Below are positions 1 to 64,000 of a DNA stretch of 64,000 nucleotides, one piece after another. The position numbers and the translations under genes are program-made. Numbering within the stretch: position 1 is the stretch's first letter; each line of letters begins with the position of its first letter. The notes under the pieces were generated by a model that was not told where the DNA came from, searched no databases, and saw nothing but the letters and a program-made list of their open reading frames with translations. The stretch comes from Planctomycetaceae bacterium (lineage in GTDB: Bacteria > Planctomycetota > Planctomycetia > Planctomycetales > Planctomycetaceae): contig JANQRQ010000339.1 in NCBI GenBank assembly GCA_028284485.1, positions 1 through 64,000 of the forward strand. The letters are read 5' to 3'.

Positions 1-861
1 GGATTATCGGGATTGATTGTCGATCGATACGGCGAATGGTTGATCGTGCAATTCACCAGTCAGGCATTGGCGCTAAAAAGGGAATTGCTATGTGAACTCC
101 TCGCCGAGAAACTGCACCCCGCCGGTATTTGGCTAAGAACGGAAAAGGGAATCCGGGAAGCTGAACAACTCGAGATTTCCGATGGACTGATCTCTGGCAA
201 ATCGCCACCACGGCCGTTGTTTATCCGTGAGGGAAATGTCCAATATGGCATCGACATCGTCGAAGGTCAGAAGACGGGATTTTTTTTGGACCAGAGAACT
301 AACCGCGAAGCGATCACGAGGCTTACAAACGGCCATCGCGTCTTGGATTTGTTTTGTTACTCCGGAGGGTTTGGACTGCACGCATTGGTCGAAGGCGGGG
401 CAAAAAGAGTCGTCGCGGTTGATGTTTCAAAGTCGGCCATCACGACTGCGGCGGCTAACGCCGAGTTGAATAGCATCGCCGATCGAATTCATTTTGTCCA
501 AGCGGATGCTTTTGATGAACTGAATCGTCTCGAGAGGGCAGGGGAGAGATTCGACACAGTCATCCTCGATCCACCGAAAATGGCACGACATCGGCAGGGC
601 GTCTCGAAAGCACTCGGAGCCTATTTGCGATTGAATGCCGCAGCAATGCGGGTGCTGACCACCGACGGCCTGCTCGTCACGTGTAGTTGCTCGGGCCATG
701 TCGACCGAGATCAATTTCGACAAATGCTGGCACAAGCATCGTTGGACGCAGGTCGACCGGTTCAAATCCTGGAAAGCCGCGGGCAGTCGGCCGACCACCC
801 GGTCTCGGCGCATTGTTTGGAGACCGATTATCTAAAGTGCTTCATTTGCCGCGTTGCATAA
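1..861 (+). CDS. Class I SAM-dependent rRNA methyltransferase, RlmI/RlmK type (5' end missing)
   Basis: The frame is open from base 1 without a start, and its first residues (GLSGLIVDRYG) match the middle of RlmI-family proteins, so the N-terminal PUA-like domain lies left of the window. The visible 286 residues hold the Rossmann methyltransferase domain: motif I DLFCYSGGFGLHAL, the acidic SAM-ribose site VVAVDVS, the catalytic-region DPPKMAR, and CSCSGHV near the end. Known members methylate a cytosine (m5C) of 23S rRNA in the cytoplasm; the exact target here is inferred only. The gene ends alone, with about 300 noncoding bases before the next gene. Confidence 0.85.
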   Translation, partial: GLSGLIVDRYGEWLIVQFTSQALALKRELLCELLAEKLHPAGIWLRTEKGIREAEQLEISDGLISGKSPPRPLFIREGNVQYGIDIVEGQKTGFFLDQRTNREAITRLTNGHRVLDLFCYSGGFGLHALVEGGAKRVVAVDVSKSAITTAAANAELNSIADRIHFVQADAFDELNRLERAGERFDTVILDPPKMARHRQGVSKALGAYLRLNAAAMRVLTTDGLLVTCSCSGHVDRDQFRQMLAQASLDAGRPVQILESRGQSADHPVSAHCLETDYLKCFICRVA

Positions 862-1161
862 ATCTGGTCTCGAGAACCGTTGTTTCAACTGGCGAGATTG
901 ACAGCTCAACGCCTGCAAACAGCTTCAAAACGATTTCAACGTCTGCATGTCGCCCATGCCCGCTGAAACTGTCAAAAAAGCGAGATTCGGCGAAAACCGA
1001 GTGTATGACACAGGTTGGAAATTGAACTATTTCCAGGATTTCTCATTTCGGGAATAATCCACTAGGCCTTGAGGATCGTTATATCAACACATGCAGTACC
1101 GTATTCGATGAATCGGTATAGCCTGGTTTGAAGCTGATTGTCACCATCGGGAGATTCGCGT
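862..1161. other. Intergenic stretch, nothing recognised
   Basis: About 300 bases between the methyltransferase and the YiiX-like gene. I see no tRNA, no convincing hairpin with a T-run and no coding frame with family motifs. It presumably contains the promoter of the downstream gene, but no clear -35/-10 pair stands out. Confidence 0.5.
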
Positions 1162-1845
1162 ATGAATTCAGCACTGATAACGTTGTTGGCAATTCTTCCA
1201 GCGGCCAACCCGGCTGAAGAGCCCATTACGTTTGCCCATCAGGTGCTTAAAGACGAACTGCCGACCGGCTCGCTACTGGTCAGTGAAGGGGACTGCCTGG
1301 CCGTTCGAATTTATACCGCGAGCCCGTATACACACGTCGCGGCAGTCATTTCGAAGGATGGCCAGCCGTATGTGTACGACAGCACAAACGGAGCAGGGGT
1401 GCGCTGCCAATCGCTTCGCGATTATCTTGAATCGCAGCAGCCCGATGAACTACGCGTCTTCGTTCCGCAGAAGCCTTTGTCTGAAACTCAGCAAGCGTCA
1501 CTTGAGGAATACTTGGCAAGCCAGGTCGGCAGACCGTACGCCATCAAACATCATTTAACTGGAAAGCGGGTCGAGGGAATCCATTGTTCTGAGTACGTTA
1601 CGGACGCCCTCATGAGTTGCAAACTGATGCACGCCGAAAACCCACCACGAGTTTCACCAGCAAGTCTGGTCGAAGGAATTCTTCAAACCGAACTCTACCG
1701 AGCTACGCTGATCGTGGAAATTCCCATCGGTGCCGCACAAGCGACCGATCCGGATGCAAGTTGGTGTCGCCGAATGTGGACCAGCACAAAATCTTGCACG
1801 GCGGCAACGTGTCATCAACTCCAACGATGGTTCCTTTGCCGCTGA
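1162..1845 (+). CDS. Secreted YiiX-like permuted papain-fold (NlpC/P60 superfamily) protein
   Basis: 227 residues from an ATG preceded by GGGAGA about 7 bases upstream; an earlier in-frame TTG at 1138 is less likely because the ATG opens a short hydrophobic signal-like stretch (ALITLLAILPAANPAE). The order of catalytic-type residues is that of circularly permuted members: a His in SPYTHVAAVI (about residue 60) precedes the Cys in GIHCSEYVTDAL (about residue 145). Known relatives (YiiX, DUF830) are amidase or cysteine-peptidase-like envelope proteins with unsettled substrates. The last 50 residues are rich in Cys, Trp and Arg and unlike the family, so the C-terminus may be poorly conserved. 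Family confident, substrate unknown. Confidence 0.7.
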   Translation: MNSALITLLAILPAANPAEEPITFAHQVLKDELPTGSLLVSEGDCLAVRIYTASPYTHVAAVISKDGQPYVYDSTNGAGVRCQSLRDYLESQQPDELRVFVPQKPLSETQQASLEEYLASQVGRPYAIKHHLTGKRVEGIHCSEYVTDALMSCKLMHAENPPRVSPASLVEGILQTELYRATLIVEIPIGAAQATDPDASWCRRMWTSTKSCTAATCHQLQRWFLCR

Positions 1846-2031
1846 TCGAATCGGTGGCGCGCACCGAGACGTATTCCATCGCAGTCAACGGCGAATTCGT
1901 CGTTTTTCAAACGGCGACATCGGGACTTGGTGAAAGGCGGGCAGGGGACGCAGGTGCAACCTCACCACCGACGCAGCGCGTCGTGCCGGTACAGGAATCG
2001 ATCCCATGAGTTTTTCGGCGCACTCCATGCG

Positions 2032-3408
2032 TCATTTTGCGCCGCTATTCTGCGAAGGCTGACTTTGGATTAGGTCGACCACGGTATCGTCGAGTTCATA
2101 AAGGCCGCGATTCGGGTCGATGTCGTAGTACCCGACTCGAAAATCCGCGATGGTGAGGTCTGGTGCGACGACAACCCATAGAGGTAGTTTCGCGCCCACC
2201 TTCCTGGGATCGCCAAATTTTCGAATCACACTGCCGTTATCTGTCGCGATTGGATAACTCAGGTTCATGAACTTGCTAAGTTGACGTGCCGATTTAAGCG
2301 CTTGCGCAGATTGCTGCGGATCCTCTGTCAGAGAATTGACAGCAATCCCAATGATCTGCACGTTGTGTCGTTGTCGTTTCGTCTTTAGAAACTCTAAGTA
2401 GCCCACTTGGCCGTATGGTTCTGCCAATGGCTCACCCAGGTATTCCCAGAAGTGCAAAACCGAAATATGCCCTGACAAGTCGGTGCGTTTGATCGAACGG
2501 CCATCGATTGTTTTGAGGTCAAAGTCTGGTAAGTTTTGGCCGACGAATCTTTGGGCCAGGGTCGCAACGTTGTCGGTCCGACGTGACTGTGCCTTGATAT
2601 CGCGAGCGATGACCGAAGCCAGTCGATTGATGCGCGTCGAAACAGATTCTTGTTGTAAATCGTCGATGACGCCCGAAACGATACCGAGTTGATCCGAATT
2701 CAACTCAGGACGAATTTCGTCGGGACGTCGCTTCATTTCCGTTTGCAACTCAATCAATGTTGCAATCGGCTTTTGAATGGCCGCTGTTCGATCAGCGTCG
2801 ACCGGAAGGATCGTGTCGAGTTCCATGCGCAGTAAGAACTCGTCCCCACGGCCCATAAACAGCCGTCTTTCGGCGGCGACAACGACGGAATTCTCCTTGT
2901 CCACCCACAGCATTTGGCGTCGCCCCAGTTTCGACTCGATTCGGACTTGCCAGCAATCGAAATCCCCAACAACCTTGTCGGCGACCACCTCGTAATTGTC
3001 ATCGTTGACTTGCCACTGCGCGCCGGCGCGAAGACGTTCCGCAAACTCGAACAACGGGCGGCGCAACTCCAACGGGTAGGGCGTCTCAGCATGGGTATGA
3101 AGAATACGAATCTTGCTGCGACCAGAAACGACTTCGTTTTTTGTATTCAATTGCATTTGCCCGAAACGCTCCGGCCACGGCCAAGCATCACCGCCGAACT
3201 CGTCAACGAGAAAAAACAACGTTGCCGAGTCCGAACCAAACCCGGTCAGGAAACTGTACAATTCGAATCGCTTGACAGGTGCGTCGGAATTGGCGTTTCG
3301 CCCAGTAGGCGTTAATGTCCCCACGTAGCTCATTTCGACGTCTGCCGCATCGACATACGAGGAGATCAACAGCGCGGCAGCGCACAAATGCGGTCCGATG
3401 AGTGTCAC
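2032..3408 (-). CDS. Secreted redoxin-fold (TlpA-like) protein lacking the CXXC motif
   Basis: 458 residues with an N-terminal signal-like segment (LCAAALLISSYVDAA). Residues of about 30-290 form an uncharacterised, probably beta-rich region. Residues of about 290-450 read as a TlpA/AhpC-like thioredoxin fold: VGQNLPDFDLKTIDGRSI, then HISVLHFWEYLGEPLAEPY where active members have WCxxC, then later beta strands (VQIIGIAVNS, LPLWVVVAP). Both active-site cysteines are absent, so it should not act as a disulfide reductase; a binding or scaffold role is inferred. It is transcribed divergently from the kinase gene, with a 440-base gap, and converges on the YiiX-like gene. Confidence 0.7.
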   Translation of the reverse strand: MTLIGPHLCAAALLISSYVDAADVEMSYVGTLTPTGRNANSDAPVKRFELYSFLTGFGSDSATLFFLVDEFGGDAWPWPERFGQMQLNTKNEVVSGRSKIRILHTHAETPYPLELRRPLFEFAERLRAGAQWQVNDDNYEVVADKVVGDFDCWQVRIESKLGRRQMLWVDKENSVVVAAERRLFMGRGDEFLLRMELDTILPVDADRTAAIQKPIATLIELQTEMKRRPDEIRPELNSDQLGIVSGVIDDLQQESVSTRINRLASVIARDIKAQSRRTDNVATLAQRFVGQNLPDFDLKTIDGRSIKRTDLSGHISVLHFWEYLGEPLAEPYGQVGYLEFLKTKRQRHNVQIIGIAVNSLTEDPQQSAQALKSARQLSKFMNLSYPIATDNGSVIRKFGDPRKVGAKLPLWVVVAPDLTIADFRVGYYDIDPNRGLYELDDTVVDLIQSQPSQNSGAK

Positions 3409-3660
3409 TTGCTATTCCTCGTATTGTTTGTCGCGGGATGGCTCAACGAGTGCGATGTTCGCAGCGGCGGCTTCATGTCCGTTGATCGATATGATACGGA
3501 CGCCTTCCAAACCAATAATCACAGAATCATGCGAGCAGAACAAGGCCGGGGCAGGCACGCATCCGGGAATTCGTTTTTGAGTGCACCGGGCTCGCCGGAA
3601 CCTACATCGACTCGATGCCTTCTGATTTTCACGATCGGTGATAGAATTGTAAGATTCAGA

Positions 3661-3683
3661 AACGCGTCGCTCTGAGACGCGTT
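3661..3683. repeat. Perfect inverted repeat AACGCGTC-N7-GACGCGTT
   Basis: Arms 3661-3668 and 3676-3683 pair perfectly around a 7-base loop. No T-run follows, so it is not a simple terminator. The right arm shares bases with a TTGACA-like -35 element, which would suit an operator site, but no regulator can be named. Confidence 0.5.
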
Positions 3684-3711
3684 GACACATCATTGCCCGT
3701 GTTTCTAGTCT
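3682..3711 (+). promoter_or_regulatory. Candidate sigma-70-type promoter for the Ser/Thr kinase gene
   Basis: TTGACA at 3682-3687 and TAGTCT at 3706-3711 are 18 bases apart, about 140 bases upstream of the kinase start. The -35 is consensus and the -10 only fair. Planctomycete promoters are poorly characterised, so this is a weak call. Confidence 0.3.
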
Positions 3712-3850
3712 AGAGCATGCGGCAAGCTGAAGGTGCGTCAGTCGACCATGGGATTTTAGCCAGACTTGGAATGCACCGGTGAAAAGATGACCCGGTGAGC
3801 AGGCCCATTCCGTCTTGGAATTGTAAGCGAGCGAATAGAAGGAGGGGCAG

Positions 3851-4753
3851 TTGTCCGCCGGCAGTCGACAACTTGACGGCTACCATTTGGTAAATCTCAT
3901 TGCCACCAGCCGCACGAGCCAACTGTGGGAAGTTTCGAAAGCGGGTTCGTCGACGCATTACGCGATGAAGCTGCTGCTTCCTAAGAGTTTGAACGACGCC
4001 AATCTCGTGCATTCTCTGAAACACGAGGCCAAGGTCACCCGTTCGCTCGACCACCCGCATGTGATTCGATTTGTTTCGTCGAAAGTCACTTCAGAAAATG
4101 CCTACTTGGTTTTGGAATACTTCCGAGCGCCGGCATTAAACGAATGGATCTCGAAAGACCTGGCAGGGCTGCATCGGCAAATACGTTCGGTATTGGAATC
4201 GACCAGCGCGGCATTCGAACATGTGCACAAACGCGGTTGGGTACACAAGGATATCAAACCTGACAACATCCTGCTGAATAGCGCTGGACAAATCAAAGTC
4301 ATTGACTTCTCAGTGTCTTCGAAAATGTCCGGCGGGCTATCGAAGCTTTTGCGCACGAAAGATAAGGTCATCCAGGGAACGCGAACTTATATCGCGCCAG
4401 AAACGATTCGCAAGGAAAGGGCGACGCCGCAAACTGACATTTACAGCTTGGGAGTCACGATCTTCGAAATGCTCACCGGTCGACCGCCGTTTCTGGCGAG
4501 TTCACCAGATGAACTCCTGAAGAAGCATCTTGCGGCATCTCCACAGGCGCCGTCGGAATTGAATCCGAATGTGACTCCCGAAATGGACCGCCTCGTGTCC
4601 CGTATGCTACAAAAGTCTCCCGAGAAACGCCCTGCCACAATGCTGGAACTTCACGGAGAGTTTCGAAGCATACGCGTCTTCAAGAAATCTGATTCTGAGT
4701 CGTCCGGGGACGACGATTTGCCCAAGATGGAAGAATTACCGCCGGTCGTCTAG
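3851..4753 (+). CDS. Serine/threonine protein kinase (Hanks type), cytosolic
   Basis: 300 residues from a TTG preceded by a strong GGAGG. The kinase domain spans residues of about 8-270: ATP-site lysine in YAMKLLLP, catalytic loop HKDIKPDNILL, metal-binding motif changed to VIDFSVS (DFS instead of DFG), activation segment end GTRTYIAPE, and the helix-F region DIYSLGVTIFEM. The glycine-rich loop is degenerate (IATSRTSQLWEV). Catalytic Lys, Asp and Asn are present, so activity is plausible. It has no transmembrane segment; the tail is acidic and Ser-rich. It lies 48 bases before accA and could share its transcript. Substrates unknown. Confidence 0.9.
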   Translation: MSAGSRQLDGYHLVNLIATSRTSQLWEVSKAGSSTHYAMKLLLPKSLNDANLVHSLKHEAKVTRSLDHPHVIRFVSSKVTSENAYLVLEYFRAPALNEWISKDLAGLHRQIRSVLESTSAAFEHVHKRGWVHKDIKPDNILLNSAGQIKVIDFSVSSKMSGGLSKLLRTKDKVIQGTRTYIAPETIRKERATPQTDIYSLGVTIFEMLTGRPPFLASSPDELLKKHLAASPQAPSELNPNVTPEMDRLVSRMLQKSPEKRPATMLELHGEFRSIRVFKKSDSESSGDDDLPKMEELPPVV

Positions 4754-4801
4754 AATTAACAGATCGACTGCTGACTTTCGCCAGTTCCTGAATTTCATCC
4801 C

Positions 4802-5791
4802 ATGCCATCACTGAATCAACTACCATTCGAGCGCGACATTTACGAGCTCGAAGAACAACTTCAAAAACTCGAGTCGCAACCTGAACCGACGTCGGTCACC
4901 AAAGATGCCATTCGCAAGATGCGGGTCGAATTGACCCGGATGAAACGCGAGGTGTTTGAGAATCTCGACGCCTGGGAGACGGTGCAGGTCGCCCGTCATC
5001 CTGAACGCCCGCAAACACTCGACTACATCGAACTCGTCTTCGATGAGTTTGTCGAGTTGCACGGCGACCGGGCTTATCGCGATGACCGATCGATTCTGAC
5101 GGGATTCGCCAAACTCGACGGGCAAAAGATCATGTTCGTCGGACAACAGAAGGGCCGCGATCTCAAGGAACGCAACGAGCACAATTACGGAATGGCCCAC
5201 CCGGAGGGCTACCGCAAGGCCCTTTCCAAGATGCAAATGGCGGCCAAATTCGGGTTGCCGATTGTCTGCTTCATCGATACGCCCGGTGCTTACCCAGGTG
5301 TCGGTGCCGAAGAACGAGGACAGGCGTACAATATCGCCTTGAATCTTCGGGAGATGTCCCGTTTGCGGACTCCGATCGTGTGTGTGGTCATTGGCGAGGG
5401 CGGTTCGGGCGGAGCCCTGGGAATCGGCATTGGCGACTTCGTCGGCGTGCTGGAATTTGCCTACTACTCGGTGATCAGCCCCGAGGGCTGCGCCGGTATT
5501 CTGTGGAAGCATGTCCGATTCAAGGATCAAGCTGCTCGTGCGCTGAGGTTCACCGCGAAGGATCTGTTCGAATTGGGCGTGATTGACGAGGCCGTTCCCG
5601 AGCCGCTGGGCGGCGCTCATCGGGACCATCGGCAGATGGCCACCACGCTCAAAGGAACGCTGAATGCCGCCATCCAGGATCTCCTCAAAATCCCAGTCGA
5701 TGAACTGGTCGATCGGCGGTACGAAAAGTTCCGCCGGATCGGGGTGTTCGACGAGGGAGGGCTGCCCGATGACGCGGCTGCACCCGACTAG
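4802..5791 (+). CDS. accA: Acetyl-CoA carboxylase carboxyltransferase subunit alpha
   Basis: 329 residues, close to the usual 315-330. With AccD this subunit transfers the carboxyl group from carboxybiotin to acetyl-CoA, making malonyl-CoA for fatty acid synthesis. Conserved stretches include ELHGDRAYRDD, KGRDLKERNEHNYGMAHPEG, FIDTPGAYPGVGAEERGQ, GEGGSGGALGIG and SPEGCAGILWK, covering the crotonase-like core and the oxyanion-hole glycines. The N-terminus has the usual coiled helix (ELEEQLQKLESQ). accD is not in the window. The gene converges on the CvpA-like gene. Confidence 0.97.
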   Translation: MPSLNQLPFERDIYELEEQLQKLESQPEPTSVTKDAIRKMRVELTRMKREVFENLDAWETVQVARHPERPQTLDYIELVFDEFVELHGDRAYRDDRSILTGFAKLDGQKIMFVGQQKGRDLKERNEHNYGMAHPEGYRKALSKMQMAAKFGLPIVCFIDTPGAYPGVGAEERGQAYNIALNLREMSRLRTPIVCVVIGEGGSGGALGIGIGDFVGVLEFAYYSVISPEGCAGILWKHVRFKDQAARALRFTAKDLFELGVIDEAVPEPLGGAHRDHRQMATTLKGTLNAAIQDLLKIPVDELVDRRYEKFRRIGVFDEGGLPDDAAAPD

Positions 5792-5886
5792 ATCGTGGCA
5801 ATCGTTATCGTGACCCATTGCTCGGAAGAGCCCTGGGGGCAACGTCCGATAATGTCTGTTATGTTAAATTCGATCCAGGGTTTTCT

Positions 5887-5909
5887 CCGGAAAAAGCGGC
5901 CTTTTTTGG
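5887..5909. terminator. Weak candidate bidirectional terminator between convergent genes
   Basis: An A-rich/T-rich inverted repeat (AAAAAG-CGGC-CTTTTT with flanking CC/GG, one bulge) lies between the convergent accA and CvpA-like genes. The stem is AT-rich and no separate T-run follows, so termination is uncertain. Confidence 0.3.
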
Positions 5910-5917
5910 CTCCCCGA

Positions 5918-7024
5918 TTATCGCGGCAGCGCGTCCCGCAGCCGTTGTTGCAGTGCCCTGCTGAGTGCCGTTAAAGGAACTCGCGCGGCCGAAAGTTGAC
6001 GCAGCAATCGCGTATCCAAAGTCGTCGTCATGCCGGTCTCAGGATCGGGATCGGGCTGCAGCCCCAATAGGTCCGAGTGCCAGTCCCGAAGCAGCGCCAC
6101 AGAGACGTGATCGGGCACGCCCGAAAGATGGTATACGACCTCGTCCTGAATGGCTTCCTGGGCGTGGGGGGCATCCGAGTAGACGGCACTGATTTCGCGA
6201 ATCAGCCGGTCCGATTCCAGCGCAGATGCCGATTCAGCCTGCGGCTTGCCGTCTTGCCACTCCTCGGCCACCATGCGCATCAAACCGGGGATTCCGGATT
6301 GCAGTTTTTCGCGAAGCTCGGGGCGATCCTGGGGAGCAGTGTTTTCAAGAGCCTCGACAACCATTGTTCTGAGTTCGGCATCGAAAATCTCCGCCAATCC
6401 CTGAAGCAATGACTCGCCGGAGTCGGACTCGCTGCCGGGCTGGCCATGGCCACCACCGTTTTGATGGGATTGCCCATCTTCCTCTTCGTGGGCGATATCT
6501 TCATACTGATTTCTTGAGTTTAAATCGGGATGGTCGAGGTGTTGAAGATACGGTTCGAGAACTTCATGCAACTCACTCGGCATCACAGGGTGTAATCGAT
6601 CCATGATGATGGCTGCGGCATGGCCACTATAGGTGTTGAGAACCGTCGCTCGAGCGCTTGTTGAAAGAGTCACCACGAAGAACGTCAATACCAGGGAGAA
6701 AATCACTCCCTTGACCAAGCCAAAAATTGCCCCGACGTGTCGGTCGTACTCAACAAATTTTGCTTTCTCGATCCAATCGCGAACTTTTCGGGCGATGGCA
6801 AACGACGCGAAGGAAAACACCAAATAGCAAATCAGCATCGCCACCCACCGATTCAGTGGCGGATCGATCGGTAAGTAAGGCCGTATTCCCAATGAAAAAG
6901 ATTCGGCAAACGCGAAACATAGAATGAGCGCGCCAATGGCTGCCAATTGCCAGACAATCCCCTTCATTGCTCCGCGGATCGTCGAATAGAGAAGTATCGC
7001 CAGCACTAGAAAATCAAACCACAT
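5918..7024 (-). CDS. CvpA-family integral membrane protein with long acidic C-terminal extension
   Basis: 368 residues from an ATG with AGGGAGG upstream. The first 130 residues give four hydrophobic segments in CvpA arrangement (FLVLAILLYSTIRGAMKGI; IGALILCFAFAESF; VAMLICYLVFSFASFAIA; VIFSLVLTFFVVTLS). A His/Glu/Gly-rich linker (residues of about 170-210) and a roughly 150-residue soluble region follow, making it much longer than E. coli CvpA (about 160). CvpA is linked to colicin V production and envelope functions of unclear mechanism. The leader upstream of the start has two hairpins. Family from topology and the GAMKGIVWQ motif; exact role unknown. Confidence 0.7.
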   Translation of the reverse strand: MWFDFLVLAILLYSTIRGAMKGIVWQLAAIGALILCFAFAESFSLGIRPYLPIDPPLNRWVAMLICYLVFSFASFAIARKVRDWIEKAKFVEYDRHVGAIFGLVKGVIFSLVLTFFVVTLSTSARATVLNTYSGHAAAIIMDRLHPVMPSELHEVLEPYLQHLDHPDLNSRNQYEDIAHEEEDGQSHQNGGGHGQPGSESDSGESLLQGLAEIFDAELRTMVVEALENTAPQDRPELREKLQSGIPGLMRMVAEEWQDGKPQAESASALESDRLIREISAVYSDAPHAQEAIQDEVVYHLSGVPDHVSVALLRDWHSDLLGLQPDPDPETGMTTTLDTRLLRQLSAARVPLTALSRALQQRLRDALPR

Positions 7025-7055
7025 CGATTACATTCCTCCCTGACATGGAATCGAA

Positions 7056-7095
7056 GACAGGCAGACGCCTGTCGAATTGAGAATTCGTTTCTCAA
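7056..7095. repeat. Two adjacent hairpins upstream of the CvpA-like gene
   Basis: GACAGGC-AGAC-GCCTGTC (7056-7073) is followed after 3 bases by TTGAGAA-TTCGT-TTCTCAA (7077-7095). Both stems are perfect 7-mers. They lie 30-70 bases upstream of the minus-strand start at 7024, so they would fall in its leader if transcription starts further up. No T-run follows either hairpin on the minus strand. The rest of 7096-7321 shows nothing recognisable. Confidence 0.5.
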
Positions 7096-7321
7096 TCAAG
7101 TCACACCGACCAAGGCCCGCTTTGGGAAACCCGGGGAGTATATACAAAATCGCCGTTTTGAATGAAGAGCAGTCGGAACGGCTGATCGAATGTCCTCATG
7201 GAGCACGATTTCCGCTCTTACAGCGTATTACGCTGACTTGTGGCCGCGACGATCACGTTTTGTTCTATCATAGGCTCGTTCCCACGAGCCGGAACCGCCC
7301 ACGAGAAAAAGTAAACCGCTC

Positions 7322-7771
7322 TTAGAACGTCTTTCGACTGTCGATGAGCAGGGTGACCGGACCGTCGTTTACTAATTCGACATCCATATGTTGCTGGAAT
7401 CGACCGGTCTCGACACGAATCCCCTGAGTTTGCACATCGGCCACAAACTCGCGGTAGAGTGCGTCGGCCTGCTCCGGGGGAGCCGCCCGGATAAAACTCG
7501 GACGCCGCCCTTTCCGGCAATCACCCAACAGGGTGAACTGGCTCACGACTAGCATCGCCCCACCAACTTCAGAGAGCGAGCGATTCATCTTGCCGTCGTC
7601 GTCTTCAAAGATCCGCAGGCCGACAACTTTGTCAGCCATGATCGAAACGTCGCGCGCACCGTCGCCCGATTCGACTCCGAGAAACACAAGCAGTCCGCTG
7701 CCGATCTTTCCGACAACGTCACCGGCAACTGTGACGCTGGCTTGCGAAACGCGTTGGACAACCGCTCTCAC
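7322..7771 (-). CDS. dtd: D-aminoacyl-tRNA deacylase
   Basis: 149 residues, typical full length. It removes D-amino acids (and mischarged glycine) from tRNA in the cytoplasm. The family start [13 protein letters not shown], the active-site motif [20 protein letters not shown] and the cross-subunit Gly-cisPro motif in [11 protein letters not shown] are all present. It lies 120 bases downstream of the metallophosphoesterase-like gene on the same strand and may be transcribed with it, but the gap makes this uncertain. Confidence 0.96.
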
Positions 7772-7892
7772 AGTTTCTCCTTTTCAATCTTCCCAGCAAT
7801 TGAAACGCTCTGTTCCGCAATTAGTTGTCGATGCTTGTACTGCACGTAGGATTTCAACGCAACGATTGGAGAAAACAAAGACAAACACGGGC

Positions 7893-8696
7893 TCAATACT
7901 TTCCCCGGCGTCGTTCCTTGGCGGGAAGCACTTCCAAGCAAGTCGTCCACCAGCCTGTGAGCGTTGTTTGTACAAATTCTTCCGGCAGTTTCTCCGCGCG
8001 CATTTCTCCGGCCAATCTCTGATAGTCGTATTGAACCGGAACGAACTCCACCTGAAACAACGGAGTCGCCGCGGCGCCGCCGATTGCCTCTTTCACGTCA
8101 ACAATGGCATACCACACATTCGATCGCCCGTCATTTTCAGGGCGACCAAGGACTCCCACATTGACAAATCGCCGCCCCCCCTGCAATTCGCGATGCCAAT
8201 GGACCCCGGTGTGAGTTCCGAGTATGAGATCCGCCTGGAAGTCTTCTGCCAATTTATTCAGAAAGTGAGTACTCGTTGTCGATTCCCACAAAAACTCGTT
8301 CGTCTTTCGCGGACTGCCATGACACAAGAGGAAGCGAGCTCCGTAACGCTCGAACCGAATTTCCTTGTCGAGCTTACGCATCCATCGCTTATGGTCATCG
8401 TTCGTGTTTTCGTAGGTGTACTCGTAGCTGATCTGCGCGAAGTAGTTGTCGCGAGGATCGGTATACCCACATTGGCAGTCCTGAAGGTCATTTCCGATGC
8501 TGTGATCGTAATTGCCCTGCACACAATCGATCTCGTGTTCGCGGATCATCTCACAAACACGATCGGGGTATGGACCGAAGGCACCCAAGTCGCCCAAGCA
8601 ATACATTCCTTGGGTATCTCGCCGACGCGCGTCCTCGATGGCAGCTTGCAGCGCCAAGTAGTTGTTGTAAACTCCGCCGAAGAATGCGATGCGCAT
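7893..8696 (-). CDS. Metallophosphoesterase-fold protein with altered motif I
   Basis: 267 residues. The calcineurin-like fold is readable: GDLGAFGPYPD (metal-bridging Asp), GNYDHSIG (GNHD-type motif), LLCHGSPR, and GTHTGVHWH near the end. The first motif, normally DxHxN, reads FFGGVYNNYLAL: Asp is replaced by Gly and His by Tyr, so one metal site should be lost or rebuilt. It is the last gene of a tight run, 11 bases after the radical SAM gene. Enzymatic activity cannot be predicted; a mononuclear phosphoesterase or a regulatory protein is possible. Residues after 220 have no recognised motif. Confidence 0.75.
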   Translation of the reverse strand: MRIAFFGGVYNNYLALQAAIEDARRRDTQGMYCLGDLGAFGPYPDRVCEMIREHEIDCVQGNYDHSIGNDLQDCQCGYTDPRDNYFAQISYEYTYENTNDDHKRWMRKLDKEIRFERYGARFLLCHGSPRKTNEFLWESTTSTHFLNKLAEDFQADLILGTHTGVHWHRELQGGRRFVNVGVLGRPENDGRSNVWYAIVDVKEAIGGAAATPLFQVEFVPVQYDYQRLAGEMRAEKLPEEFVQTTLTGWWTTCLEVLPAKERRRGKY

Positions 8697-8707
8697 ACCG
8701 CCCTATT

Positions 8708-9682
8708 CTACTCAACACGTTTTGACGAAGGGTTCGTACAAATCGACCCGTATTGATAACACGTATAACAGGCGCCGTGCTTCAGAGAGAATGCCCGATT
8801 CGATTGTTCAATTGAATCTCCCATCAGCGAGTCGGGCGAATCGAGCAAGATCGGGCAGACCGCGACACCACGGTCGGTGACCACCCGACTGTGACTACAT
8901 ATGAGTTGGCTGACGTCGAAGTCTTTCATCATTTCCGGCGTGACACGATCGTACTCGCCGTACCCTTCGGTTCGACAAACCTCAGCACCGATTTTCAACC
9001 TGGGAAGGATCTTAATTCGTGGCCGGTCACAGCCATGGTCGCGCAGCAATTGCTGAAACGAGGACAGGATTTCTTCTTCTCGCGATTCGTCCCAGATTCG
9101 CGTCATGGTGATGATCGGCAGAAACCCGTACTCGACGAGCAAAGCCACCCCCTGCATGGCTCGCTCGAATGTGCGTGGCCCGCGAACCGGATCGTTCATT
9201 TCCGACGTCGGACCATCGATCGACACCCGAAACTCGAGACTATAATCGACCGCGCGTTCCTTCTGTTGAAGTTGCTGCAGCCATTCCCGCTTGAGAACGG
9301 TGCCATTTGTCAAAACGGTCACAGGTCCGAAATCCAACGCGCGACACAGTATCGAAACGATCTCGCGATTCAGGAACGGTTCCCCACCAGTGAAGTAGTA
9401 CTCCTTAACTCCCCATCGTACCGACTCGACTAATTGTTCTTCGACTTGTTCCAAGCTCAAGTAGCCGTACGAGTCGTTATGCGGGCTGCAACTAATGAAG
9501 CAATGCGTACATTCCAGGTTGCACAATGTACCCGATACTTGAAACCATAATTCGTCCAGCGCGGCAAGCTCGACGACCGGCGAATTTACCGTTGCTTCGC
9601 CCCCCCCTTCTGTTGCTGCGTCTTCGATTGTCATTGGAACATCGCTCGCGGTGTTAATTTGGTCAATCGAAGTTGTTGCCAC
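8708..9682 (-). CDS. Radical SAM protein with C-terminal cysteine cluster
   Basis: 324 residues from a GTG; an in-frame ATG at 9634 is an alternative. The radical SAM [4Fe-4S] motif is CNLECTHC (Cys 54, 58, 61), followed by YYFTGGEPFLN (GGE motif) and SLEFRVSIDG. The C-terminus has additional cysteines (LICSHSRVV, VAVCPILL, GACYTCYQYGSICTN), which fits a SPASM/twitch-like auxiliary cluster domain as in peptide-modifying enzymes. No precursor peptide gene was recognised beside it. It follows the flavoprotein gene by 19 bases and precedes the phosphoesterase-like gene by 11, so co-transcription is very likely. Substrate unknown. Confidence 0.85.
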   Translation of the reverse strand: MATTSIDQINTASDVPMTIEDAATEGGGEATVNSPVVELAALDELWFQVSGTLCNLECTHCFISCSPHNDSYGYLSLEQVEEQLVESVRWGVKEYYFTGGEPFLNREIVSILCRALDFGPVTVLTNGTVLKREWLQQLQQKERAVDYSLEFRVSIDGPTSEMNDPVRGPRTFERAMQGVALLVEYGFLPIITMTRIWDESREEEILSSFQQLLRDHGCDRPRIKILPRLKIGAEVCRTEGYGEYDRVTPEMMKDFDVSQLICSHSRVVTDRGVAVCPILLDSPDSLMGDSIEQSNRAFSLKHGACYTCYQYGSICTNPSSKRVE

Positions 9683-9701
9683 ATGACGGCCACAACGTCG
9701 G

Positions 9702-10961
9702 TCAATTCGACGATTCTTGAATGAGGCCGTACGCCTGCTGAATTTGATCGAGACCAGTTCGGATCAGAAAACGCGGGTTCCGGCCGTAGCTTTTGGCTCC
9801 CAATATGAAGAAACCCGGCTCCGGGTTCTTTAACATCTCAGCGTCTGGACTTGCCTGTTGCAAGCAGTCGATGGAATTGTCGGCGAGCAGAGACGCCGCT
9901 AACTTGATGGGCCCTTGCGTGGCATAACAAATGTGTACCTGCAGTTCTTCAAACAGTGAGAGATCGGGACGGTAGCCGACATTGCCGATGATTCGATCGA
10001 CGTGGAGGTGCTGGTCCTCATCGCTGCTGCCGGCTGAGTTAACTCCTACTCGCAATTGAACTCGGAAGCCCGCACGAGGCGTCTCCACTTTTTGAACGCC
10101 CTCGATGTGACAATCCGACAGCCAGCGAACCGCAGTGTGCGGCCGAGTTGCCAGTTCATTCGCTCGGCATGTCAGCTGGTATCGTTCCGGAAGAGCGTCT
10201 CCCTCGATTACCGTTAACGGCTGCGAACTACGGCCTCTCGTAATCCAAACAACTTTCGTACCTGGTTCTTCTTCTGCAAGCGCTACCAAGTTGACAACAG
10301 CGGTCGCCGCCGAATAGCCACCTCCAACAACCAAGGTTGTCTTCCCAGAGTAATCGGGGCGTTGACGACCACAAATATCGGGCAACCCGTAATCAATTTC
10401 GCCCGCCAACGAGCGTTCCCCAAGGCAGGGAATCCCCCCTGCCCCAATCCAGTTGTGTTGCGGATACGTCCCGGAGCAGTCCAACACGAAGTCAGCGGTA
10501 TCCATTCGCTCGTCGCCCGCATGTTCGATCAGCAATTCGAATCCATCGCGTAGCCTTGACGGTCGACTAATCTCTTCGGCTTTTCCCAACGTGCGACGCC
10601 CGATCGAATGCACGCGCGTGGTCTCATAAAGAATGTTCGACAGTTGAGGCAATCGACCAAGAGGCAACAAATACCGCTCAGCGTATTCGCGTCCGGTCAG
10701 TATTTCGTTCTCATCTGGTAGTTCAATACCCGAGTCTTCGTCGATCAACGCCTTTCGGCCCCATCGAGACGAATTCATTCCGAAAGGACTGAAGAGCGTG
10801 ACGTGCCCCCAGTTCCGGACATTCTCCGCTACTCGGCCTTGCTCGTAGACAGAGACATCGTAACCGGCATTCACTCCGTACAGTGCAGCCTCAAGGCCGA
10901 TCGGCCCGGCCCCAATGATCGCCACTTGCTGTCGGCCGTTGCTGTTAGCACTGTTTGTCAT
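9702..10961 (-). CDS. FAD/NAD(P)-binding flavoprotein (monooxygenase/oxidoreductase-like)
   Basis: 419 residues from an ATG that overlaps the upstream stop as TGATG, indicating translational coupling; a longer frame upstream runs inside the previous gene and is rejected. Two dinucleotide-binding sites are visible: VAIIGAGPIGLEAAL at the N-terminus (FAD) and TTLVVGGGYSAATAV near residue 215 (NAD(P)). The arrangement, with WGHVTLFSPFGMNSSRWG after the FAD site and a terminal GFFILGAKSYGRNPRF, resembles flavin-containing monooxygenase or thioredoxin-reductase-like proteins. No redox-active CxxC is seen, which favours a monooxygenase-like or dehydrogenase role. Substrate unknown. Confidence 0.8.
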   Translation of the reverse strand: MTNSANSNGRQQVAIIGAGPIGLEAALYGVNAGYDVSVYEQGRVAENVRNWGHVTLFSPFGMNSSRWGRKALIDEDSGIELPDENEILTGREYAERYLLPLGRLPQLSNILYETTRVHSIGRRTLGKAEEISRPSRLRDGFELLIEHAGDERMDTADFVLDCSGTYPQHNWIGAGGIPCLGERSLAGEIDYGLPDICGRQRPDYSGKTTLVVGGGYSAATAVVNLVALAEEEPGTKVVWITRGRSSQPLTVIEGDALPERYQLTCRANELATRPHTAVRWLSDCHIEGVQKVETPRAGFRVQLRVGVNSAGSSDEDQHLHVDRIIGNVGYRPDLSLFEELQVHICYATQGPIKLAASLLADNSIDCLQQASPDAEMLKNPEPGFFILGAKSYGRNPRFLIRTGLDQIQQAYGLIQESSN

Positions 10962-11971
10962 CACGATGAAAGTTGGATTCGTTGGCCGGTTTGAGCCGCC
11001 TGCAGGCCGGACTGTAGAATCTCTTGAACGTCGCGGCAGATTTGGGGGGAACAAACGTCGCCTGGGGACTCGCCCGACTTAAGACAAGCTAAGAATGACT
11101 CCGGCCCGGTCCTGTGACCCTCTGGTAACGGCTCAACAGGAAGTTCCCGCTGTTCTCCTTCTTCGTATGCCACCCACATCTTGCCGGCATCGGTCCACAA
11201 CGTTCCCTTCGACCCCAGGTAGACTGCATCGTGATACGATGGGATTTGCGACCAAGAGGCCTCGGCAATTGCAAATCGTTTCTCGTACAAGAGAGTAATC
11301 GCTGCGTTGTCTTCCACGTTGATATCTTCTTTAGCAAGACGCCCTGCCACGGCTTGCACTGCTTGTGGCATTCCAAACAAATACCGAAAGGCGGCGGCCC
11401 CGTAACAGCAATAGTCTATCAGTGCCCCACCACCGTTCTGTGAGGCGTCATACAGCCAGTCGCAAAAATAGTCGCTGCATCCAAATTCGCGCGGACCTCG
11501 GTGCGCCATCCTCACTCGGGCTTGAAAAACTTCGCCGATAACGCCCTGCTGAATCTGCTCCCAAGCCCGCAGTGTCGGGGGGCGCCAGCGATTCGGCCAA
11601 TTGACGAAGAACAGTACACCGGCCTCTTCCATGGCCGAAAGCATGCGGTCAGCTTGTTCGAGCGTGGCGGCCATCGGTTTTTCCAACACGACCGGAATCT
11701 TGCGCTCGGCTGCCGCCTCGATCACTTCCAAGGCACCCGCATTGGAAGTGCAGACTTGAAGAATGTCGACTTCACTGTTTTCGAGCATCTCAGTAACGCT
11801 CGAAAACAACTGCTGAACGCCAAACTCATTAGCAATTCGCTCTTGCAACGGAGCGTTCGGATCGGCGGCTGCGACAATGTCGACCTGACCTGTTTCCTTC
11901 CACTTGGCCAATTCTGCCCACACATGGTCATGCACTAGGCCGGCCACTCCCAGTTGATATCGATCAGCCAT
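10961..11971 (-). CDS. Gfo/Idh/MocA family oxidoreductase
   Basis: 336 residues; the ATG at 11971 has AGGAGA 7 bases upstream. The N-terminal Rossmann domain (LGVAGLVHDHVW, then IVAAADPNAPLQ) is followed by the family's VVLEKPMAATLEQAD motif with the conserved Lys. The C-terminal alpha/beta domain carries GGGALIDYCCYGAAAFRYL where the catalytic His of many members is replaced by Cys/Tyr context, so the reaction may differ from simple sugar dehydrogenation. First gene of the tight four-gene run; 132 bases separate it from the upstream amine-oxidase-like gene. Confidence 0.88.
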   Translation of the reverse strand: MADRYQLGVAGLVHDHVWAELAKWKETGQVDIVAAADPNAPLQERIANEFGVQQLFSSVTEMLENSEVDILQVCTSNAGALEVIEAAAERKIPVVLEKPMAATLEQADRMLSAMEEAGVLFFVNWPNRWRPPTLRAWEQIQQGVIGEVFQARVRMAHRGPREFGCSDYFCDWLYDASQNGGGALIDYCCYGAAAFRYLFGMPQAVQAVAGRLAKEDINVEDNAAITLLYEKRFAIAEASWSQIPSYHDAVYLGSKGTLWTDAGKMWVAYEEGEQRELPVEPLPEGHRTGPESFLACLKSGESPGDVCSPQICRDVQEILQSGLQAAQTGQRIQLSS

Positions 11972-12103
11972 CAAACCGTCTCCTGTGTAATGCTGTCGCT
12001 GTCTGTAATTTCGGGCCCATGTTGTTGCGATCGTCCAATCGGCCAATGTTACTATCAGCGAAAGGCTTGGATCTTGCCAGGCTTCGAACCGAAACGATTG
12101 GCA

Positions 12104-13225
12104 TCACTGCACCGGAGCTGCTTCGACCGCCGGACGTTGACAGCCAAAGGCCTCGACAGCAATGGTACAGCCCTGACGCATGATCAATTCTCGAACCAAA
12201 ACGGCCGTCGCAGGAGACAATTGCAACCCCGCGCGAAAATGGCCGGCAGCAATCCACATGCGGTCCGCATTGGGAACGGGTCCGATATAGGGGTTCTCGT
12301 CTGGCGAATACGGGCGTAGTCCGCACCAAGCTCGCTCAAACTGGGCATGGCGCAACGCGGGAACGAGGCGCTGTGCGAATGAAACCAACTCTCCAACTGC
12401 GCCGGCCGTGTTTCGCTTTTCAAATCCGACCGATTCTTCGGTCGACCCAATCAAGATGCGACCGTCCGGACGTGGAACAAGGTAGCGACGTCCATCCTCG
12501 ATAACGTGACGAATCGGGAGTGGTTGTGCGGACAACATGACAATTTGTCCGCGCATCGGTTTAATCCGGACTTCAGAGCACAATGACGACACCAGCCGGC
12601 CGGTCCAGGCACCACTGGCAACGACAACATGGTCGGCTTCGTGATTTTCTGTGGCCGTTTTGACGGAATGCGGTTTGCCTTCGCAAACGTCGATGTCCAG
12701 CACGCCTTCGTTGGGCCGGAGCTGCACACCCAACTCGAGACAGCCGGCAATCAAGGCTTTCAAATGCCGCGGGTTGCGAACCTGGCACAAATCGGGCAGC
12801 CGAAATCCAAACGGTAGATCGGAGTGCAGCGCAGGTTCATATTGTCGCATCTGCAGGGAGCCAAGCTCTTCAACACGAACCCCTTCTTGGCGCCATTCGT
12901 TGGCGTGTGACCGGCCCAATTCCATGTGCTCTTCACGATAAACAGCAATGCCACCACAATTGCGATAGCCATTGTCGATACCGGTCTCCGAAAGCAGTCG
13001 CGCGGACCATTCCGGCCACTGCTCGGAACTGAGGGCACGTAAGCCTGCTTCCGGCGAGTCCGCGCCGGTCAAGTTGCCGGGCGGAAGAATACCGGCACCG
13101 GCCCACGAGGCTTCCTTACCAAACTCGCTTTGGTCCAAAACCGTGACAGCCGCTCCCTGCCCTGCCAGTTCGTAAGCGACTGACAACCCAATGACGCCGC
13201 CGCCCACCACGATTACATCCGACAT
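12104..13225 (-). CDS. FAD-dependent amino acid oxidase, ThiO/glycine oxidase type
   Basis: 373 residues, usual for ThiO/DAO-like enzymes. FAD site VIVVGGGVIGLSVAYEL, second signature EASWAGAGILPPGN, substrate-domain RHVIEDGRRYLVPRPDG and C-terminal FERAWCGLRPYSPD / WIAAGHFRAGLQLSP are characteristic of glycine oxidase ThiO, which makes iminoglycine for thiazole synthesis in some bacteria. No thiamine gene (thiG, thiS, thiE) is nearby, so a thiamine role is not supported by context. It may instead belong with the downstream oxidoreductase run, 132 bases away on the same strand. Substrate inferred only at family level. Confidence 0.82.
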   Translation of the reverse strand: MSDVIVVGGGVIGLSVAYELAGQGAAVTVLDQSEFGKEASWAGAGILPPGNLTGADSPEAGLRALSSEQWPEWSARLLSETGIDNGYRNCGGIAVYREEHMELGRSHANEWRQEGVRVEELGSLQMRQYEPALHSDLPFGFRLPDLCQVRNPRHLKALIAGCLELGVQLRPNEGVLDIDVCEGKPHSVKTATENHEADHVVVASGAWTGRLVSSLCSEVRIKPMRGQIVMLSAQPLPIRHVIEDGRRYLVPRPDGRILIGSTEESVGFEKRNTAGAVGELVSFAQRLVPALRHAQFERAWCGLRPYSPDENPYIGPVPNADRMWIAAGHFRAGLQLSPATAVLVRELIMRQGCTIAVEAFGCQRPAVEAAPVQ

Positions 13226-13352
13226 CCATCCAGCCGTTTCTTGTCAGAATCCATCTCACCAGGTTCGTGAAACACGCACTTGACGCGCTACGATATGAAT
13301 TTCGCGCCGCCTTAAAGCACCAATTCTAGTCGTCGAAGACGCAACTTCCAAA

Positions 13353-15248
13353 TCAGCGCTTGAGTTGTCGCAGCATGTCGGTCCGGTACGCGTTTGCCAA
13401 CCCGCGTCGATCCTTGCGGTACACTCGACGGACCGCCGCATCAAACTCGGTCCCATCTTGAAGCAACTTGATCAATTGATTCAAGCGCGTCCCACCGCCC
13501 GTGCGCAACATGAACGACACGACTGTAAAACCAACCGGTCCAACTTCAGCCGGCGAAAAGGTTCCCTCGTCGAAAACATCTTCCGGTCGACGAAGACGCT
13601 GCAAGGCGGGAACGGCTTTGGCGGTCAACTCGTCCAGGTAGTAGTTTCCAGTCGTTTCGGCTGATGCTTTGGCTAATCCAGTACCTCGGATGAGCCATTC
13701 CGGAAGATTTTCGGCCTTTTGCTGAAGGTACGCCCCGGTCAAATGATCAATCAGGTTGATGCGCAGTCCCGGCGAAGTCTCATCGGGCTGATCCCCGACA
13801 TCCTGAAGCACGATATAGGCATCGGATTGTGTCGGATTGACAACCGAATGTCCGGTCGCCTCCGGGGGAATCTGACGACGATTTATGGTCAGATTGAATT
13901 CTTCGTATCCAAACCGATCGGCATAGACGTAAACGGCCAGTTTGCCCCGCCAGACAGTTCCTTCACCAACATCGTAGTCTTTCCGCATTTTGACAGCGTA
14001 CTCATCGGCCCACTGAGCGATTGATTCGAGGCGAAATTCCGACACGTCTCCGTAAAGCAGAAACTCTTCGGTTTCGAGAACTCGTGGTTCGTCCTTGGAA
14101 AGAACGCGTTTCCAAGCCGCCGCGGTTTGTTCCTTCCGGTAATCTTCAAATTCCGTAGCAGTCATGTTTGCAAAGCGATTGGCGGCCACATCTTCCTCGG
14201 ATGGAACGAGGCTCTCGAGAGTCTCGTTGGGATCGGCACCATCGTACTTTGCGCCTTCCAGAATCCACGTGCGTAGATTGGAATGATTCTCCACGGTGAT
14301 CCTACCATCCCCCGCCGGCATCTTGATCGGATCCTGCTTGCCGACAAGATCCCACAGCAGGCTGTCTTCGAGACTTCCAGGGCTAACGATCACACCGCTG
14401 TCGCCCCCTTTCATCAGTGAGGTAAAGGTCGTCAGCGATAGTCCGTTTCGCGGATTGTATTGGCCGTGGCAGCGCAAACAGTGTTCCACGATGAATGGTG
14501 CGATGTCTTCCTTAAATGAGACTGATTCTTCACCCGTTGCCATGGCAATTTCAACCGGTTTGATCTCGGTAGAACCGCTGCCTCGTTTCAGGTCTCGAAG
14601 AGCAACCGTTTCGCCGTCGCCGTCGAATCGGGCCCCTTGATTGATCCAACGCACAATTTTGTCAATTTGCGCCCGGGGCAATGGATCACGGTTGCGTGGC
14701 ATACGACGATTGGGCGGTGCCATCAATGCTGCAACTAAACGGCTGCGACTCGCATTGCCGGGGACAAATATCGCCCCACTCTCCCCGCCGGCCTTGATTG
14801 CCTGAAAAGTATCGAGACGAAGTCCGCCGCGCCCGCGGCTGGCATGACAATCCAAACAGTTCTCATTCAAAACAGGTGCAACATCAGTCGTAAAACTGAC
14901 CACGCCTGCCTGCAACTGGCGAGCTTTTTCTGGATTCTTTTTTAGGTCCAGCGATTTGCGACCAGACGTAATTAAACTGACGACCGAGGAGAGAAGTTTG
15001 TCGTTCTCTTCCAAGCCGGCCTCTTCAGCCAAAGTCTTCAGACGGGCTTCGCAATCGTCAAACGCTTCCTCAGCTTTGTCGTAATTGCGCCGCCGCACCT
15101 CAAACATCGCTCGGCTCACCTCTTTGCGAATGTCGGCGAGTTCCTTGCGCTGTGCTGATGTCAATTCGGCGCGGCAGGAGTGACTTATTCCGTCGAAGGG
15201 CGCGAGCAAGAGAAAGGACACGCTGACTGCAAAACAAAGTTTGTTCAT
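13353..15248 (-). CDS. Secreted di-c-type cytochrome protein fused to a decayed gluzincin-like peptidase domain
   Basis: 631 residues; ATG with AGGAGG 7 bases upstream and a signal peptide (FAVSVSFLLLAPFDGISHS). Two planctomycete-type cytochrome c domains carry CLDCH (about residue 132, followed by GGLRLDTFQAIKAGG) and CLRCH (about residue 258, followed by NGLSLTTFTSLMKGG), each preceding a wrapped GDG/NRRMP region typical of these domains. Residues of about 400-630 align by eye with DUF1570-like metallopeptidases, but the HEXXH helix reads LIDHLTGAYL and the third-ligand motif WLDEGLAEY reads WLIRGTGLA, so zinc ligands are lost. Likely periplasmic; electron-transfer partner unknown. Confidence 0.8.
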   Translation of the reverse strand: MNKLCFAVSVSFLLLAPFDGISHSCRAELTSAQRKELADIRKEVSRAMFEVRRRNYDKAEEAFDDCEARLKTLAEEAGLEENDKLLSSVVSLITSGRKSLDLKKNPEKARQLQAGVVSFTTDVAPVLNENCLDCHASRGRGGLRLDTFQAIKAGGESGAIFVPGNASRSRLVAALMAPPNRRMPRNRDPLPRAQIDKIVRWINQGARFDGDGETVALRDLKRGSGSTEIKPVEIAMATGEESVSFKEDIAPFIVEHCLRCHGQYNPRNGLSLTTFTSLMKGGDSGVIVSPGSLEDSLLWDLVGKQDPIKMPAGDGRITVENHSNLRTWILEGAKYDGADPNETLESLVPSEEDVAANRFANMTATEFEDYRKEQTAAAWKRVLSKDEPRVLETEEFLLYGDVSEFRLESIAQWADEYAVKMRKDYDVGEGTVWRGKLAVYVYADRFGYEEFNLTINRRQIPPEATGHSVVNPTQSDAYIVLQDVGDQPDETSPGLRINLIDHLTGAYLQQKAENLPEWLIRGTGLAKASAETTGNYYLDELTAKAVPALQRLRRPEDVFDEGTFSPAEVGPVGFTVVSFMLRTGGGTRLNQLIKLLQDGTEFDAAVRRVYRKDRRGLANAYRTDMLRQLKR

Positions 15249-15632
15249 GAATCGCCTCCTAGAACTGCTTCGCGGAGAGACCCTCGCACGAAGAAATTCC
15301 CATGCTGAATGGTAATTTCAGTATAAGGCCAACGGCGAGCAGACGAAAGGTGGACGAACATCGACCGATACCTGATGCAACGATCGACGACGCTTGAATC
15401 GCACGCCGAATCTTCTTGAAATTCCACGGCGAATTCGACAGGACACGATGGTTGCGAATATCGGATGGCATTCTCGTGAAATTCCACAAGGAAGATTCGA
15501 ATTACGATGCGATCGTCGCCGGCACTTCTCTCGCGAATGGCTCGCAGGATCGGCTATAATCGAAATACAACACGAACCGGCAGTACTGCGACTACGCCAG
15601 CCAATCCTTCAAACCGTGCAAGACCTGCGTCA
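15249..15632. other. Divergent intergenic region upstream of larE
   Basis: 384 bases between the cytochrome gene (minus) and larE (plus). A TATAAT hexamer lies at 15555-15560, about 75 bases before the chosen larE start, but no matching -35 is seen. No hairpin with T-run, tRNA or additional gene was recognised. Confidence 0.4.
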
Positions 15633-16487
15633 ATGGAAGAACCGACGACCGAGTTGACCGAGAAGCGTGATCGGTTAATCGACATACTCGCTGACTGCGG
15701 AAAGGTCGCTGTCGCTTTTTCCGCGGGAGTTGATAGCACTGTGGTCGCCAAGGCTGCACAGCTCGCCTGTGGGGAGAACGCAATTGCCGTAACCGCCGTC
15801 AGCCCCAGCCTGGCTGAAGGTGAACGCGAGGCGTCGTCCCACTTAGCAGGTTTGATTGGCATTCGTCACCGGTTCATCACGACAGAAGAATTTGGCGACG
15901 ACAATTACACACGCAACGCCTCGAACCGCTGTTACTTTTGCAAATCCGAGTTGTACGAGCAACTCGAGCGGCGACTGCACGAATTCGACTGTGACGTCAT
16001 TGTCAACGGCGCGAATACCGACGACCGGGGCGATCATCGACCCGGTATGACAGCCGCTCACGAACACCGAGTTCGCAGTCCGTTAATGGAAGCGAATATT
16101 TCGAAACGTGAAGTGCGCGAGCTCGCACGATCGTGGGATTTGCCGGTGTGGGACAAACCGGCATCCCCCTGCCTTTCCAGTCGCGTCGCCTACGGCGTTT
16201 CAGTTACCCCGGAACGAGTCGCCAGAATCGATGCGGCAGAAAGATTTCTGCGCGATCAATTCGGACTCCGAGAGCTTCGCGTCCGTCATGAGGCCAACGA
16301 TTTGGCACGCATCGAGGTTCCCTCTGAAGCGATTCCCGCGCTGCTTAAACCTGACGCGAGCCAGCAGATTTCGAAACAGCTCCATGCCCTCGGTTTCAAA
16401 TACGTGACGATCGACCTGGATGGCTTTCGATCCGGCAGCATGAACGATGTCTTGCCAATCGAAAGCCTGCAAACGATACGTCGATGA
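15633..16487 (+). CDS. larE: LarE-type ATP-dependent sulfur transferase
   Basis: 284 residues from ATG 15633; an upstream in-frame ATG at 15507 would add a low-complexity leader. N-terminal PP-loop SAGVDSTVVAKAA binds ATP. LarE adenylates the nicotinate-derived carboxylate and inserts sulfur while building the nickel-pincer cofactor of LarA-type enzymes. Three cysteines are placed as in the cluster-binding type described from Thermotoga maritima: CYFC in NRCYFCKSELY and a third in KPASPCLSSRVAYG. This suggests a catalytic [4Fe-4S] form rather than the single-Cys sacrificial form. larB, larC and larA are not in the window. Convergent with glyA, 71 bases apart. Confidence 0.9.
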   Translation: MEEPTTELTEKRDRLIDILADCGKVAVAFSAGVDSTVVAKAAQLACGENAIAVTAVSPSLAEGEREASSHLAGLIGIRHRFITTEEFGDDNYTRNASNRCYFCKSELYEQLERRLHEFDCDVIVNGANTDDRGDHRPGMTAAHEHRVRSPLMEANISKREVRELARSWDLPVWDKPASPCLSSRVAYGVSVTPERVARIDAAERFLRDQFGLRELRVRHEANDLARIEVPSEAIPALLKPDASQQISKQLHALGFKYVTIDLDGFRSGSMNDVLPIESLQTIRR

Positions 16488-16558
16488 TCGAAGCAGACCG
16501 ACAATCGTCACCAAGCACCGTTTCTGCAGCGGATGCGAGCGGCGAATACCCGTATTGC

Positions 16559-17800
16559 TCACTCGATACCCGGCACTGGGAATCCAGTCGCGAACTCCTC
16601 GATTTCCTGGCGCACGTTGTCAGCAACAGTGTGGTCGTCGGCTGACTGTAGGACTGTCAAAATCCATTTTCCGACACGTCGCATATCGTCTTCTTTCATA
16701 CCACGTGTCGTCAGCGCCGCCGTCCCGATTCGAATCCCGCTGGGATCAAGGGGCTTTCGTTGATCATAGGGGATCATATTCTTGTTAACCGTGATTCCGG
16801 CGCGGTCCAAGGCTTCCTCGGCAATTTTGCCTGATAGCCCAATCGCCGTGACATCCGCCAGCATTAAATGATTATCTGTTCCGCCGCTGGCCAAGCGAAT
16901 CCCACCGGATGTCAACGACTCGGCGAGCACTCGAGCGTTATCAATAATCTGTTGGGCATACTCTCGATAAGAGGGCTGCAGAGCCTCGTGAAAACAAACG
17001 GCCTTGCCAGCAACGATGTGAACGAGCGGCCCCCCCTGGATTCCTGGAAACACCGTGCGATCGAGGGCTCGTGCATTTTCTTCGCGCGTGAGAACAAAAC
17101 CGGACCTCGGCCCTCGCAACGTTTTGTGAGACGTCGAAGTGACGTAATCCGCAACTCTTACAGGGTTGTCATGCAGGCCGGCCGCCACCAAACCGGAATA
17201 GTGAGCCATGTCGACCATCAACAGCGCGTCGATCGATTTCGCGATCTCTGCAAATTTGCCATGCTCGATTTCCCGGGGATACGCGCTGGCACCGGCGACG
17301 ATGAGCTTTGGCTTATGCTCACGCGCCAAGCTCGCAACTTGATCGAAGTCGATACGCTGGTCTGACTCGCGCACACCGTAATGCACGACCGAATAAAGCT
17401 GGCCTGAGAAATTCAAATGCATTCCGTGTGTTAAATGGCCGCCATGCGCCAAATCCATGGCCAGAATGGTGTCCCCAGGTTGTAGAACGGTTAAATAAAC
17501 CGCCATGTTGGCCTGCGATCCGGAATGCGGTTGCACGTTTGCGTATTCGGCTCCATAGAGTTGGCATGCCCGAGTGCGAGCCAGCGATTCGATTTCGTCC
17601 ACATGCTGACATCCGCCGTAATACCGCCGTCCTGGATACCCCTCGGCGTATTTGTTTGTTAAAACTGTTCCAGCCGCCTCCAAAACCGCCGCACTGGTGT
17701 AATTCTCCGAAGCGATCAATTCCAGGCCGACGGTTTGGCGCCGTTTTTCGTCTTCGATTGCTGACCAGATTTCCGGATCGACATTTTGTAAAGTGGTCAT
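16559..17800 (-). CDS. glyA: Serine hydroxymethyltransferase
   Basis: 413 residues, the usual bacterial length. PLP enzyme interconverting serine and glycine with tetrahydrofolate, the main supply of one-carbon units; cytoplasmic. Clear motifs: ELIASENYTSAAV, NKYAEGYPGRRYYGGC, NVQPHSGSQANMAVY, and the PLP lysine in TSTSHKTLRGPRSGF. The C-terminal SGIRIGTAALTTRGMKEDD is intact. Its leader (about 160 bases) faces the BRCT-MerR-TPR gene divergently. Confidence 0.98.
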   Translation of the reverse strand: MTTLQNVDPEIWSAIEDEKRRQTVGLELIASENYTSAAVLEAAGTVLTNKYAEGYPGRRYYGGCQHVDEIESLARTRACQLYGAEYANVQPHSGSQANMAVYLTVLQPGDTILAMDLAHGGHLTHGMHLNFSGQLYSVVHYGVRESDQRIDFDQVASLAREHKPKLIVAGASAYPREIEHGKFAEIAKSIDALLMVDMAHYSGLVAAGLHDNPVRVADYVTSTSHKTLRGPRSGFVLTREENARALDRTVFPGIQGGPLVHIVAGKAVCFHEALQPSYREYAQQIIDNARVLAESLTSGGIRLASGGTDNHLMLADVTAIGLSGKIAEEALDRAGITVNKNMIPYDQRKPLDPSGIRIGTAALTTRGMKEDDMRRVGKWILTVLQSADDHTVADNVRQEIEEFATGFPVPGIE

Positions 17801-17962
17801 TCCAAGGCACTTTCCGCATCGAGAGAAGTTGTGAGCAGCTAATGGGCGATCAATTTAGGTCGCCCTCCTTATAGTGAAGCGTGATCCTGATTGCTACCCA
17901 TCAGAATTACGATTCGCTTCTACGAGAATGATAGTTTCCATTTCGTAAAAAGCCACGTTGTC

Positions 17963-19261
17963 ATGGTTGATCGAATTGAGGCGTCCCCAACGCAAACTGG
18001 CAGCCAAACTTCGGGGTGCCTGACCGGTGAGCGGGTTTCTTTTACCGGAATTCTCGCGTCTATGACCCATCAGGCAGCGTCGGATTTGGTTGCAAAGTAT
18101 GGTGGTACGGCAACCCACAACGTGAGCCGGCAGACGACAATGCTGGTGATTGGCGAGGAGGGCTGGCCCCTCGAGGAGAATGGCCACCCTTCGCAGAAGC
18201 TGCTGCTCGTTACCGAATGGAACCAGCACGGGGCAGGCATCAAGATTGTTCCCGAATCCGATTGGCTTCGTATTCTCGACCTCGACGAACGCCGACAGGA
18301 AGTCCACCGGCTGCACACACCGGCGATGTTGAGTTCCGTGTTAGGTCTATCCGTTTCAATCATTCGTCGCTGGGAACGCATCGGGCTGATTAAACCGGTC
18401 CGCAAGATTTTTCGCTTGCCCTATTTTGATTTTCAGGAGGTGAGCAGTGCCCGCCGCTTGACCGAGCTGTTGAACGCAGGAATCGCGAGGGATGAAATCG
18501 AGCAAAGCCTGACGAAACTACAACAGCATCTGGGGGGAATTGAGAGACCGTTGGCACAATTGGAGATTCTGGCTCGAGATTCTCATGTCCTGTGTCGCGA
18601 CGATCGTGGGCTGATCGAACCTGCGTCTGGACAACGAGTGTTCGATTTTGTCGAAGAGCCGCAGCCGACACCGGTCGTCGGGGAATCTGCGTTGCCGTTC
18701 GCGGCTCCGGAAGATGACGACCTGCTGTCGGGACTACAGTGGTATCAACGTGGCTGCGACTTACTTGACGAGGATGACGCGTCGTCGGCAGTCGAGGCAT
18801 TCCGCATGAGCCTGATCAGTGGCCATCACGAACCCGATGTTTACTTTCACTTGGCGTTAGCGCTTTATCGGACTGGCAATCGCATGGGAGCACTCGAACG
18901 CTACCATTGTTGCGTCGAGGCAGACCACACTTATTTGGAAGCCTGGACACAGCTGGGCTGCCTCTACGACGAACTGGGAGAGTCTGATCAAGCTTTGGAC
19001 GCATTTGATGTGGCACTGCAAACGCATCCGGATTGCCCAGAGGCACACTTCCACAAAGCCGACCTGCTAGCTCGAATGGGAAACTCTCAAGAGGCGATTC
19101 CCCACTGGCAGAACTATTTGCGATTCGACGACCGCGGACCATGGGCTGAAATCGCGAGAGATCGCCTTGCCGAATCTGCCGGAGAAGCCTCAGTTGGACA
19201 TGATGGCGCTGTAGGTCCACACGGCGACGATCGACATGGCAATCACCGTGTAGATGAATAG
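17963..19261 (+). CDS. BRCT + MerR-type helix-turn-helix + TPR fusion protein
   Basis: 432 residues from ATG 17963; an upstream TTG at 17891 would add an unlikely leader. Residues of about 15-105 form a BRCT-like domain (CLTGERVSFTGILASMTH, KYGGTATHNVSRQTTMLV, ending ESDWLRIL), as in NAD-dependent ligase and replication factor C. Residues of about 117-185 form a MerR-type winged helix (HTPAMLSSVLGLSVSIIRR, WERIGLIKPVRKIFR). From about 260 several TPR units follow (GLQWYQRGCDLLDEDDASS; DVYFHLALALYRTGN; EAWTQLGCLYDELGESD; EAHFHKADLLARMGNS). Combining a DNA-damage-type BRCT with DNA-binding and TPR modules suggests a scaffold or regulator. The last 72 bases overlap an opposing gene. Confidence 0.82.
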   Translation: MVDRIEASPTQTGSQTSGCLTGERVSFTGILASMTHQAASDLVAKYGGTATHNVSRQTTMLVIGEEGWPLEENGHPSQKLLLVTEWNQHGAGIKIVPESDWLRILDLDERRQEVHRLHTPAMLSSVLGLSVSIIRRWERIGLIKPVRKIFRLPYFDFQEVSSARRLTELLNAGIARDEIEQSLTKLQQHLGGIERPLAQLEILARDSHVLCRDDRGLIEPASGQRVFDFVEEPQPTPVVGESALPFAAPEDDDLLSGLQWYQRGCDLLDEDDASSAVEAFRMSLISGHHEPDVYFHLALALYRTGNRMGALERYHCCVEADHTYLEAWTQLGCLYDELGESDQALDAFDVALQTHPDCPEAHFHKADLLARMGNSQEAIPHWQNYLRFDDRGPWAEIARDRLAESAGEASVGHDGAVGPHGDDRHGNHRVDE

Positions 19262-19435
19262 CAGCGACAACATCTTGCCGATCGCTCGGCCGGCCTCAAC
19301 GTCGTCCTCTTCGAATTGAGCGATCTCATCGTCTGCAAACAGAGTTTCCGCAGGCGGATCAGCAACCGCAGTTCCCGTCGATGGAGCACTGTTGTCCGCT
19401 GAGGAGGCTTCAGAATTCGCCGGTTCTTCCGACAT
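19190..19435 (-). CDS. Small single-pass membrane protein
   Basis: 81 residues from ATG 19435, with GGAAG 9 bases upstream; a GTG two codons earlier is an alternative. The N-terminal half is disordered, acidic and Ser/Ala/Pro-rich; one strong transmembrane helix follows (MLSLLFIYTVIAMSIVAVWT) close to the C-terminus. A membrane tail-anchor topology is inferred. The 3' end overlaps the tail of the BRCT-MerR-TPR gene by 72 bases in opposite orientation. Function not recognised; reality supported by the ribosome site and the clean membrane segment. Confidence 0.6.
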   Translation of the reverse strand: MSEEPANSEASSADNSAPSTGTAVADPPAETLFADDEIAQFEEDDVEAGRAIGKMLSLLFIYTVIAMSIVAVWTYSAIMSN

Positions 19436-19678
19436 TGCCACGTTCTTCCTTTATTCAAGCCGGTAAAAAGTCCAACCTCGCAAGCGACATCGAATCCGCA
19501 TTTTGCCGAATCCATCGCCCGTTGTCGACCCACAATTGAATCCGCGATACCCTGCCCTGCCGCAGGGCTCCCCTTCGTTTGGCATTTCGATGCGGCTCGT
19601 CAGGTGAGAATCAGCAAAACCGCTAATCCTCGAATGAGGGATGTTGGCGACGCGCGACCGAGGAACTGCCGGTTTCCA

Positions 19679-20440
19679 CTAAGGAATGAGTTCGATGAGA
19701 CGGTTGCTCGACGGATAGGGATGCCCCTTATGCTGGCGAAATGCCTCGCCGTATTTCGCATTGATTAAAGCGCCCCGTGCGGCACTCCATCTCTCGCAAC
19801 TATCAAGGTATTCATCAATCCCATGCTGCTTTAGCAGCCAATCACGCTGACTGGCATGGCATTTCAACATTTCGCGTTTTAACGAAAAAGTTGACGAAAT
19901 ATCGATCACAAACTCCGGCTCGACGGCATTGCCGTAGTAGTCAACGCCCTCGATCGGATCGACGTAGTACAAATGCGGGATCGTATCCAGCACGTTTGAC
20001 GGTCGCGAATTCCCAGTGCGATAGTTGGGAATCGATGCATTGAAACAGGCGTCACGCACCAGGCGGCTCGTCATTTCATGGTCCGACATGTAATCGACCG
20101 GAGGTGCGGTCAAAACCAAATCGGGCCGAACGCGGCGAATGAACTCCGTGACGCGGCGGCGGGACCGGTTGTCGTGACAAATGCTCAAATCGCGAAACTC
20201 CAGGCAAAAGCAATCTGCCCCCAACAATTCGGCAGCCTCGATGGCCTCTTGTCGCCGAACGGTCGAGATTTGCCGAGGCCCCATTACAGCGCTGCCGCAG
20301 TCTCCCGGAGTCATCGTGGCGACCGTGACGTGGATCCCCCGCTGACGCAAAAGCGCCAAGGTACCTGCGCATTGAAACTCGATATCATCTGGATGGGCAT
20401 GAATTGCCAAGACTCTGGACACCTCTGCGACTTCAGCCAT
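19679..20440 (-). CDS. PIG-L family (LmbE-like) deacetylase
   Basis: 253 residues from ATG 20440 preceded by AAAGGA 6 bases upstream; the longer frame overlaps the divergent promoter region and is rejected. Zinc/catalytic motif AIHAHPDDIEFQCAGTL, then YMSDHEMTSRLV with the third metal His. Members deacetylate GlcNAc-linked substrates; some act in bacillithiol (BshB) or mycothiol synthesis, others in sugar catabolism. The divergent neighbour, 93 bases away, is NagB fused to a second PIG-L domain, favouring an amino-sugar role. Exact substrate unknown. Confidence 0.88.
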   Translation of the reverse strand: MAEVAEVSRVLAIHAHPDDIEFQCAGTLALLRQRGIHVTVATMTPGDCGSAVMGPRQISTVRRQEAIEAAELLGADCFCLEFRDLSICHDNRSRRRVTEFIRRVRPDLVLTAPPVDYMSDHEMTSRLVRDACFNASIPNYRTGNSRPSNVLDTIPHLYYVDPIEGVDYYGNAVEPEFVIDISSTFSLKREMLKCHASQRDWLLKQHGIDEYLDSCERWSAARGALINAKYGEAFRQHKGHPYPSSNRLIELIP

Positions 20441-20533
20441 TGAATTCCTTTCCCACCCGTTGTTTGATATGGGAAGATAAACCAACTTCATACACGCCCC
20501 ACAGTGACGGATTATAAAGGGAAGCATTTGCTC

Positions 20534-22438
20534 ATGGCCACCGACATCGCCAATCGATCAGTCGCGTCGCGGTCCGCGAAATCTGCACACTACCTTCCGC
20601 ATACCAAAGTCCCGACTTTGATGTTCCGCACAGCCGCCGATGTCGACAAGCACGTGGCATTGGTCGTCGAAAGTTTGATCCGCGAAAACACGTCGGCGGG
20701 AGTGCCGACGGTCTTGGGGCTACCGACCGGATCAACGCCGATTGGTGTTTACCGAGAACTCATCCGGTTGCACCGCGAGGAGGCTCTTGACTTCTCAAAA
20801 GTCATCACTTTTAACCTCGACGAGTACTATCCAATCTCCCCGGATTCGATTCACAGTTACAACCGGTGGATGAGGGAAACCTTTTTCGACCATGTGAATA
20901 TTCCGGAAAAGAATATCCACATCCCGCAGGGAAATATCCCTGCAGACGAAGTCGACGCGTTTTGCGAAGAATACGAACGCGCGATCGCCAAAGCCGGCGG
21001 CATTGATATTCAATTGTTAGGCATTGGACGTAGCGGTCACATCGGCTTTAATGAACCGGGCAGTTCACGAAATAGTCTCACACGACTCGTCACTCTCGAC
21101 CCCGTAACTCGCCAAGACGCTGCCGGTGACTTCTTCGGCGAAGAAAACGTTCCCGCGACCGCGATTACGATGGGAGTGGGAAGCATTCTGCAGGCTCGCA
21201 AGATCATTCTTATCGCGTTGGGAGAGCACAAATCTCAAATCGTCCATGGTGCCGTCGAGGGTGAAGTTTCTGAAGAGATTACCGCGAGCTTTTTGCAAAC
21301 ACATCCCAACGTTGTTGTGGCCTTGGATGAAGCTGCAGCGAGCGATTTAACAGCAGTCCGTACGCCGTGGCTTGTCGGCCGAGTCGACTGGACGCCCGAG
21401 TTGGAAAAACGGGCCGTGATTTGGCTCTCGGAGGCTTGCGGAAAACCGCTGTTGAAGCTGGAGGCTCACGACTTTTTCGAACATCACTTGCACGATCTTG
21501 TCCGTCGTCAGGATCCTGCTCCGATTAATCAACAAGTTTTTGATGGTTTGCTGGACGGGATTTGTACCAAGCCGGGAGGCGACACGCCCTGCTCTGTTTT
21601 GGTCTTCAGCCCGCACCCGGACGACGACGTCATTTCGATGGGTGGCACGCTGGTCACATTGGCGGATCAACGCCACGATGTGCACATTGCATACATGACC
21701 AACGGAAACATTGCAGTATTCGATGACGACGCGCTGCGGCACATCGACTACGTTCGCGAATTCCACGAGATCTTCGGTTTAACATCCGCCGAAAGTCAAA
21801 AGCTTGATCACAGTTTGCGCGAAGCCATTGCGGCCAAGAAACCGGGTGATCCGGATACCGACGAAGTCTTGAACGTCAAAGCTCTGATCCGAAAAACCGA
21901 GGCCACTTTGGCAGCCCAGGTCGCCGGTGTTGCCGAGGAGAAGCTGCGGTTTTTGGACCTGCCATTTTACCGGACGGGCCAAGTCACAAAGCGGCCAGTC
22001 GGAGACGACGATGTCCTGATCATTGCAAATCTACTCCGGGAGTTATCGCCCCAGCAGATTTACGTTGCCGGCGACTTGTCGGATCCACACGGGACTCATC
22101 GAATGTGCGCGCAGGCCATTATCCGCGCGTTGGGGGTCGTCGAGCCTGAAAACATCAAGCCGGAAGTCTGGCTGTATCGCGGTGCCTGGCAGGAGTATGA
22201 ACCGCATGAAATCGAACGAGCGGTCCCCCTTAGCCCGGAATTAATGCTCCGCAAGAAACTGGCGATTTTTAAGCATGAATCCCAAAAGGACAAAGCCCTG
22301 TTCCCTGGTCACGATGAGCGAGAATTTTGGGTCCGAGCTGAAGAACGGACCAAGAGTACCGCCCGAATCTACAATGCTCTGGGACTTCCGGAGTATTACG
22401 CCTTAGAAGGATTTGTCCGCCTGGCCAATCAGCTATAA
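20534..22438 (+). CDS. nagB: Glucosamine-6-phosphate deaminase fused to PIG-L (LmbE-like) deacetylase domain
   Basis: 634 residues from ATG 20534 (a GTG at 20504 is possible). Residues of about 25-275 are NagB: VLGLPTGSTPIGVYREL, TFNLDEYYPI, GIGRSGHIGFNEPGSS. NagB converts GlcN-6-P to Fru-6-P and ammonia. Residues of about 355-600 are a PIG-L domain: LVFSPHPDDDVISMGGTL, and SDPHGTHRMCAQAI in place of the usual SDHxxT motif. Such NagB-LmbE fusions of about 640 residues are known from Bacteroidota and planctomycetes, suggesting deacetylation of GlcNAc-type substrates and deamination in one chain. No nagA or nagK is nearby. Confidence 0.92.
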   Translation: MATDIANRSVASRSAKSAHYLPHTKVPTLMFRTAADVDKHVALVVESLIRENTSAGVPTVLGLPTGSTPIGVYRELIRLHREEALDFSKVITFNLDEYYPISPDSIHSYNRWMRETFFDHVNIPEKNIHIPQGNIPADEVDAFCEEYERAIAKAGGIDIQLLGIGRSGHIGFNEPGSSRNSLTRLVTLDPVTRQDAAGDFFGEENVPATAITMGVGSILQARKIILIALGEHKSQIVHGAVEGEVSEEITASFLQTHPNVVVALDEAAASDLTAVRTPWLVGRVDWTPELEKRAVIWLSEACGKPLLKLEAHDFFEHHLHDLVRRQDPAPINQQVFDGLLDGICTKPGGDTPCSVLVFSPHPDDDVISMGGTLVTLADQRHDVHIAYMTNGNIAVFDDDALRHIDYVREFHEIFGLTSAESQKLDHSLREAIAAKKPGDPDTDEVLNVKALIRKTEATLAAQVAGVAEEKLRFLDLPFYRTGQVTKRPVGDDDVLIIANLLRELSPQQIYVAGDLSDPHGTHRMCAQAIIRALGVVEPENIKPEVWLYRGAWQEYEPHEIERAVPLSPELMLRKKLAIFKHESQKDKALFPGHDEREFWVRAEERTKSTARIYNALGLPEYYALEGFVRLANQL

Positions 22439-22834
22439 GCTCTTACTCCTGCAGGCGTTACTGTTGGCGATTGCGCTCCGCCATTTGCGCACAATCCGGA
22501 TTTCGGGCTGGGACATTGATCGTTTTCTCCGATTCCTCCCACTTGCCCCCAGCGTTCACGGCGATACGAGCATGAGCGGGCAATTGGGGCTTTGGGCTCG
22601 ATTGGCCACAGAATCGGGTGACCGCATTCGTCACCAGAGGGCAAGCTTCGTCTTGCCATACAAGCCCTGTTTCTCGTACAACTTGCGCCGTTTCAGGGAT
22701 GATCGGGCGGCATGAGCTGCGTTTCCTAGCGCACCGAGCGATCGTTCGTTTCGATTGGAAATCATTGATAACCGGCTCAACGAATTCGCGAGTCTCTTGC
22801 GTGGTTCGAAGCGAATTCCAGGGATGGAGACACG
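22439..22834. other. Intergenic stretch, nothing recognised
   Basis: 396 bases between nagB and the redoxin-like lipoprotein gene on the same strand. Short open frames exist on both strands but none has a ribosome site plus a recognisable motif. No strong hairpin with a T-run was seen. Confidence 0.4.
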
Positions 22835-24073
22835 ATGAGCGATCTTAAGCGACAAGTGGCGTTATTCAGCTTGCTGGGACTCGGAGTCATTGGGTGCAAT
22901 AGCTCCACAGACTCCGCACATCAGGAAGAGAAAGTCGCCAGCATTTCTAAATCAATTGCTGATCTTCCCGTTGATCAAACCGAATCCGGCACTGAGCCAG
23001 TTGATTCATCCGCCGATGAAGAGCCGATTGAATTGACGCCGCCGAAACCCGGTACGCCCGAGTGGTTCTTGCAAGAGATTACCACTCTGCGGATGAGCCC
23101 GATTCCCGAAACAGACGACTTGGAAGAACTGCGACAAACGCGACGAGAGCGTAACGAAAAAATCATCGATATGGCGACGAAAACCATCGGCTTGACACAC
23201 AGCAACCCCAATCAAGAGCCGCAGTTTACGTTGGCGGTCCACCATCTGGTGGATACGCGTCGGCAGCTTGCACTGCAAGGCGACCGGGAAAGCATTGATG
23301 CGCTCTACGAGTACTCCGAGACACTATACAAGCGCGATCCAAAGTCGCGTGCAGCGTCGGAAGCCGCCTACGTTCTGACGCAATTCGCTCATGACAATGC
23401 GAAGCGTTTTGCCGCCCAGGAACCCCGCTGGCTGGAGGAATTCGCACGCCAAGCGCGAAAGTTCGCTGCTAATTTCTCCGCCGAAGATGGTTCTCGCGCT
23501 GTCTCGATGCTCTTTGCTGCAGCCCGAAGCTGTGATCTTTATGGTCTGAACGATACGGCAATTGATTGTTATTCCCAGTTGTTTCGGCAATTCCCCGATA
23601 CTCCACACGGGATGCAAGCACAGGCATCGCTAAGGCGTTTGCAATTGCTCGGCCAGCCGCTTCAATTAGCAGGTCCGACCATGGACGGTGGTTTCGCAGC
23701 CATTGACGACTACCGTGGAAAGGTTGTTTTAGTCGTGTTTTGGTCCACACAGGCAGCCTCGTTTGTTAGCGAAGCCGACCGGCTCATAGCCACTGCCAAA
23801 TCATTCTCGGAACAGGATTTCGCGATCTTGGCCGTCAACCTCGACGACAACGAGGCAGCTGTTGACGCGTTTTTGGAGCAGCATCCGCTGGATTGCCCTC
23901 AGATTTTCCACCCGGAACCAGAGCGTCGTGGGTGGGAAAATCCCGTCGCATCGTACTACGGCGTGCGGTCGGTGCCGGTCTATTGGCTCGTCGACCGTGA
24001 CGGGACTGTCACCGAAACCCGGCTGGACGTGGATGACTTTGAAAGTCGCGTTCGGCAGTTGCTAAATCGCTGA
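22835..24073 (+). CDS. Lipoprotein with helical region and CXXC-less redoxin-like domain
   Basis: 412 residues. Signal peptide with lipobox VIGC (Cys 21 in LGVIGCNSS), so membrane-anchored outside the cytoplasm. An acidic linker and a helical, TPR-like region (residues of about 65-270) precede a TlpA-like domain (about 275-412): YRGKVVLVVFWSTQAASFVSEAD, DFAILAVNLDD, SVPVYWLVDRDGTV with the cis-proline loop. Where active members have WCxxC it reads WSTQAA, so no disulfide chemistry is expected. A perfect hairpin terminator follows the stop. It shares domain type and missing cysteines with the gene at 2032-3408. Confidence 0.8.
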   Translation: MSDLKRQVALFSLLGLGVIGCNSSTDSAHQEEKVASISKSIADLPVDQTESGTEPVDSSADEEPIELTPPKPGTPEWFLQEITTLRMSPIPETDDLEELRQTRRERNEKIIDMATKTIGLTHSNPNQEPQFTLAVHHLVDTRRQLALQGDRESIDALYEYSETLYKRDPKSRAASEAAYVLTQFAHDNAKRFAAQEPRWLEEFARQARKFAANFSAEDGSRAVSMLFAAARSCDLYGLNDTAIDCYSQLFRQFPDTPHGMQAQASLRRLQLLGQPLQLAGPTMDGGFAAIDDYRGKVVLVVFWSTQAASFVSEADRLIATAKSFSEQDFAILAVNLDDNEAAVDAFLEQHPLDCPQIFHPEPERRGWENPVASYYGVRSVPVYWLVDRDGTVTETRLDVDDFESRVRQLLNR

Positions 24074-24119
24074 CTTGCCGAAAAGCGGGCAATCACAACA
24101 TATTCATATGAACAGATTG

Positions 24120-24144
24120 AGTGGCCCTTGCGGCCACTTTTTTT
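24120..24144 (+). terminator. Rho-independent terminator
   Basis: AGTGGCC (24120-24126), loop CTTGC, GGCCACT (24132-24138), then seven T residues. Perfect 7-bp GC-rich stem, about 45 bases after the lipoprotein stop, separating it from lexA. Confidence 0.9.
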
Positions 24145-24205
24145 GTATATTGCCCCGAATCCAGGCCGCAAACTCTACCTAACCGTCATATAATCATCCG
24201 TTTAT

Positions 24206-24228
24206 GTGAACATTTGACAAGAGTACAC
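24206..24228 (+). promoter_or_regulatory. Candidate LexA operator (imperfect dyad)
   Basis: GTGAAC and GTACAC, 11 bases apart, form a 5-of-6 inverted repeat 73 bases before the lexA start. A second GTAC-like half is not seen elsewhere in the gap. LexA boxes differ between phyla, so only its position supports it. Confidence 0.25.
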
Positions 24229-24300
24229 TTGACTTATGGACGTGCGTATATTAGATTTGGGACAGGAGTGGCAACTGCCTTGAATCGAAAGGATGTACCG

Positions 24301-24909
24301 ATGGCCGAATCGAAACGCCCGAATCTGACGCCTCGACAACGTGAGATTTACGAGTTTTTGAAGGACAAAATCATCAATCGCGGATACGGCCCCACGGTAC
24401 GCGAGATCGGTTCCCATTTCGGCATTCGATCGCCCAACGGCGTTATGTGCCACCTCAAGGCGTTAGAAAAAAAGGGGCTGATTACCCGCGAATCGCACAT
24501 GTCGCGAGCAATTCAGCTATCCGAACGTCCAAGTCGCTCGATGTCGCTTCCACTCGCTGGCCAAATTGCAGCCGGCAGCCCTGTCCTTGCTGAGGAACAG
24601 GATGAGCAGGTCGATTTCAGCCAGCTGTTCGAATCTTCCGACCAGTTCTGTCTTCGGGTCAAAGGCGACTCGATGATCGAAGACCATATCGCGAACGGCG
24701 ATTTGGTCGTCGTCCGGAAACAGAATACCTGTCGGGACGGCGATATCGTTGTCGCCCTGGTCGATGGGCACGAAGCGACCCTGAAGCGATTCTACCGTGA
24801 ACCGAATCGCATTCGGTTGGAGCCCGCCAACTCGACCATGCAACCAATATACTCCGATCAGGTCGAAGTACTCGGCGTCGTAGGATGCGTCATCCGCCAA
24901 TACGCGTAA
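24301..24909 (+). CDS. lexA: LexA repressor
   Basis: 202 residues from ATG 24301 with AAAGGA 9 bases upstream. N-terminal winged helix (TPRQREIYEFLKDKI; GPTVREIGSHFGIRSPNGV), then the autocleavage site Ala-Gly in LPLAGQIAAGSP, catalytic Ser in KGDSMIEDHI and catalytic Lys in HEATLKRFYRE. It represses SOS genes until RecA-stimulated self-cleavage. No E. coli-type CTGT-N8-ACAG box is seen upstream. An imperfect dyad GTGAAC-N11-GTACAC (24206-24228) may be an autoregulatory operator, but this is weak. Converges on the sigma-54 activator gene. Confidence 0.97.
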   Translation: MAESKRPNLTPRQREIYEFLKDKIINRGYGPTVREIGSHFGIRSPNGVMCHLKALEKKGLITRESHMSRAIQLSERPSRSMSLPLAGQIAAGSPVLAEEQDEQVDFSQLFESSDQFCLRVKGDSMIEDHIANGDLVVVRKQNTCRDGDIVVALVDGHEATLKRFYREPNRIRLEPANSTMQPIYSDQVEVLGVVGCVIRQYA

Positions 24910-25057
24910 TGCATTGGCTGTAGTCGGCACGACAAGATGCATGCCGCGATTTCAGAAGATAGGCGATTTGTTCCGGTAGGGTCTGACCACTGGAATTGAC
25001 GTGTCGCCCAATGAATCTGCTGCAGCTGGGACCAACCGTCGCACAGCAACCGTTCGA

Positions 25058-26452
25058 TCATCCCGCGATCGACTGTGCTTGGTACTGGTTGAGCTTGTTG
25101 TACAGAGTTTTGAGTGCGATCCCCAGCTCGGCGGCCGTTTTCGGCTTATCGCCGTCATTCTTCTCCAACACGCGCTGAATCACTTCCATTTCAATTTGGC
25201 GTAGCGTTTTCGATTCGCCGCTCGAATGGTCCGCGGTGGCAGTGCTGGTCGTTAGCGTCTGGTTTCTTCGAAGAATGCTAGATGGCAAATGATCGATTTC
25301 GATCGTTTCTCCGTCCGATAGAATGGCGGCGTGCTCGAGGGCATTGGCCAACTCGCGAACATTGCCGGACCAGTTGTACTCAAGCAGCGCCACTTCCGCC
25401 TCTTCAGAGATAACGTCCTTTGGCATCGACGCCTTCTTGTAGTACCGAGCGATCAAGAACCGGGCCAACGCGGGAATATCGCCTTTCCGTTCGCGTAAGG
25501 CAGGTAAATGAATTTCGAATGTATTCACTCGGAAAAATAGATCTTCCCGGAATGTTCCCTCTTGTACCATTTCCTGCAGACTGCGGTTCGTCGCACAAAC
25601 AATTCGCACGTCGACGTGAAACGAGTCATTTTCTCCGACCCGTCGCACTTCTCCTGATTCAAGAAATCGAAGAAGTTTAACCTGCATTCCCTTGTCGAGT
25701 TCGCCAAGTTCGTCAAGAAACAGTGTTCCGCCATTGGCGACTTCCAGAAGCCCCTTGCGCGATATGTCCGCGCCGGTAAATGCTCCCTTGCGGTGTCCAA
25801 AGAATTCGCTTTCGACCAGGTTTTCAGGGAGTGCTCCGCAGTTGACCGCGACGAAGGGCATCGCGTTACGCTGGCTTAGCTCATGAATTCGCCGAGCAAC
25901 AAGTTCTTTTCCGGTGCCGGTCTCTCCGAGAATCAAAACGCTGGAATCTGTCGGTGCGATCTTCGCAACGAGACTCTTCACCCTTTGCATCCCGTCCGTT
26001 TCACCGATGAGATCGGACGACCCCTCCACAGCCTTGAGTCGACTTTCGAGCGCAATCGTCTTGTTCGTGAGGGTTCTCTTGTCGGCGATGCGTTGTAGAA
26101 CAGCTGATATGTCGAACAGCTTGTATGGCTTCTGTAGAAAATCGTAAGCACCTTGACGAACTGCCTTAATGGCGTCTTCCATGTTTCCGTGCCCGGTGTG
26201 AATGATCACCTCGGTCTCGGGAACATTCGATTTGATGTGGTCGATGACGTCCCAGCCAGTCAAACCGGGCATTCTGAGATCAACGACGGCAACATCGTAG
26301 CTGTTGGAATCCAATGCTTTGAGAGCGGATTCCCCGTCTTCACAAACGGTGACGTCGTGTCCCATGCGGGGCAATTCAATTCGCATGACTTCGCGAATTG
26401 GGGCTTCGTCGTCAACAAACAAGATACGGAGATTGCTGGCCGAGGAACCCAA
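25058..26452 (-). CDS. Sigma-54-dependent response regulator (NtrC family)
   Basis: 464 residues. Receiver domain with phosphoacceptor Asp in VAVVDLRMPG and conserved Lys in FLQKPYK; AAA+ domain with Walker A GETGTGKE, the sigma-54 contact loop GAFTGA, Walker B GGTLFLDELGEL and RREDLFFR-type sensor (FREDLFFRVNTFEIHLP, NWSGNVREL); Fis-type helix-turn-helix at the end (KTAAELGIALKTLYNKL). It activates sigma-54 promoters on phosphorylation. A histidine kinase gene lies 2 kb away and a sigma-54 promoter motif at 30077, so partnership is inferred. Its divergent upstream region holds a 12-bp palindrome. Confidence 0.96.
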   Translation of the reverse strand: MGSSASNLRILFVDDEAPIREVMRIELPRMGHDVTVCEDGESALKALDSNSYDVAVVDLRMPGLTGWDVIDHIKSNVPETEVIIHTGHGNMEDAIKAVRQGAYDFLQKPYKLFDISAVLQRIADKRTLTNKTIALESRLKAVEGSSDLIGETDGMQRVKSLVAKIAPTDSSVLILGETGTGKELVARRIHELSQRNAMPFVAVNCGALPENLVESEFFGHRKGAFTGADISRKGLLEVANGGTLFLDELGELDKGMQVKLLRFLESGEVRRVGENDSFHVDVRIVCATNRSLQEMVQEGTFREDLFFRVNTFEIHLPALRERKGDIPALARFLIARYYKKASMPKDVISEEAEVALLEYNWSGNVRELANALEHAAILSDGETIEIDHLPSSILRRNQTLTTSTATADHSSGESKTLRQIEMEVIQRVLEKNDGDKPKTAAELGIALKTLYNKLNQYQAQSIAG

Positions 26453-26816
26453 GTCCCGCCTCCTTACAGGAACATCCAGGCATCATGCCCAGGTAACCGC
26501 TGATTTTCGAAAATTGGAGTGCGGGTGATATCAGAATTCGTAAACTAAGGCAATCGGACTCGTAATCGGTAAAAAACAACGTCGTAGCAAGATTTTAGAG
26601 CCTCGATTGGCCGGCAGTCTGTCAAAAACCAACGAGAAAAGGTGACGATCTACGACAATTGTCGATGATGCTATCGATTCGACCGTGCAGCATGTGTAAA
26701 CTGTCAGACAGGTTGTCCGGCAATTTTTTCAATGCAGAGGCGTCCCCCAGCGTCCTCGGCGTAATCGCTTTGGTGAGAGTGGCGCGATCACCAAATAGCG
26801 CTCGAATGGAGCGGCA
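26453..26816. other. Divergent intergenic region between sigma-54 activator and PP2C genes
   Basis: 364 bases with no recognised gene. It contains the perfect palindrome CGACAATTGTCG (26653-26664), listed separately, and a short CTGTC-N-GACAG repeat near 26700. No sigma-54 type -24/-12 motif was found here. Confidence 0.4.
26653..26664. repeat. 12-bp palindrome CGACAATTGTCG, copy 1
   Basis: Perfect palindrome in the divergent spacer of the sigma-54 activator and PP2C genes. An identical 12-mer occurs at 36583-36594, also in a noncoding stretch. Two identical 12-mers of this kind are unlikely by chance in 64 kb and would suit a dimeric regulator's site. Confidence 0.45.
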
Positions 26817-28190
26817 ATGCATTGGGAGCAGCAGATTCAATATGCCTCGATGAGCGATATTGGTCTGCGCCGACGCAACAACCAGGATACCTGTGTGGTG
26901 CAGATTTGCGGTGATCGCAAATCTTGGGCTGAGCATGGACACCTTCTGATGGTCGCCGACGGAATGGGAGGACACGCCGTCGGAGAGTTGGCCAGCAAGA
27001 TTGCTGGCGACACCCTGCCGCATACGTTCTTCAAGACTCGTGACATGGTGCTTCCGGATGCGCTTAAGGCGTCTATCGAAGCGGCCAATGCAGCCATTTA
27101 CGAGCGTGGCAGCCAGAACCTGGAATTCCAGCGAATGGGCACAACGTGTTCGGCGTTGGTCTTATCACCACTTGGCGCTATCGTTGGTCACGTGGGAGAT
27201 AGTCGGGTTTACCGCATTCGCAATGACTTTATCGACCAACTCACGTGTGACCACAGCTTGCAATGGGAGTTGCTCAAGCAAGGGAAACTCGGACCGGAAG
27301 AGATCTATCTTCACCATCCACGCAATGTAATCACGCGGTCATTGGGTCCAGAGGCAACTGTCGAAGTCGACATCGAAGGGCCACATAGCATACGCCCTGG
27401 AGACATTTATGTCCTATGCAGTGACGGTCTGACAGGTCATGTCAGCGACACAGAGATTGGTATTATCGCGAATGAACTTCCATGTGGCGAGGCGTGCCGG
27501 CTGTTGGTGAATCTCGCGAATCTCAAAGGCGGAAACGATAACATTACGGTCGTCATTGCGAAAGTTGGTGAGGTGCCTCACCGTCTTTCGGCGGTCGCTC
27601 CTGAGGACATGATCGACAATAAAATCGATCGAGAAAGTCGCTGGTCGCTTTTGGGAATCGCAGCTGCGGCAACGTTCTTCGCCGCCGGCGCATGCCTCGC
27701 GCTGCTCGACCACGTCACGACCGGCGCCATTCTCGCGTCAGTCTCGACAATCGCGGGAGCCGTCATCGGATGGATGTGGTGGCGAGCGGAACGTCAAAGA
27801 CAAATCCGCGACGAGGCGATCGGAGAGAAAGTCAAACAGGACGCCTACCGATCGACAACAGCCAAATTTAGCCGAAAGTTCTTGAATCTATTGGCCCAAA
27901 TCGAATCCGAATTGCAGCAGGCTGCAATCGATGAAGGCTGGTCCATTGACTGGACGAACCACGACTCCGCCTATCGAACGGCAAAAACAGCGCTAGAAAA
28001 CGATCAAACGTCCTTGGCATTGAAAGGTTTTGCCAACGCCATCGATGCCCTCATGGTAGGGGTCCAGTCGCATCGAAGGCAGGCCCAACACGATGCCAAA
28101 TGGGGCAAATCCCCGCAGCAATCAGCAAAAAACGGGACCATGCCCGACAACGGCGCTGCGGCAACGACCAGTCAACCCAACCGTCAGTAA
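26817..28190 (+). CDS. PP2C-type Ser/Thr phosphatase, membrane-anchored
   Basis: 457 residues. PP2C domain (about 1-245) with metal-binding motifs RRRNNQD, VADGMGGHAVGE, GTTCSALVL, GHVGDSRVYR, VLCSDGLTGHV and GGNDNITVVIA, all intact. Two hydrophobic segments follow (LLGIAAAATFFAAGACLALL and TGAILASVSTIAGAVIGWMW), then a basic, helical cytoplasmic tail (about 310-440). It should dephosphorylate Ser/Thr kinase substrates at the membrane; a kinase gene is 22 kb away. Followed after 250 bases by a histidine kinase gene on the same strand. Confidence 0.92.
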   Translation: MHWEQQIQYASMSDIGLRRRNNQDTCVVQICGDRKSWAEHGHLLMVADGMGGHAVGELASKIAGDTLPHTFFKTRDMVLPDALKASIEAANAAIYERGSQNLEFQRMGTTCSALVLSPLGAIVGHVGDSRVYRIRNDFIDQLTCDHSLQWELLKQGKLGPEEIYLHHPRNVITRSLGPEATVEVDIEGPHSIRPGDIYVLCSDGLTGHVSDTEIGIIANELPCGEACRLLVNLANLKGGNDNITVVIAKVGEVPHRLSAVAPEDMIDNKIDRESRWSLLGIAAAATFFAAGACLALLDHVTTGAILASVSTIAGAVIGWMWWRAERQRQIRDEAIGEKVKQDAYRSTTAKFSRKFLNLLAQIESELQQAAIDEGWSIDWTNHDSAYRTAKTALENDQTSLALKGFANAIDALMVGVQSHRRQAQHDAKWGKSPQQSAKNGTMPDNGAAATTSQPNRQ

Positions 28191-28284
28191 GCCGCACTGT
28201 TCGGCAGCATCTCGCCCCGAAGATTCTGAGGCCGGCAGCGAGAAATTGACGGGGCCACTGTCGGCTTCCATCGGCTTCCATTTC

Positions 28285-28314
28285 AAATGTTTCGGCCGAA
28301 ATGCCGGAACATTT
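28285..28314 (+). repeat. Strong hairpin between PP2C and histidine kinase genes
   Basis: AAATGTTTCGGC (28285-28296), loop CGAAAT, GCCGGAACATTT (28303-28314): a 12-bp stem with one G-U pair. No T-run follows. Just upstream, TCGGCTTCCA is repeated twice in tandem (28261-28280). It could shape transcript processing or stability between the two genes. Confidence 0.6.
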
Positions 28315-28439
28315 GCGAACTTATGGCGACAGGTGAATTGCGATGGCGCGTCCAGCAGGTGGCATCGCCTATGATGGACGGGGTTGCCGGGATTTTCGTA
28401 AGAATGCTAGACTCCGCCCGTCGCCACGCACCGTGACCA

Positions 28440-30038
28440 TTGGCGAATCAGTTCGGGCAAATTAAGGCCAACGACACGGAGGTCCCCTTGTTCTTAACAC
28501 GGTCGATTCGTCGCAAAATGGTCGTTGGCCTGGGCTTGGTCATGGTCATGATGGCGGCCTTGTCGCTTAGTGGGATCTCGGGATTGGTATCGTATCGCGA
28601 CGTCGTCAACGACCTGGATGCCAAACTGTACCACACCCCTCGAGTGGACCAAATCGTCCGCAAGGTCGGCCAACTCTCGATTGCGATCGCACTGGACACC
28701 CAGGGAAGCCAGCGCGCGGTCAACCAGCAACAACACGAGATTTCGACTGCCATTGAGGAATTGCAAGAAGAGATCGGCGATTCGGAGTTGAAGCTTGACC
28801 AGATGCCGGCCGCCCCTGAATTGAAGGGGACTCGACAAGTTTCCGAGCGAATCCTCAGCTCGTTGAGTTCGGGGCTGCTCGATTTGGAACGTCGAAATAA
28901 TCAATTGAATACGACACAAGATTACGATGCGACGATCGCGGAAATGATCCGAATCGTCAACCAATTGCAGGAACGGGCATTAGGGCTACCGGACCCACAA
29001 TCGGGTTTAAAGGAAACGTTGAGACACGCCCGAACAGTTTACAAATCGCGGTTTTGGGTCTTGTGCATCGCAACGGGAATCGCAACTCTCACGTTTATTG
29101 GCCTGATTCGATGCGGCCAGATTTGGGTGATCGCCCCGATGCGCCGACTTTACCAAGGCGCTTCTCGTGTTGCCCAAGGTGATTTCGATTTTCGGGTCGA
29201 CGTTCCTTCAAACGATGAAATGGCAGAGCTGGCCAAGTCATTCAATAAAATGACGGCTCGTTTTCAAGAAGTCGCCGGCAACCTCGACCGACAAGTTCAG
29301 GAACGCAGCAAACAACTCGTGCGATCCGAACGCCTGGCAGGTGTCGGGTTTCTAGCGGCCGGTGTCGCCCATGAAATCAATAACCCGCTTTCGGCAATAT
29401 CGATGGCCACGGAATCTCTACTCGGACGCGTCGGTGATCTACGTAACGGAGCAAGTTTCGAGGAATTCGATGTCTTGGAACAGTATTTGGAAATGATCCA
29501 ACGCGAATCCGATCGCTGCCGTACGATTACAGCCAAATTGCTCGACTTTTCACGAGGGCAGGCCTCGTCACGCAGTCGGTGTGACGTCACTACCATTATT
29601 GCCGAAGTATTGTCGCTAATCGGTCATATGAGCAAATACCGAGATCGTTCGATCGAATTTGAACGATCGTCGCCCTGCCCCGTGGAAGTCAATGGTCCCG
29701 AAATCAAGCAAGTCGTTCTGAACATCGTTGCCAACGGCCTTGATTCGCTAGAGAGCGGCGGAAAGCTGGCGATTTCTATCGAAGAACGAACCGATGAGGT
29801 CGTGCTCATGTTTTGTGACAACGGCTGTGGCATGTCTCAGGACGTGATTGACAATCTTTTTGAGCCGTTTTTCACCAAAAAGCAGACAGGTCAAGGGACT
29901 GGGTTAGGCCTGTCGATTAGCCATCGCATCGTCAACGACCACGGCGGCACCATCGAAGTTGCTAGTGACGGGCCGGGATTGGGCAGTACTTTTCAGGTCC
30001 ATTTGCCGCGGACGGCCATGATCCGCGATGCCGCTTAG
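28440..30038 (+). CDS. Membrane sensor histidine kinase
   Basis: 532 residues from TTG 28440; a later start at ATG 28518 is possible but would cut the first basic segment before the membrane helix. Two transmembrane helices (VVGLGLVMVMMAALSLSGI; WVLCIATGIATLTFIGLI) bracket a helical periplasmic sensor region. HAMP domain (PMRRLYQGASRVAQGDFDF), coiled linker, H-box GVAHEINNPLSAIS with the phosphoacceptor His, N-box NIVANGLDSL, G-boxes FCDNGCGM and GQGTGLGLSI. The H-box resembles NtrB/AtoS-type kinases that partner sigma-54 activators, matching the NtrC-like gene 2 kb away. Confidence 0.95.
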   Translation: MANQFGQIKANDTEVPLFLTRSIRRKMVVGLGLVMVMMAALSLSGISGLVSYRDVVNDLDAKLYHTPRVDQIVRKVGQLSIAIALDTQGSQRAVNQQQHEISTAIEELQEEIGDSELKLDQMPAAPELKGTRQVSERILSSLSSGLLDLERRNNQLNTTQDYDATIAEMIRIVNQLQERALGLPDPQSGLKETLRHARTVYKSRFWVLCIATGIATLTFIGLIRCGQIWVIAPMRRLYQGASRVAQGDFDFRVDVPSNDEMAELAKSFNKMTARFQEVAGNLDRQVQERSKQLVRSERLAGVGFLAAGVAHEINNPLSAISMATESLLGRVGDLRNGASFEEFDVLEQYLEMIQRESDRCRTITAKLLDFSRGQASSRSRCDVTTIIAEVLSLIGHMSKYRDRSIEFERSSPCPVEVNGPEIKQVVLNIVANGLDSLESGGKLAISIEERTDEVVLMFCDNGCGMSQDVIDNLFEPFFTKKQTGQGTGLGLSISHRIVNDHGGTIEVASDGPGLGSTFQVHLPRTAMIRDAA

Positions 30039-30076
30039 AACGGGATTTCTACCGCGATTTGGCTGAAAATCTCGGC

Positions 30077-30092
30077 TTGGCATGATCGTTGC
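30077..30092 (+). promoter_or_regulatory. Sigma-54 promoter (-24/-12)
   Basis: TTGGCATGATCGTTGC has the invariant GG and GC separated by 10 bases and closely matches the TTGGCACG-N4-TTGCA consensus. It lies 38 bases after the histidine kinase stop and about 160 bases before the PEGA lipoprotein start. A sigma-54 activator gene in the same block strengthens the call. Confidence 0.75.
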
Positions 30093-30252
30093 CCAAGATT
30101 ACAATTCCCGCCCCTTCCATCAGATCACTACTTGCACTCGCAAAAACAGTTTTCACGGGAAACGGGATTTCGTTTCCCCATTCGTCAATTCCCCAACGGG
30201 TCAACCAGGCATGCGACGAGTCCTTGGCATCGCGAACCGGAAGCCTTACGAC

Positions 30253-30681
30253 ATGTTTGCCGATATTCCCGGGATCGTGCCCATTCGCATCGCCTTGCTG
30301 TTGGCGGCCACAACGCTTGTTTTACAAAGCGGCTGCGTTCACCGGCGTATGACAGTTCGCACCGATCCACCGGGCGCCCTGCTAATGGTCAATGGGCAGC
30401 CCAAGGGATTCACCCCAGCCAGCACTGATTTTGAGTATTACGGGACCAATGAGATTACGCTGGTCAAAGACGGGTACGAAACGGTCAAAACTCTGCAGCC
30501 GGTCCCCAAGCCATGGTATCAGTGGTTTCCGATTGAGTTCATTTCAGACAACTTGTTGCCTTTTAAAGTTACCAATCGGCACGACTTTACGTACCGCCTG
30601 CAACCGCAACATATTGTACCGCGTGAAGAACTGACGGACCGGGCCAACGCGACTCGTTCTGAAGCGCAAATCAGCCAATGA
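30253..30681 (+). CDS. PEGA-domain lipoprotein
   Basis: 142 residues from ATG 30253 (GGAAG 9 bases upstream); ATG 30211 is an alternative. Signal peptide with lipobox QSGC, so anchored outside the cytoplasm. A PEGA domain follows (MTVRTDPPGALLMVNGQPKG, then EITLVKDGYETVK), then a Trp/Pro-rich stretch (VPKPWYQWFPIEF). PEGA domains are small beta modules of surface proteins with unclear ligands. A strong sigma-54 promoter precedes it, so expression is probably controlled by the adjacent sensor kinase and NtrC-like activator. Confidence 0.8.
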   Translation: MFADIPGIVPIRIALLLAATTLVLQSGCVHRRMTVRTDPPGALLMVNGQPKGFTPASTDFEYYGTNEITLVKDGYETVKTLQPVPKPWYQWFPIEFISDNLLPFKVTNRHDFTYRLQPQHIVPREELTDRANATRSEAQISQ

Positions 30682-30709
30682 CTTGCCCGTCATTGACCGC
30701 AACGTCGAC

Positions 30710-31861
30710 TTAGTTTCTCTGGTGAAACAAGCCGGAACGCGGTCGCTGGGCCTCTCGAACAGGAGTGCCTGACGGTGGATCTTTCAGGCCAGAACTTCCG
30801 TTCAAGGCGCCTCCCACACCGATGAGTTCCGGATGCCTTGCAACCTTGTCGCTGAAGATTTGCATATCTCGAACGACCGGCTGCATGTTCTCGAGCAGAA
30901 CAGACAAAGCGTTGGCTGATTGATCTAGATTGTGATACAGATCGGGGTCCATCGCCAGTCGACGGAGAGTGCCATCCTCGGATGTCAAGAGTTGAGAGAA
31001 CGTACGAAGATCGGAAAGCATGTACTCCAGATGCCCCAAGCTATTGTCGAGTCGGCCGACAATGGACTCGCTTTTCTGGGCGAGCGGCGTAGTCGCCGCA
31101 TTCAAGTTTTGCATATTGGCGTTAATGCTGCCTATCGTATTGCGTGCGGCCAAAACCGTTTCGTGGGTCTCTTTCACCAAGACCGGCAACGCCGCCAACG
31201 TTTCGCTGAGATATCGTTGATGATTCGGATCGCCGATGATCTTATTGGCATTGTCCAAGGTTGCATGCGCAGAGCGCATTGCCACCGTGAACTCAGTCAA
31301 TGCCACGGCCGTTCTTTCCACAATATCGTTTAGGTTTCCATGGTTCGTCTCGACCAACTGGTTGAGATTCGCTCCCACTCGTTGCCATTCTCGGCTCGTT
31401 TCGGTAAACGATGCCAATGTCACGGTAACTTTCTCGTCAAAATGTTGAACAATTTCGAGTGGGTCGATGGCCGGCTCACCCTCAATTCGTGCCCCATGCT
31501 TTAGGAATCGCGGCGAAATTCCCGGCGAAAACTCAATTGTGGAATCGCCGAGCAACGACCTCGATAACTTCGCTTTGGAATCGGCTCGAAGCGGATACTT
31601 TTCCTTAATCCCAACGGTCGCCGTAACTCCGCCACGCCGCGTATCAAATGACACATCTCTGACGGTTCCAATCGTGACGCCATTCATCTTCACGGGCGCA
31701 TCGGCCTCAACCCCCGGGGCTGTATCAAAATGAATTCTCAACACATAGTGTTTTTCGAGCAGCGTTTGAAACTCGCCAAATTGGAACACCATCACGCCGG
31801 CGAAACATGCCGCGACGATGACGAAAATTCCCACGCGAAACTGCAGTTGACGTTCATTCAT
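30710..31861 (-). CDS. mlaD: MlaD-type MCE-domain substrate-binding protein
   Basis: 383 residues. One N-terminal transmembrane helix (VGIFVIVAACFAGVMVFQFG) and an MCE domain (residues of about 38-120: YVLRIHFDTAPGVEADAPVK, MNGVTIGTVRDVSF). The remaining 250 residues are helical, likely a coiled-coil needle reaching across the periplasm. In other diderms MlaD forms a hexamer carrying phospholipids between membranes with the MlaEF transporter. Last of mlaE-mlaF-mlaD on the minus strand, 110 bases after mlaF. The C-terminal Gly/Ser/Pro tail is not conserved family sequence. Confidence 0.9.
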   Translation of the reverse strand: MNERQLQFRVGIFVIVAACFAGVMVFQFGEFQTLLEKHYVLRIHFDTAPGVEADAPVKMNGVTIGTVRDVSFDTRRGGVTATVGIKEKYPLRADSKAKLSRSLLGDSTIEFSPGISPRFLKHGARIEGEPAIDPLEIVQHFDEKVTVTLASFTETSREWQRVGANLNQLVETNHGNLNDIVERTAVALTEFTVAMRSAHATLDNANKIIGDPNHQRYLSETLAALPVLVKETHETVLAARNTIGSINANMQNLNAATTPLAQKSESIVGRLDNSLGHLEYMLSDLRTFSQLLTSEDGTLRRLAMDPDLYHNLDQSANALSVLLENMQPVVRDMQIFSDKVARHPELIGVGGALNGSSGLKDPPSGTPVREAQRPRSGLFHQRN

Positions 31862-31971
31862 GGTTCAACCTGCTGCGTTTTTGCATCCTTTGACGGTTGA
31901 TAAGAGGCAGCCATCGATGATGTCGAAGTCATCGCATATATCGTGGATTTGGTACGCAATCCCTTGCCGGA

Positions 31972-32787
31972 CTATCCGACCATAAGCTCCTGCATTCTCT
32001 CACGTGCTTCTCCACGCACGAATTGCGAAACTCGCGAGTCTGTCGATGCGAATGCCTCATCGGCAGTACCTTCAAACACGATTTGTGGCTCGTCGTCATC
32101 CAGTCGACTCAGCGGATACAACATAACGATTCGATCAGCCACCTTTCGAACCGTCGTCATATCGTGTGTTACGACGATGCTCGTCACAGGCATTCGCAGT
32201 CTCGTTTGCTGAATTAACGAGTTAATGACGTCACTCATGATGGGATCAAGGCCGGTTGTCGGCTCATCATAAAGAATGATTTCCGGCGTCATCGCCAAAG
32301 CACGTGCTAGCCCGACACGCTTCTTCATCCCTCCGGATAACTCCGCCGGTTTCTTGTCGCAAACTGAAACCGGAAGACCGACTTCTTGAATCCGTTCGTG
32401 GACAATTAGCTGGATATAATGGTCCGACATGGCTGAGTTTTGTCGCAACCCGAAGGCAACGTTTTCGAAAACACTGAGACTGTCGAACAAGGCGGCCCCT
32501 TGAAACAGATAGCCGAACCTCAAACGATCCTGGGTGAGTTCGTGTTCGGAACGTTCGGAAAGACTTTTCCCATTCCACAATACCGTTCCCTGTGTTGGGT
32601 TCAAAAGCCCCATAATGAGTTTCATTGTGACGCTTTTCCCGCACCCACTTTCGCCGATCAAAACGAGAGTCTCGCCCTGCTGCACCGTCAGAGAAATATC
32701 ACGCAGAATCTGATGCGTCCCAAACTGTTTCGAGACGCCGCGCAACTCAATGAGCGGCTGTGATGGTTTTTCTGCTTCGGTGTTCAT
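31972..32787 (-). CDS. mlaF: MlaF-type ABC transporter ATP-binding protein
   Basis: 271 residues. Walker [18 protein letters not shown]-loop [11 protein letters not shown], signature [16 protein letters not shown], Walker [15 protein letters not shown] and switch His in VVTHDMTTV are all present. It powers lipid movement with MlaE and MlaD. Gene order mlaE-mlaF-mlaD is the standard core; mlaB and mlaC are not in the window, as in many non-proteobacterial systems. Confidence 0.95.
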
Positions 32788-32887
32788 CTCAATTTCTCTG
32801 CCAAATCCAGCCCGTGAAGCTTGTTTGTAGCGTTACAAACTCTGCCTCGCTTGCCGTCCGCTTTGGGCTGGCGACCCAAGCCGCCTG

Positions 32888-33799
32888 TTAACTCATGAAA
32901 TGAAGGAGGTGATCGACACAGCCGGCGTTGACAAGTTTGACAGGTGCAGGCCAGATCACGTAGTACAGCGCTGAAAGAAAGATTCCGAGGAAGAAGTCCA
33001 AGGCCAGAATCACCACAAACGAATAAACGAACGCCTCGGTTGCCGCTTTTCCGACCCCTTCTGCACCTGCACCGCAGTTGAATCCTCGATGACAGGCAAT
33101 CAACCCGATTGCGGCACCAAAAAACATGCTCTTAAAGAGTCCGTTGAATACGTCGTAAGCCGTCGCGTAATCAATCGAATGTTGCCAATAATGAAAGCTG
33201 CTAATCCCCAACACCTGCGTGCCAAGAAACCATCCACCGATAATCCCGATCGCGTCGGCAATGGCTGTTAAGAGTGGAATTAACAAAACGCAGGAGAGAA
33301 ATCTTGGGACGACCAAGTAGTGGATGGGATTCGCTCCGAGCACACGGAGTGCATCGATTTGTTCTGTGACACGCATCGTCCCCAACTGCGACGCCATCGC
33401 GCTTCCCACCCGGCCCGCCAACATGGTCGCCGCGAGCACAGGCCCCAACTCCTGGACAAGCGCCACATTGATGACCGATCCCATCCGAGTTTCCAAGCGC
33501 ATCAGTCGGAATTGGTTGTACGACTGCACAGCCAGGACCATTCCGATGAATCCACCGGTAATGACAACCACCGGAATGCTCCGAACACCGATTTCATACA
33601 TGTTTTCCAGCAGAACAGAGCGTCGAATTCTGCGGCGAATGAGCCACCCCGTCATGGAGAGACCGAACAAAGCAAGGTCGCCAACCGATAGCACGAATTC
33701 GATCGCGAGCCTGCCCACGGTATGGATGACGGTTTCGCGTGGTTGCGTGACCTGAATGGCATCCATACGACGAACTATCCCTATCATATTGGGAGACAA
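32888..33799 (-). CDS. mlaE: MlaE-type permease
   Basis: 303 residues from a TTG; ATG 33787 or 33766 are possible starts, none with a clear ribosome site. MlaE-family signatures: [60 protein letters not shown], and [14 protein letters not shown]. It has about five membrane segments and forms the transmembrane dimer of the Mla-type lipid ABC transporter. First gene of the mlaEFD run; a 576-base spacer separates it from a divergent peptidase gene. Confidence 0.93.
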
Positions 33800-34375
33800 A
33801 GATTTACGTTAGGCCATTGCACAATGAGCAGGCCTGTCTCTGTCGCAAATCTTGGACAAAAAGCTCGGGCGAAATGCGGCGACGAAGATTAGCGAATCTG
33901 GAGATTTGGATCGAGGCCATTTAGCGAGGAAACGATGCTATTTCGCTCGCTTCGAGGATGTTCGGCCACCATCCTCAAGTTGACCACGTCGCCGCAAAAT
34001 ATGCCCTGTTGGCATTCGCGGCGAGGCGCGGCAGCGACCGTTGGGGCCAGAGCCCCAAAACAAGCGCCGACACCGGCTTTCAATCGCGAAAGCCGCCCTT
34101 GACCGGTCCGAATGGTCCCGCGATACTTCCTCGCTTCCGAAATCTGCCACGTGCCAGAATTCGTCCGGATTAATTGCTGGATCGAAGCAGAATCCATTTC
34201 GCGGTGATCCTTTACAGCAACATTGACACCGACCCAGCCATGTTATTCCAAGTGTGACTTTGCACACATCTGCCAAGGCGTTTCATTCTCGATTGGAATC
34301 TCATTAGGCGAATTGAATCGAATTCGACGCTCGGTCGCTTCGCCGACGACTCGATTCCTACTAACTGAATAAGCT
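33800..34375. other. Long divergent intergenic region
   Basis: 576 bases between mlaE (minus) and the HEXXH peptidase gene (plus). Short open frames on both strands lack recognisable motifs. No tRNA or strong terminator was seen. Confidence 0.4.
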
Positions 34376-35176
34376 ATGCCGAGACACCTTACGGCCATTG
34401 ACACCTGCGGACCGAGTAGCTGGTGCATCGTCCTTTCGCTGGTGATGTGCGGCCGCCTTTCAGCTGATGAACGCTGGGTCGACGAGCGTATCGCCGGGCC
34501 ATTTCATTGTCGGTCGGAGTTTTCACTCGAGTCCGAACTGAAAGAACTCGAAGAGCTCGCGCAGTTATATATGGATGTCCGTGCAACCCTTAGCCTCGGT
34601 GAAGGAAAAGGGAAGATTCAACTGAATCTCTTTCGCAGCCGACGTTCTTATGTCAATTATGTTTCCCAGCGAATCCCCGGCGGAGTCACCAGACGCGCGT
34701 TGTACGTAAAAGGCCAAGGAATCGGCCGAATGTATGTTTATCGGCACTTCGGATACGAAACCGATTTGCGGCATGAGGCGACGCACGCCATTCTCCACGA
34801 TATTCTTCCGTATCTTCCACTGTGGTTGGACGAAGGTTTGGCCGAATACTTCGAAGTGACGCAAGGCAAACGATCGGGAGGGCATCCCCATCTTGGCAGC
34901 TTGAAACGCTCGATCTTCTTCGGATGGAAACCCAATCTGTCGATCCTTGAGTCGAAGCAAAGCATGGAAGAATTGGACGGAAAAGACTACCGAGAAGCCT
35001 GGGCCTGGGTGCATTTCATGTTGCATAGCTCACCCGAGGCATTGGCAGTCCTGACTGATTATTTGGACGATATTCAATCGAAGGTCCCTCCCGGTTCCCT
35101 GCGAATTCGATTGCATCAGCAATTCGAAGATCCGCAAGCAGAACTGATCCAACACATCAAGTCGTGGAGAGACTGA
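34376..35176 (+). CDS. Secreted DUF1570-like zinc metallopeptidase
   Basis: 266 residues with a hydrophobic N-terminus (WCIVLSLVMCGRLSA). Gluzincin motif RHEATHAILHD (residues of about 138-147) gives two His ligands and the catalytic Glu; the downstream WLDEGLAEYFE supplies the third-ligand Glu. Planctomycetes carry many such proteins with unknown substrates. It is useful as the intact reference for the decayed domain of the cytochrome protein at 13353-15248. Stands alone. Confidence 0.8.
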   Translation: MPRHLTAIDTCGPSSWCIVLSLVMCGRLSADERWVDERIAGPFHCRSEFSLESELKELEELAQLYMDVRATLSLGEGKGKIQLNLFRSRRSYVNYVSQRIPGGVTRRALYVKGQGIGRMYVYRHFGYETDLRHEATHAILHDILPYLPLWLDEGLAEYFEVTQGKRSGGHPHLGSLKRSIFFGWKPNLSILESKQSMEELDGKDYREAWAWVHFMLHSSPEALAVLTDYLDDIQSKVPPGSLRIRLHQQFEDPQAELIQHIKSWRD

Positions 35177-35680
35177 AGAGAGCCATGCTGCCACAGACTC
35201 TCGCGGCGAGTGCGATGCGTGGCTCATCGTTTCGGCAGAACAGCCCGGTCTGATTCTGACACTGGCATATCCGCGCTGGAGCTCGCTACGGATGCCGCAC
35301 TGATCCAGAAGTGTCGCACGTAAAATTAGGGGTTTTCGGCAGTTTTTAACGATTATCTCAAGTTTTCCGCCTGCTTCGGCCGATCCTGTGGATAACGAGT
35401 CCGTCTGGAAAGATGCGACGACGAGCAGGACTGCGATTCCCCAAGCTTTGCACGCGACCATGGATCGATAAGGAATCGGCCGCATGCGCCGGTTCTGACC
35501 ACCAACGACTGTGGAATTTCAATCCTGCCGACAACGCGAGATCCGGCGAGAAAACTACGCGAGCACCGGATCGACGAATTTGCCAACAGTGAATCCAACA
35601 ATGCACTGCGTGCCTCTCGCGCCAAAAGCGCTATGACCGCACGAGACTGACGTCAAGCCCCTGAATGCACCGAGGCGTGT
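35177..35680. other. Intergenic stretch, nothing firmly recognised
   Basis: 504 bases between the peptidase gene and the small secreted protein gene. A minus-strand frame of 151 codons runs through it into the peptidase gene, but no family motif supports it. No structured RNA or terminator was recognised. Confidence 0.4.
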
Positions 35681-36205
35681 ATGCGAGTTTCAAAAACAAA
35701 CTGTTGGCGATCCATTCCGGCGCACAGTCTGGTTTGCTGGCTTGTTCTTGTCGCTTTGCCACAAACGTCGCAAAGTGAAAGTCATGGCAGCGGTCATCAC
35801 AATCATCGTTTGGTTACGAGTCTCCTCGGTGCAAAGGGTATCCATGACGTGAGGCTGACTACGAAAGGTGAAATACAGGGACGGGTCATTGATCAACGAG
35901 GAAACCGCATTTCAGGATTCGGCGTCGAACTACATGACCAGGCCGGCAACAAAGCACGCGTAACAACCGACGAAGATGGCTGGTTCCGCTGTAAAACAAC
36001 CCGAGGTGGTTTGTATCGAGTCGCCATCGGTGACCAAACGAAATCTTTTCGCTGCTGGACGGCAATGAACGCACCTCCATCATCGCTCGATCAGATCAAT
36101 TTCATCGTTGTCGATCAAACTGCACTCATTGGTCAGCGGACCGATTCTCCGAGCCTCGAATTGTCGTCGCATGGTGATTCGCCATTACACGACAAAGGTG
36201 TATAA
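35681..36205 (+). CDS. Small secreted carboxypeptidase-regulatory-like protein
   Basis: 174 residues with a signal peptide (VCWLVLVALPQTSQSES). A single carboxypeptidase-regulatory-like / transthyretin-like beta domain is visible: GEIQGRVIDQRGNRISGFGV, TTDEDGWFRCKTTRGGLYRV. Such modules are common in planctomycete surface proteins and often accompany DUF1559 proteins, but none is adjacent here. Ligand unknown. Confidence 0.65.
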   Translation: MRVSKTNCWRSIPAHSLVCWLVLVALPQTSQSESHGSGHHNHRLVTSLLGAKGIHDVRLTTKGEIQGRVIDQRGNRISGFGVELHDQAGNKARVTTDEDGWFRCKTTRGGLYRVAIGDQTKSFRCWTAMNAPPSSLDQINFIVVDQTALIGQRTDSPSLELSSHGDSPLHDKGV

Positions 36206-36394
36206 CACGCTACGCTTGATCTGTGTTGGCCCATCTCGAGCCCGAGCATGGACAAATCATGGTCGTCAGATATCCCCATGCGTCTGTGAAGGCAAACGGT
36301 TCCGGGAAGATTCTCATCAGAACAAACTCACTTGATATGGCTTAGGGCCGTACTTTCCGTTCAATCGATTCACCAAAGATATCCACTACGAACC

Positions 36395-36414
36395 GGCCGC
36401 GGAGAATCGCGGCC
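36395..36414. repeat. GC-rich inverted repeat
   Basis: GGCCGCG (36395-36401) and CGCGGCC (36408-36414) with a 6-base loop. Perfect 7-bp GC stem, no T-run, about 190 bases after the secreted protein stop. Confidence 0.5.
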
Positions 36415-36582
36415 TGTGACGTTTACATGGCTTTGGGCTAATCGACGAGTCCGCACAGTTACCTGACTACATCGGAAGATGCCGAGCGGCGAAAACGCTC
36501 CGTTCGGTCGGACGATTCGGCCCCGCGTTGAGATTCGCGAATCCCATCATGGTTTGAGCCTGATTCCTCCAAAGCGCGATCT

Positions 36583-36594
36583 CGACAATTGTCG
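36583..36594. repeat. 12-bp palindrome CGACAATTGTCG, copy 2
   Basis: Identical to the copy at 26653-26664, extended by one pair here (36582-36595). It lies about 90 bases upstream of the sigma-54-like motif at 36682, where an activator site would be expected. Confidence 0.45.
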
Positions 36595-36681
36595 ATCTAC
36601 GCATGCGGCAAGGAGTAAACGCTGTAGATGGCCGACCATTCCGTGCCTAACCGTTAGGTTTTCGTGAATGTCGGAAGTGTT

Positions 36682-36698
36682 TTGGCATTAGACCTGCA
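36682..36698 (+). promoter_or_regulatory. Possible second sigma-54 promoter
   Basis: TTGGCATTAGACCTGCA keeps GG-N10-GC and matches the consensus at most positions, with CTGCA for TTGCA. It lies about 370 bases before the DUF1571 gene, a long but possible leader. Confidence 0.45.
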
Positions 36699-37069
36699 CT
36701 GCAATGTGTCGCGGCCAACGCAGTCTGGGCGTCTTCCCGGTGAGCAACCACCGGTTTTGTTGGTCCCCAACGGCCGGCCGGAAGATTAACGCTTGACGTA
36801 AACGTTTATGCGGGCTCATGTTCGAAAGGGATTGGCGGGCAAACGATTGGTCGTCAACTGCTGCAGCGGGCCGCTGTACATTCGATTTGATGCATCGTCG
36901 GCTAAGCGGACGGCGTCGTTTCCAATTGTGAGTATTACAACTTGCACTCGAGCCACATCAAAATATGATCTCGTTGTTCGAGCTGATTTGCATCCGAAGT
37001 TGCGTTCCCAAATTCTCTGGAAAGTGATAACTTTCCGGTTTTATGATTCGAGAGGAAAGAGGCGATCCC

Positions 37070-37939
37070 ATGGCAGACTTGTTCGAGCAGCACAATACCT
37101 TGGCTGCCAGCACTCAAATAGATTTTGGTTGGAAGTTTTGGATGCGGTCGTTGTTGGTGGCAGGAATGCTCGTTGCTTCGACAGCAATGCTCGAGCAAAG
37201 TGCAGCGCAGTCACCTGCAAAGGTTGCCAATCGAGCTAACTCGGCGACAAGCTCCGAAAGCCATAAGTTGGCACCGGCGATTCGCATTGCGCGTGCCAGC
37301 TTAGCAGCCATGGATAAGGTAACCGACTACGACGTCGTGTTTTCAAAACGTGAAATCGTCGGTAGCGCGCTCATCGCACAATCCATGCGGCTTAAGTTTC
37401 GCAAAGAGCCGTTTAGTGTTTACATCCGCTATAATTCGCCGAGCCCCGGGCGCGAAGCCATTTACGTCCAAGGGAAATACGACGGAAAGATCCTGGCGCA
37501 TGGTACGGGCATTGAAGCTATTGCCGGCACGCTTGCCCTGGACCCCAATGGAGCTCGCGCTCTCGAAGAAAGCCGATATCCCATCACGATGATTGGTGCT
37601 GCCAAAATGCTGGAAACTGTCATCGGCCAGTGGGAAGCGGAAATGAAACATAGCGAAGGAGAAGTCAAATACTATCCCAACGCGAAAGTCGGCGATGCCG
37701 AATGCAAGGTGATTGAGTCAACGTATCCCACGCCCAACGAGAAGCTGAAATTCCACATAACACGACTTTACTTCGACAAAACCACCAATTTGCCGGTGCG
37801 TGTTGAACAATTCGGGTTTCCTTCTCGTGGAATGACACAGCCGCCTCTCATTGAAGAATACACGTATCATCAACTCAAACCGAATGTGGGATTGACGGAC
37901 GCAGATTTTGACCCTCGCAATCCTGCATACGATTACTAG
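37070..37939 (+). CDS. DUF1571 family secreted protein
   Basis: 289 residues from ATG 37070, with AGAGG 7 bases upstream. A hydrophobic segment near residues 25-45 (MRSLLVAGMLVASTAML) acts as signal or anchor. The domain holds KVTDYDVVFSKREIV, MRLKFRKEPFSVYIRY, REAIYVQGKYDGKILAH and NLPVRVEQFGFPS, the DUF1571/LolA-like beta pattern frequent in planctomycetes. LolA-like folds bind lipids, so an envelope lipid role is conceivable but not shown. A perfect terminator follows. Confidence 0.75.
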   Translation: MADLFEQHNTLAASTQIDFGWKFWMRSLLVAGMLVASTAMLEQSAAQSPAKVANRANSATSSESHKLAPAIRIARASLAAMDKVTDYDVVFSKREIVGSALIAQSMRLKFRKEPFSVYIRYNSPSPGREAIYVQGKYDGKILAHGTGIEAIAGTLALDPNGARALEESRYPITMIGAAKMLETVIGQWEAEMKHSEGEVKYYPNAKVGDAECKVIESTYPTPNEKLKFHITRLYFDKTTNLPVRVEQFGFPSRGMTQPPLIEEYTYHQLKPNVGLTDADFDPRNPAYDY

Positions 37940-37994
37940 GCGTCGACAGAAAGAGGGAGCCATTGAACACGCTCCCGTCATTTTAGAATCTCCG

Positions 37995-38029
37995 AAGTGG
38001 TTCGATTAACTCGAACCACTTTTTTTTTT
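37995..38029 (+). terminator. Rho-independent terminator
   Basis: AAGTGGTTCGA (37995-38005), loop TTAAC, TCGAACCACTT (38011-38021), within a run of eleven T residues. Perfect 11-bp stem, 55 bases after the DUF1571 stop. Confidence 0.95.
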
Positions 38030-38154
38030 CGCAGCTCTGCTTCTTGTTTGCCGGGGAATACGGCTTACGGTCTCGTCAGACTATCGGAGTTAATATAGAA
38101 TTCGTTTCGACCGTATTTCACTGTTTCTAACTTGGTTGGCCGAGATTATTCGGA

Positions 38155-39048
38155 ATGTTGACTGCTCCGTCAGGAACGAAGAATCGGGAACTTCGTGCGA
38201 CCGATCGAATCGAAGTGGTGAGGACCGCAGTCTCCGATGCAAGAGGCCGTGGGTTACGAATCGGCTGCGTTCCAACCATGGGTGCGTTGCATGCCGGACA
38301 TCTCAGCTTGATTACGGCAGCCCGCGAGGAAACCGATTTCGTTGTCGTTACGATTTTTGTCAATCCCACCCAGTTTGGACCAAACGAAGATTTTCGACAG
38401 TATCCACGCACACTGAACGAAGATATCGAGGCATGCCGCCAAGCCGGTGTTGACCTTGTCTTTCACCCCGAAACCGGAACGATTTACGGGCAAGATGATC
38501 GCACATTTGTCGAGGTCGCCGGCCTATCTGACATTCTGGAAGGTGAGTTTCGCCCGGGACATTTTCGCGGTGTCGCTACGGTGGTCACAAAACTGCTGAA
38601 TATCACGAGTCCAGACTGCGCTTATTTTGGCGCCAAGGACTATCAACAACAACTTTTGATTCGACGCATGTGCCGCGAGTTACACCTGCCGGTGGAAGTT
38701 TGCACCAAACCGACCGTGCGCGAGCCGGATGGACTGGCCTTGAGCAGTCGGAACAGGTATCTCAGCGACTCCGAGCGGCAAGTGGCATTGTTGATCTCTC
38801 AATCACTCCAACTCGCGAAACAGTTGGTCTCGGACGGCGAACACGACATCGATTCGATTTCGAATAAGATGCTGCACCATTTAACTTCGTCGCCGAGTGT
38901 TTCCGTCGACTACGCCACAATTCGAAACGCAGAGACGTTGGAAGAATTGTCAAGTGCCTGCCATTCGATGGTCGGTTTAATCGCCGCTCGAGTGGGAAAG
39001 ACACGTCTGATAGATAACATGTTGATTGATCTCCCAGAGCCGAGATAA
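38155..39048 (+). CDS. panC: Pantothenate synthetase
   Basis: 297 residues, slightly above the usual 280 through a short N-terminal addition. It joins pantoate and beta-alanine with ATP in the cytoplasm (coenzyme A pathway). Motifs: VPTMGALHAGHLSLI (HIGH-type), FVNPTQFGPNEDFRQYPR, EGEFRPGHFRGVATVV, FGAKDYQQ and KMSS-like LALSSRNRYLS. lgt starts 3 bases after its stop, so the two are probably co-transcribed although functionally unrelated. panB and panD are absent here. Confidence 0.97.
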   Translation: MLTAPSGTKNRELRATDRIEVVRTAVSDARGRGLRIGCVPTMGALHAGHLSLITAAREETDFVVVTIFVNPTQFGPNEDFRQYPRTLNEDIEACRQAGVDLVFHPETGTIYGQDDRTFVEVAGLSDILEGEFRPGHFRGVATVVTKLLNITSPDCAYFGAKDYQQQLLIRRMCRELHLPVEVCTKPTVREPDGLALSSRNRYLSDSERQVALLISQSLQLAKQLVSDGEHDIDSISNKMLHHLTSSPSVSVDYATIRNAETLEELSSACHSMVGLIAARVGKTRLIDNMLIDLPEPR

Positions 39049-39051
39049 GAA

Positions 39052-40128
39052 ATGCGCCAGACACTCTTGAGAATTCGTTTGGGGGAACTCTGGTCGCTGG
39101 AACCAGTCAATAACGTTACAGCGATCGGGATCGGGTATTTGCTAGTCCCTTGGATGCTGATCGGGCTGTGGTGGGGCTGGCGATACATTGTGCGATCAGG
39201 ATGGAAGCCGGAATATATCTCGTCGGTCGTCACATGGGCCATCGTGGGGCTGGTCATCTTTATGACACCATCTGTCGCCGGCGACAGATCGATCCCGATC
39301 TTTGGATACGGCTTTATGATGTTCTGCGGATTCGCAGCCGGCGGATGGACCGCTGGGCGCCGGGCCCAAAAGTACGGATACGACCCGAATCTCATTTGGG
39401 ATCTGGCAATCTGGGTCTTTTTTTCAGGAATCATTGGGGCACGGCTCCTCTACCTCATCCAGTACGGCGACCGTGTTTTTGCAGGCGCTCAAGGCATTGG
39501 AGGTCTACTTTTTGCCGCAATCAATTTGCCCGATGGTGGACTGATCTTTTACGGGGGCGTCATCGTTGGAACGGTTGCGTTCTTTGCGTTTTGCCGTCGG
39601 AGGCAAATCGGACCTCTGGAATTATCCGATCTTGCCGTTCCTTCCGTTTTTCTGGGAATGGCGTTCGGGCGGTTCGGCTGCTTCTTAAATGGGTGTTGCT
39701 ACGGAGACCGATGCACCCTGCCCTGGGCCGTCACATTTCCAGAAGGCAGTGTTCCCTACCTGGCGTTGCTGAATCGCGGCTTTCTCGAGGTCGGCGCTGC
39801 AGCAAGCCTTCCGTTGCACCCGACTCAATTGTACAGCGTGATCAACGGGCTGGCGTTAGCAGCATTGACGTCCGCCATCTATGCGACACGTCCGCGGCAT
39901 GGGATCGTAACAGCGATCGCGTTAACGCTGTATCCGCTGACTCGAATCATTATTGAGTTTCTTCGTGGCGATGAAATGGGACAAATGGGAACTGCGTTAA
40001 CCATCTCTCAATGGATCAGTATGGGTGTTCTCTTGTTCGGCGCTGTTCTTTGGTTCGTGATAAGCGGGAAGCCCCGATCAAACAAATTGAAATCAATAAT
40101 GCCCAAAGGTCGATCGGCCCCAGCATAG
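39052..40128 (+). CDS. lgt: Prolipoprotein diacylglyceryl transferase
   Basis: 358 residues, longer than the usual 260-290 through an extra N-terminal membrane segment (residues of about 25-70). Lgt attaches diacylglycerol to the lipobox cysteine of prolipoproteins at the inner membrane. Motifs: LPDGGLIFYGGVIVG, the signature FGRFGCFLNGCCYGD (RxGNFxN variant) and LHPTQLYS. Several lipoproteins of this window would be substrates. It follows panC by 3 bases. Confidence 0.94.
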   Translation: MRQTLLRIRLGELWSLEPVNNVTAIGIGYLLVPWMLIGLWWGWRYIVRSGWKPEYISSVVTWAIVGLVIFMTPSVAGDRSIPIFGYGFMMFCGFAAGGWTAGRRAQKYGYDPNLIWDLAIWVFFSGIIGARLLYLIQYGDRVFAGAQGIGGLLFAAINLPDGGLIFYGGVIVGTVAFFAFCRRRQIGPLELSDLAVPSVFLGMAFGRFGCFLNGCCYGDRCTLPWAVTFPEGSVPYLALLNRGFLEVGAAASLPLHPTQLYSVINGLALAALTSAIYATRPRHGIVTAIALTLYPLTRIIIEFLRGDEMGQMGTALTISQWISMGVLLFGAVLWFVISGKPRSNKLKSIMPKGRSAPA

Positions 40129-40274
40129 TTTCGTCTCGCAAAGGAGAGCACGGCTTGACAGCCAACGGTGAACACGGGACGATTCCAGCAAGCGCACCCT
40201 ATTCGGCATGACGTGAATAGCGTGAATTTGAGCATTGCATTGCAAGACTCAACGAGTGACTCATATCAACATTC

Positions 40275-40919
40275 GTGAGCCATTCATCTGCAAGTTTTGA
40301 GTCGTATGTTTTCGAACGTAATCATCCGAATCTCAATTGTACCTTTCCGGTGAATAAAAGTGACGAAGAACTCATCAACGAGTGTCTCGCTGGACAAACT
40401 GAGGCCTTTAGTCAGATCGTAGGCCGCTACCAGAACCGTCTTTACAACACACTCGTTAGCGTATTGGGATCCGCCGACGATGCGCGCGATGCAAGCCAAG
40501 AAGCATGGGTCCTGGCCTTTCAAAAGTTGGACTCGTTTCGCGGCCATTCAGCCTTTTACTCGTGGCTGTTTCGCATTGCCTTGAACTCCGCTGTCAGCCA
40601 CCAGCGAAAGTCAGCTCGTGTGCGCCTTTCGACAGATCAAGTGGCAGAACAAACCGGCGCGGAACCTCCGGATTCCCGGCCTGATACATCGCCATCGCAT
40701 TCTCTCGAGGTGCAGGAAAAGCAGGAAGCCGTCCAGCGAGCGCTCAACGAACTTGCAGAAGAGTATCGCGTTGTACTCGTCCTGAAAGAATTCGAGGGGC
40801 TGAAATACGAGGAAATTGCCGAGATTGTCGATTGCCCGATTGGCACTGTCCGAAGTCGAATTCACCGAGCGCGAATGGAGCTACGAGAAAAACTCGAAGG
40901 AATTCTCGGGCGAGACTAG
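40275..40919 (+). CDS. ECF-type RNA polymerase sigma factor
   Basis: 214 residues from GTG 40275; GTG 40350 (189 residues) would remove a non-conserved leader and is a real alternative. Sigma region 2 (FSQIVGRYQNRLYNTLVSVL, DDARDASQEAWVLAFQKL) and region 4 (LNELAEEYRVVLVLKEFEGL, YEEIAEIVDCPIGTVRSRIH) are typical of ECF/RpoE-like factors, separated by a Ser/Pro-rich linker. No anti-sigma gene follows; the 3' end overlaps sppA by 4 bases tail to tail. Its regulon is unknown. Confidence 0.93.
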   Translation: MSHSSASFESYVFERNHPNLNCTFPVNKSDEELINECLAGQTEAFSQIVGRYQNRLYNTLVSVLGSADDARDASQEAWVLAFQKLDSFRGHSAFYSWLFRIALNSAVSHQRKSARVRLSTDQVAEQTGAEPPDSRPDTSPSHSLEVQEKQEAVQRALNELAEEYRVVLVLKEFEGLKYEEIAEIVDCPIGTVRSRIHRARMELREKLEGILGRD

Positions 40920-41980
40920 TCTCTTAACCCGCCGCTTCCGACGTTCGTCGTGGAAAGAAATCCGGGGGCCCACGAGCACAAATACATCGCGCGTGGCACG
41001 GAGGCCTCCAGCAGCTTGTCAACGACCGAATCCTGCTGATTCTGCTGAACGGTTCCTAGAAAGAAGTCGGTGATCGTTGGCTGAAATTGATAGGTGACAA
41101 TGCGCGCTCGCTTCAAACCCAGCTGCTTCCGTAGGGCTGTGAGGGCATCTTCTTCGAAACCAATTTCGTCAACCAGGCTATTCTCCAATGCATCGGTCGC
41201 CGTAAAGACTTCACCGGTTGCCAGTTTTTTGACCGCGTCCTCGTCGAGTTGCTTGCGGTTGTCGGCGATAACATTGACAAATCGCTGAAACGCATCCTGC
41301 ATAATTCGATCCCACACCTCAATTTCTTCCTGCGACAATTCCCGAAACGGACTAAGCGAATCTTTCAGCGCGCCTGTCTTTAAAGGTTCGACTTTCAGCC
41401 CGATGTTGTCGGAAAGTTGTGTCAGGTCGTAGCGGGGAATAATGACACCGATGGACCCGGTCCATGTTGTCGGTTCCGCATAGATGCGCCCTTCGACCCC
41501 TGCCCCCATAGCAACGTAGATTCCGCCAGACGCGGCAAGACGCTTCATCGCGACATAAATAGGTTTGTCCTGGCGCAATTCTCGAAGGCGGTGGTAGATC
41601 TGGTGACTGTCGGCGACCAGTCCGCCCGGGCTATCAATGGAGAGGAGGACCCCTTTGACTGCGCTGTCCTCTTTGGCTCGTTGAATTGCACGCAGAATGC
41701 GTTCCGTATACGGCGGCATAATCGTGCCGGTGACATTGATAATCGCGATCTTCGATTTCGCTGAACGTTCACCGGAATGGTATCGCTCAGTCGGAGATGC
41801 CGTCGTGCCGAAATACTCCGCGAATGACGCGTACAGCGAGATGTTGACGAGGATTGAAACGACCAATGCGATGACCAATAGCCGATTCAACAGGCTCCGT
41901 TTTCTGCTCTGCGAATCCGCAGGCTGAACAATGACGGTTGGTGCAGTTGGCTGTGGTCGAGATTCCTGTTCGTTTGACAT
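40916..41980 (-). CDS. sppA: Signal peptide peptidase SppA, single-domain type
   Basis: 354 residues, the short form. One N-terminal transmembrane helix (LLVIALVVSILVNISLYASF) places the protease outside the membrane. Ser-Lys dyad: Ser in RLAASGGIYVAMGA and Lys in TGALKDSLSPFREL; KGVLLSIDSPGGLV and TWTGSIGVI are also present. It degrades cleaved signal peptides. The C-terminus after residue 300 is poorly conserved. Divergent from the YHS-like gene. Confidence 0.93.
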   Translation of the reverse strand: MSNEQESRPQPTAPTVIVQPADSQSRKRSLLNRLLVIALVVSILVNISLYASFAEYFGTTASPTERYHSGERSAKSKIAIINVTGTIMPPYTERILRAIQRAKEDSAVKGVLLSIDSPGGLVADSHQIYHRLRELRQDKPIYVAMKRLAASGGIYVAMGAGVEGRIYAEPTTWTGSIGVIIPRYDLTQLSDNIGLKVEPLKTGALKDSLSPFRELSQEEIEVWDRIMQDAFQRFVNVIADNRKQLDEDAVKKLATGEVFTATDALENSLVDEIGFEEDALTALRKQLGLKRARIVTYQFQPTITDFFLGTVQQNQQDSVVDKLLEASVPRAMYLCSWAPGFLSTTNVGSGGLRD

Positions 41981-42225
41981 TTGGCAATCTACGGGGAGTT
42001 TGCGGGTTTAAACGGTTTTATCGAATGTGTGGATTAGATGCAGCATGTGCCCCGAATCCGCGGCGAATCAGGCAGAGTCGTCAAAATCCGCACTCGCTCT
42101 CGACGATAGAGTATCTGAAGTGGGCCGGTCAATTCGGTTACGCTGATTATCTCTGTCTTGAGGATTTCATGCAATCTCACGGCTTGGCGGCCTCGGCCCA
42201 GCCATCGACGAGAGGACTATACGCG

Positions 42226-43857
42226 ATGAGAACCAACGACGGTTTCTCCCTGGGCAAACTCCTTGTTTACACCGCAGCTGGATTGATGTTGTGTTCGGCA
42301 GTCGGCCTTGGCGCGGGTATCCGCCCCACCTATCGGTCGATGCAAAAAGAACGCAAAGCACGCCGGCTCGCGAAAGAGGCTGAAACTCAATCGAAGTCCG
42401 CCGCGCAGTCTTCGCCGTCAAAATTGCCGGCCTCGAAAGTCGCAAAGGCTCCTTCAAGTCCACAGCCGTCACCTCAAACGTCCCGTCAGCCCCGCCTCTT
42501 TCAACCATTGGCCGGTGACCAAACTTCGCCGAAGAAGTTAGTCAACGCCTACAGTCCCGTCGAAAATTCGCGCATCAACCAACAAAGACCGCGAATCATT
42601 CAAACATCGCAGGTGACCACAGACGCGCAACGCCGCACCGAGATCCAGCGTCAATTGGAAGCCTTGTACCGTCGTGATGGCCGGGAAATGCCGCCGATGA
42701 ATCTTTCGAAAGTGCCCTCCACAGCGGGACAACCGCGAAACGGATTGGAATCGCGAAATCTGCAGAAAATTCAACCGCCGGCAAACCCACAGCAGGCTCA
42801 GGTGGCCCAACCGAGCAATCGGCGCGTCCCGAGATTCCTGCAGCGTCTATTCCCATCGCGCCAGCAAAAGCCACAACAGCTGCAACCGCAGGCGACCCAA
42901 CAGCTGCAACCGCAGGCGAATCAAGCGTTGACGCGAAATCCGGCCGCACTGCCCCAACAACAGCCGACCGTTCAACCCAAAGTTGACAACGCTCCGACAA
43001 CAACCAAGCCGATTGTCACCGCGAATCCGGCTGTTCAAAAATCGACGGGCAGCTCGCAACCAGAGCCCAAGTTCACAGCGGTCGCGCCAAAGCAATTTAC
43101 GCTCGACTTGGCGCCAACGACAGAAGAAACGAAAAAGAAGCCCGCCAGTCGACCTGTCGACATTGTGTCCAACGTCGATGAAGACTTGGATGATATCTTT
43201 CCCGACGGCTCGGAAGAAGAAGCCGACAACCAGAAAACGAAAACACCGTTCAGCGGTAAGTCTTTAAGCGAAGCTCGTTCGGTCGCAAATACGAGCAAGC
43301 CCTCACCGAAGGCACCACCGGCTACTGAAGTTGAAGAAGAGCCAACATTGGACGAGATTCTTGACTCGTTCTCGCCTTCCCAGGAAATCGCTGCTCAACC
43401 GGCATCAGAGAACGAAAGCGATTCAGTCGCGACCCAAACTCCTGCTGAAAAACCTTTCGCTGAAGAAATCGCAACGACCTCAAATCGAACTGAGCACGAT
43501 TCAAAGATTCAGCTAATTGCGTCGAGAAGCGAACTGTCGGGACTTAAAGGTTTCTGCATCGTCGCTTTAAGAGACAAACGCGAACTTGTGAACGTCAATC
43601 TTCTCTACGGTTCCGTCTACGAGACGAGAACGTACTACTTCGCCTCACGCGAGAATTGGGCCAAATTCGAAAGCAACCCAGCCAAGTACGCCCCGGCTGC
43701 AGGCGGTCGCGATGTGGTTGTGCTGAAGCACCAAGAAATGGACATCGAAGGGAGTTTGGACCACGCAGTCTGGTATCGTGGACGCTTGCATCTGTTTAGC
43801 AGCCAAGAGACCTTGGCCCAGTTCACCAGAAATCCGAAATCGTTCATCACCGACTGA
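42226..43857 (+). CDS. Secreted protein with long low-complexity linker and C-terminal YHS-like repeats
   Basis: 543 residues from ATG 42226; ATG 42169 is also plausible. A signal-anchor (LGKLLVYTAAGLMLCSAVGL) is followed by about 400 residues rich in Gln, Pro, Lys, Ser and Glu with no fold, including two copies of a 24-base repeat. The last 120 residues hold two YHS-like units: GFCIVALRDKRELVNVN, TYYFASRENWAKFESNPAKY, and AVWYRGRLHLFSSQETLAQF. YHS modules occur beside metal-binding proteins, but the YHS cysteines are mostly missing here. Periplasmic location inferred; function unknown. Confidence 0.7.
   Translation: MRTNDGFSLGKLLVYTAAGLMLCSAVGLGAGIRPTYRSMQKERKARRLAKEAETQSKSAAQSSPSKLPASKVAKAPSSPQPSPQTSRQPRLFQPLAGDQTSPKKLVNAYSPVENSRINQQRPRIIQTSQVTTDAQRRTEIQRQLEALYRRDGREMPPMNLSKVPSTAGQPRNGLESRNLQKIQPPANPQQAQVAQPSNRRVPRFLQRLFPSRQQKPQQLQPQATQQLQPQANQALTRNPAALPQQQPTVQPKVDNAPTTTKPIVTANPAVQKSTGSSQPEPKFTAVAPKQFTLDLAPTTEETKKKPASRPVDIVSNVDEDLDDIFPDGSEEEADNQKTKTPFSGKSLSEARSVANTSKPSPKAPPATEVEEEPTLDEILDSFSPSQEIAAQPASENESDSVATQTPAEKPFAEEIATTSNRTEHDSKIQLIASRSELSGLKGFCIVALRDKRELVNVNLLYGSVYETRTYYFASRENWAKFESNPAKYAPAAGGRDVVVLKHQEMDIEGSLDHAVWYRGRLHLFSSQETLAQFTRNPKSFITD
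42874..42919 (+). repeat. Two-copy 24-base tandem repeat inside the YHS-like gene
   Basis: CAACAGCTGCAACCGCAGGC recurs at 42874 and 42898, encoding QQLQPQA twice. It lies in the unstructured linker and is probably a slippage-derived, length-variable stretch. Confidence 0.8.
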
Positions 43858-44054
43858 GTGCCGCAACCACAACCAATGGTCGCATTGAGAATTCGCTGAT
43901 GCTCTTCGGGCGGATGCGAATTCCACTCAAAGAATGAATCCCGATTCGAATCCCTTAGCTGGCGCGCCACGATTCACGCGCCCTTTGGAAGGAATTCGAT
44001 TGTGGACAATCATTCAACGATTGAACGAAGGTGCCATCAAAGCCGCGATGCTCT

Positions 44055-44963
44055 TCAGATTGGCTTCTTGGACCAATGGCGGCGAATCGCGGAATCGGCT
44101 GCGATTATCAGCTTTCTCCACGTCGGCAGGGTCACCGTGCGCGTAAAGACATCGTAGTTTCGACGCTCGATTTCGTTCAGTAACCCGCCGTATATCCTCA
44201 GCATTGCGCGTAGAATCGGTTGGCCTGATGGCGCGAGGTAATCGAACAACTCCTCGGCTTTGACATAGTAGGACCTGGCACGGTCAACTTGAAACTTCAT
44301 GAGTTCCTGAAAGCTGCCGTTGCGACGTTCGTTGAGAAGATCATCAAACGAATAGCCAAACCGATGGAGATCTTCACGCGGCAGATAGACTCGACCCATA
44401 CCGGCATCTTCGGAGAGGTCTCGCAGAATATTCGTCAACTGAAATGCGAGACCACAGTCCTCGGCACAGCTCACTGCACGGTCGTCCTCGAACCCCCAAA
44501 TGTGGATGCAGCATAGCCCAACAACACCGGCCACGTGATAGCAGTAGTGGCGCAGCTCTTCGAAAGTTTCGAAGCCGGAAGGCTGTAAGTCCATCTCAAT
44601 GCCGTCGATAACGGCCGACAAATATGCGGGGGGAATCTCATACTGTTGGACAATATGCGCTAACGCCGGAAACACTGGATGATGCCCCGGCTGACCGTCA
44701 AGCGCCGAATCGAGGCTCGCACGCCAATCTGTAAGATTGGCCGCCTTTTCAGAGACCGAAATTCCCAAGGAATCGCCGAGGTCGTCAGTGACGCGCATGA
44801 ATGCGTAGAGCACGCACATGGCTCGGAACTCTTCGCGCGGCAACCCCAGGAATGAGAAATAGAAGTTCCGGGCCGCCGAACGTGTCAGCGATTGGCAGAA
44901 TGAATAGGATTCTTCCAAACTGGCGGCCGCCGAGGATTCTTTGCTGGTTCGGTCGCCCATCAT
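44055..44963 (-). CDS. hpnD: Squalene/phytoene synthase family enzyme, HpnD type
   Basis: 302 residues. First Asp-rich motif RVTDDLGDS, second motif LTNILRDLSEDAGMGRVYLP, and the AFMRVTDD / YCYHVAGVVGL signatures. HpnD forms presqualene diphosphate from two farnesyl diphosphates; HpnC then makes hydroxysqualene. Its start overlaps the hpnC stop by 4 bases (ATGA), indicating coupled translation. hpnE and squalene-hopene cyclase are not in the window. Confidence 0.9.
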   Translation of the reverse strand: MMGDRTSKESSAAASLEESYSFCQSLTRSAARNFYFSFLGLPREEFRAMCVLYAFMRVTDDLGDSLGISVSEKAANLTDWRASLDSALDGQPGHHPVFPALAHIVQQYEIPPAYLSAVIDGIEMDLQPSGFETFEELRHYCYHVAGVVGLCCIHIWGFEDDRAVSCAEDCGLAFQLTNILRDLSEDAGMGRVYLPREDLHRFGYSFDDLLNERRNGSFQELMKFQVDRARSYYVKAEELFDYLAPSGQPILRAMLRIYGGLLNEIERRNYDVFTRTVTLPTWRKLIIAADSAIRRHWSKKPI

Positions 44964-45883
44964 GGCCGACGACTTTCTATTCGCCCCGGCTCATATTTGT
45001 TACCAAAAGCTCGACGCACGAGGCATGTTCCCATCAAGCGAACAGTGTCGAGTTTCGTCAGCACGGGGCGGCACTCCCAAACTCGAAAGCCAATCGATTC
45101 GATACGGTCAAGTATCCTTAATCCACCGCGAGCAAACAGCTCTATCACGATCTTTAAGCGTCCCGGCATCTGTTCCGAAAGTGGCAGTCCGGCGGTGAGG
45201 AATTCGCGTGCTCGACCGACCTCGTATTTCATCAGTTCCAGAAACGCCGCATTGGTCACACAATTCTGCCAGTCTTCGAGCTGGTATCCAAATCTGTTGC
45301 CGTCTTCGATCGGCAGGTAGCATCGCCCTATTTCATGGTCCCGCTGTACATCTTGCCAAAAGTTTGCCAATTGCAACCCTGTGCAGATCGAGTTGGACCA
45401 CTCCAGATTCTGTTCCGTATGATTCCGACACAGGTACAAAACGAGTTCACCGACGGGGTTTGCACTGCGGCAGCAGTAGTCCTGCAAATCGGCGAAACTC
45501 TGGTAAGCGTGAACATGCTGATCCTGTTCAAACGCGGAAATGAGATCTTCAAACGGCTTTGGCGGAATCTCGAATTCCCGAATCGTCTGCTGCAACGCCA
45601 CGAAAACGGGATGTGTTGCTTGCCCATCGAAGCATTTTCCAAGCGACTCACGCCACCACTTGAGCAAATCTAACGACTGCTGCTCGCCGGTTACCTCATC
45701 TGCCAAGTCGTCCGACCAGCGACAATAGGCGTAGATGTTTGCAAAATGTTGTCTGAGCTCGGCCGGAACAAAAAAAGTCAGGACTGGGAAATTCTCGTAG
45801 TGAGCCCGCGCAAGGTTTTTGCAATACGATTCGGCCTCGGAGATAGAAAGACGCTCCCCGACCTGTCCGGTGGGGCTTTCCAT
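44960..45883 (-). CDS. hpnC: Squalene synthase HpnC type
   Basis: 307 residues from ATG 45883; the upstream extension runs toward der and lacks family similarity. Motifs: YCKNLARAHYENFPVLTFFV, YAYCRWSDDLADEV, YCCRSANPVGELVLYL and LANFWQDVQRDHEIGRCYLP, the HpnC-type variants of the prenyl synthase Asp motifs. It acts with HpnD at the inner membrane in hopanoid/squalene synthesis. hpnC-hpnD order is the standard one. The der gene starts divergently about 350 bases away. Confidence 0.9.
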   Translation of the reverse strand: MESPTGQVGERLSISEAESYCKNLARAHYENFPVLTFFVPAELRQHFANIYAYCRWSDDLADEVTGEQQSLDLLKWWRESLGKCFDGQATHPVFVALQQTIREFEIPPKPFEDLISAFEQDQHVHAYQSFADLQDYCCRSANPVGELVLYLCRNHTEQNLEWSNSICTGLQLANFWQDVQRDHEIGRCYLPIEDGNRFGYQLEDWQNCVTNAAFLELMKYEVGRAREFLTAGLPLSEQMPGRLKIVIELFARGGLRILDRIESIGFRVWECRPVLTKLDTVRLMGTCLVRRAFGNKYEPGRIESRRP

Positions 45884-46235
45884 GGCTTCAGTGGCAGGCC
45901 CCCATTGCGATAGTTCATTCGTAAATGAAGCAGACAACGGTCGCCATCTCCTCAACACTCCAAAGCTCACTTCTGCCCTGCCCCCGCATTCTGACAGGAT
46001 AAAGCATCGGCCCCATGATTGAAACGGGACGGGATTGACCGCCTGCATCGACAGCTTGCATTTAACGGCCATAAAAGCTGACTCGGACAGAGCAAACGCG
46101 ATAATTCCGGACATTTGGCCGCCGAGCCGTCAATTGAATGCAAGACCTCATTTGGCGATTCCCGCCCGACTGGTATGGTTTCGGCGATCGATCGGCTACA
46201 TTGAGTATGAAGCTACGTTGATTGGAGTGTTTGAA

Positions 46236-47618
46236 ATGAGCGTGCCCCAGGTGGCCATTGTCGGTCGCCCCAATGTCGGAAAAAGTTCGATCCTCAATTG
46301 GCTTGTCCGCAAGCGAGTTTCAGTAGTCGATCCGACTGCCGGAGTAACTCGCGATCGCGTAACGTACTTGATGCATGAATCGGAGAGATACTTTGAGCTG
46401 ATCGACACCGGCGGAATGGGCGTTGAAGACAGTGACGACCTCACCGAACATATCGAAAACCAAATCGAGTCGGCGATTGCGCGTGCCGATCTGATCCTCT
46501 TCGTCGTCGATGGCCAATCGGGCGTCGTGCCCCTCGATCGTGAAGTCGCAGATCGACTGCGGAAGATCGACAAGCCGAAGCTACTTGTCGTCAACAAATG
46601 CGATTCTCCGCGCACTGACGACGAAGTCCCGGAGTTCTTCAGCCTGACTGACGCCCCGCCGGTCATCGTCAGCGTCAAAGGAAACCGCAACCGCAAAGCG
46701 CTCGTGTCGGCGATCCTGGAAAATCTTCCGACCCCGATTGAAGGCGAGCAGGAAGACGGCCAGTCTCTCTCCAGCACACCCGAACTCAAGCTGGCCATCG
46801 TCGGGCGTAGAAACGTCGGGAAGAGTACCTTCATCAACACACTTGCCGAGGCGGATCGTGTCATCGTCAGTGAAGTTCCGGGGACGACACGCGACAGTAT
46901 CGATGTCCGCTTCGACTTAGATGGGAAATTCTTCACAGCCATCGATACACCCGGCGTCCGCAAGCGCAAAAGCCTTGCCAACGATATCGAGTTTTACGGC
47001 CTGTTGCGTGCAAAACGAAGTATTCGTCGGGCCGATGTTGTTTTTATGTTCTTCGATTCCCAAGAAACGATTTCCCGGGTCGATAAGCAACTCGTCGACG
47101 AAATTACCTCGAGCTACAAATCGTGCGTCTTTGTCGTTAACAAATGGGACCTCGCCCAGCAGTCGAAGATGACGACAGAAGCCTGGACCGAATACCTGTT
47201 TTCGACCTTTGGGGCCATGCGACATGTCCCGATCGCCTTTGTGACGGCCATGACCGGTCGCAACACGAAAAAACTGATCAATCTCGCTCAAAGCATTTAT
47301 AAGCAGGCCCGTATTCGTGTCCCGACCTCGAAACTCAACAAGCTCGTACGCGCGGCAATTGTCAACCACCCACCGCCAAGCCGACAGAACAAACGGCCGA
47401 AAATCTATTACGCAACCCAAGTGGGAACCGAACCTCCTACGATCGTTTTGAAATGCAACGATCCTGCGTTGTTCGACATCGGCTGGAAACGCTATTTGCT
47501 GGGAGTCTTTCGCGAGCAACTTCCCTTCCGAGAAGTTCCCATCAAACTCTACATGCGCGCAAAAGCGTCAGACGACACAGCAGATCAATCGCTGGAAGAA
47601 CTGCAAAGCATCGATTGA
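46236..47618 (+). CDS. der: Ribosome biogenesis GTPase Der (EngA)
   Basis: 460 residues from ATG 46236 with GGAG 8 bases upstream. Two tandem GTPase domains: G1 GRPNVGKSSILN, G3 DTGGMG and G4 NKCD; then G1 GRRNVGKSTFIN, G2 GTTRDS, G3 DTPGVRKR and G4 NKWDL; a KH-like domain ends the protein (PKIYYATQVGTEPPTIVLKC). Essential for 50S subunit maturation. The first switch TPTAGVTRDR reads DPTAGVTRDR, within family range. Followed by a hairpin-rich noncoding stretch. Confidence 0.97.
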   Translation: MSVPQVAIVGRPNVGKSSILNWLVRKRVSVVDPTAGVTRDRVTYLMHESERYFELIDTGGMGVEDSDDLTEHIENQIESAIARADLILFVVDGQSGVVPLDREVADRLRKIDKPKLLVVNKCDSPRTDDEVPEFFSLTDAPPVIVSVKGNRNRKALVSAILENLPTPIEGEQEDGQSLSSTPELKLAIVGRRNVGKSTFINTLAEADRVIVSEVPGTTRDSIDVRFDLDGKFFTAIDTPGVRKRKSLANDIEFYGLLRAKRSIRRADVVFMFFDSQETISRVDKQLVDEITSSYKSCVFVVNKWDLAQQSKMTTEAWTEYLFSTFGAMRHVPIAFVTAMTGRNTKKLINLAQSIYKQARIRVPTSKLNKLVRAAIVNHPPPSRQNKRPKIYYATQVGTEPPTIVLKCNDPALFDIGWKRYLLGVFREQLPFREVPIKLYMRAKASDDTADQSLEELQSID

Positions 47619-48025
47619 AGGCCGCGGTGTGCGATCTTAGGTGCCCGTGATCGCAGATTCTGGGCGATGCCCAACGCCGGAGTCGCATTCCGCAGACTCC
47701 GGCCTGACCGCGAAAAGGGCCTCACATCGACCGAGTCGCCTTATTCCGATGCGACGCCCCAAAGGGCGATCTCAAAAAAGTGCCTCAATGACGTCAAGAC
47801 TGGTAATTCAGGGAATGTTTGACGATTCGTCGAATATCTTAAACTCTTTCGTTAATCCCGCACGCATCGCCTGTATTCAGCGGGACCGGCACGTTTTTGT
47901 TGCTGATATGAATCGTATCAATTCGCCGCCGAGATCATGCCGATTGCCTGAATACGTGATAGCGCATTCGCGTGTTTTCCCATATTCCGATTGAGATCGG
48001 CCCACACCATTTCGTCGAGCACTTG
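47619..48025. other. Hairpin-rich intergenic region downstream of der
   Basis: 407 bases. Three perfect stems are clustered: TGGGC-GAT-GCCCA (47661-47673), GCCGGAGTC-N10-GACTCCGGC (47676-47703) and CGCCC-CAAA-GGGCG near 47750. AAAAAA lies soon after the third. No protein motif is found in the open frame across it. It may hold a small structured RNA or a compound terminator. Confidence 0.5.
47661..47703 (+). repeat. Two adjacent perfect hairpins after der
   Basis: Stems TGGGC/GCCCA (5 bp) and GCCGGAGTC/GACTCCGGC (9 bp) are separated by two bases, 45-85 bases after the der stop. The second is GC-rich and very stable, but no T-run follows directly. Confidence 0.6.
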
Positions 48026-49186
48026 ATGAGCCTTCAACTCTCGGACGTAGATCAAACATTACCGATCAAGACGGCGGAACCTCCGGCGTCCCCTGTGAAG
48101 AGCGCCCTGCTCATTGTCGTGGCATTGTTCTGCGGCATTTGTATCGCAGGTTGGCTCGAGGGTTCGGAAGTCGAATCAATGAACGGTTTTCTTGCGGCCG
48201 AGTCGAAAACCGTATTCTCCGATCGACATGCACAGATTTCACAGATTCATGTGAGCCCCGGCGAATTTGTGACAGTCGGTACGCCTCTCGTTACGCTGAG
48301 CGATCCCAAACTCGAAGCCAAATGGGCAGCTAAGAAAAGTGAAGTGGCAGCATTGACCGCCGAACTTGAACAAGCGAATGCCAAAGCCGAACTCGAACTG
48401 ACATGGCGATTGAAACAACTTGACGCGGAATGCGTTCAAACCCGGCTCGATTCGGCCAACTACCTCAAAGAAAAGCTGACGAATGAGATGGAGAACGTCG
48501 CATGGCGCGAGTTTGTCGAGAACATCTCCGGCTCGTCACCCACAACACCTGACGAACTCTTCCGCCCGATCACATTTGATGCCGTTCAGACTCCCGACGA
48601 AGCTCGCGTCCGTGCAATGTTGCGGTTAGGAGCCGCACAGAACGCGGTCGAAGTCAACGATATCCAAGTCGAGATTTGTGAACGGCGATTGGCAGAACTC
48701 AACAGGATTCGCAACGAGTTGCCGGCCAAAATCAGAGAATCCGTCGGGGTGACCGTCGCCGAGGCGCGGCTGGAAGTTGCCGAGTCCGAGTTTGAACAGA
48801 TCGACCAACAGAAGTCTGCTCTGCTGATCACCTCTTCAAGCCACGGTGTGGTCGGTCCAATTACGAAACAAGTCGGCGAGACCGTGACCACTGGCGAGCC
48901 AATTGTCCAGCTATTTCAAGAGGATCGCCGATTCGTCGAGATTCAGGTCCCGACACACCTTTTGTCCGAACTCGTTCCGGACTCGGAACTCGCCCTACGG
49001 TTCCCCAATGGCGATAAGCGCGAAGGCACAGTGAGTGGTGATATTCCACATCAGACGATTGATACCACGAGCGACGCCTCTGCCAGCCACACGACACCAT
49101 TCGTCGCAATGCGGATCGAGCCAACGGGAAAACTTTGGCCGAGCCTGCCCCTCGGATCACCAGTCGTAGTCGAGTTTAAACAATAG
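48026..49186 (+). CDS. HlyD/efflux-adaptor family membrane fusion protein
   Basis: 386 residues from ATG 48026. One transmembrane helix near the N-terminus (SALLIVVALFCGICIAGWL), a barrel-lipoyl segment (SQIHVSPGEFVTVGTPLVTL), a long coiled coil (residues of about 105-250, rich in Glu, Ala, Leu) and a second lipoyl half (SSSHGVVGPITKQVGETVTT). This is the layout of HlyD/MacA-type adaptors that link inner-membrane pumps to outer-membrane channels. No pump or TolC-like gene is adjacent, so it is an orphan here. Partner unknown. Confidence 0.8.
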   Translation: MSLQLSDVDQTLPIKTAEPPASPVKSALLIVVALFCGICIAGWLEGSEVESMNGFLAAESKTVFSDRHAQISQIHVSPGEFVTVGTPLVTLSDPKLEAKWAAKKSEVAALTAELEQANAKAELELTWRLKQLDAECVQTRLDSANYLKEKLTNEMENVAWREFVENISGSSPTTPDELFRPITFDAVQTPDEARVRAMLRLGAAQNAVEVNDIQVEICERRLAELNRIRNELPAKIRESVGVTVAEARLEVAESEFEQIDQQKSALLITSSSHGVVGPITKQVGETVTTGEPIVQLFQEDRRFVEIQVPTHLLSELVPDSELALRFPNGDKREGTVSGDIPHQTIDTTSDASASHTTPFVAMRIEPTGKLWPSLPLGSPVVVEFKQ

Positions 49187-49225
49187 TTAAACTCGTTCTG
49201 AAGAAGCCCCTCATCCGAGATCGGA

Positions 49226-49636
49226 TCAACTGGTCGCCGATGCATCGATCCTTTTGAAGTCGACGATTTCGTCGATGGAATAGGGCCCCAATTCCTCGCC
49301 TGCGGCATCCGCGGTCTCGTGCCGCCGCCAGATGACGATCGATTCGGGGCCGCTGGCTCGATTGTCGGGAAATCCGGTAACCGCTGTGCCGTCTTGTAAT
49401 GTCAATCGGACTTCGTTTGTTTCGTCGATTCCCGTCAGGCCGTCGTACACCGCATCGGGAAAACGGCTCCAGGCCCAAGTCCAGAGGGTACTGGAGGCAT
49501 CGACCTTCCCGGCAATGTCGAGCCATTCGTCGTTCGCTTTTTTCAAATCAACCAGTTTGGCCTGTTGGCACCAAGGTTTGAGAACTGAATCGATCCACTC
49601 TCGCCGGGAATTCACCAGGTATTCGAATGTTTGCAT
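49226..49636 (-). CDS. Conserved-looking small protein of unknown function
   Basis: 136 residues, no signal peptide or membrane segment. Trp/Asp-rich (EWIDSVLKPWCQQAKLV, LWTWAWSRFPDAVYDGLTGI) with a C-terminal VIWRRHETADAAGEELGPYS. Not recognised as any named family. It follows another unknown gene by 15 bases on the same strand, suggesting a shared transcript. Codon pattern and position support a real gene. Confidence 0.6.
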   Translation of the reverse strand: MQTFEYLVNSRREWIDSVLKPWCQQAKLVDLKKANDEWLDIAGKVDASSTLWTWAWSRFPDAVYDGLTGIDETNEVRLTLQDGTAVTGFPDNRASGPESIVIWRRHETADAAGEELGPYSIDEIVDFKRIDASATS

Positions 49637-49651
49637 AGCGCTACTCTATTT

Positions 49652-50533
49652 TTATCTGCTTCCATTCAACATTTCGTCGATTGCTGCAAGCCCGACCTGA
49701 AATGTCGGTCGATTCGTAGCGTACGCGGCCCACCATTCGAGGAGTTTTTCGACATCCCCAACTTCATTGGTGACCTGCCAGGCTCGCGCACATTGAACCG
49801 TTGCCGATGCGTCGAACGTGATTAATTCTAGACCTTGGCCCGCCGAGAGGCAGACCGCCAAGAGCGCCAATCCTCCGATTCGTCGCAAGTTCTCACGGCG
49901 GATTTGTTCGGCAAAATCGGGGAGTGTGAGCCGAAGCTGAACAATCAACCAGGCCAAATGCACAACCCAGGTCTGGTCGTTTTGTTTCGACCCGCTTTCC
50001 GACTCGATGCGAACAGAATTGTAATAAAGATGAGCAGCACCTCCACTGCCCACAACCGGCGGCACGAGCACGACATCCACCTGGGGAATTAGCAGACGAT
50101 CTTCCGTTAGCCGGGAAATTGCAGCAAGCAATGTCGGACCGGTCGCTTCCCATTTCTCTCGCAATTGTGCCGTTTCATCCATCGGCGATGTGAAATCGTG
50201 GGAGACGGCAGCGCGATATGCCTCTTCACACTCCGTGATGCGTCGACTCAAGATATCGACCAAAAAGTCTCCCCGATCACCGGCTGCTTTTCGAATGGAA
50301 AGTTCCGCGAGCTGACGGTTGCTGCCGATCCCCACTGAAAGCGGCAACAGATGCATCCAAAATACTGTTTCGTCAATTCCCGCATCGAAAAGATCGCTTT
50401 GCAGCCGCGTGAGCGGTTCGTGCAAGTCTCTCGCGATCTGCTCGTCAAGGAATCGATTTCCCTGCCTTAATGCATCAATTGCGTGAAAGCAACTGGTTGA
50501 CTCGCTGATGGCCCAATTGACCTTGGTCATCAT
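49652..50533 (-). CDS. Hypothetical cytosolic protein
   Basis: 293 residues, no signal peptide. Alternating helical stretches (RLQSDLFDAGIDETVFWMHL, WVVHLAWLIVQLRLTLPDF) and a central Val/Pro/Gly-rich LIPQVDVVLVPPVVGSGGAA. No catalytic motif recognised. It lies 118 bases after the NHL gene and 15 bases before the small unknown gene. A pairwise partner role with that small protein is only inferred from spacing. Confidence 0.6.
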   Translation of the reverse strand: MMTKVNWAISESTSCFHAIDALRQGNRFLDEQIARDLHEPLTRLQSDLFDAGIDETVFWMHLLPLSVGIGSNRQLAELSIRKAAGDRGDFLVDILSRRITECEEAYRAAVSHDFTSPMDETAQLREKWEATGPTLLAAISRLTEDRLLIPQVDVVLVPPVVGSGGAAHLYYNSVRIESESGSKQNDQTWVVHLAWLIVQLRLTLPDFAEQIRRENLRRIGGLALLAVCLSAGQGLELITFDASATVQCARAWQVTNEVGDVEKLLEWWAAYATNRPTFQVGLAAIDEMLNGSR

Positions 50534-50651
50534 TCCTCGTCACCCCGCAGCCGACCGAGCCGGATTTATCTGAAGTCCATTCCATTCATTTGGTGGAAAC
50601 AACCCAGGACTTTCCACTGACACCACGGTCGCCACCAATGACTCGTCCACT

Positions 50652-51743
50652 TCAGTCGACGACCAGCTTCCGCACACGGTGGTTGGAGCTATCACCAATG
50701 TAGACGTTGCCTTGTTGATCGACATAGATTCCATGTGGCCGATTGAGCCGGCATTTGAGAGGATCACCGTCGGGACCATCCCCGCGTTCACCATCCCCAA
50801 CCACAGTTTCGACCATTTGGCTATCGTGCCGAATGACCCGAATGGTGTGACTTTCGGTATCGGCAAAGTAGATATCGCCTTTCGGCCCCTGCGCGATCCC
50901 TTTGGGCCCTGAAAGCAACGACGTTGCCGCAGGTCCGTTGCGATACCCTTTCTCACCGGTGCCCGCCAGGTAATGGAGGCGGTTTTTCGACAAATCGATT
51001 CGGTAGATCATGTTGCCTTCGCGGAGGGCCAACAGGAAACCATGGGCACCGTCGAAATCGAGAGCCCGCGGACCGTTCAATGGAGTGCCAGCGGCGGATG
51101 AACCGTCTGGTGTCGGTTGCCGGTCGCCTGTTCCCGAATAAGTCGAAACAAGGCCGGTGTCGAGTTCCACCATTCGAATGCGATGATTTCCGATGTCGCA
51201 AATGTAGAGATTTCCGTCGTGTCCAAACGAAATGGAATGAGGTCGACTGAATGTCGCCTTCACCGCCGGCCCGTCATCACCCGAGAATCCGCGTTCGCCC
51301 GTTCCGGCAACTGTCGTAATAACACCAGTTTCATGATCAACACGGCGGACAATGTTGTTCTGCATTTCGACAAAAAACATGTTTCCTTTAGTGTCGAAGC
51401 GCACCTCATACGGCTCGTTGAGTTTCGCTGCGGTCGCTGGTCCACCGTCGCCCGAATACCCGATCTCACCAGAGCCGGCAACCGTTGAGACCATTCCCGT
51501 CGATTCGTCAATGCGTCTGATCACATGGTTACCAATCTCGCAAACGTACAACGCACCGTCGGGACCAAGACTCACTCCAAATGGACCATCGACGCCGGCT
51601 TGAACCGCCGGTCCGCCATCACCGGCATATTCCTGTTGCCCCGTTCCTGCTACGGTGACGACAGTGTCGGCGCTCACATGGCCAACAGAGACAAGAAAAA
51701 TTCCGGCTATCACCAATGCAAAACACAGCTGGATTTTAACCAC
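50652..51743 (-). CDS. Secreted NHL-repeat beta-propeller protein
   Basis: 363 residues from GTG 51743, which has GGGAGA about 8 bases upstream and opens a signal peptide (IQLCFALVIAGIFLVSVGHV). About six NHL repeats are readable, each with a GxxxYxGDGGPA turn and an LYVCEIGNHVIRRI-type strand pair (GPDGALYVCEIGNHVIRRID; GHDGNLYICDIGNHRIRMV; DQQGNVYIGDSSNHRVRKL). NHL propellers bind peptides, RNA or sugars; the ligand is unknown. It lies 159 bases downstream of the B12-cassette gene on the same strand. Confidence 0.85.
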   Translation of the reverse strand: MVKIQLCFALVIAGIFLVSVGHVSADTVVTVAGTGQQEYAGDGGPAVQAGVDGPFGVSLGPDGALYVCEIGNHVIRRIDESTGMVSTVAGSGEIGYSGDGGPATAAKLNEPYEVRFDTKGNMFFVEMQNNIVRRVDHETGVITTVAGTGERGFSGDDGPAVKATFSRPHSISFGHDGNLYICDIGNHRIRMVELDTGLVSTYSGTGDRQPTPDGSSAAGTPLNGPRALDFDGAHGFLLALREGNMIYRIDLSKNRLHYLAGTGEKGYRNGPAATSLLSGPKGIAQGPKGDIYFADTESHTIRVIRHDSQMVETVVGDGERGDGPDGDPLKCRLNRPHGIYVDQQGNVYIGDSSNHRVRKLVVD

Positions 51744-51902
51744 GGTACGTTCTCCCAGAAGATGCTGATGCCAAGCGGTCACCGATGCCAACGTCATCGC
51801 GGGAACCAATTCGAATCGTACCGTTTCACAAGGGATTCCGCCAATCTTTCGAGGACGCAACAATCGAGAGGCGGCAAATGAGAATCCACGCAGGAAGCGG
51901 GC

Positions 51903-52823
51903 TTATAATGTTTCCCAGCCCCTGCCACGGTGACCGAAGTCGAAACGACCAGGATGCAGGATTTCCGCCAGGATTTCTGCCGATTCGACCAACCGGGGAC
52001 CAGGCCGATTGAAGTATTGATTGCCGTCAGTGACAAATACTCGGCCGCTCTGAACCGCCTGCAGCTTTGTCCAGTTCGGATGGTCGGTTAACGCCGGAAG
52101 TTCGCGGCGCGTACGGCTGATGTCAAAGCCGCATGGCATGAGCGCGATCACCTCGGGGTCAGCCTGCAACAATTTCTCCCAATCGATGTAGGGAGAATGC
52201 TCACCCGCCTTGCCCAACACATCGTTCCCACCGGCAAACTCGACTAATTCAGGAACCCAATTACCAGCGACCATCATTGGCTCGATCCACTCGATACAAG
52301 CAATGGTCGGCCTCTGAGCGAGTGCAGATGTATCGGCTGCAAGTTTGCCGAGCCGCTGCTGAGACGTGTCTATCAGCCTTTCGGCCCGCTTGGTGGCCTG
52401 AAGGGCCTCGCCGACCAAACGGATGTCGTTCCAGACATCCTCAAGATTGTTCGGTTCCAGGGGCACGATTTTCGGCTGCGATGTCACCATGTCGCACACC
52501 GCCGCTTCGACATCCTTGAGGCTGACGGCGCAAACTTCACATTGGGTTTGCGTAATGACAGTCGTCGGACGCAACTGGTCGAGCATCTCTCCGTCGACGC
52601 GATAGACCGAAACTGCCTCGCGTAATACATCCTTGACGCGTTCGTCGATTTGCAGACTGGTGCCGTTGACGTCGATCTTCGGTTCGGAGCAGACCGGAAG
52701 TCGCTCGACCGTCGATGGAAAATCGCATTCGTGCGAGCGCCCCACCAAAGCCTCTTCAAAGCCAAGCGCCGCCACAATTTCCGTACCACTGGCAATCAGC
52801 GACACAATGCGGAGGTCGCTCAT
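51903..52823 (-). CDS. BtuF-like cobalamin/periplasmic-binding-fold protein without signal peptide
   Basis: 306 residues starting MSDLRIVSLIASGTEIVAAL. The fold is that of class III metal/B12-binding proteins (VVGRSHECDFP-like ALVGRSHECDFPSTV; PTTVITQTQCEVCAVS; PTIACIEWIEPMMVAGNWVP; GRVFVTDGNQYFNRPGPRLV). It has no signal peptide or lipobox, unlike BtuF. It is the last gene of the riboswitch-led operon, overlapping the DUF6580 gene by 4 bases. Annotation transfer suggests cobalamin binding; the cytoplasmic location predicted from sequence is odd. A chelate-binding or sensing role is possible. Confidence 0.85.
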   Translation of the reverse strand: MSDLRIVSLIASGTEIVAALGFEEALVGRSHECDFPSTVERLPVCSEPKIDVNGTSLQIDERVKDVLREAVSVYRVDGEMLDQLRPTTVITQTQCEVCAVSLKDVEAAVCDMVTSQPKIVPLEPNNLEDVWNDIRLVGEALQATKRAERLIDTSQQRLGKLAADTSALAQRPTIACIEWIEPMMVAGNWVPELVEFAGGNDVLGKAGEHSPYIDWEKLLQADPEVIALMPCGFDISRTRRELPALTDHPNWTKLQAVQSGRVFVTDGNQYFNRPGPRLVESAEILAEILHPGRFDFGHRGRGWETL

Positions 52824-53416
52824 CCGACGGCATCTTCTGTTTTCAGCAGGCCGGCCGTGTGAAAAACAACACCGCTATTCTTCAGAATTTCAAATCCGCC
52901 AAAAAGGACAACCGTATAGAACATGTCGCCTGCCAACGTTCGCTGAAAGTACGGCAGACCGGCCCAGTAGCATTCCACCAAACCAGCGAAAGTATGTGCA
53001 TACGTATTGAACGTTAACCATACGCCAAAATTGGTAACGAGGAAGAACACCACAGAACCACAAACACTTGCGGTGGGAACGGCGAAGATTCGTTCCGATT
53101 GCTTGGGTTGACGTTTCCAAAATCGGTCAACACCGATTCCGAGTAGTACATAGAATGCGAAGCAAATGTAAATCACGGGTGCCAACATATGAAACGTATT
53201 GCGTCCCAGGTCGCCACGCATGAGGCCCAAGCCGACATCGCCGACGAACATGGAAAGCAATGGAACCAAAATCGCAATCGATTTATTTCGAAAATATGCA
53301 CCGCAAAACAGGGCGATCGCTCCGATGGGGGTCAAATTCCACGGATGCTCGATCAGCCTCATCCCTGCTGGAATCAGGATGATTGCAGCCAATATTAAGA
53401 TTTTCTTCGCAGACAT
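52820..53416 (-). CDS. DUF6580-family membrane protein, putative transporter component
   Basis: 198 residues from ATG 53416 (AGAGG upstream). About five membrane helices: ILILAAIILIPAGMRLI, NLTPIGAIALFCGAYF, IAILVPLLSMFVGDVGLGLM, APVIYICFAFYVLLGIGVD, VVFFLVTNFGVWLTF, and the terminal MFYTVVLFGGFEIL. The size and helix layout resemble ECF-transporter S components, which bind vitamins, but this comparison is by eye. Fourth gene of the riboswitch operon, coupled to the BtuF-like gene by an ATGA overlap. Confidence 0.75.
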   Translation of the reverse strand: MSAKKILILAAIILIPAGMRLIEHPWNLTPIGAIALFCGAYFRNKSIAILVPLLSMFVGDVGLGLMRGDLGRNTFHMLAPVIYICFAFYVLLGIGVDRFWKRQPKQSERIFAVPTASVCGSVVFFLVTNFGVWLTFNTYAHTFAGLVECYWAGLPYFQRTLAGDMFYTVVLFGGFEILKNSGVVFHTAGLLKTEDAVG

Positions 53417-53538
53417 ATTTCGACCTCTTTCTACAGCTACCCGATCACATGCGACTGTCAGATTCCGTCGATGCCGGTGGGTTTTGCCCCACAACACAGC
53501 AAACCAACAGAATTGCAGTCCACGTTGTTGTGATTAAC

Positions 53539-54204
53539 TCAAACAGATACCAAATCGCAAAACAAAAAGGAATCTCGTTCGACTTTCTCCCCGATAGAAA
53601 ATGGAATCGAATCTTGAAAAATTGGCCCGTCGAAAACAAATGAGTGGAATTCACCATTCTCGCCACACGGGTCGACGGTTTCCGGCAGGCTATTTAAGAA
53701 CTCGTGGTCGATCCGGCATCCCACATGACGCTCCCCCAGTTTCTTGGGATCGACACAGGTCGTTATTCCCCCGAATCCGTTATCAATAAAAGTGGTTGCC
53801 AGTTCCGTTGTGTCGCGTTGCCAAATGGGAAAAACGCATTCCATGTCGATCAACCCCATTTGAGTCTGGCGGTATTCCTTCAGGTCCTGCAAAAAAATAT
53901 CACCAAACGCGATGTGCCTAACTCCCTGCTCGCGCAAGGGCAACAAGGCGTTCGCCATCGCCTGCTCGTATTTGGAATTGTCGGCCCGAGGCGTGATGAA
54001 CACCTCGTGTAACGGCAAACCCAACGACTCCGCCTGTTGGTGCAACAACGTTCGGCGGACACCGTGCATGCTGATGCGGTCGTAATCACGAGTCACCGTT
54101 GTCAGAAGCGCCCGAATGTCCCACCGGTCCTGGCGGCGCAACTCCCACAGCGACAGCGAGCTGTCTTTACCTCCGCTCCAACACATAACAATCGGCTCCG
54201 ACAT
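53539..54204 (-). CDS. Dph6/COG2102-type PP-loop ATPase
   Basis: 221 residues. PP-loop CWSGGKDSSLSLWEL at the N-terminus binds ATP, and the C-terminal CGENGEFHSFVFDGPIF is the family hallmark. In eukaryotes and archaea the family (Dph6) amidates diphthine, but bacteria lack diphthamide, so the bacterial role differs; members of this family are seen near B12 genes in other bacteria. Third gene of the riboswitch operon, 12 bases after the lipoprotein gene. An amidation step on a corrinoid side chain is an untested inference. Confidence 0.85.
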   Translation of the reverse strand: MSEPIVMCWSGGKDSSLSLWELRRQDRWDIRALLTTVTRDYDRISMHGVRRTLLHQQAESLGLPLHEVFITPRADNSKYEQAMANALLPLREQGVRHIAFGDIFLQDLKEYRQTQMGLIDMECVFPIWQRDTTELATTFIDNGFGGITTCVDPKKLGERHVGCRIDHEFLNSLPETVDPCGENGEFHSFVFDGPIFQDSIPFSIGEKVERDSFLFCDLVSV

Positions 54205-54216
54205 TCGCCAAGGCCC

Positions 54217-54555
54217 TTAGTTCGTTTCGGCAGGCTTGTCCGGAAGCATGGCGCTGCGGTGCTTAGGACAGGGGAACGTCAATGGATTCCCCGGATAGGC
54301 GTCTGTCGGTGGAACAGGACGCCAATGTTTACACTTGGGGCAGTACAATGCCCGCACTAACGTTGCCCGGCCGGTTTCCGGATGGATGGCCGGCGTCGTT
54401 TGTTCGTGGGAATAGACGAGTTTGTTCGTCTCGGTACACAAATACGGGATGTTGTTTTCAGTTGTCTCAGCACTCGATTCACCGCCACAGCCCGATAAAA
54501 GTGAGATGCAACCGACGAGCGTCCAGAGCAACTTGCTGCGAATGATTGTCGTCAT
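54217..54555 (-). CDS. Small lipoprotein with Cys pairs
   Basis: 112 residues from ATG 54555, with GAGG upstream. Lipobox SGC (Cys 24) in the signal region CISLLSGCGGESS. The mature part has Cys-containing turns (YLCTETNKL, LYCPKCKHWRP, FPCPKHR), a zinc-ribbon-like arrangement that might bind metal or corrinoid. Second gene of the riboswitch operon, 115 bases after the DUF1559 gene. Not recognised as a named family. Confidence 0.7.
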   Translation of the reverse strand: MTTIIRSKLLWTLVGCISLLSGCGGESSAETTENNIPYLCTETNKLVYSHEQTTPAIHPETGRATLVRALYCPKCKHWRPVPPTDAYPGNPLTFPCPKHRSAMLPDKPAETN

Positions 54556-54670
54556 ATTTCGTCCTCGTCGCAGAATCCTCTGCTTGTCTTGGCGAGTTAT
54601 TGGATGCGGAAGACTATCGATCACATGGGAAACGCCAGGCAACGACTTCAGTCGATTTGGAACGGCTTGT

Positions 54671-55591
54671 TCATTTCCTGTCGTAAAACGTATCGTCCTC
54701 TCCGACGAATCCTAGATGACGGCTTTTGTTCTCCAAAATCTGCTCCTGAGAAAACCAGACCGGCAGTTCGATCCAACTTCTCGTCTTCGTCTCCACATGC
54801 CCATCGACAAAGGCCACGTTCGCGGTCCCGTTGTGACGAAAATGAATGGTCGGCTGAGTTTTGCTCGGAGGCTCTAAGAGCCAATTCTCAACAAACGAAG
54901 GTTCTGGTAGCGACCATGTGTTGTAAATCGCGCTGTCGGCGAATGCGATTGTTTGTGACACCTGAGCCACATCGCGAAATGCATAAGTCGCCTGCTTCCC
55001 GCTGACCGCCACGTTCGGCCATTGCGAGTAGTCGTAAGTGGTCCCGGGCCCCAAGTAGTGACCGTTGTAACCATAGCCTGAGGCCATTTCACCGAACCGA
55101 ACCAGCTCAACTTGTCCTGGCCCGAAATTCGCACACTGGTAAGATGCACGATTGGCTTCCATGTAAGGGGCCAGCGGGCCCTCTTCAAAGTTTAGCTGCT
55201 TGTTCGGATCGGTTTCGCCGTGATCGACGACTCCAAACCAATACTGAATCGTGCCGCGATCGCCACCGCCGCCAGTCTGCCGAGCCGTTTCGGTCGCGTC
55301 ATCAATCTTATACGGCACAAACGAACCGCGATACACATCGGAGTAATTGTGTAACGCGAGCATGAGTTGTCGCAGATTGTTGCGACATTCGGTGCGTCGT
55401 GCGGCCTCTCGAGCCTGTTGTACAGCGGGAAGCAACAGCGCAATGAGCGTCGCGATAATCGCAATCACGACCAACAGTTCGATCAGCGTGAAGCCGTTTG
55501 CAGCGAATCTTCTCCGCCTCTTGCGATCTAACGAAATAGGATTGGAATTGGACGTCGCCCGGCCGATCGCGAATTCTTGTGCATTCTGCAT
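54671..55591 (-). CDS. DUF1559 pseudopilin-like protein
   Basis: 306 residues from ATG 55591, with GAGGA 6 bases upstream. N-terminal prepilin-type site and helix ([20 protein letters not shown], then [20 protein letters not shown]), as in type II secretion/pilus pseudopilins, with a preceding basic leader. A beta-rich domain follows, ending with the DUF1559 HxxGxxxVxFVDGHV signature ([17 protein letters not shown]). Planctomycetes hold dozens of such proteins of unknown function. Here it is the first gene behind a cobalamin riboswitch, which is unusual and suggests a B12-linked surface role. Confidence 0.93.
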
Positions 55592-55614
55592 GACAAATCC
55601 TCGTTGTCTACAGT

Positions 55615-55631
55615 GAGCAGTCCATCTGCTC
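55615..55631 (-). repeat. Hairpin close to the DUF1559 start, possible riboswitch expression platform
   Basis: GAGCAG-ATGGA-CTGCTC on the minus strand lies about 24 bases before the start codon. It could be part of the riboswitch switching region controlling the ribosome site, but no alternative pairing was worked out. Confidence 0.35.
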
Positions 55632-55850
55632 AAAAACACAAACAGAGATCTCGCAGGAAAGAAATTTGCGCAGCACTCGGATGTGCTGAACGGTCACCGG
55701 TCCGTTGTTGCAGCATGGCGATTCCCGAAAACGGTAGGGACCACCGAGACAGAATCAACGGCTCAGCAATCGAGCACAAGCAGTAGCGCGAAGCACGCGC
55801 ACGCCGAAAGCAAGCAACGTCTTTTCTCCGAAAGATCCGTTTGCAAAACC

Positions 55851-56038
55851 GACAACTGGGCAGGTCTTCTGACTTACGGATCGATCTACTGGCTGCACCT
55901 TCCCGTGGTCGCGCTTGGCGTGACTGCACAGTGGCTTTTGCAGCGTTCGTCCCCGATTACAGCGGCGGGACCGCAACGGATTTGCACCGTTTTCCCTATT
56001 CTTCCACCGAAACACAATTTTCGGCGGACACCCATGTC
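55851..56038 (-). promoter_or_regulatory. Cobalamin (B12) riboswitch
   Basis: On the minus strand the blocks of the RF00174 family appear in order: GACATGGG (P1 left), AATAGGGAA, GGTGCAAATCC, GCGGTCCCGCCGCTGTAATC, the B12 box GCCACTG (complement of 55929-55935), CACGGGAAGG and AAGTCAGAAGACCTGCC. P1 closes between 56031-56038 and 55851-55860 with a two-base bulge. Bound adenosylcobalamin normally lowers expression of the downstream genes. It stands 259 bases before the DUF1559 start, giving a long expression platform. Confidence 0.96.
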
Positions 56039-56045
56039 GAGCATC

Positions 56046-56073
56046 ATGCTAACAGCGGCCGTCACGTTGTCAA
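56046..56073 (-). promoter_or_regulatory. Candidate promoter for the riboswitch operon
   Basis: Minus-strand TTGACA (56068-56073) and TAGCAT (56046-56051), 16 bases apart, place transcription start within a few bases of the riboswitch P1 stem. The -35 is consensus, the -10 fair; the position is what makes it credible. Confidence 0.55.
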
Positions 56074-56349
56074 TCACTAGGTGAAAGATTTCCAGTTTCG
56101 GTCTGTTTTCGCGAATGTTGGCGGGATGAAATATCGAATGGAAATGATGCGCGAGTGATTCTCACGACTGAAATCGGAATTCTGGGGAATTCGCATGTTG
56201 CGGCAATGTGAATCAATCGCGTGTTGGGCATCATCGAAACAGTTGACGTTGCAGCAACTGCGGTTTCCAATCTTGGTACGCCGACGCAATACGACGCGTA
56301 TGCAATGCAGAATTCCAATCAATAATTGTCACCTTAAGAGAATCGATCT
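56074..56349. other. Divergent spacer before the SDR gene
   Basis: About 275 bases between the riboswitch promoter and the SDR gene. I see no convincing frame with motifs, no tRNA and no terminator. The AAGAGAATCG just before 56350 gives a possible ribosome site for the SDR gene. Confidence 0.4.
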
Positions 56350-57078
56350 ATGCCACAGTCACTTGCCGGAAAAGTCGCCGTCGTAGTTGGTGCTTCTAGC
56401 GGAATGGGGCGCGAGACAGTCAAACAATTAGCGGCAGCCGGCGCGAACGTGATGGCAGCCGCTCGACGGGAAAGCCGACTATCGGAACTCAAACAAGAGG
56501 TATTGTCATCGGGTGGCTCAATCGATGTTTGCGTAGCAGACGTTACGCAACAGCAGGATGTCCATGAGTTGATTGCCAATACACACGATACTTTCGGAAC
56601 CGTTGATCTCCTGGTTTATGCCACGGCGACAAATATTCCGGCACGAGATTTGAAAAACCTGACTCCCGAGACATGGCAGATGATGCTTTCCACAAATCTG
56701 ACCGGGGCTTTCTGGTGTACCCGCGAGGTCTTGCCGGTGATGCGATCTTCCGGCGGTGGCCTGATCATTTACATTTCGTCTGCAGCCGTGCAAATGCCTG
56801 ATGTTTCCGGAGTGTCGTATCAAGCGAGTAAACACGGACTTTCGGGCCTGGCACATGGAACTCGTGCTGAAGAAAAGGAAAACGGCATTCGAACTTCGGT
56901 CATCTTCCCCGGTCTTTGCGATACGGAAATCATCAAGCAGCGTCCGACGCCGACTCCCCAAGAGGTTCTCGACAAGGCATTGCAGCCGACGGATGTGGCT
57001 GAGGCGGTCCTGTTCATTGCCAGCCTCGATTCCCGCGCCGTCGTCCCCGAGTTGCAGTTGATCCCGTCGCGGATTTGA
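56350..57078 (+). CDS. Short-chain dehydrogenase/reductase (SDR) family oxidoreductase
   Basis: 242 residues, classical SDR length. NAD(P) site VVVGASSGMGRETV, structural YATATNIP (NNAG variant), catalytic Ser in IIYISSAAV, and catalytic Tyr/Lys in SYQASKHGL. The acidic/basic signature after strand 2 (AAARRESR) suggests NADPH. Substrate cannot be told. It converges on the Sua5/TsaC gene 20 bases away. Confidence 0.93.
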   Translation: MPQSLAGKVAVVVGASSGMGRETVKQLAAAGANVMAAARRESRLSELKQEVLSSGGSIDVCVADVTQQQDVHELIANTHDTFGTVDLLVYATATNIPARDLKNLTPETWQMMLSTNLTGAFWCTREVLPVMRSSGGGLIIYISSAAVQMPDVSGVSYQASKHGLSGLAHGTRAEEKENGIRTSVIFPGLCDTEIIKQRPTPTPQEVLDKALQPTDVAEAVLFIASLDSRAVVPELQLIPSRI

Positions 57079-57097
57079 GACTGCCGGTCGGCGCCGC

Positions 57098-58063
57098 TTA
57101 ACGATGAGCAGCCCGGTCGAGTCGATCGTTCAGCGCACGACCAAGTCCGTGATTCGGAAATCGACACGCCACGATCAGGTCGAGTCCAGCCGCATCGAGA
57201 CGACGCATCGCTGCGAAGAAGTTCGCTGCGGCTTCTTGCAAATCAGCCGTTTGCGAAAGAATTTCGATGACCTCGAAATCCGGCAGATTGGGCTGCGGGG
57301 CAAATCCAAGGAAACCTGTTCGCCGATCGAAGGAAACGTCCTCGAGCGATTCCACAATTCGTAACGGAGTGCTTGGAGAATAATGCCGTTTCAACATTCC
57401 CGGCGAAGTTTGTGGTTCGGCAGATTCCGCAGCATTGGGAGACATCAGCTCAACGCGGCCGCAAATCTGCTCGATGGCTTCCAGGGGAATTCCCCCTGGG
57501 CGTAATAAAGTCGGCGTATCACCGGTGGCATCAATTACGGTCGACTCAATTCCCACAGCGCACGGCCCACCATCGAGAATCAGATCGATTTGATCACCCA
57601 GTTGCTCGGCCACATGCTCGGCAGACGTGGGGCTAAGTCGCCCAAATTTGTTCGCGCTCGGCGCTGCAACGGGGCAGTTGGCTTGAAGAATCAATTCCCG
57701 CGCAACGGAATGCGCTGGTTGCCGGATGGCAACGGTCGGTAAACCCGATGTCGCTAAATCGGGCACTTGAGGCAGCTTTGCCACAACAAGAGTCAGAGGC
57801 CCAGGCCAGAATTCATCGGCCAGTTTTTGGGCGTGCGGCGGGAGATCGACCGCCAACCGGTCGACCCAATCCACGTGTGCAATATGGACAATCAGAGGAT
57901 CGAAGTGTGGCCGGTTTTTGACGGCGAAAACTCTGGCCAAGGCCGATTCGTTAAAAACATCCGCACCGAGGCCGTACACTGTTTCGGTTGCAAACGCCAC
58001 TAGTTGGCCACCGGCCAGCGCGTCGGCAGCCCGAGCAATGTCGGTAGTAATGTCACAATTCAC
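57098..58063 (-). CDS. L-threonylcarbamoyladenylate synthase (Sua5/TsaC family)
   Basis: 321 residues, Sua5-type two-domain length. YrdC-like domain: ATETVYGLGADVF, KNRPHFDPLIVHI, FWPGPLTLVV, PVAAPSANKFGRLSPT, ESTVIDAT. A C-terminal Sua5 domain of about 110 residues follows (TSPGMLKRHYSPSTPLRI). It makes threonylcarbamoyl-AMP for the t6A37 modification of ANN-decoding tRNAs. The other Tsa proteins are not in the window. Confidence 0.95.
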   Translation of the reverse strand: MNCDITTDIARAADALAGGQLVAFATETVYGLGADVFNESALARVFAVKNRPHFDPLIVHIAHVDWVDRLAVDLPPHAQKLADEFWPGPLTLVVAKLPQVPDLATSGLPTVAIRQPAHSVARELILQANCPVAAPSANKFGRLSPTSAEHVAEQLGDQIDLILDGGPCAVGIESTVIDATGDTPTLLRPGGIPLEAIEQICGRVELMSPNAAESAEPQTSPGMLKRHYSPSTPLRIVESLEDVSFDRRTGFLGFAPQPNLPDFEVIEILSQTADLQEAAANFFAAMRRLDAAGLDLIVACRFPNHGLGRALNDRLDRAAHR

Positions 58064-58167
58064 GACGATACGCCTAGATCGATTCGAAAGGAATCAGTGT
58101 ATCACCGTCGTCGACACAATCCGAGCCGAGCGAGATGGGACATAGCCGGCACGAATGGCGATTGTGA

Positions 58168-59220
58168 CTATCTGCCCTGCACGGTATTGCCCATCGCGCG
58201 TTTTTGGTTCCGCATCTGCTCGAGCTGCAGGGGCGTCATCGACGAATTGCTTGCCTCGCTGCCGTTCGCCGAAGATTCACTAGGTTTCATATCGGCATCC
58301 GACTGCGGAAGTGCAGATTGCCGGGCGTTCCAAGAGCGTGTGGCCGTATGTCCGGCCGACTGCACGGCGGTGCGCCATTTCGGGTCGGGAGCTTGCAAGT
58401 TCCCAGTCTGCGTATGCTGCGATTGAATAATCTGTTGCCGTTCGCCCTGAATCTGTACACGCCCGGCCATGTGATCGGTCGAGGGTAAAGCGTCGGCCGG
58501 CTTTCCGGTTCGAGCGGCGATTTGTTGACGTGTATCTTCCAGCCAAATCTGCGCTGCTTCGAGATCGGGACGTTGTTCCACTGCGATGGCGAATTCACGT
58601 TCGCTCTCGGGCAGCCGTCCTTGCTTGTGAAGAATCAAGCCGATGTTGTAATGAGCTTGGGCCTCACCGACTGTTTTGACAAAATGCGGCATGGCGCCGG
58701 CAATATCTCCTGAGGTCGCCTGTGCGACTGCCAGGTGATAACGAATCTCTGGATCCCCGGGTGCAGCAAGAGCCGCCCGGTTCAACAATTCAATCGATTG
58801 GTTCCAATTCTCGACCGAGGCAAAATACTGCCCCGCGTTATCGAGAACTTGCGGATCGTTCGGAGCCATTGCTAGAGCACGCCGAAAACCGGTTTCTGCG
58901 GCCGAGTGACGACCGGCGAGCTGATCAATTCTCGCCAATCCAAGAATGGCCTCAACGGAATTCGGTTGTTCATCCAACACAAACTCATACGACTCCCGTG
59001 CATCGACCAAATTCCCTAGATGTTCGGAAAGCTTGGCATAGGAAAGATGAACGGCAGCCGGATTCTTGAGGTCTTGCTTTGCCTTGACGAACTTGTCCGG
59101 CTCCGAGCCCCCTCCCAGTCGACTCCAGAACGGGGTCTCGCGCGACGTCGAGCAGCCGGCAGCACTAATGACAATAGAGACAACCAGAAGAAAGGCCGAC
59201 TTCGAATTCTGCCTGGGCAC
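58168..59220 (-). CDS. TPR-repeat lipoprotein
   Basis: 350 residues with lipobox SAAGC near residue 23 (VSIVISAAGCSTS). Five to six TPR units span about 55-230 (AVHLSYAKLSEHLGNLVDAR, AILGLARIDQLAGRHSAAE, QVLDNAGQYFASVENWNQ, AHYNIGLILHKQGRLPE), then a Gln/Ser-rich tail. PilF/TadD-like TPR lipoproteins help assemble pili or secretins, but no pilus gene is adjacent. It is the last gene of a run with the AAA ATPase and a secreted protein. Confidence 0.82.
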   Translation of the reverse strand: MPRQNSKSAFLLVVSIVISAAGCSTSRETPFWSRLGGGSEPDKFVKAKQDLKNPAAVHLSYAKLSEHLGNLVDARESYEFVLDEQPNSVEAILGLARIDQLAGRHSAAETGFRRALAMAPNDPQVLDNAGQYFASVENWNQSIELLNRAALAAPGDPEIRYHLAVAQATSGDIAGAMPHFVKTVGEAQAHYNIGLILHKQGRLPESEREFAIAVEQRPDLEAAQIWLEDTRQQIAARTGKPADALPSTDHMAGRVQIQGERQQIIQSQHTQTGNLQAPDPKWRTAVQSAGHTATRSWNARQSALPQSDADMKPSESSANGSEASNSSMTPLQLEQMRNQKRAMGNTVQGR

Positions 59221-59345
59221 GCCGCACCTCCGTGTGGATCCTTGCGCATCAGATAGGCGTGAAGCTTCTGAGGCAGTTCAAGTCGCAGGAGGCTTGGAAT
59301 GACGTCGTCGTGCGGTCCGACAAAAGGGATTTGGCGACGATGAGA

Positions 59346-60845
59346 TCAAAGCTGACAAAAGAAGCGTTCCGTCGCCTCAGCAATAATCTCTTCAGAAAGC
59401 TTCACTTCCTGCTTCCTAAATCGGCAGATGGAACGGACGATCTCTAGTAAATCTCGCGGGTCGCTTGATCTGGGGGGTTTACCCTGGTCATAAAAAGTTG
59501 AATATAGGTAATCTACAGACCGTGGGTTAAATTCGATCCCGCGTTGGCGACAGCAGAACTCAAAGATTTCAGCATAAAGATCTCGCGACGGGGACCCAAT
59601 TTTTATCTTGTGCCGGATTCGTCGCAAGAACGCTTCGTCAACCAGTTCGCGCGGATCCAAGTTGGTCGAGAAGATGATCAATTGCTCGAACGGCACTGAG
59701 AATTTCTTCCCGGTTGCCAGTGTCAGGAAATCGATCCCCTCTTCCAGCGGCAAGATCCACCGGTTGAGCAAGTCCCGAGGGCTGACGATTTGACGCCCAA
59801 AATCGTCAATTAAGAAGACACCACCGTTGGCTTTGATGTGAAGCGGGGCCGTATAGAAGTTACTCGTCTTGTTGTACCGCAAATCGAGCATATCCAGAGT
59901 CAACTCGCCGCCGGTAATGACAACTGGTCTTCGGACACGTCGCCAACGCAGGTCGGGCAGATCCTTTTGCATGCGTTGCTGCGCTTCACCCATTGTCCGC
60001 ATTGATTCCAATCCAATGCCACCAGCGCGCAATTCGGCGTCATCGGTCGTTCGGTGAATCGTGGGATCAAAAACGGTGACGATGTTGTTTTCGGTATGGA
60101 TGGCGTAGGGAACGTAGATCTCGCCGCCATGATTGTTCAAAAATGCCCCCAGCCCTTTGGCAATCATCGTTTTGCCGTTTCCGGGTGGACCGTAAATGAA
60201 GATCGATTTTCCACTGCAGACAGCCGGCCCCAGTTCTTCCAGCAAGTTGGGACGAATGATGAGGTCGTGAAATGCTTCCTGCAGGGACTGTGGGTCACAA
60301 TCGAGTCCCGAGACAGACTGGCGGCGACATTGTTCCACGTAAGCGTCGAGCGGCACTGGGGCCGGACCGACGTAGCGGCACTGTTCAAAGGCTTCGCGGG
60401 CACGAACGCGGCCCAACTCGGTAAGGTTAAATCGATACGAAGCACTCCCGATGATTTCACCCGATGCAACTTCGATGCATTTCTCGTCCTTGAGGAACTG
60501 CAGGGACTCTTCGATAACTTTGAATGGGAGCCGCGCATTCCGAGCAAAGTCGATCCCCATCAAGCTGCCGTGCAGGTACAGCTGCTTCAGGACCAAGTCG
60601 CAGATTTGCATCAATGTCAACCCTGTTTGATCGAGGGTCAACGGGCTATGTGGTTGCGGTGGTGTGATCATCGTTGCCGGCGTGACGCCGACAGCTTGAG
60701 GGCGAATCCGCTGGGATGCCGCGGGATCGTGACCAAACAGATCGGAATACAAATCCGACGAGCCCTGCGATGAGGGGGCCGATTGTCCGCTGGGCGGCAA
60801 GCTGTGATCGGCATTGGGTTCGAGCGGATTGCGACTATCGATCAT
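59346..60845 (-). CDS. AAA ATPase with N-terminal winged-helix-like region
   Basis: 499 residues from ATG 60845. An unstructured Pro/Ser-rich start, then a winged-helix-like region (LTLMQICDLVLKQLYLHGSL, LQFLKDEKCIEVASGEIIGS, FNLTELGRVRAREAF), then an AAA module: Walker A FIYGPPGNGKTMIA, Walker B GGVFLIDDFGRQIVSP, sensor 1 IIFSTNLDPRELVD, arginine-finger region AFLRRIRHKIKIG. The Asp-Asp Walker B is unusual (DE is common), so hydrolysis may be slow. It lies between a secreted protein and a TPR lipoprotein on one strand. Role unknown. Confidence 0.82.
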   Translation of the reverse strand: MIDSRNPLEPNADHSLPPSGQSAPSSQGSSDLYSDLFGHDPAASQRIRPQAVGVTPATMITPPQPHSPLTLDQTGLTLMQICDLVLKQLYLHGSLMGIDFARNARLPFKVIEESLQFLKDEKCIEVASGEIIGSASYRFNLTELGRVRAREAFEQCRYVGPAPVPLDAYVEQCRRQSVSGLDCDPQSLQEAFHDLIIRPNLLEELGPAVCSGKSIFIYGPPGNGKTMIAKGLGAFLNNHGGEIYVPYAIHTENNIVTVFDPTIHRTTDDAELRAGGIGLESMRTMGEAQQRMQKDLPDLRWRRVRRPVVITGGELTLDMLDLRYNKTSNFYTAPLHIKANGGVFLIDDFGRQIVSPRDLLNRWILPLEEGIDFLTLATGKKFSVPFEQLIIFSTNLDPRELVDEAFLRRIRHKIKIGSPSRDLYAEIFEFCCRQRGIEFNPRSVDYLYSTFYDQGKPPRSSDPRDLLEIVRSICRFRKQEVKLSEEIIAEATERFFCQL

Positions 60846-60989
60846 GGTCCGTTCCAATGACGCCGAATGAGGGGGGGTTACGAGTCGATTCCGACGAATG
60901 TCGAGGTCGCGAATCAACAGGTGAGTGACACCGAAGGTGCCCTTTCTCTCATACAGGTCGATTCAGGACTTCGCTGTGGTCGATCTTTC

Positions 60990-61688
60990 CTATGGTCCAA
61001 CGGCTGTCGGTGCCGCGTACTCAATTCTCGGAATCGGTTGCGAATCGAGTTCGGCCCGGCGGATGGCATCAATTTCGTTAGTGGGTCGCGTTAGCGGAGT
61101 CGAGACTCGGAGCAAGATTGGCGGGAGATTGCCATCCCCAACAATCTTTGCAGACTCTGCTTGCACACTCGCCAACCTGACATCATTGATATGCGAATCG
61201 ACAGCTTGTTGCACGAACACGGTCCGATGTTCCACAGGGGCCTTCAACAAGATCCACTGCAGTTTCATCACACCCGCGTGGTTCACGAGTTGCGTTTCGG
61301 GATCGAAGTGGTAGTCATAAAGTGTCGTTTCCGCGACCCAGCCACTATGGGTCTGCAGATAGGAAAGCGACCGAATGTAGCATCGATCCTGCTCGACATA
61401 AGGGTAAGGCCAATAATGGGCACCATGATATCGATGAACGATCTTTTGCTCTGGCCCAACCGGCCGCGGATACGGTGGCCACTGCTTCCCGTATTTGTAG
61501 AGTTGCCGAGTACCAGCCGGATCGGACGCATACATGGCCCACTTGGCTTCGCGTTCGCATCGAATGCGGGCTCGTCGTTCAGCGCTGAACCATGGAAAAT
61601 CAGCGTGCGCGAGTCGCGGGAGAAAGAATGTTGATAACAATAACATTGTCACCCATGAAACACGCCCGAAATTTTGAAACTTGGGCAT
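60990..61688 (-). CDS. Secreted protein of unknown function
   Basis: 232 residues from ATG 61688, with GGGGGAG upstream. Signal peptide (WVTMLLLSTFFLPRLAHA). The mature part is Tyr/Trp/Arg-rich (YKYGKQWPPYPRPVGP, RYHGAHYWPYPYVEQDRCY), then a more regular stretch (ETTLYDYHFDPETQLVNHAG, VEHRTVFVQQAV). No family recognised. It heads the run with the AAA ATPase (gap 144 bases) and TPR lipoprotein. Confidence 0.7.
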   Translation of the reverse strand: MPKFQNFGRVSWVTMLLLSTFFLPRLAHADFPWFSAERRARIRCEREAKWAMYASDPAGTRQLYKYGKQWPPYPRPVGPEQKIVHRYHGAHYWPYPYVEQDRCYIRSLSYLQTHSGWVAETTLYDYHFDPETQLVNHAGVMKLQWILLKAPVEHRTVFVQQAVDSHINDVRLASVQAESAKIVGDGNLPPILLRVSTPLTRPTNEIDAIRRAELDSQPIPRIEYAAPTAVGP

Positions 61689-61954
61689 CGTACCGTCTCC
61701 CCCCTCGTCCTTTCGGTCGTTCGTCTTCCTTCCGCCGAAACATCGCCGACTCAGGAAACTCAAGGCGGCCTCACCTGACTCGTGCGCGAAGAATCCGTGA
61801 CTTCACGAATCCCAGCCGGGCGGACTCCGGCAATTTCTGCCGATCATAAGTCCAGCAACGAACTGGTGCGTCGACAAGGCCCGTTTTGTTATCGGCATCC
61901 GGAAGGCGCGGTCATAACGGGAAAACCGAATCTGACGCATGACCGAAGGAGAGA

Positions 61955-62263
61955 TCAGGGCAATTCGACAAAAATCTCGTCGCCTTCGAGTTGAACTGGA
62001 TAACAAGGGTGCTGAATTGTCGGACTCAAGCAGTGGGCCCCGGTCGTCACGTCAAACTGCCAACCATGCCACGGACAAGTGATAACGTCGCCTTGAAGGT
62101 CCCCTTTCCCAAGTGGCCCCCCGGCGTGAGGACAGACACCATCCATTGCGTAGACCCGGCCCTCGACGTTAAACAACGCAACGACATGGTCTTGAATCGT
62201 TACCTCGAGGCATCCTCCGGGCGGGAGTTCGTCGATGGACGCAGCGCGGACGGCATTCGGCAT
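61955..62263 (-). CDS. Rieske [2Fe-2S] ferredoxin (NirD/small Rieske type)
   Basis: 102 residues. Cluster motifs CPHAGGPLGKG (Cys-x-His) and CPWHGWQFD (Cys-x2-His) are complete and correctly spaced. No signal peptide, so cytosolic. Such small Rieske proteins pass electrons to oxygenases or nitrite reductases; no such partner is next to it. Followed downstream on the minus strand, after about 190 bases, by the secreted unknown gene. Confidence 0.93.
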   Translation of the reverse strand: MPNAVRAASIDELPPGGCLEVTIQDHVVALFNVEGRVYAMDGVCPHAGGPLGKGDLQGDVITCPWHGWQFDVTTGAHCLSPTIQHPCYPVQLEGDEIFVELP

Positions 62264-62489
62264 GAAATTAAACCTTCATTCGATGTCGGAACATTCGTGT
62301 GTTCCCTACAAATCTGAGACGTCCCGGACAATTCGGCGCATCAGCGGTGATGGCGATGCCATCGTTTCTGTATGGCAAATCCCTATCGGACCAAACTGTG
62401 GCGCGAAAAATGGAACTCGTTCCTTCATTGATCTCTACCATTAGCCGTCGGTATGGCAAGTGATCAATACGAAATGACGACTGCCATTG

Positions 62490-63497
62490 TCAACTGGCCT
62501 TTCGCCTCCGTTCGAACTGCTGCAACTGCCGTGGTTGCGGTTTGGTTTTCCAACGCCGATGCAACCAAAAATACTGCTCTGGCGAACGGCGGATGACCCG
62601 CTCTAATGCGGCAGTGAATTGCTGAGTCACCGCGTCAACGTCCTTGTCGAACTGCGGCGCCAGCGGATCGATCACTTCTTCGCAGCCGACTTCAAAGCGA
62701 AACCATTGCTGTTTGAAAAAGTCGTCTGGCAGTCTGCGCGCGTAACCAACGCACAGAATCGCCCGATGTTGCATGGCCAATAATGCAACAGATTTCACCG
62801 TGGAAGCCGGCTGGCCGAAGAACTCCACAAACGTCCCACGGTGTCCGGCATCTTGGTCTCCCAGGAGTGCGACATGTCCGCTATGCGTCAAGATGCGTTC
62901 GATACGGTCGAAATGACCCTTTTTGGAGAGAAGGCGGTTTCCAGTAACCTGCCGGAAGCCACGGATCCACTCATGCAAATAGGGATTATCGAAGTCGCGA
63001 GCGATCACTCCCATTGGAAAACCAAATAACCCAAACACCGAAACGGCCATTTCCCAGTTCCCGAAGTGACCACTGATAAGAATGACAGGGCGCCCCGAGC
63101 ACATCGCGTTGACCACAGCCGCGTCATTCGACAACACGGCGATGTCATGGACCTGCATGTGGTGAAACTTTCGTGGGAGTTGAGCCACTTCGATAATGAC
63201 CCGCATCAAGTGGATCCACATTTGAAAGATCAGCCGGTCTGCCTGCTCGTCGGTCAACGATTCGCCGAATGCGGCTCGCAAGTTTTGCCTGGCGACGTGA
63301 TACCGGTTTATCTTTTTCGGCAGGACGTAGAAAAAGAACGAGGCCAAAAACTTGGCGACGTTCACACTCTGCCTTGGCGAAAGCGCTTGGAGGAAACAGA
63401 CAACGCTTCGGAAGAAGAGGTATTCCGAACGATGCCTGAACCCGCGCCAACTCATGAGACGGTCACTCCATTGACCAACAAAAATCGATTCACCCAC
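62490..63497 (-). CDS. LpxL/HtrB-type lysophospholipid or lipid A acyltransferase
   Basis: 335 residues; ATG 63455 is an alternative start. Acyltransferase motif I ISGHFGNWEMAVSVFG (HX4E with catalytic His), motif II region VIARDFDNPYLHEWIRGFR, then GHVALLGDQDAGHRGTFVEF and ATVKS-like STVKSVALLAMQ. One N-terminal hydrophobic segment (FLASFFFYVLPKKI) anchors it at the inner membrane. In diderms LpxL/LpxM add secondary acyl chains to lipid A; here the acceptor is inferred only. Stands with the Rieske gene on the same strand. Confidence 0.88.
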   Translation of the reverse strand: MGESIFVGQWSDRLMSWRGFRHRSEYLFFRSVVCFLQALSPRQSVNVAKFLASFFFYVLPKKINRYHVARQNLRAAFGESLTDEQADRLIFQMWIHLMRVIIEVAQLPRKFHHMQVHDIAVLSNDAAVVNAMCSGRPVILISGHFGNWEMAVSVFGLFGFPMGVIARDFDNPYLHEWIRGFRQVTGNRLLSKKGHFDRIERILTHSGHVALLGDQDAGHRGTFVEFFGQPASTVKSVALLAMQHRAILCVGYARRLPDDFFKQQWFRFEVGCEEVIDPLAPQFDKDVDAVTQQFTAALERVIRRSPEQYFWLHRRWKTKPQPRQLQQFERRRKAS

Positions 63498-63702
63498 ACG
63501 GACCGGGTCCGCACTTACCCTAATGATTCTCGCTGAGAGGCTTCAATTGGTCAACAATTTTTCAAATTTCGGCGGCGAATCTGCAGTCGCCGCGAGCTCG
63601 CCTATTCGATTCTTGGGCCATTTCGCGATATCTCGCTACTGCGGCGGATCGCGTGTATTCATCAGCTTCAATGGAAATCGACAAGCACAACCGTTGGGAT
63701 TG

Positions 63703-64000
63703 TCATCGAGGCGGACGTGGGTCACTTTTTAATGGCAGAGTAACGCGGCGGCCACTCCATGACGACTTATAGGCTGCAAGAATGATCTCAACGCTTTTGC
63801 GACCTTCCTTTCCGTCAACAAGCGGTCGTCGATTCTCTTCGATCGACTTGATGAAATCCTTGAGTTGATTCATATGACCCGTATGTGAGATCGCCGAAGG
63901 GTCACTCGCTCCGCCGGTTCCTCCGGCTTTTTTGGCAAATCGCTTACGAATGGCCGCATCTTTGGCAGACTTCTTTTCAAATTCCCACAGCAGCAGATCG
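63703..64000 (-). CDS. Gfo/Idh/MocA family oxidoreductase, C-terminal part (5' end beyond the window)
   Basis: 98 residues are readable to a TGA at 63705-63703, with no start because the gene continues past the right edge. The end SHTGHMNQLKDFIKSIEENR, RPLVDGKEGRKSVEIILAAY, KSSWSGRRVTLPL is the typical C-terminal helix and strand pattern of Gfo/Idh/MocA sugar oxidoreductases. The preceding KKAGGTGGASDPSAIS loop is also family-like. Substrate unknown. Confidence 0.85.
   Translation of the reverse strand, partial: DLLLWEFEKKSAKDAAIRKRFAKKAGGTGGASDPSAISHTGHMNQLKDFIKSIEENRRPLVDGKEGRKSVEIILAAYKSSWSGRRVTLPLKSDPRPPR

Follow-up and report, generated by a model that had tools for sequence, protein, structure and literature searches.

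A conserved flavoprotein, radical SAM, and metallophosphoesterase-like gene unit of Planctomycetota as a candidate for organoarsenic metabolism

Four closely packed genes in a window of planctomycete DNA (the whole stretch of 64,000 nucleotides that was analyzed) encode a Gfo/Idh/MocA oxidoreductase (GFO), a two-dinucleotide flavoprotein (FLAV), a radical SAM protein (rSAM), and a metallophosphoesterase-like protein (MPE). Which of these genes belong together, and on what kind of compound could their products act? A first-pass annotation knew of no pathway with this gene set, and the literature searched indeed describes it nowhere.

The locus and its conserved unit

The features of the locus are collected in Table 1. 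The domain matches agree with the earlier family calls for the four proteins and for the ThiO-type gene. Coordinates and junctions likewise agree with the packing first noticed: GFO and FLAV overlap in a TGATG (TGA 10963-10961, ATG 10961-10959), gaps of 19 and 11 bases separate FLAV from rSAM and rSAM from MPE, and 132 bases lie between the ThiO-type gene and GFO.

Table 1. Genes of the locus with their positions in the window and their domain or model matches
Gene product	Positions	Strand	Match	Start codon
ThiO-type glycine oxidase	12104..13225	minus	TIGR02352, 294.8 bits (cut-off 250.8)	
GFO: Gfo/Idh/MocA oxidoreductase	10961..11971	minus	PF01408/PF22725	ATG
FLAV: FAD/NAD(P)H two-dinucleotide flavoprotein	9702..10961	minus	PF13738/PF07992	ATG
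rSAM: radical SAM protein	8708..9682	minus	PF04055, 9.7e-21	GTG
MPE: metallophosphoesterase-like protein	7893..8696	minus	PF12850	
DTD: D-Tyr-tRNA deacylase	7322..7771	minus	PF02580, 1.2e-59	

Gene neighborhoods were counted at the loci of the best 80 of 526 relatives of rSAM in the genome collection. These 80 are planctomycete records, two of them from Kuenenia, also a planctomycete, with the exception of one titled "bacterium". At these loci, FLAV lies upstream of rSAM in 61 of 77 cases and MPE downstream in 62 of 75; both flank rSAM in 48/72 and neither does in 3/72, so that the packing is not a matter of chance. In the window's family, orthologues of FLAV and MPE are present in all nine rSAM-positive genomes and in none of the 15 rSAM-negative genomes searched, and FLAV is kept in three genomes of this family (G024, G137, and G194) though it is unlinked to rSAM there. 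In a sister genus (G205, G327, G333, and G381), FLAV-like genes persist at the ThiO locus, with rSAM and MPE missing.

GFO occupies its position in none of 68 loci among the same best 80 relatives, and elsewhere among the fetched genomes it was found only at L034, with 60% identity. It is a lineage-specific addition and was rejected as a pathway member. The conserved unit is FLAV-rSAM-MPE only. The four-gene operon of the first-pass annotation is therefore retained in three of its members, which do co-occur in relatives as its proposed neighborhood check would have it, and loses the fourth.

The ThiO-type gene, which had been thought possibly to belong, lies upstream in 31 of 68 loci of the best 80 relatives. 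Since 26 of 27 genomes tested carry ThiO whatever their rSAM or ArsS status, mostly in single copy, it is regarded as a housekeeping (thiamine) neighbor held by local synteny, and as a pathway member it was rejected. DTD and other housekeeping genes are also syntenic, with the same order in many relatives, and DTD is a housekeeping neighbor that marks a conserved chromosomal position. The DHQ-synthase-like, prolyl peptidase, gamma-glutamyltranspeptidase, and mandelate-racemase-type neighbors are each limited to a few lineages.

The three proteins

rSAM is a member of the radical SAM superfamily by its CX3CX2C motif, whose cysteines C33, C37, and C40 are invariant in 21 aligned proteins. The extra cysteines already remarked upon are real and equally invariant in this alignment (C44, C241, C255, C284, C287, and C294, A1 numbering), and they include a C-terminal five-Cys motif, C-x9-G-x3-C...CX2CX6C. 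The SPASM motif has seven cysteines (CX9-15GX4C...CX2CX5CX3C...C), and only five are conserved in the 21 proteins. The best-scoring NCBIfam model is that of the Rv1681 family (NF049973), whose membership was rejected at 104.5 bits against a cut-off of 380 with only the core 52-219 aligned; membership in ArsS (TIGR04167), the radical SAM enzyme of arsenosugar biosynthesis, was likewise rejected, with 40.9 bits where 300 are required. The protein thus fits no named family, as its earlier unplaced status implied. No arsinothricin rSAM model was found among the 25 best matches of rSAM, and searches of solved structures by sequence returned only generic relatives. An hhalign probability of 98.4% between rSAM and ArsS, obtained without a control, is not counted as support, because such a value is expected between any two radical SAM families.

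The AF2 model of rSAM (pLDDT 90.1) matches solved radical SAM enzymes, and its closest match is SkfB, a peptide maturase (6efn, TM 0.67). Together with the SPASM-like cysteine motif, this fold could suggest a peptide modifier of the RiPP maturase kind. Such a role is very improbable, as the small-molecule enzyme BlsE scores nearly as high, the 19- and 11-base junctions leave no precursor-sized gap in the operon, and the partners are small-molecule enzymes and ArsM.

FLAV has its closest solved sequences among proteins of the YpdA/thioredoxin-reductase type, with which it shares two dinucleotide folds, but its alignment holds no conserved CxxC; the invariant cysteines are C345 and C366. The ArsO flavin monooxygenase model gives a weak match (2.2e-9). 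In the YpdA/thioredoxin-reductase-like and ArsO comparison, FLAV falls below the curated cut-offs, with 38.3 versus 339.9 and 37.2 versus 425 bits.

The AF2 model of MPE (pLDDT 82.9) has the overall fold of the SapH-type Ap4A hydrolase/phosphodiesterase (3qfm, the nearest structure, TM 0.77) and of the Pyrococcus hypothetical protein 1nnw (TM 0.73). SapH keeps the D-x-H of motif I, whereas MPE has G-x-Y and has lost the second His of motif V. The G-x-Y form, in a pattern allowing Phe, occurs in 82 of 82 proteins and the canonical D-x-H in none of the 82. Alignment to SapH places Gly and Tyr of MPE at the motif I ligands of metal 1 (Asp and His) and Gly at its ligand from motif V (the second His). 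The metal-2 ligands D36, N62, H126, and H162 (Asp, Asn, and two His) are invariant, as are C74, C76, C125, and C253. Of the two sites of a catalytic two-metal metallophosphoesterase, the second is thus retained and the first is missing. Judged from its residues, MPE has lost one metal site, and it may serve either as a hydrolase with one metal or as a binding protein rich in thiols.

Alternation with ArsS and links to arsenic genes

TIGR04282 and TIGR04283 are glycosyltransferases named by NCBI for arsenosugar biosynthesis. These names rest mainly on genome context, and part of the arsenosugar argument is for this reason second-hand. Radical SAM enzymes that form C-As bonds are known, namely, ArsS, which adenosylates arsenic, and the arsinothricin enzyme (PMC12159101).

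Among 392 Planctomycetota genomes, TIGR04283 is present in 166, ArsS in 131, and rSAM in 41 at a threshold of E <= 1e-30. TIGR04283 accompanies rSAM in 37 of these 41 genomes (p 2e-11; n = 392) and ArsS does so in one (p 7e-7; n = 392), a 910-contig assembly (G320). The TIGR04283-positive genomes divide into 36 with rSAM only, 101 with ArsS only, one with both, and 28 with neither (p 9e-18); all these p-values ignore relatedness, and the genomes are not independent samples. When only close relatives of rSAM are counted, TIGR04283 is found in 21/23 and ArsS in 1/23. A third form appears among the 28 genomes with neither enzyme, at least 11 of which encode a fusion of rSAM with ArsM, about 700-1000 aa long, with one more carrying a split version.

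The window's family is the most telling. In each of its 28 genomes, across many genera, TIGR04283 is present where one, and never both, of ArsS and rSAM occurs, and absent where neither does (nine rSAM, fifteen ArsS, and four neither). This alternation within a single family is a stronger point than the p-values. It could be asked whether co-occurrence and exclusion reflect phylogeny only, as the genomes are related and the 41 rSAM-positive ones represent far fewer independent events. This is extremely improbable given that rSAM and ArsS alternate over many genera of one family and that, within one genus, G105, the sister of ArsS-positive G087, lacks ArsS, rSAM, and TIGR04283 alike. That rSAM so strictly accompanies TIGR04283 and excludes ArsS suggests the same pathway role for rSAM and ArsS.

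The relatives of rSAM connect it with arsenic methylation. Distant relatives in family f46 (L051-L059) are about 600 aa long and carry an ArsM-type methyltransferase fused at the C-terminus (NF040538, 4.9e-72); on other distant branches (L060, L061, L063, and L064) a separate ArsM-type gene adjoins. TIGR04282 or TIGR04283 glycosyltransferases are next to these fused or ArsM-adjacent types (L051, L055, and L061). In many loci, ThiO-FLAV-rSAM-MPE is also immediately preceded by a TIGR04282 gene, which was confirmed over its cut-off in five, including that of Blastopirellula marina DSM 3645 (L151). The latter genome has TIGR04283, lacks ArsS, and gives no NF040538 match at 1e-20. In G003 (L183), the gene order is FLAV, rSAM, MPE, an ArsM homologue, a MIP-family channel, a transglutaminase-like ORF (assigned by eye), and TIGR04283. 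In the tree of rSAM and ArsS proteins, whose deep nodes, where long branches meet, are uncertain, the window-type clade with FLAV and MPE (support 98/98) is flanked by clades fused or adjacent to ArsM; the G003 protein (L044) is its first branch, and ArsS lies far off.

In the window's own genome (G000), no ArsS (TIGR04167) was found on any contig. TIGR04283 is encoded on C16 (L173:6137-6847; 243 bits) and an ArsM homologue on C77 (L172:6261-7448). This homologue is 55-60% identical to the ArsMs beside ArsS in the sister genomes G048, G152, G257, and G385. Its best model is that of arsinothricin ArsM (NF040538, 2.5e-104, 349 bits), and its score lies below the arsinothricin-specific cut-off of 500 and below all curated cut-offs. 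Besides this ArsM homology, the gene carries the Cys motifs YGCG, SNCV.NL, and GCISGA, which we take to be typical of As(III)-binding ArsM. The partner set of the ArsS type is therefore found, with ArsM and TIGR04283 in the window's genome and TIGR04282 beside the operon in relatives.

In the window's own genome, ArsM and TIGR04283 are both encoded away from the operon. It is accordingly conceivable, if quite unlikely, that FLAV-rSAM-MPE makes or modifies a small molecule free of arsenic and that what ties the sister clades to ArsM and the glycosyltransferases does not hold for it. The DHQ-synthase-like and Gfo proteins of the Thalassoglobus group and the gamma-glutamyltranspeptidase of f70 are in line with such a function, but the one-for-one swap with ArsS among genomes of one family and the early-branching member L044/L183, which is clustered with ArsM and TIGR04283, speak for arsenic.

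Proposed role of rSAM and its meaning

Sister clades, glycosyltransferases, and ArsS exclusion all point to organoarsenic metabolism of the arsenosugar type. Fairly probably, rSAM forms the C-As bond in a pathway of the arsenosugar type, where it would replace ArsS. The two proteins are alike in their radical SAM fold, their association with TIGR04283 and an ArsM homologue, and a similar cysteine layout, both shortened from the seven-Cys SPASM motif (C-x9-G-x4-C...CX2CX7C in ArsS). They differ in that rSAM has TGGEP where ArsS has TGGAPEMN, in a very long branch between them in the tree (4.24), and in the partnership of rSAM with FLAV and MPE. Several findings speak against the proposal: the separation of ArsM and TIGR04283 from the operon in the window's genome, the score of the ArsM homologue below every curated cut-off with arsinothricin ArsM as its best model, the absence of an NF040538 match in B. 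marina DSM 3645, and the persistence of FLAV in a sister genus that lacks this rSAM.

A different organoarsenic product is unlikely. In that case, rSAM would transfer another part of SAM, for example, 3-amino-3-carboxypropyl as in arsinothricin, or would build another C-As bond. The arsinothricin enzyme (ArsL) shows that a radical SAM protein is capable of forming a C-As bond and, like rSAM, is paired with an ArsM-type methyltransferase (PMC12159101). The preference of the ArsM homologues for the arsinothricin model and the lack of FLAV and MPE orthologues in ArsS genomes of the window's family are also in its favor. However, the glycosyltransferases and the ArsS exclusion around window-type rSAM point to arsenosugars, the shared genomic pattern suggests one pathway role, and ArsM of the same type stands beside ArsS in sister genomes.

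For the arsenosugar-type pathway, the following route is proposed. Methylated As(III) would come from the ArsM-type methyltransferase, whose gene lies elsewhere in the genome, and rSAM would add to its arsenic a SAM-derived radical, most likely 5'-deoxyadenosyl by analogy with ArsS. Later enzymes would remove adenine and glycosylate the product, and the TIGR04283 glycosyltransferase would elaborate the sugar. FLAV, probably an accessory protein for redox at arsenic, would set its oxidation state (III/V), and MPE would act in one of the two capacities considered above. FLAV and MPE would then be lineage-specific helpers, particular to the rSAM version of the pathway. More tentatively, a separate radical SAM lineage may have evolved C-As bond formation, one planctomycete clade having added to it a flavoprotein and a metallophosphoesterase with a single metal, for a different, still unseen organoarsenical or for a different route. 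On this reading, Planctomycetota would hold at least three interchangeable radical SAM solutions: ArsS, the window-type rSAM, and the large rSAM-ArsM fusion.

In the sea, arsenosugars rank among the major organic forms of arsenic. Only one radical SAM enzyme for their key C-As bond was found in the literature searched, in which queries on Rv1681, on rSAM-ArsM fusions, and on planctomycete arsenosugars likewise turned up no earlier account. If the proposal is true, there is more than one natural route to the C-As bond. The pair of rSAM and ArsS would offer a clean comparative test of radical SAM C-As bond making. The proposal would give a function to the conserved FLAV-rSAM-MPE trio, so far without assignment. 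A second, exchangeable enzyme would explain the genomes with glycosyltransferases but without ArsS and would extend the likely bacterial producers to the planctomycetes that lack ArsS.

Metallophosphoesterase-like protein

In the metallophosphoesterase-like protein (MPE) of the window and 82 relatives, the three ligands exclusive to metal 1 have all been lost, and the metal-2 site is retained. A CxC motif plus further cysteines are invariant across this family.

Lineage-specific neighbours

In the Thalassoglobus group, the genes for the radical SAM protein (rSAM) and MPE are flanked by those for a 3-dehydroquinate-synthase-like protein, a Gfo/Idh/MocA protein and a family without Pfam match, and the flavoprotein (FLAV) gene has relocated away from them. 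The flanking genes of L036 recur in L035, L037, L089, L093 and L096. A gamma-glutamyltranspeptidase gene abuts FLAV in the f70 and f76 lineages, and a prolyl oligopeptidase gene lies immediately downstream of rSAM in L107 and several more loci without MPE.

Features of relatives' loci and the window
Feature	Locus	Positions
MPE	window	7893-8696
Gamma-glutamyltranspeptidase	L043	11151-12791
Prolyl oligopeptidase	L107	10966-13110
rSAM-MPE flanking gene	L036	9988-11169
rSAM-MPE flanking gene	L036	6739-7887
rSAM-ArsM fusion	L206	1468-4041
rSAM-ArsM fusion	L209	1181-3796
Purine nucleoside phosphorylase	L178	10325-11164
Purine nucleoside phosphorylase	L180	4915-5736

ArsS and other radical SAM types

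A third rSAM type, represented by L198-L212, is a large protein of about 700-1000 aa that is fused to the arsenic methyltransferase ArsM and extended at its N-terminus; many genomes with the arsenosugar glycosyltransferase family TIGR04283 and without ArsS, the known arsenosugar enzyme, encode one. Purine nucleoside phosphorylase genes lie near the ArsM-ArsS clusters of L178 and L180, and their product is a candidate for removing adenine. In L192, L193 and L196, the ThiO (glycine oxidase) locus carries FLAV-like genes, and rSAM and MPE are absent. ArsS is present in three genomes of the same genus, which looks to have lost rSAM-MPE following a switch to ArsS.
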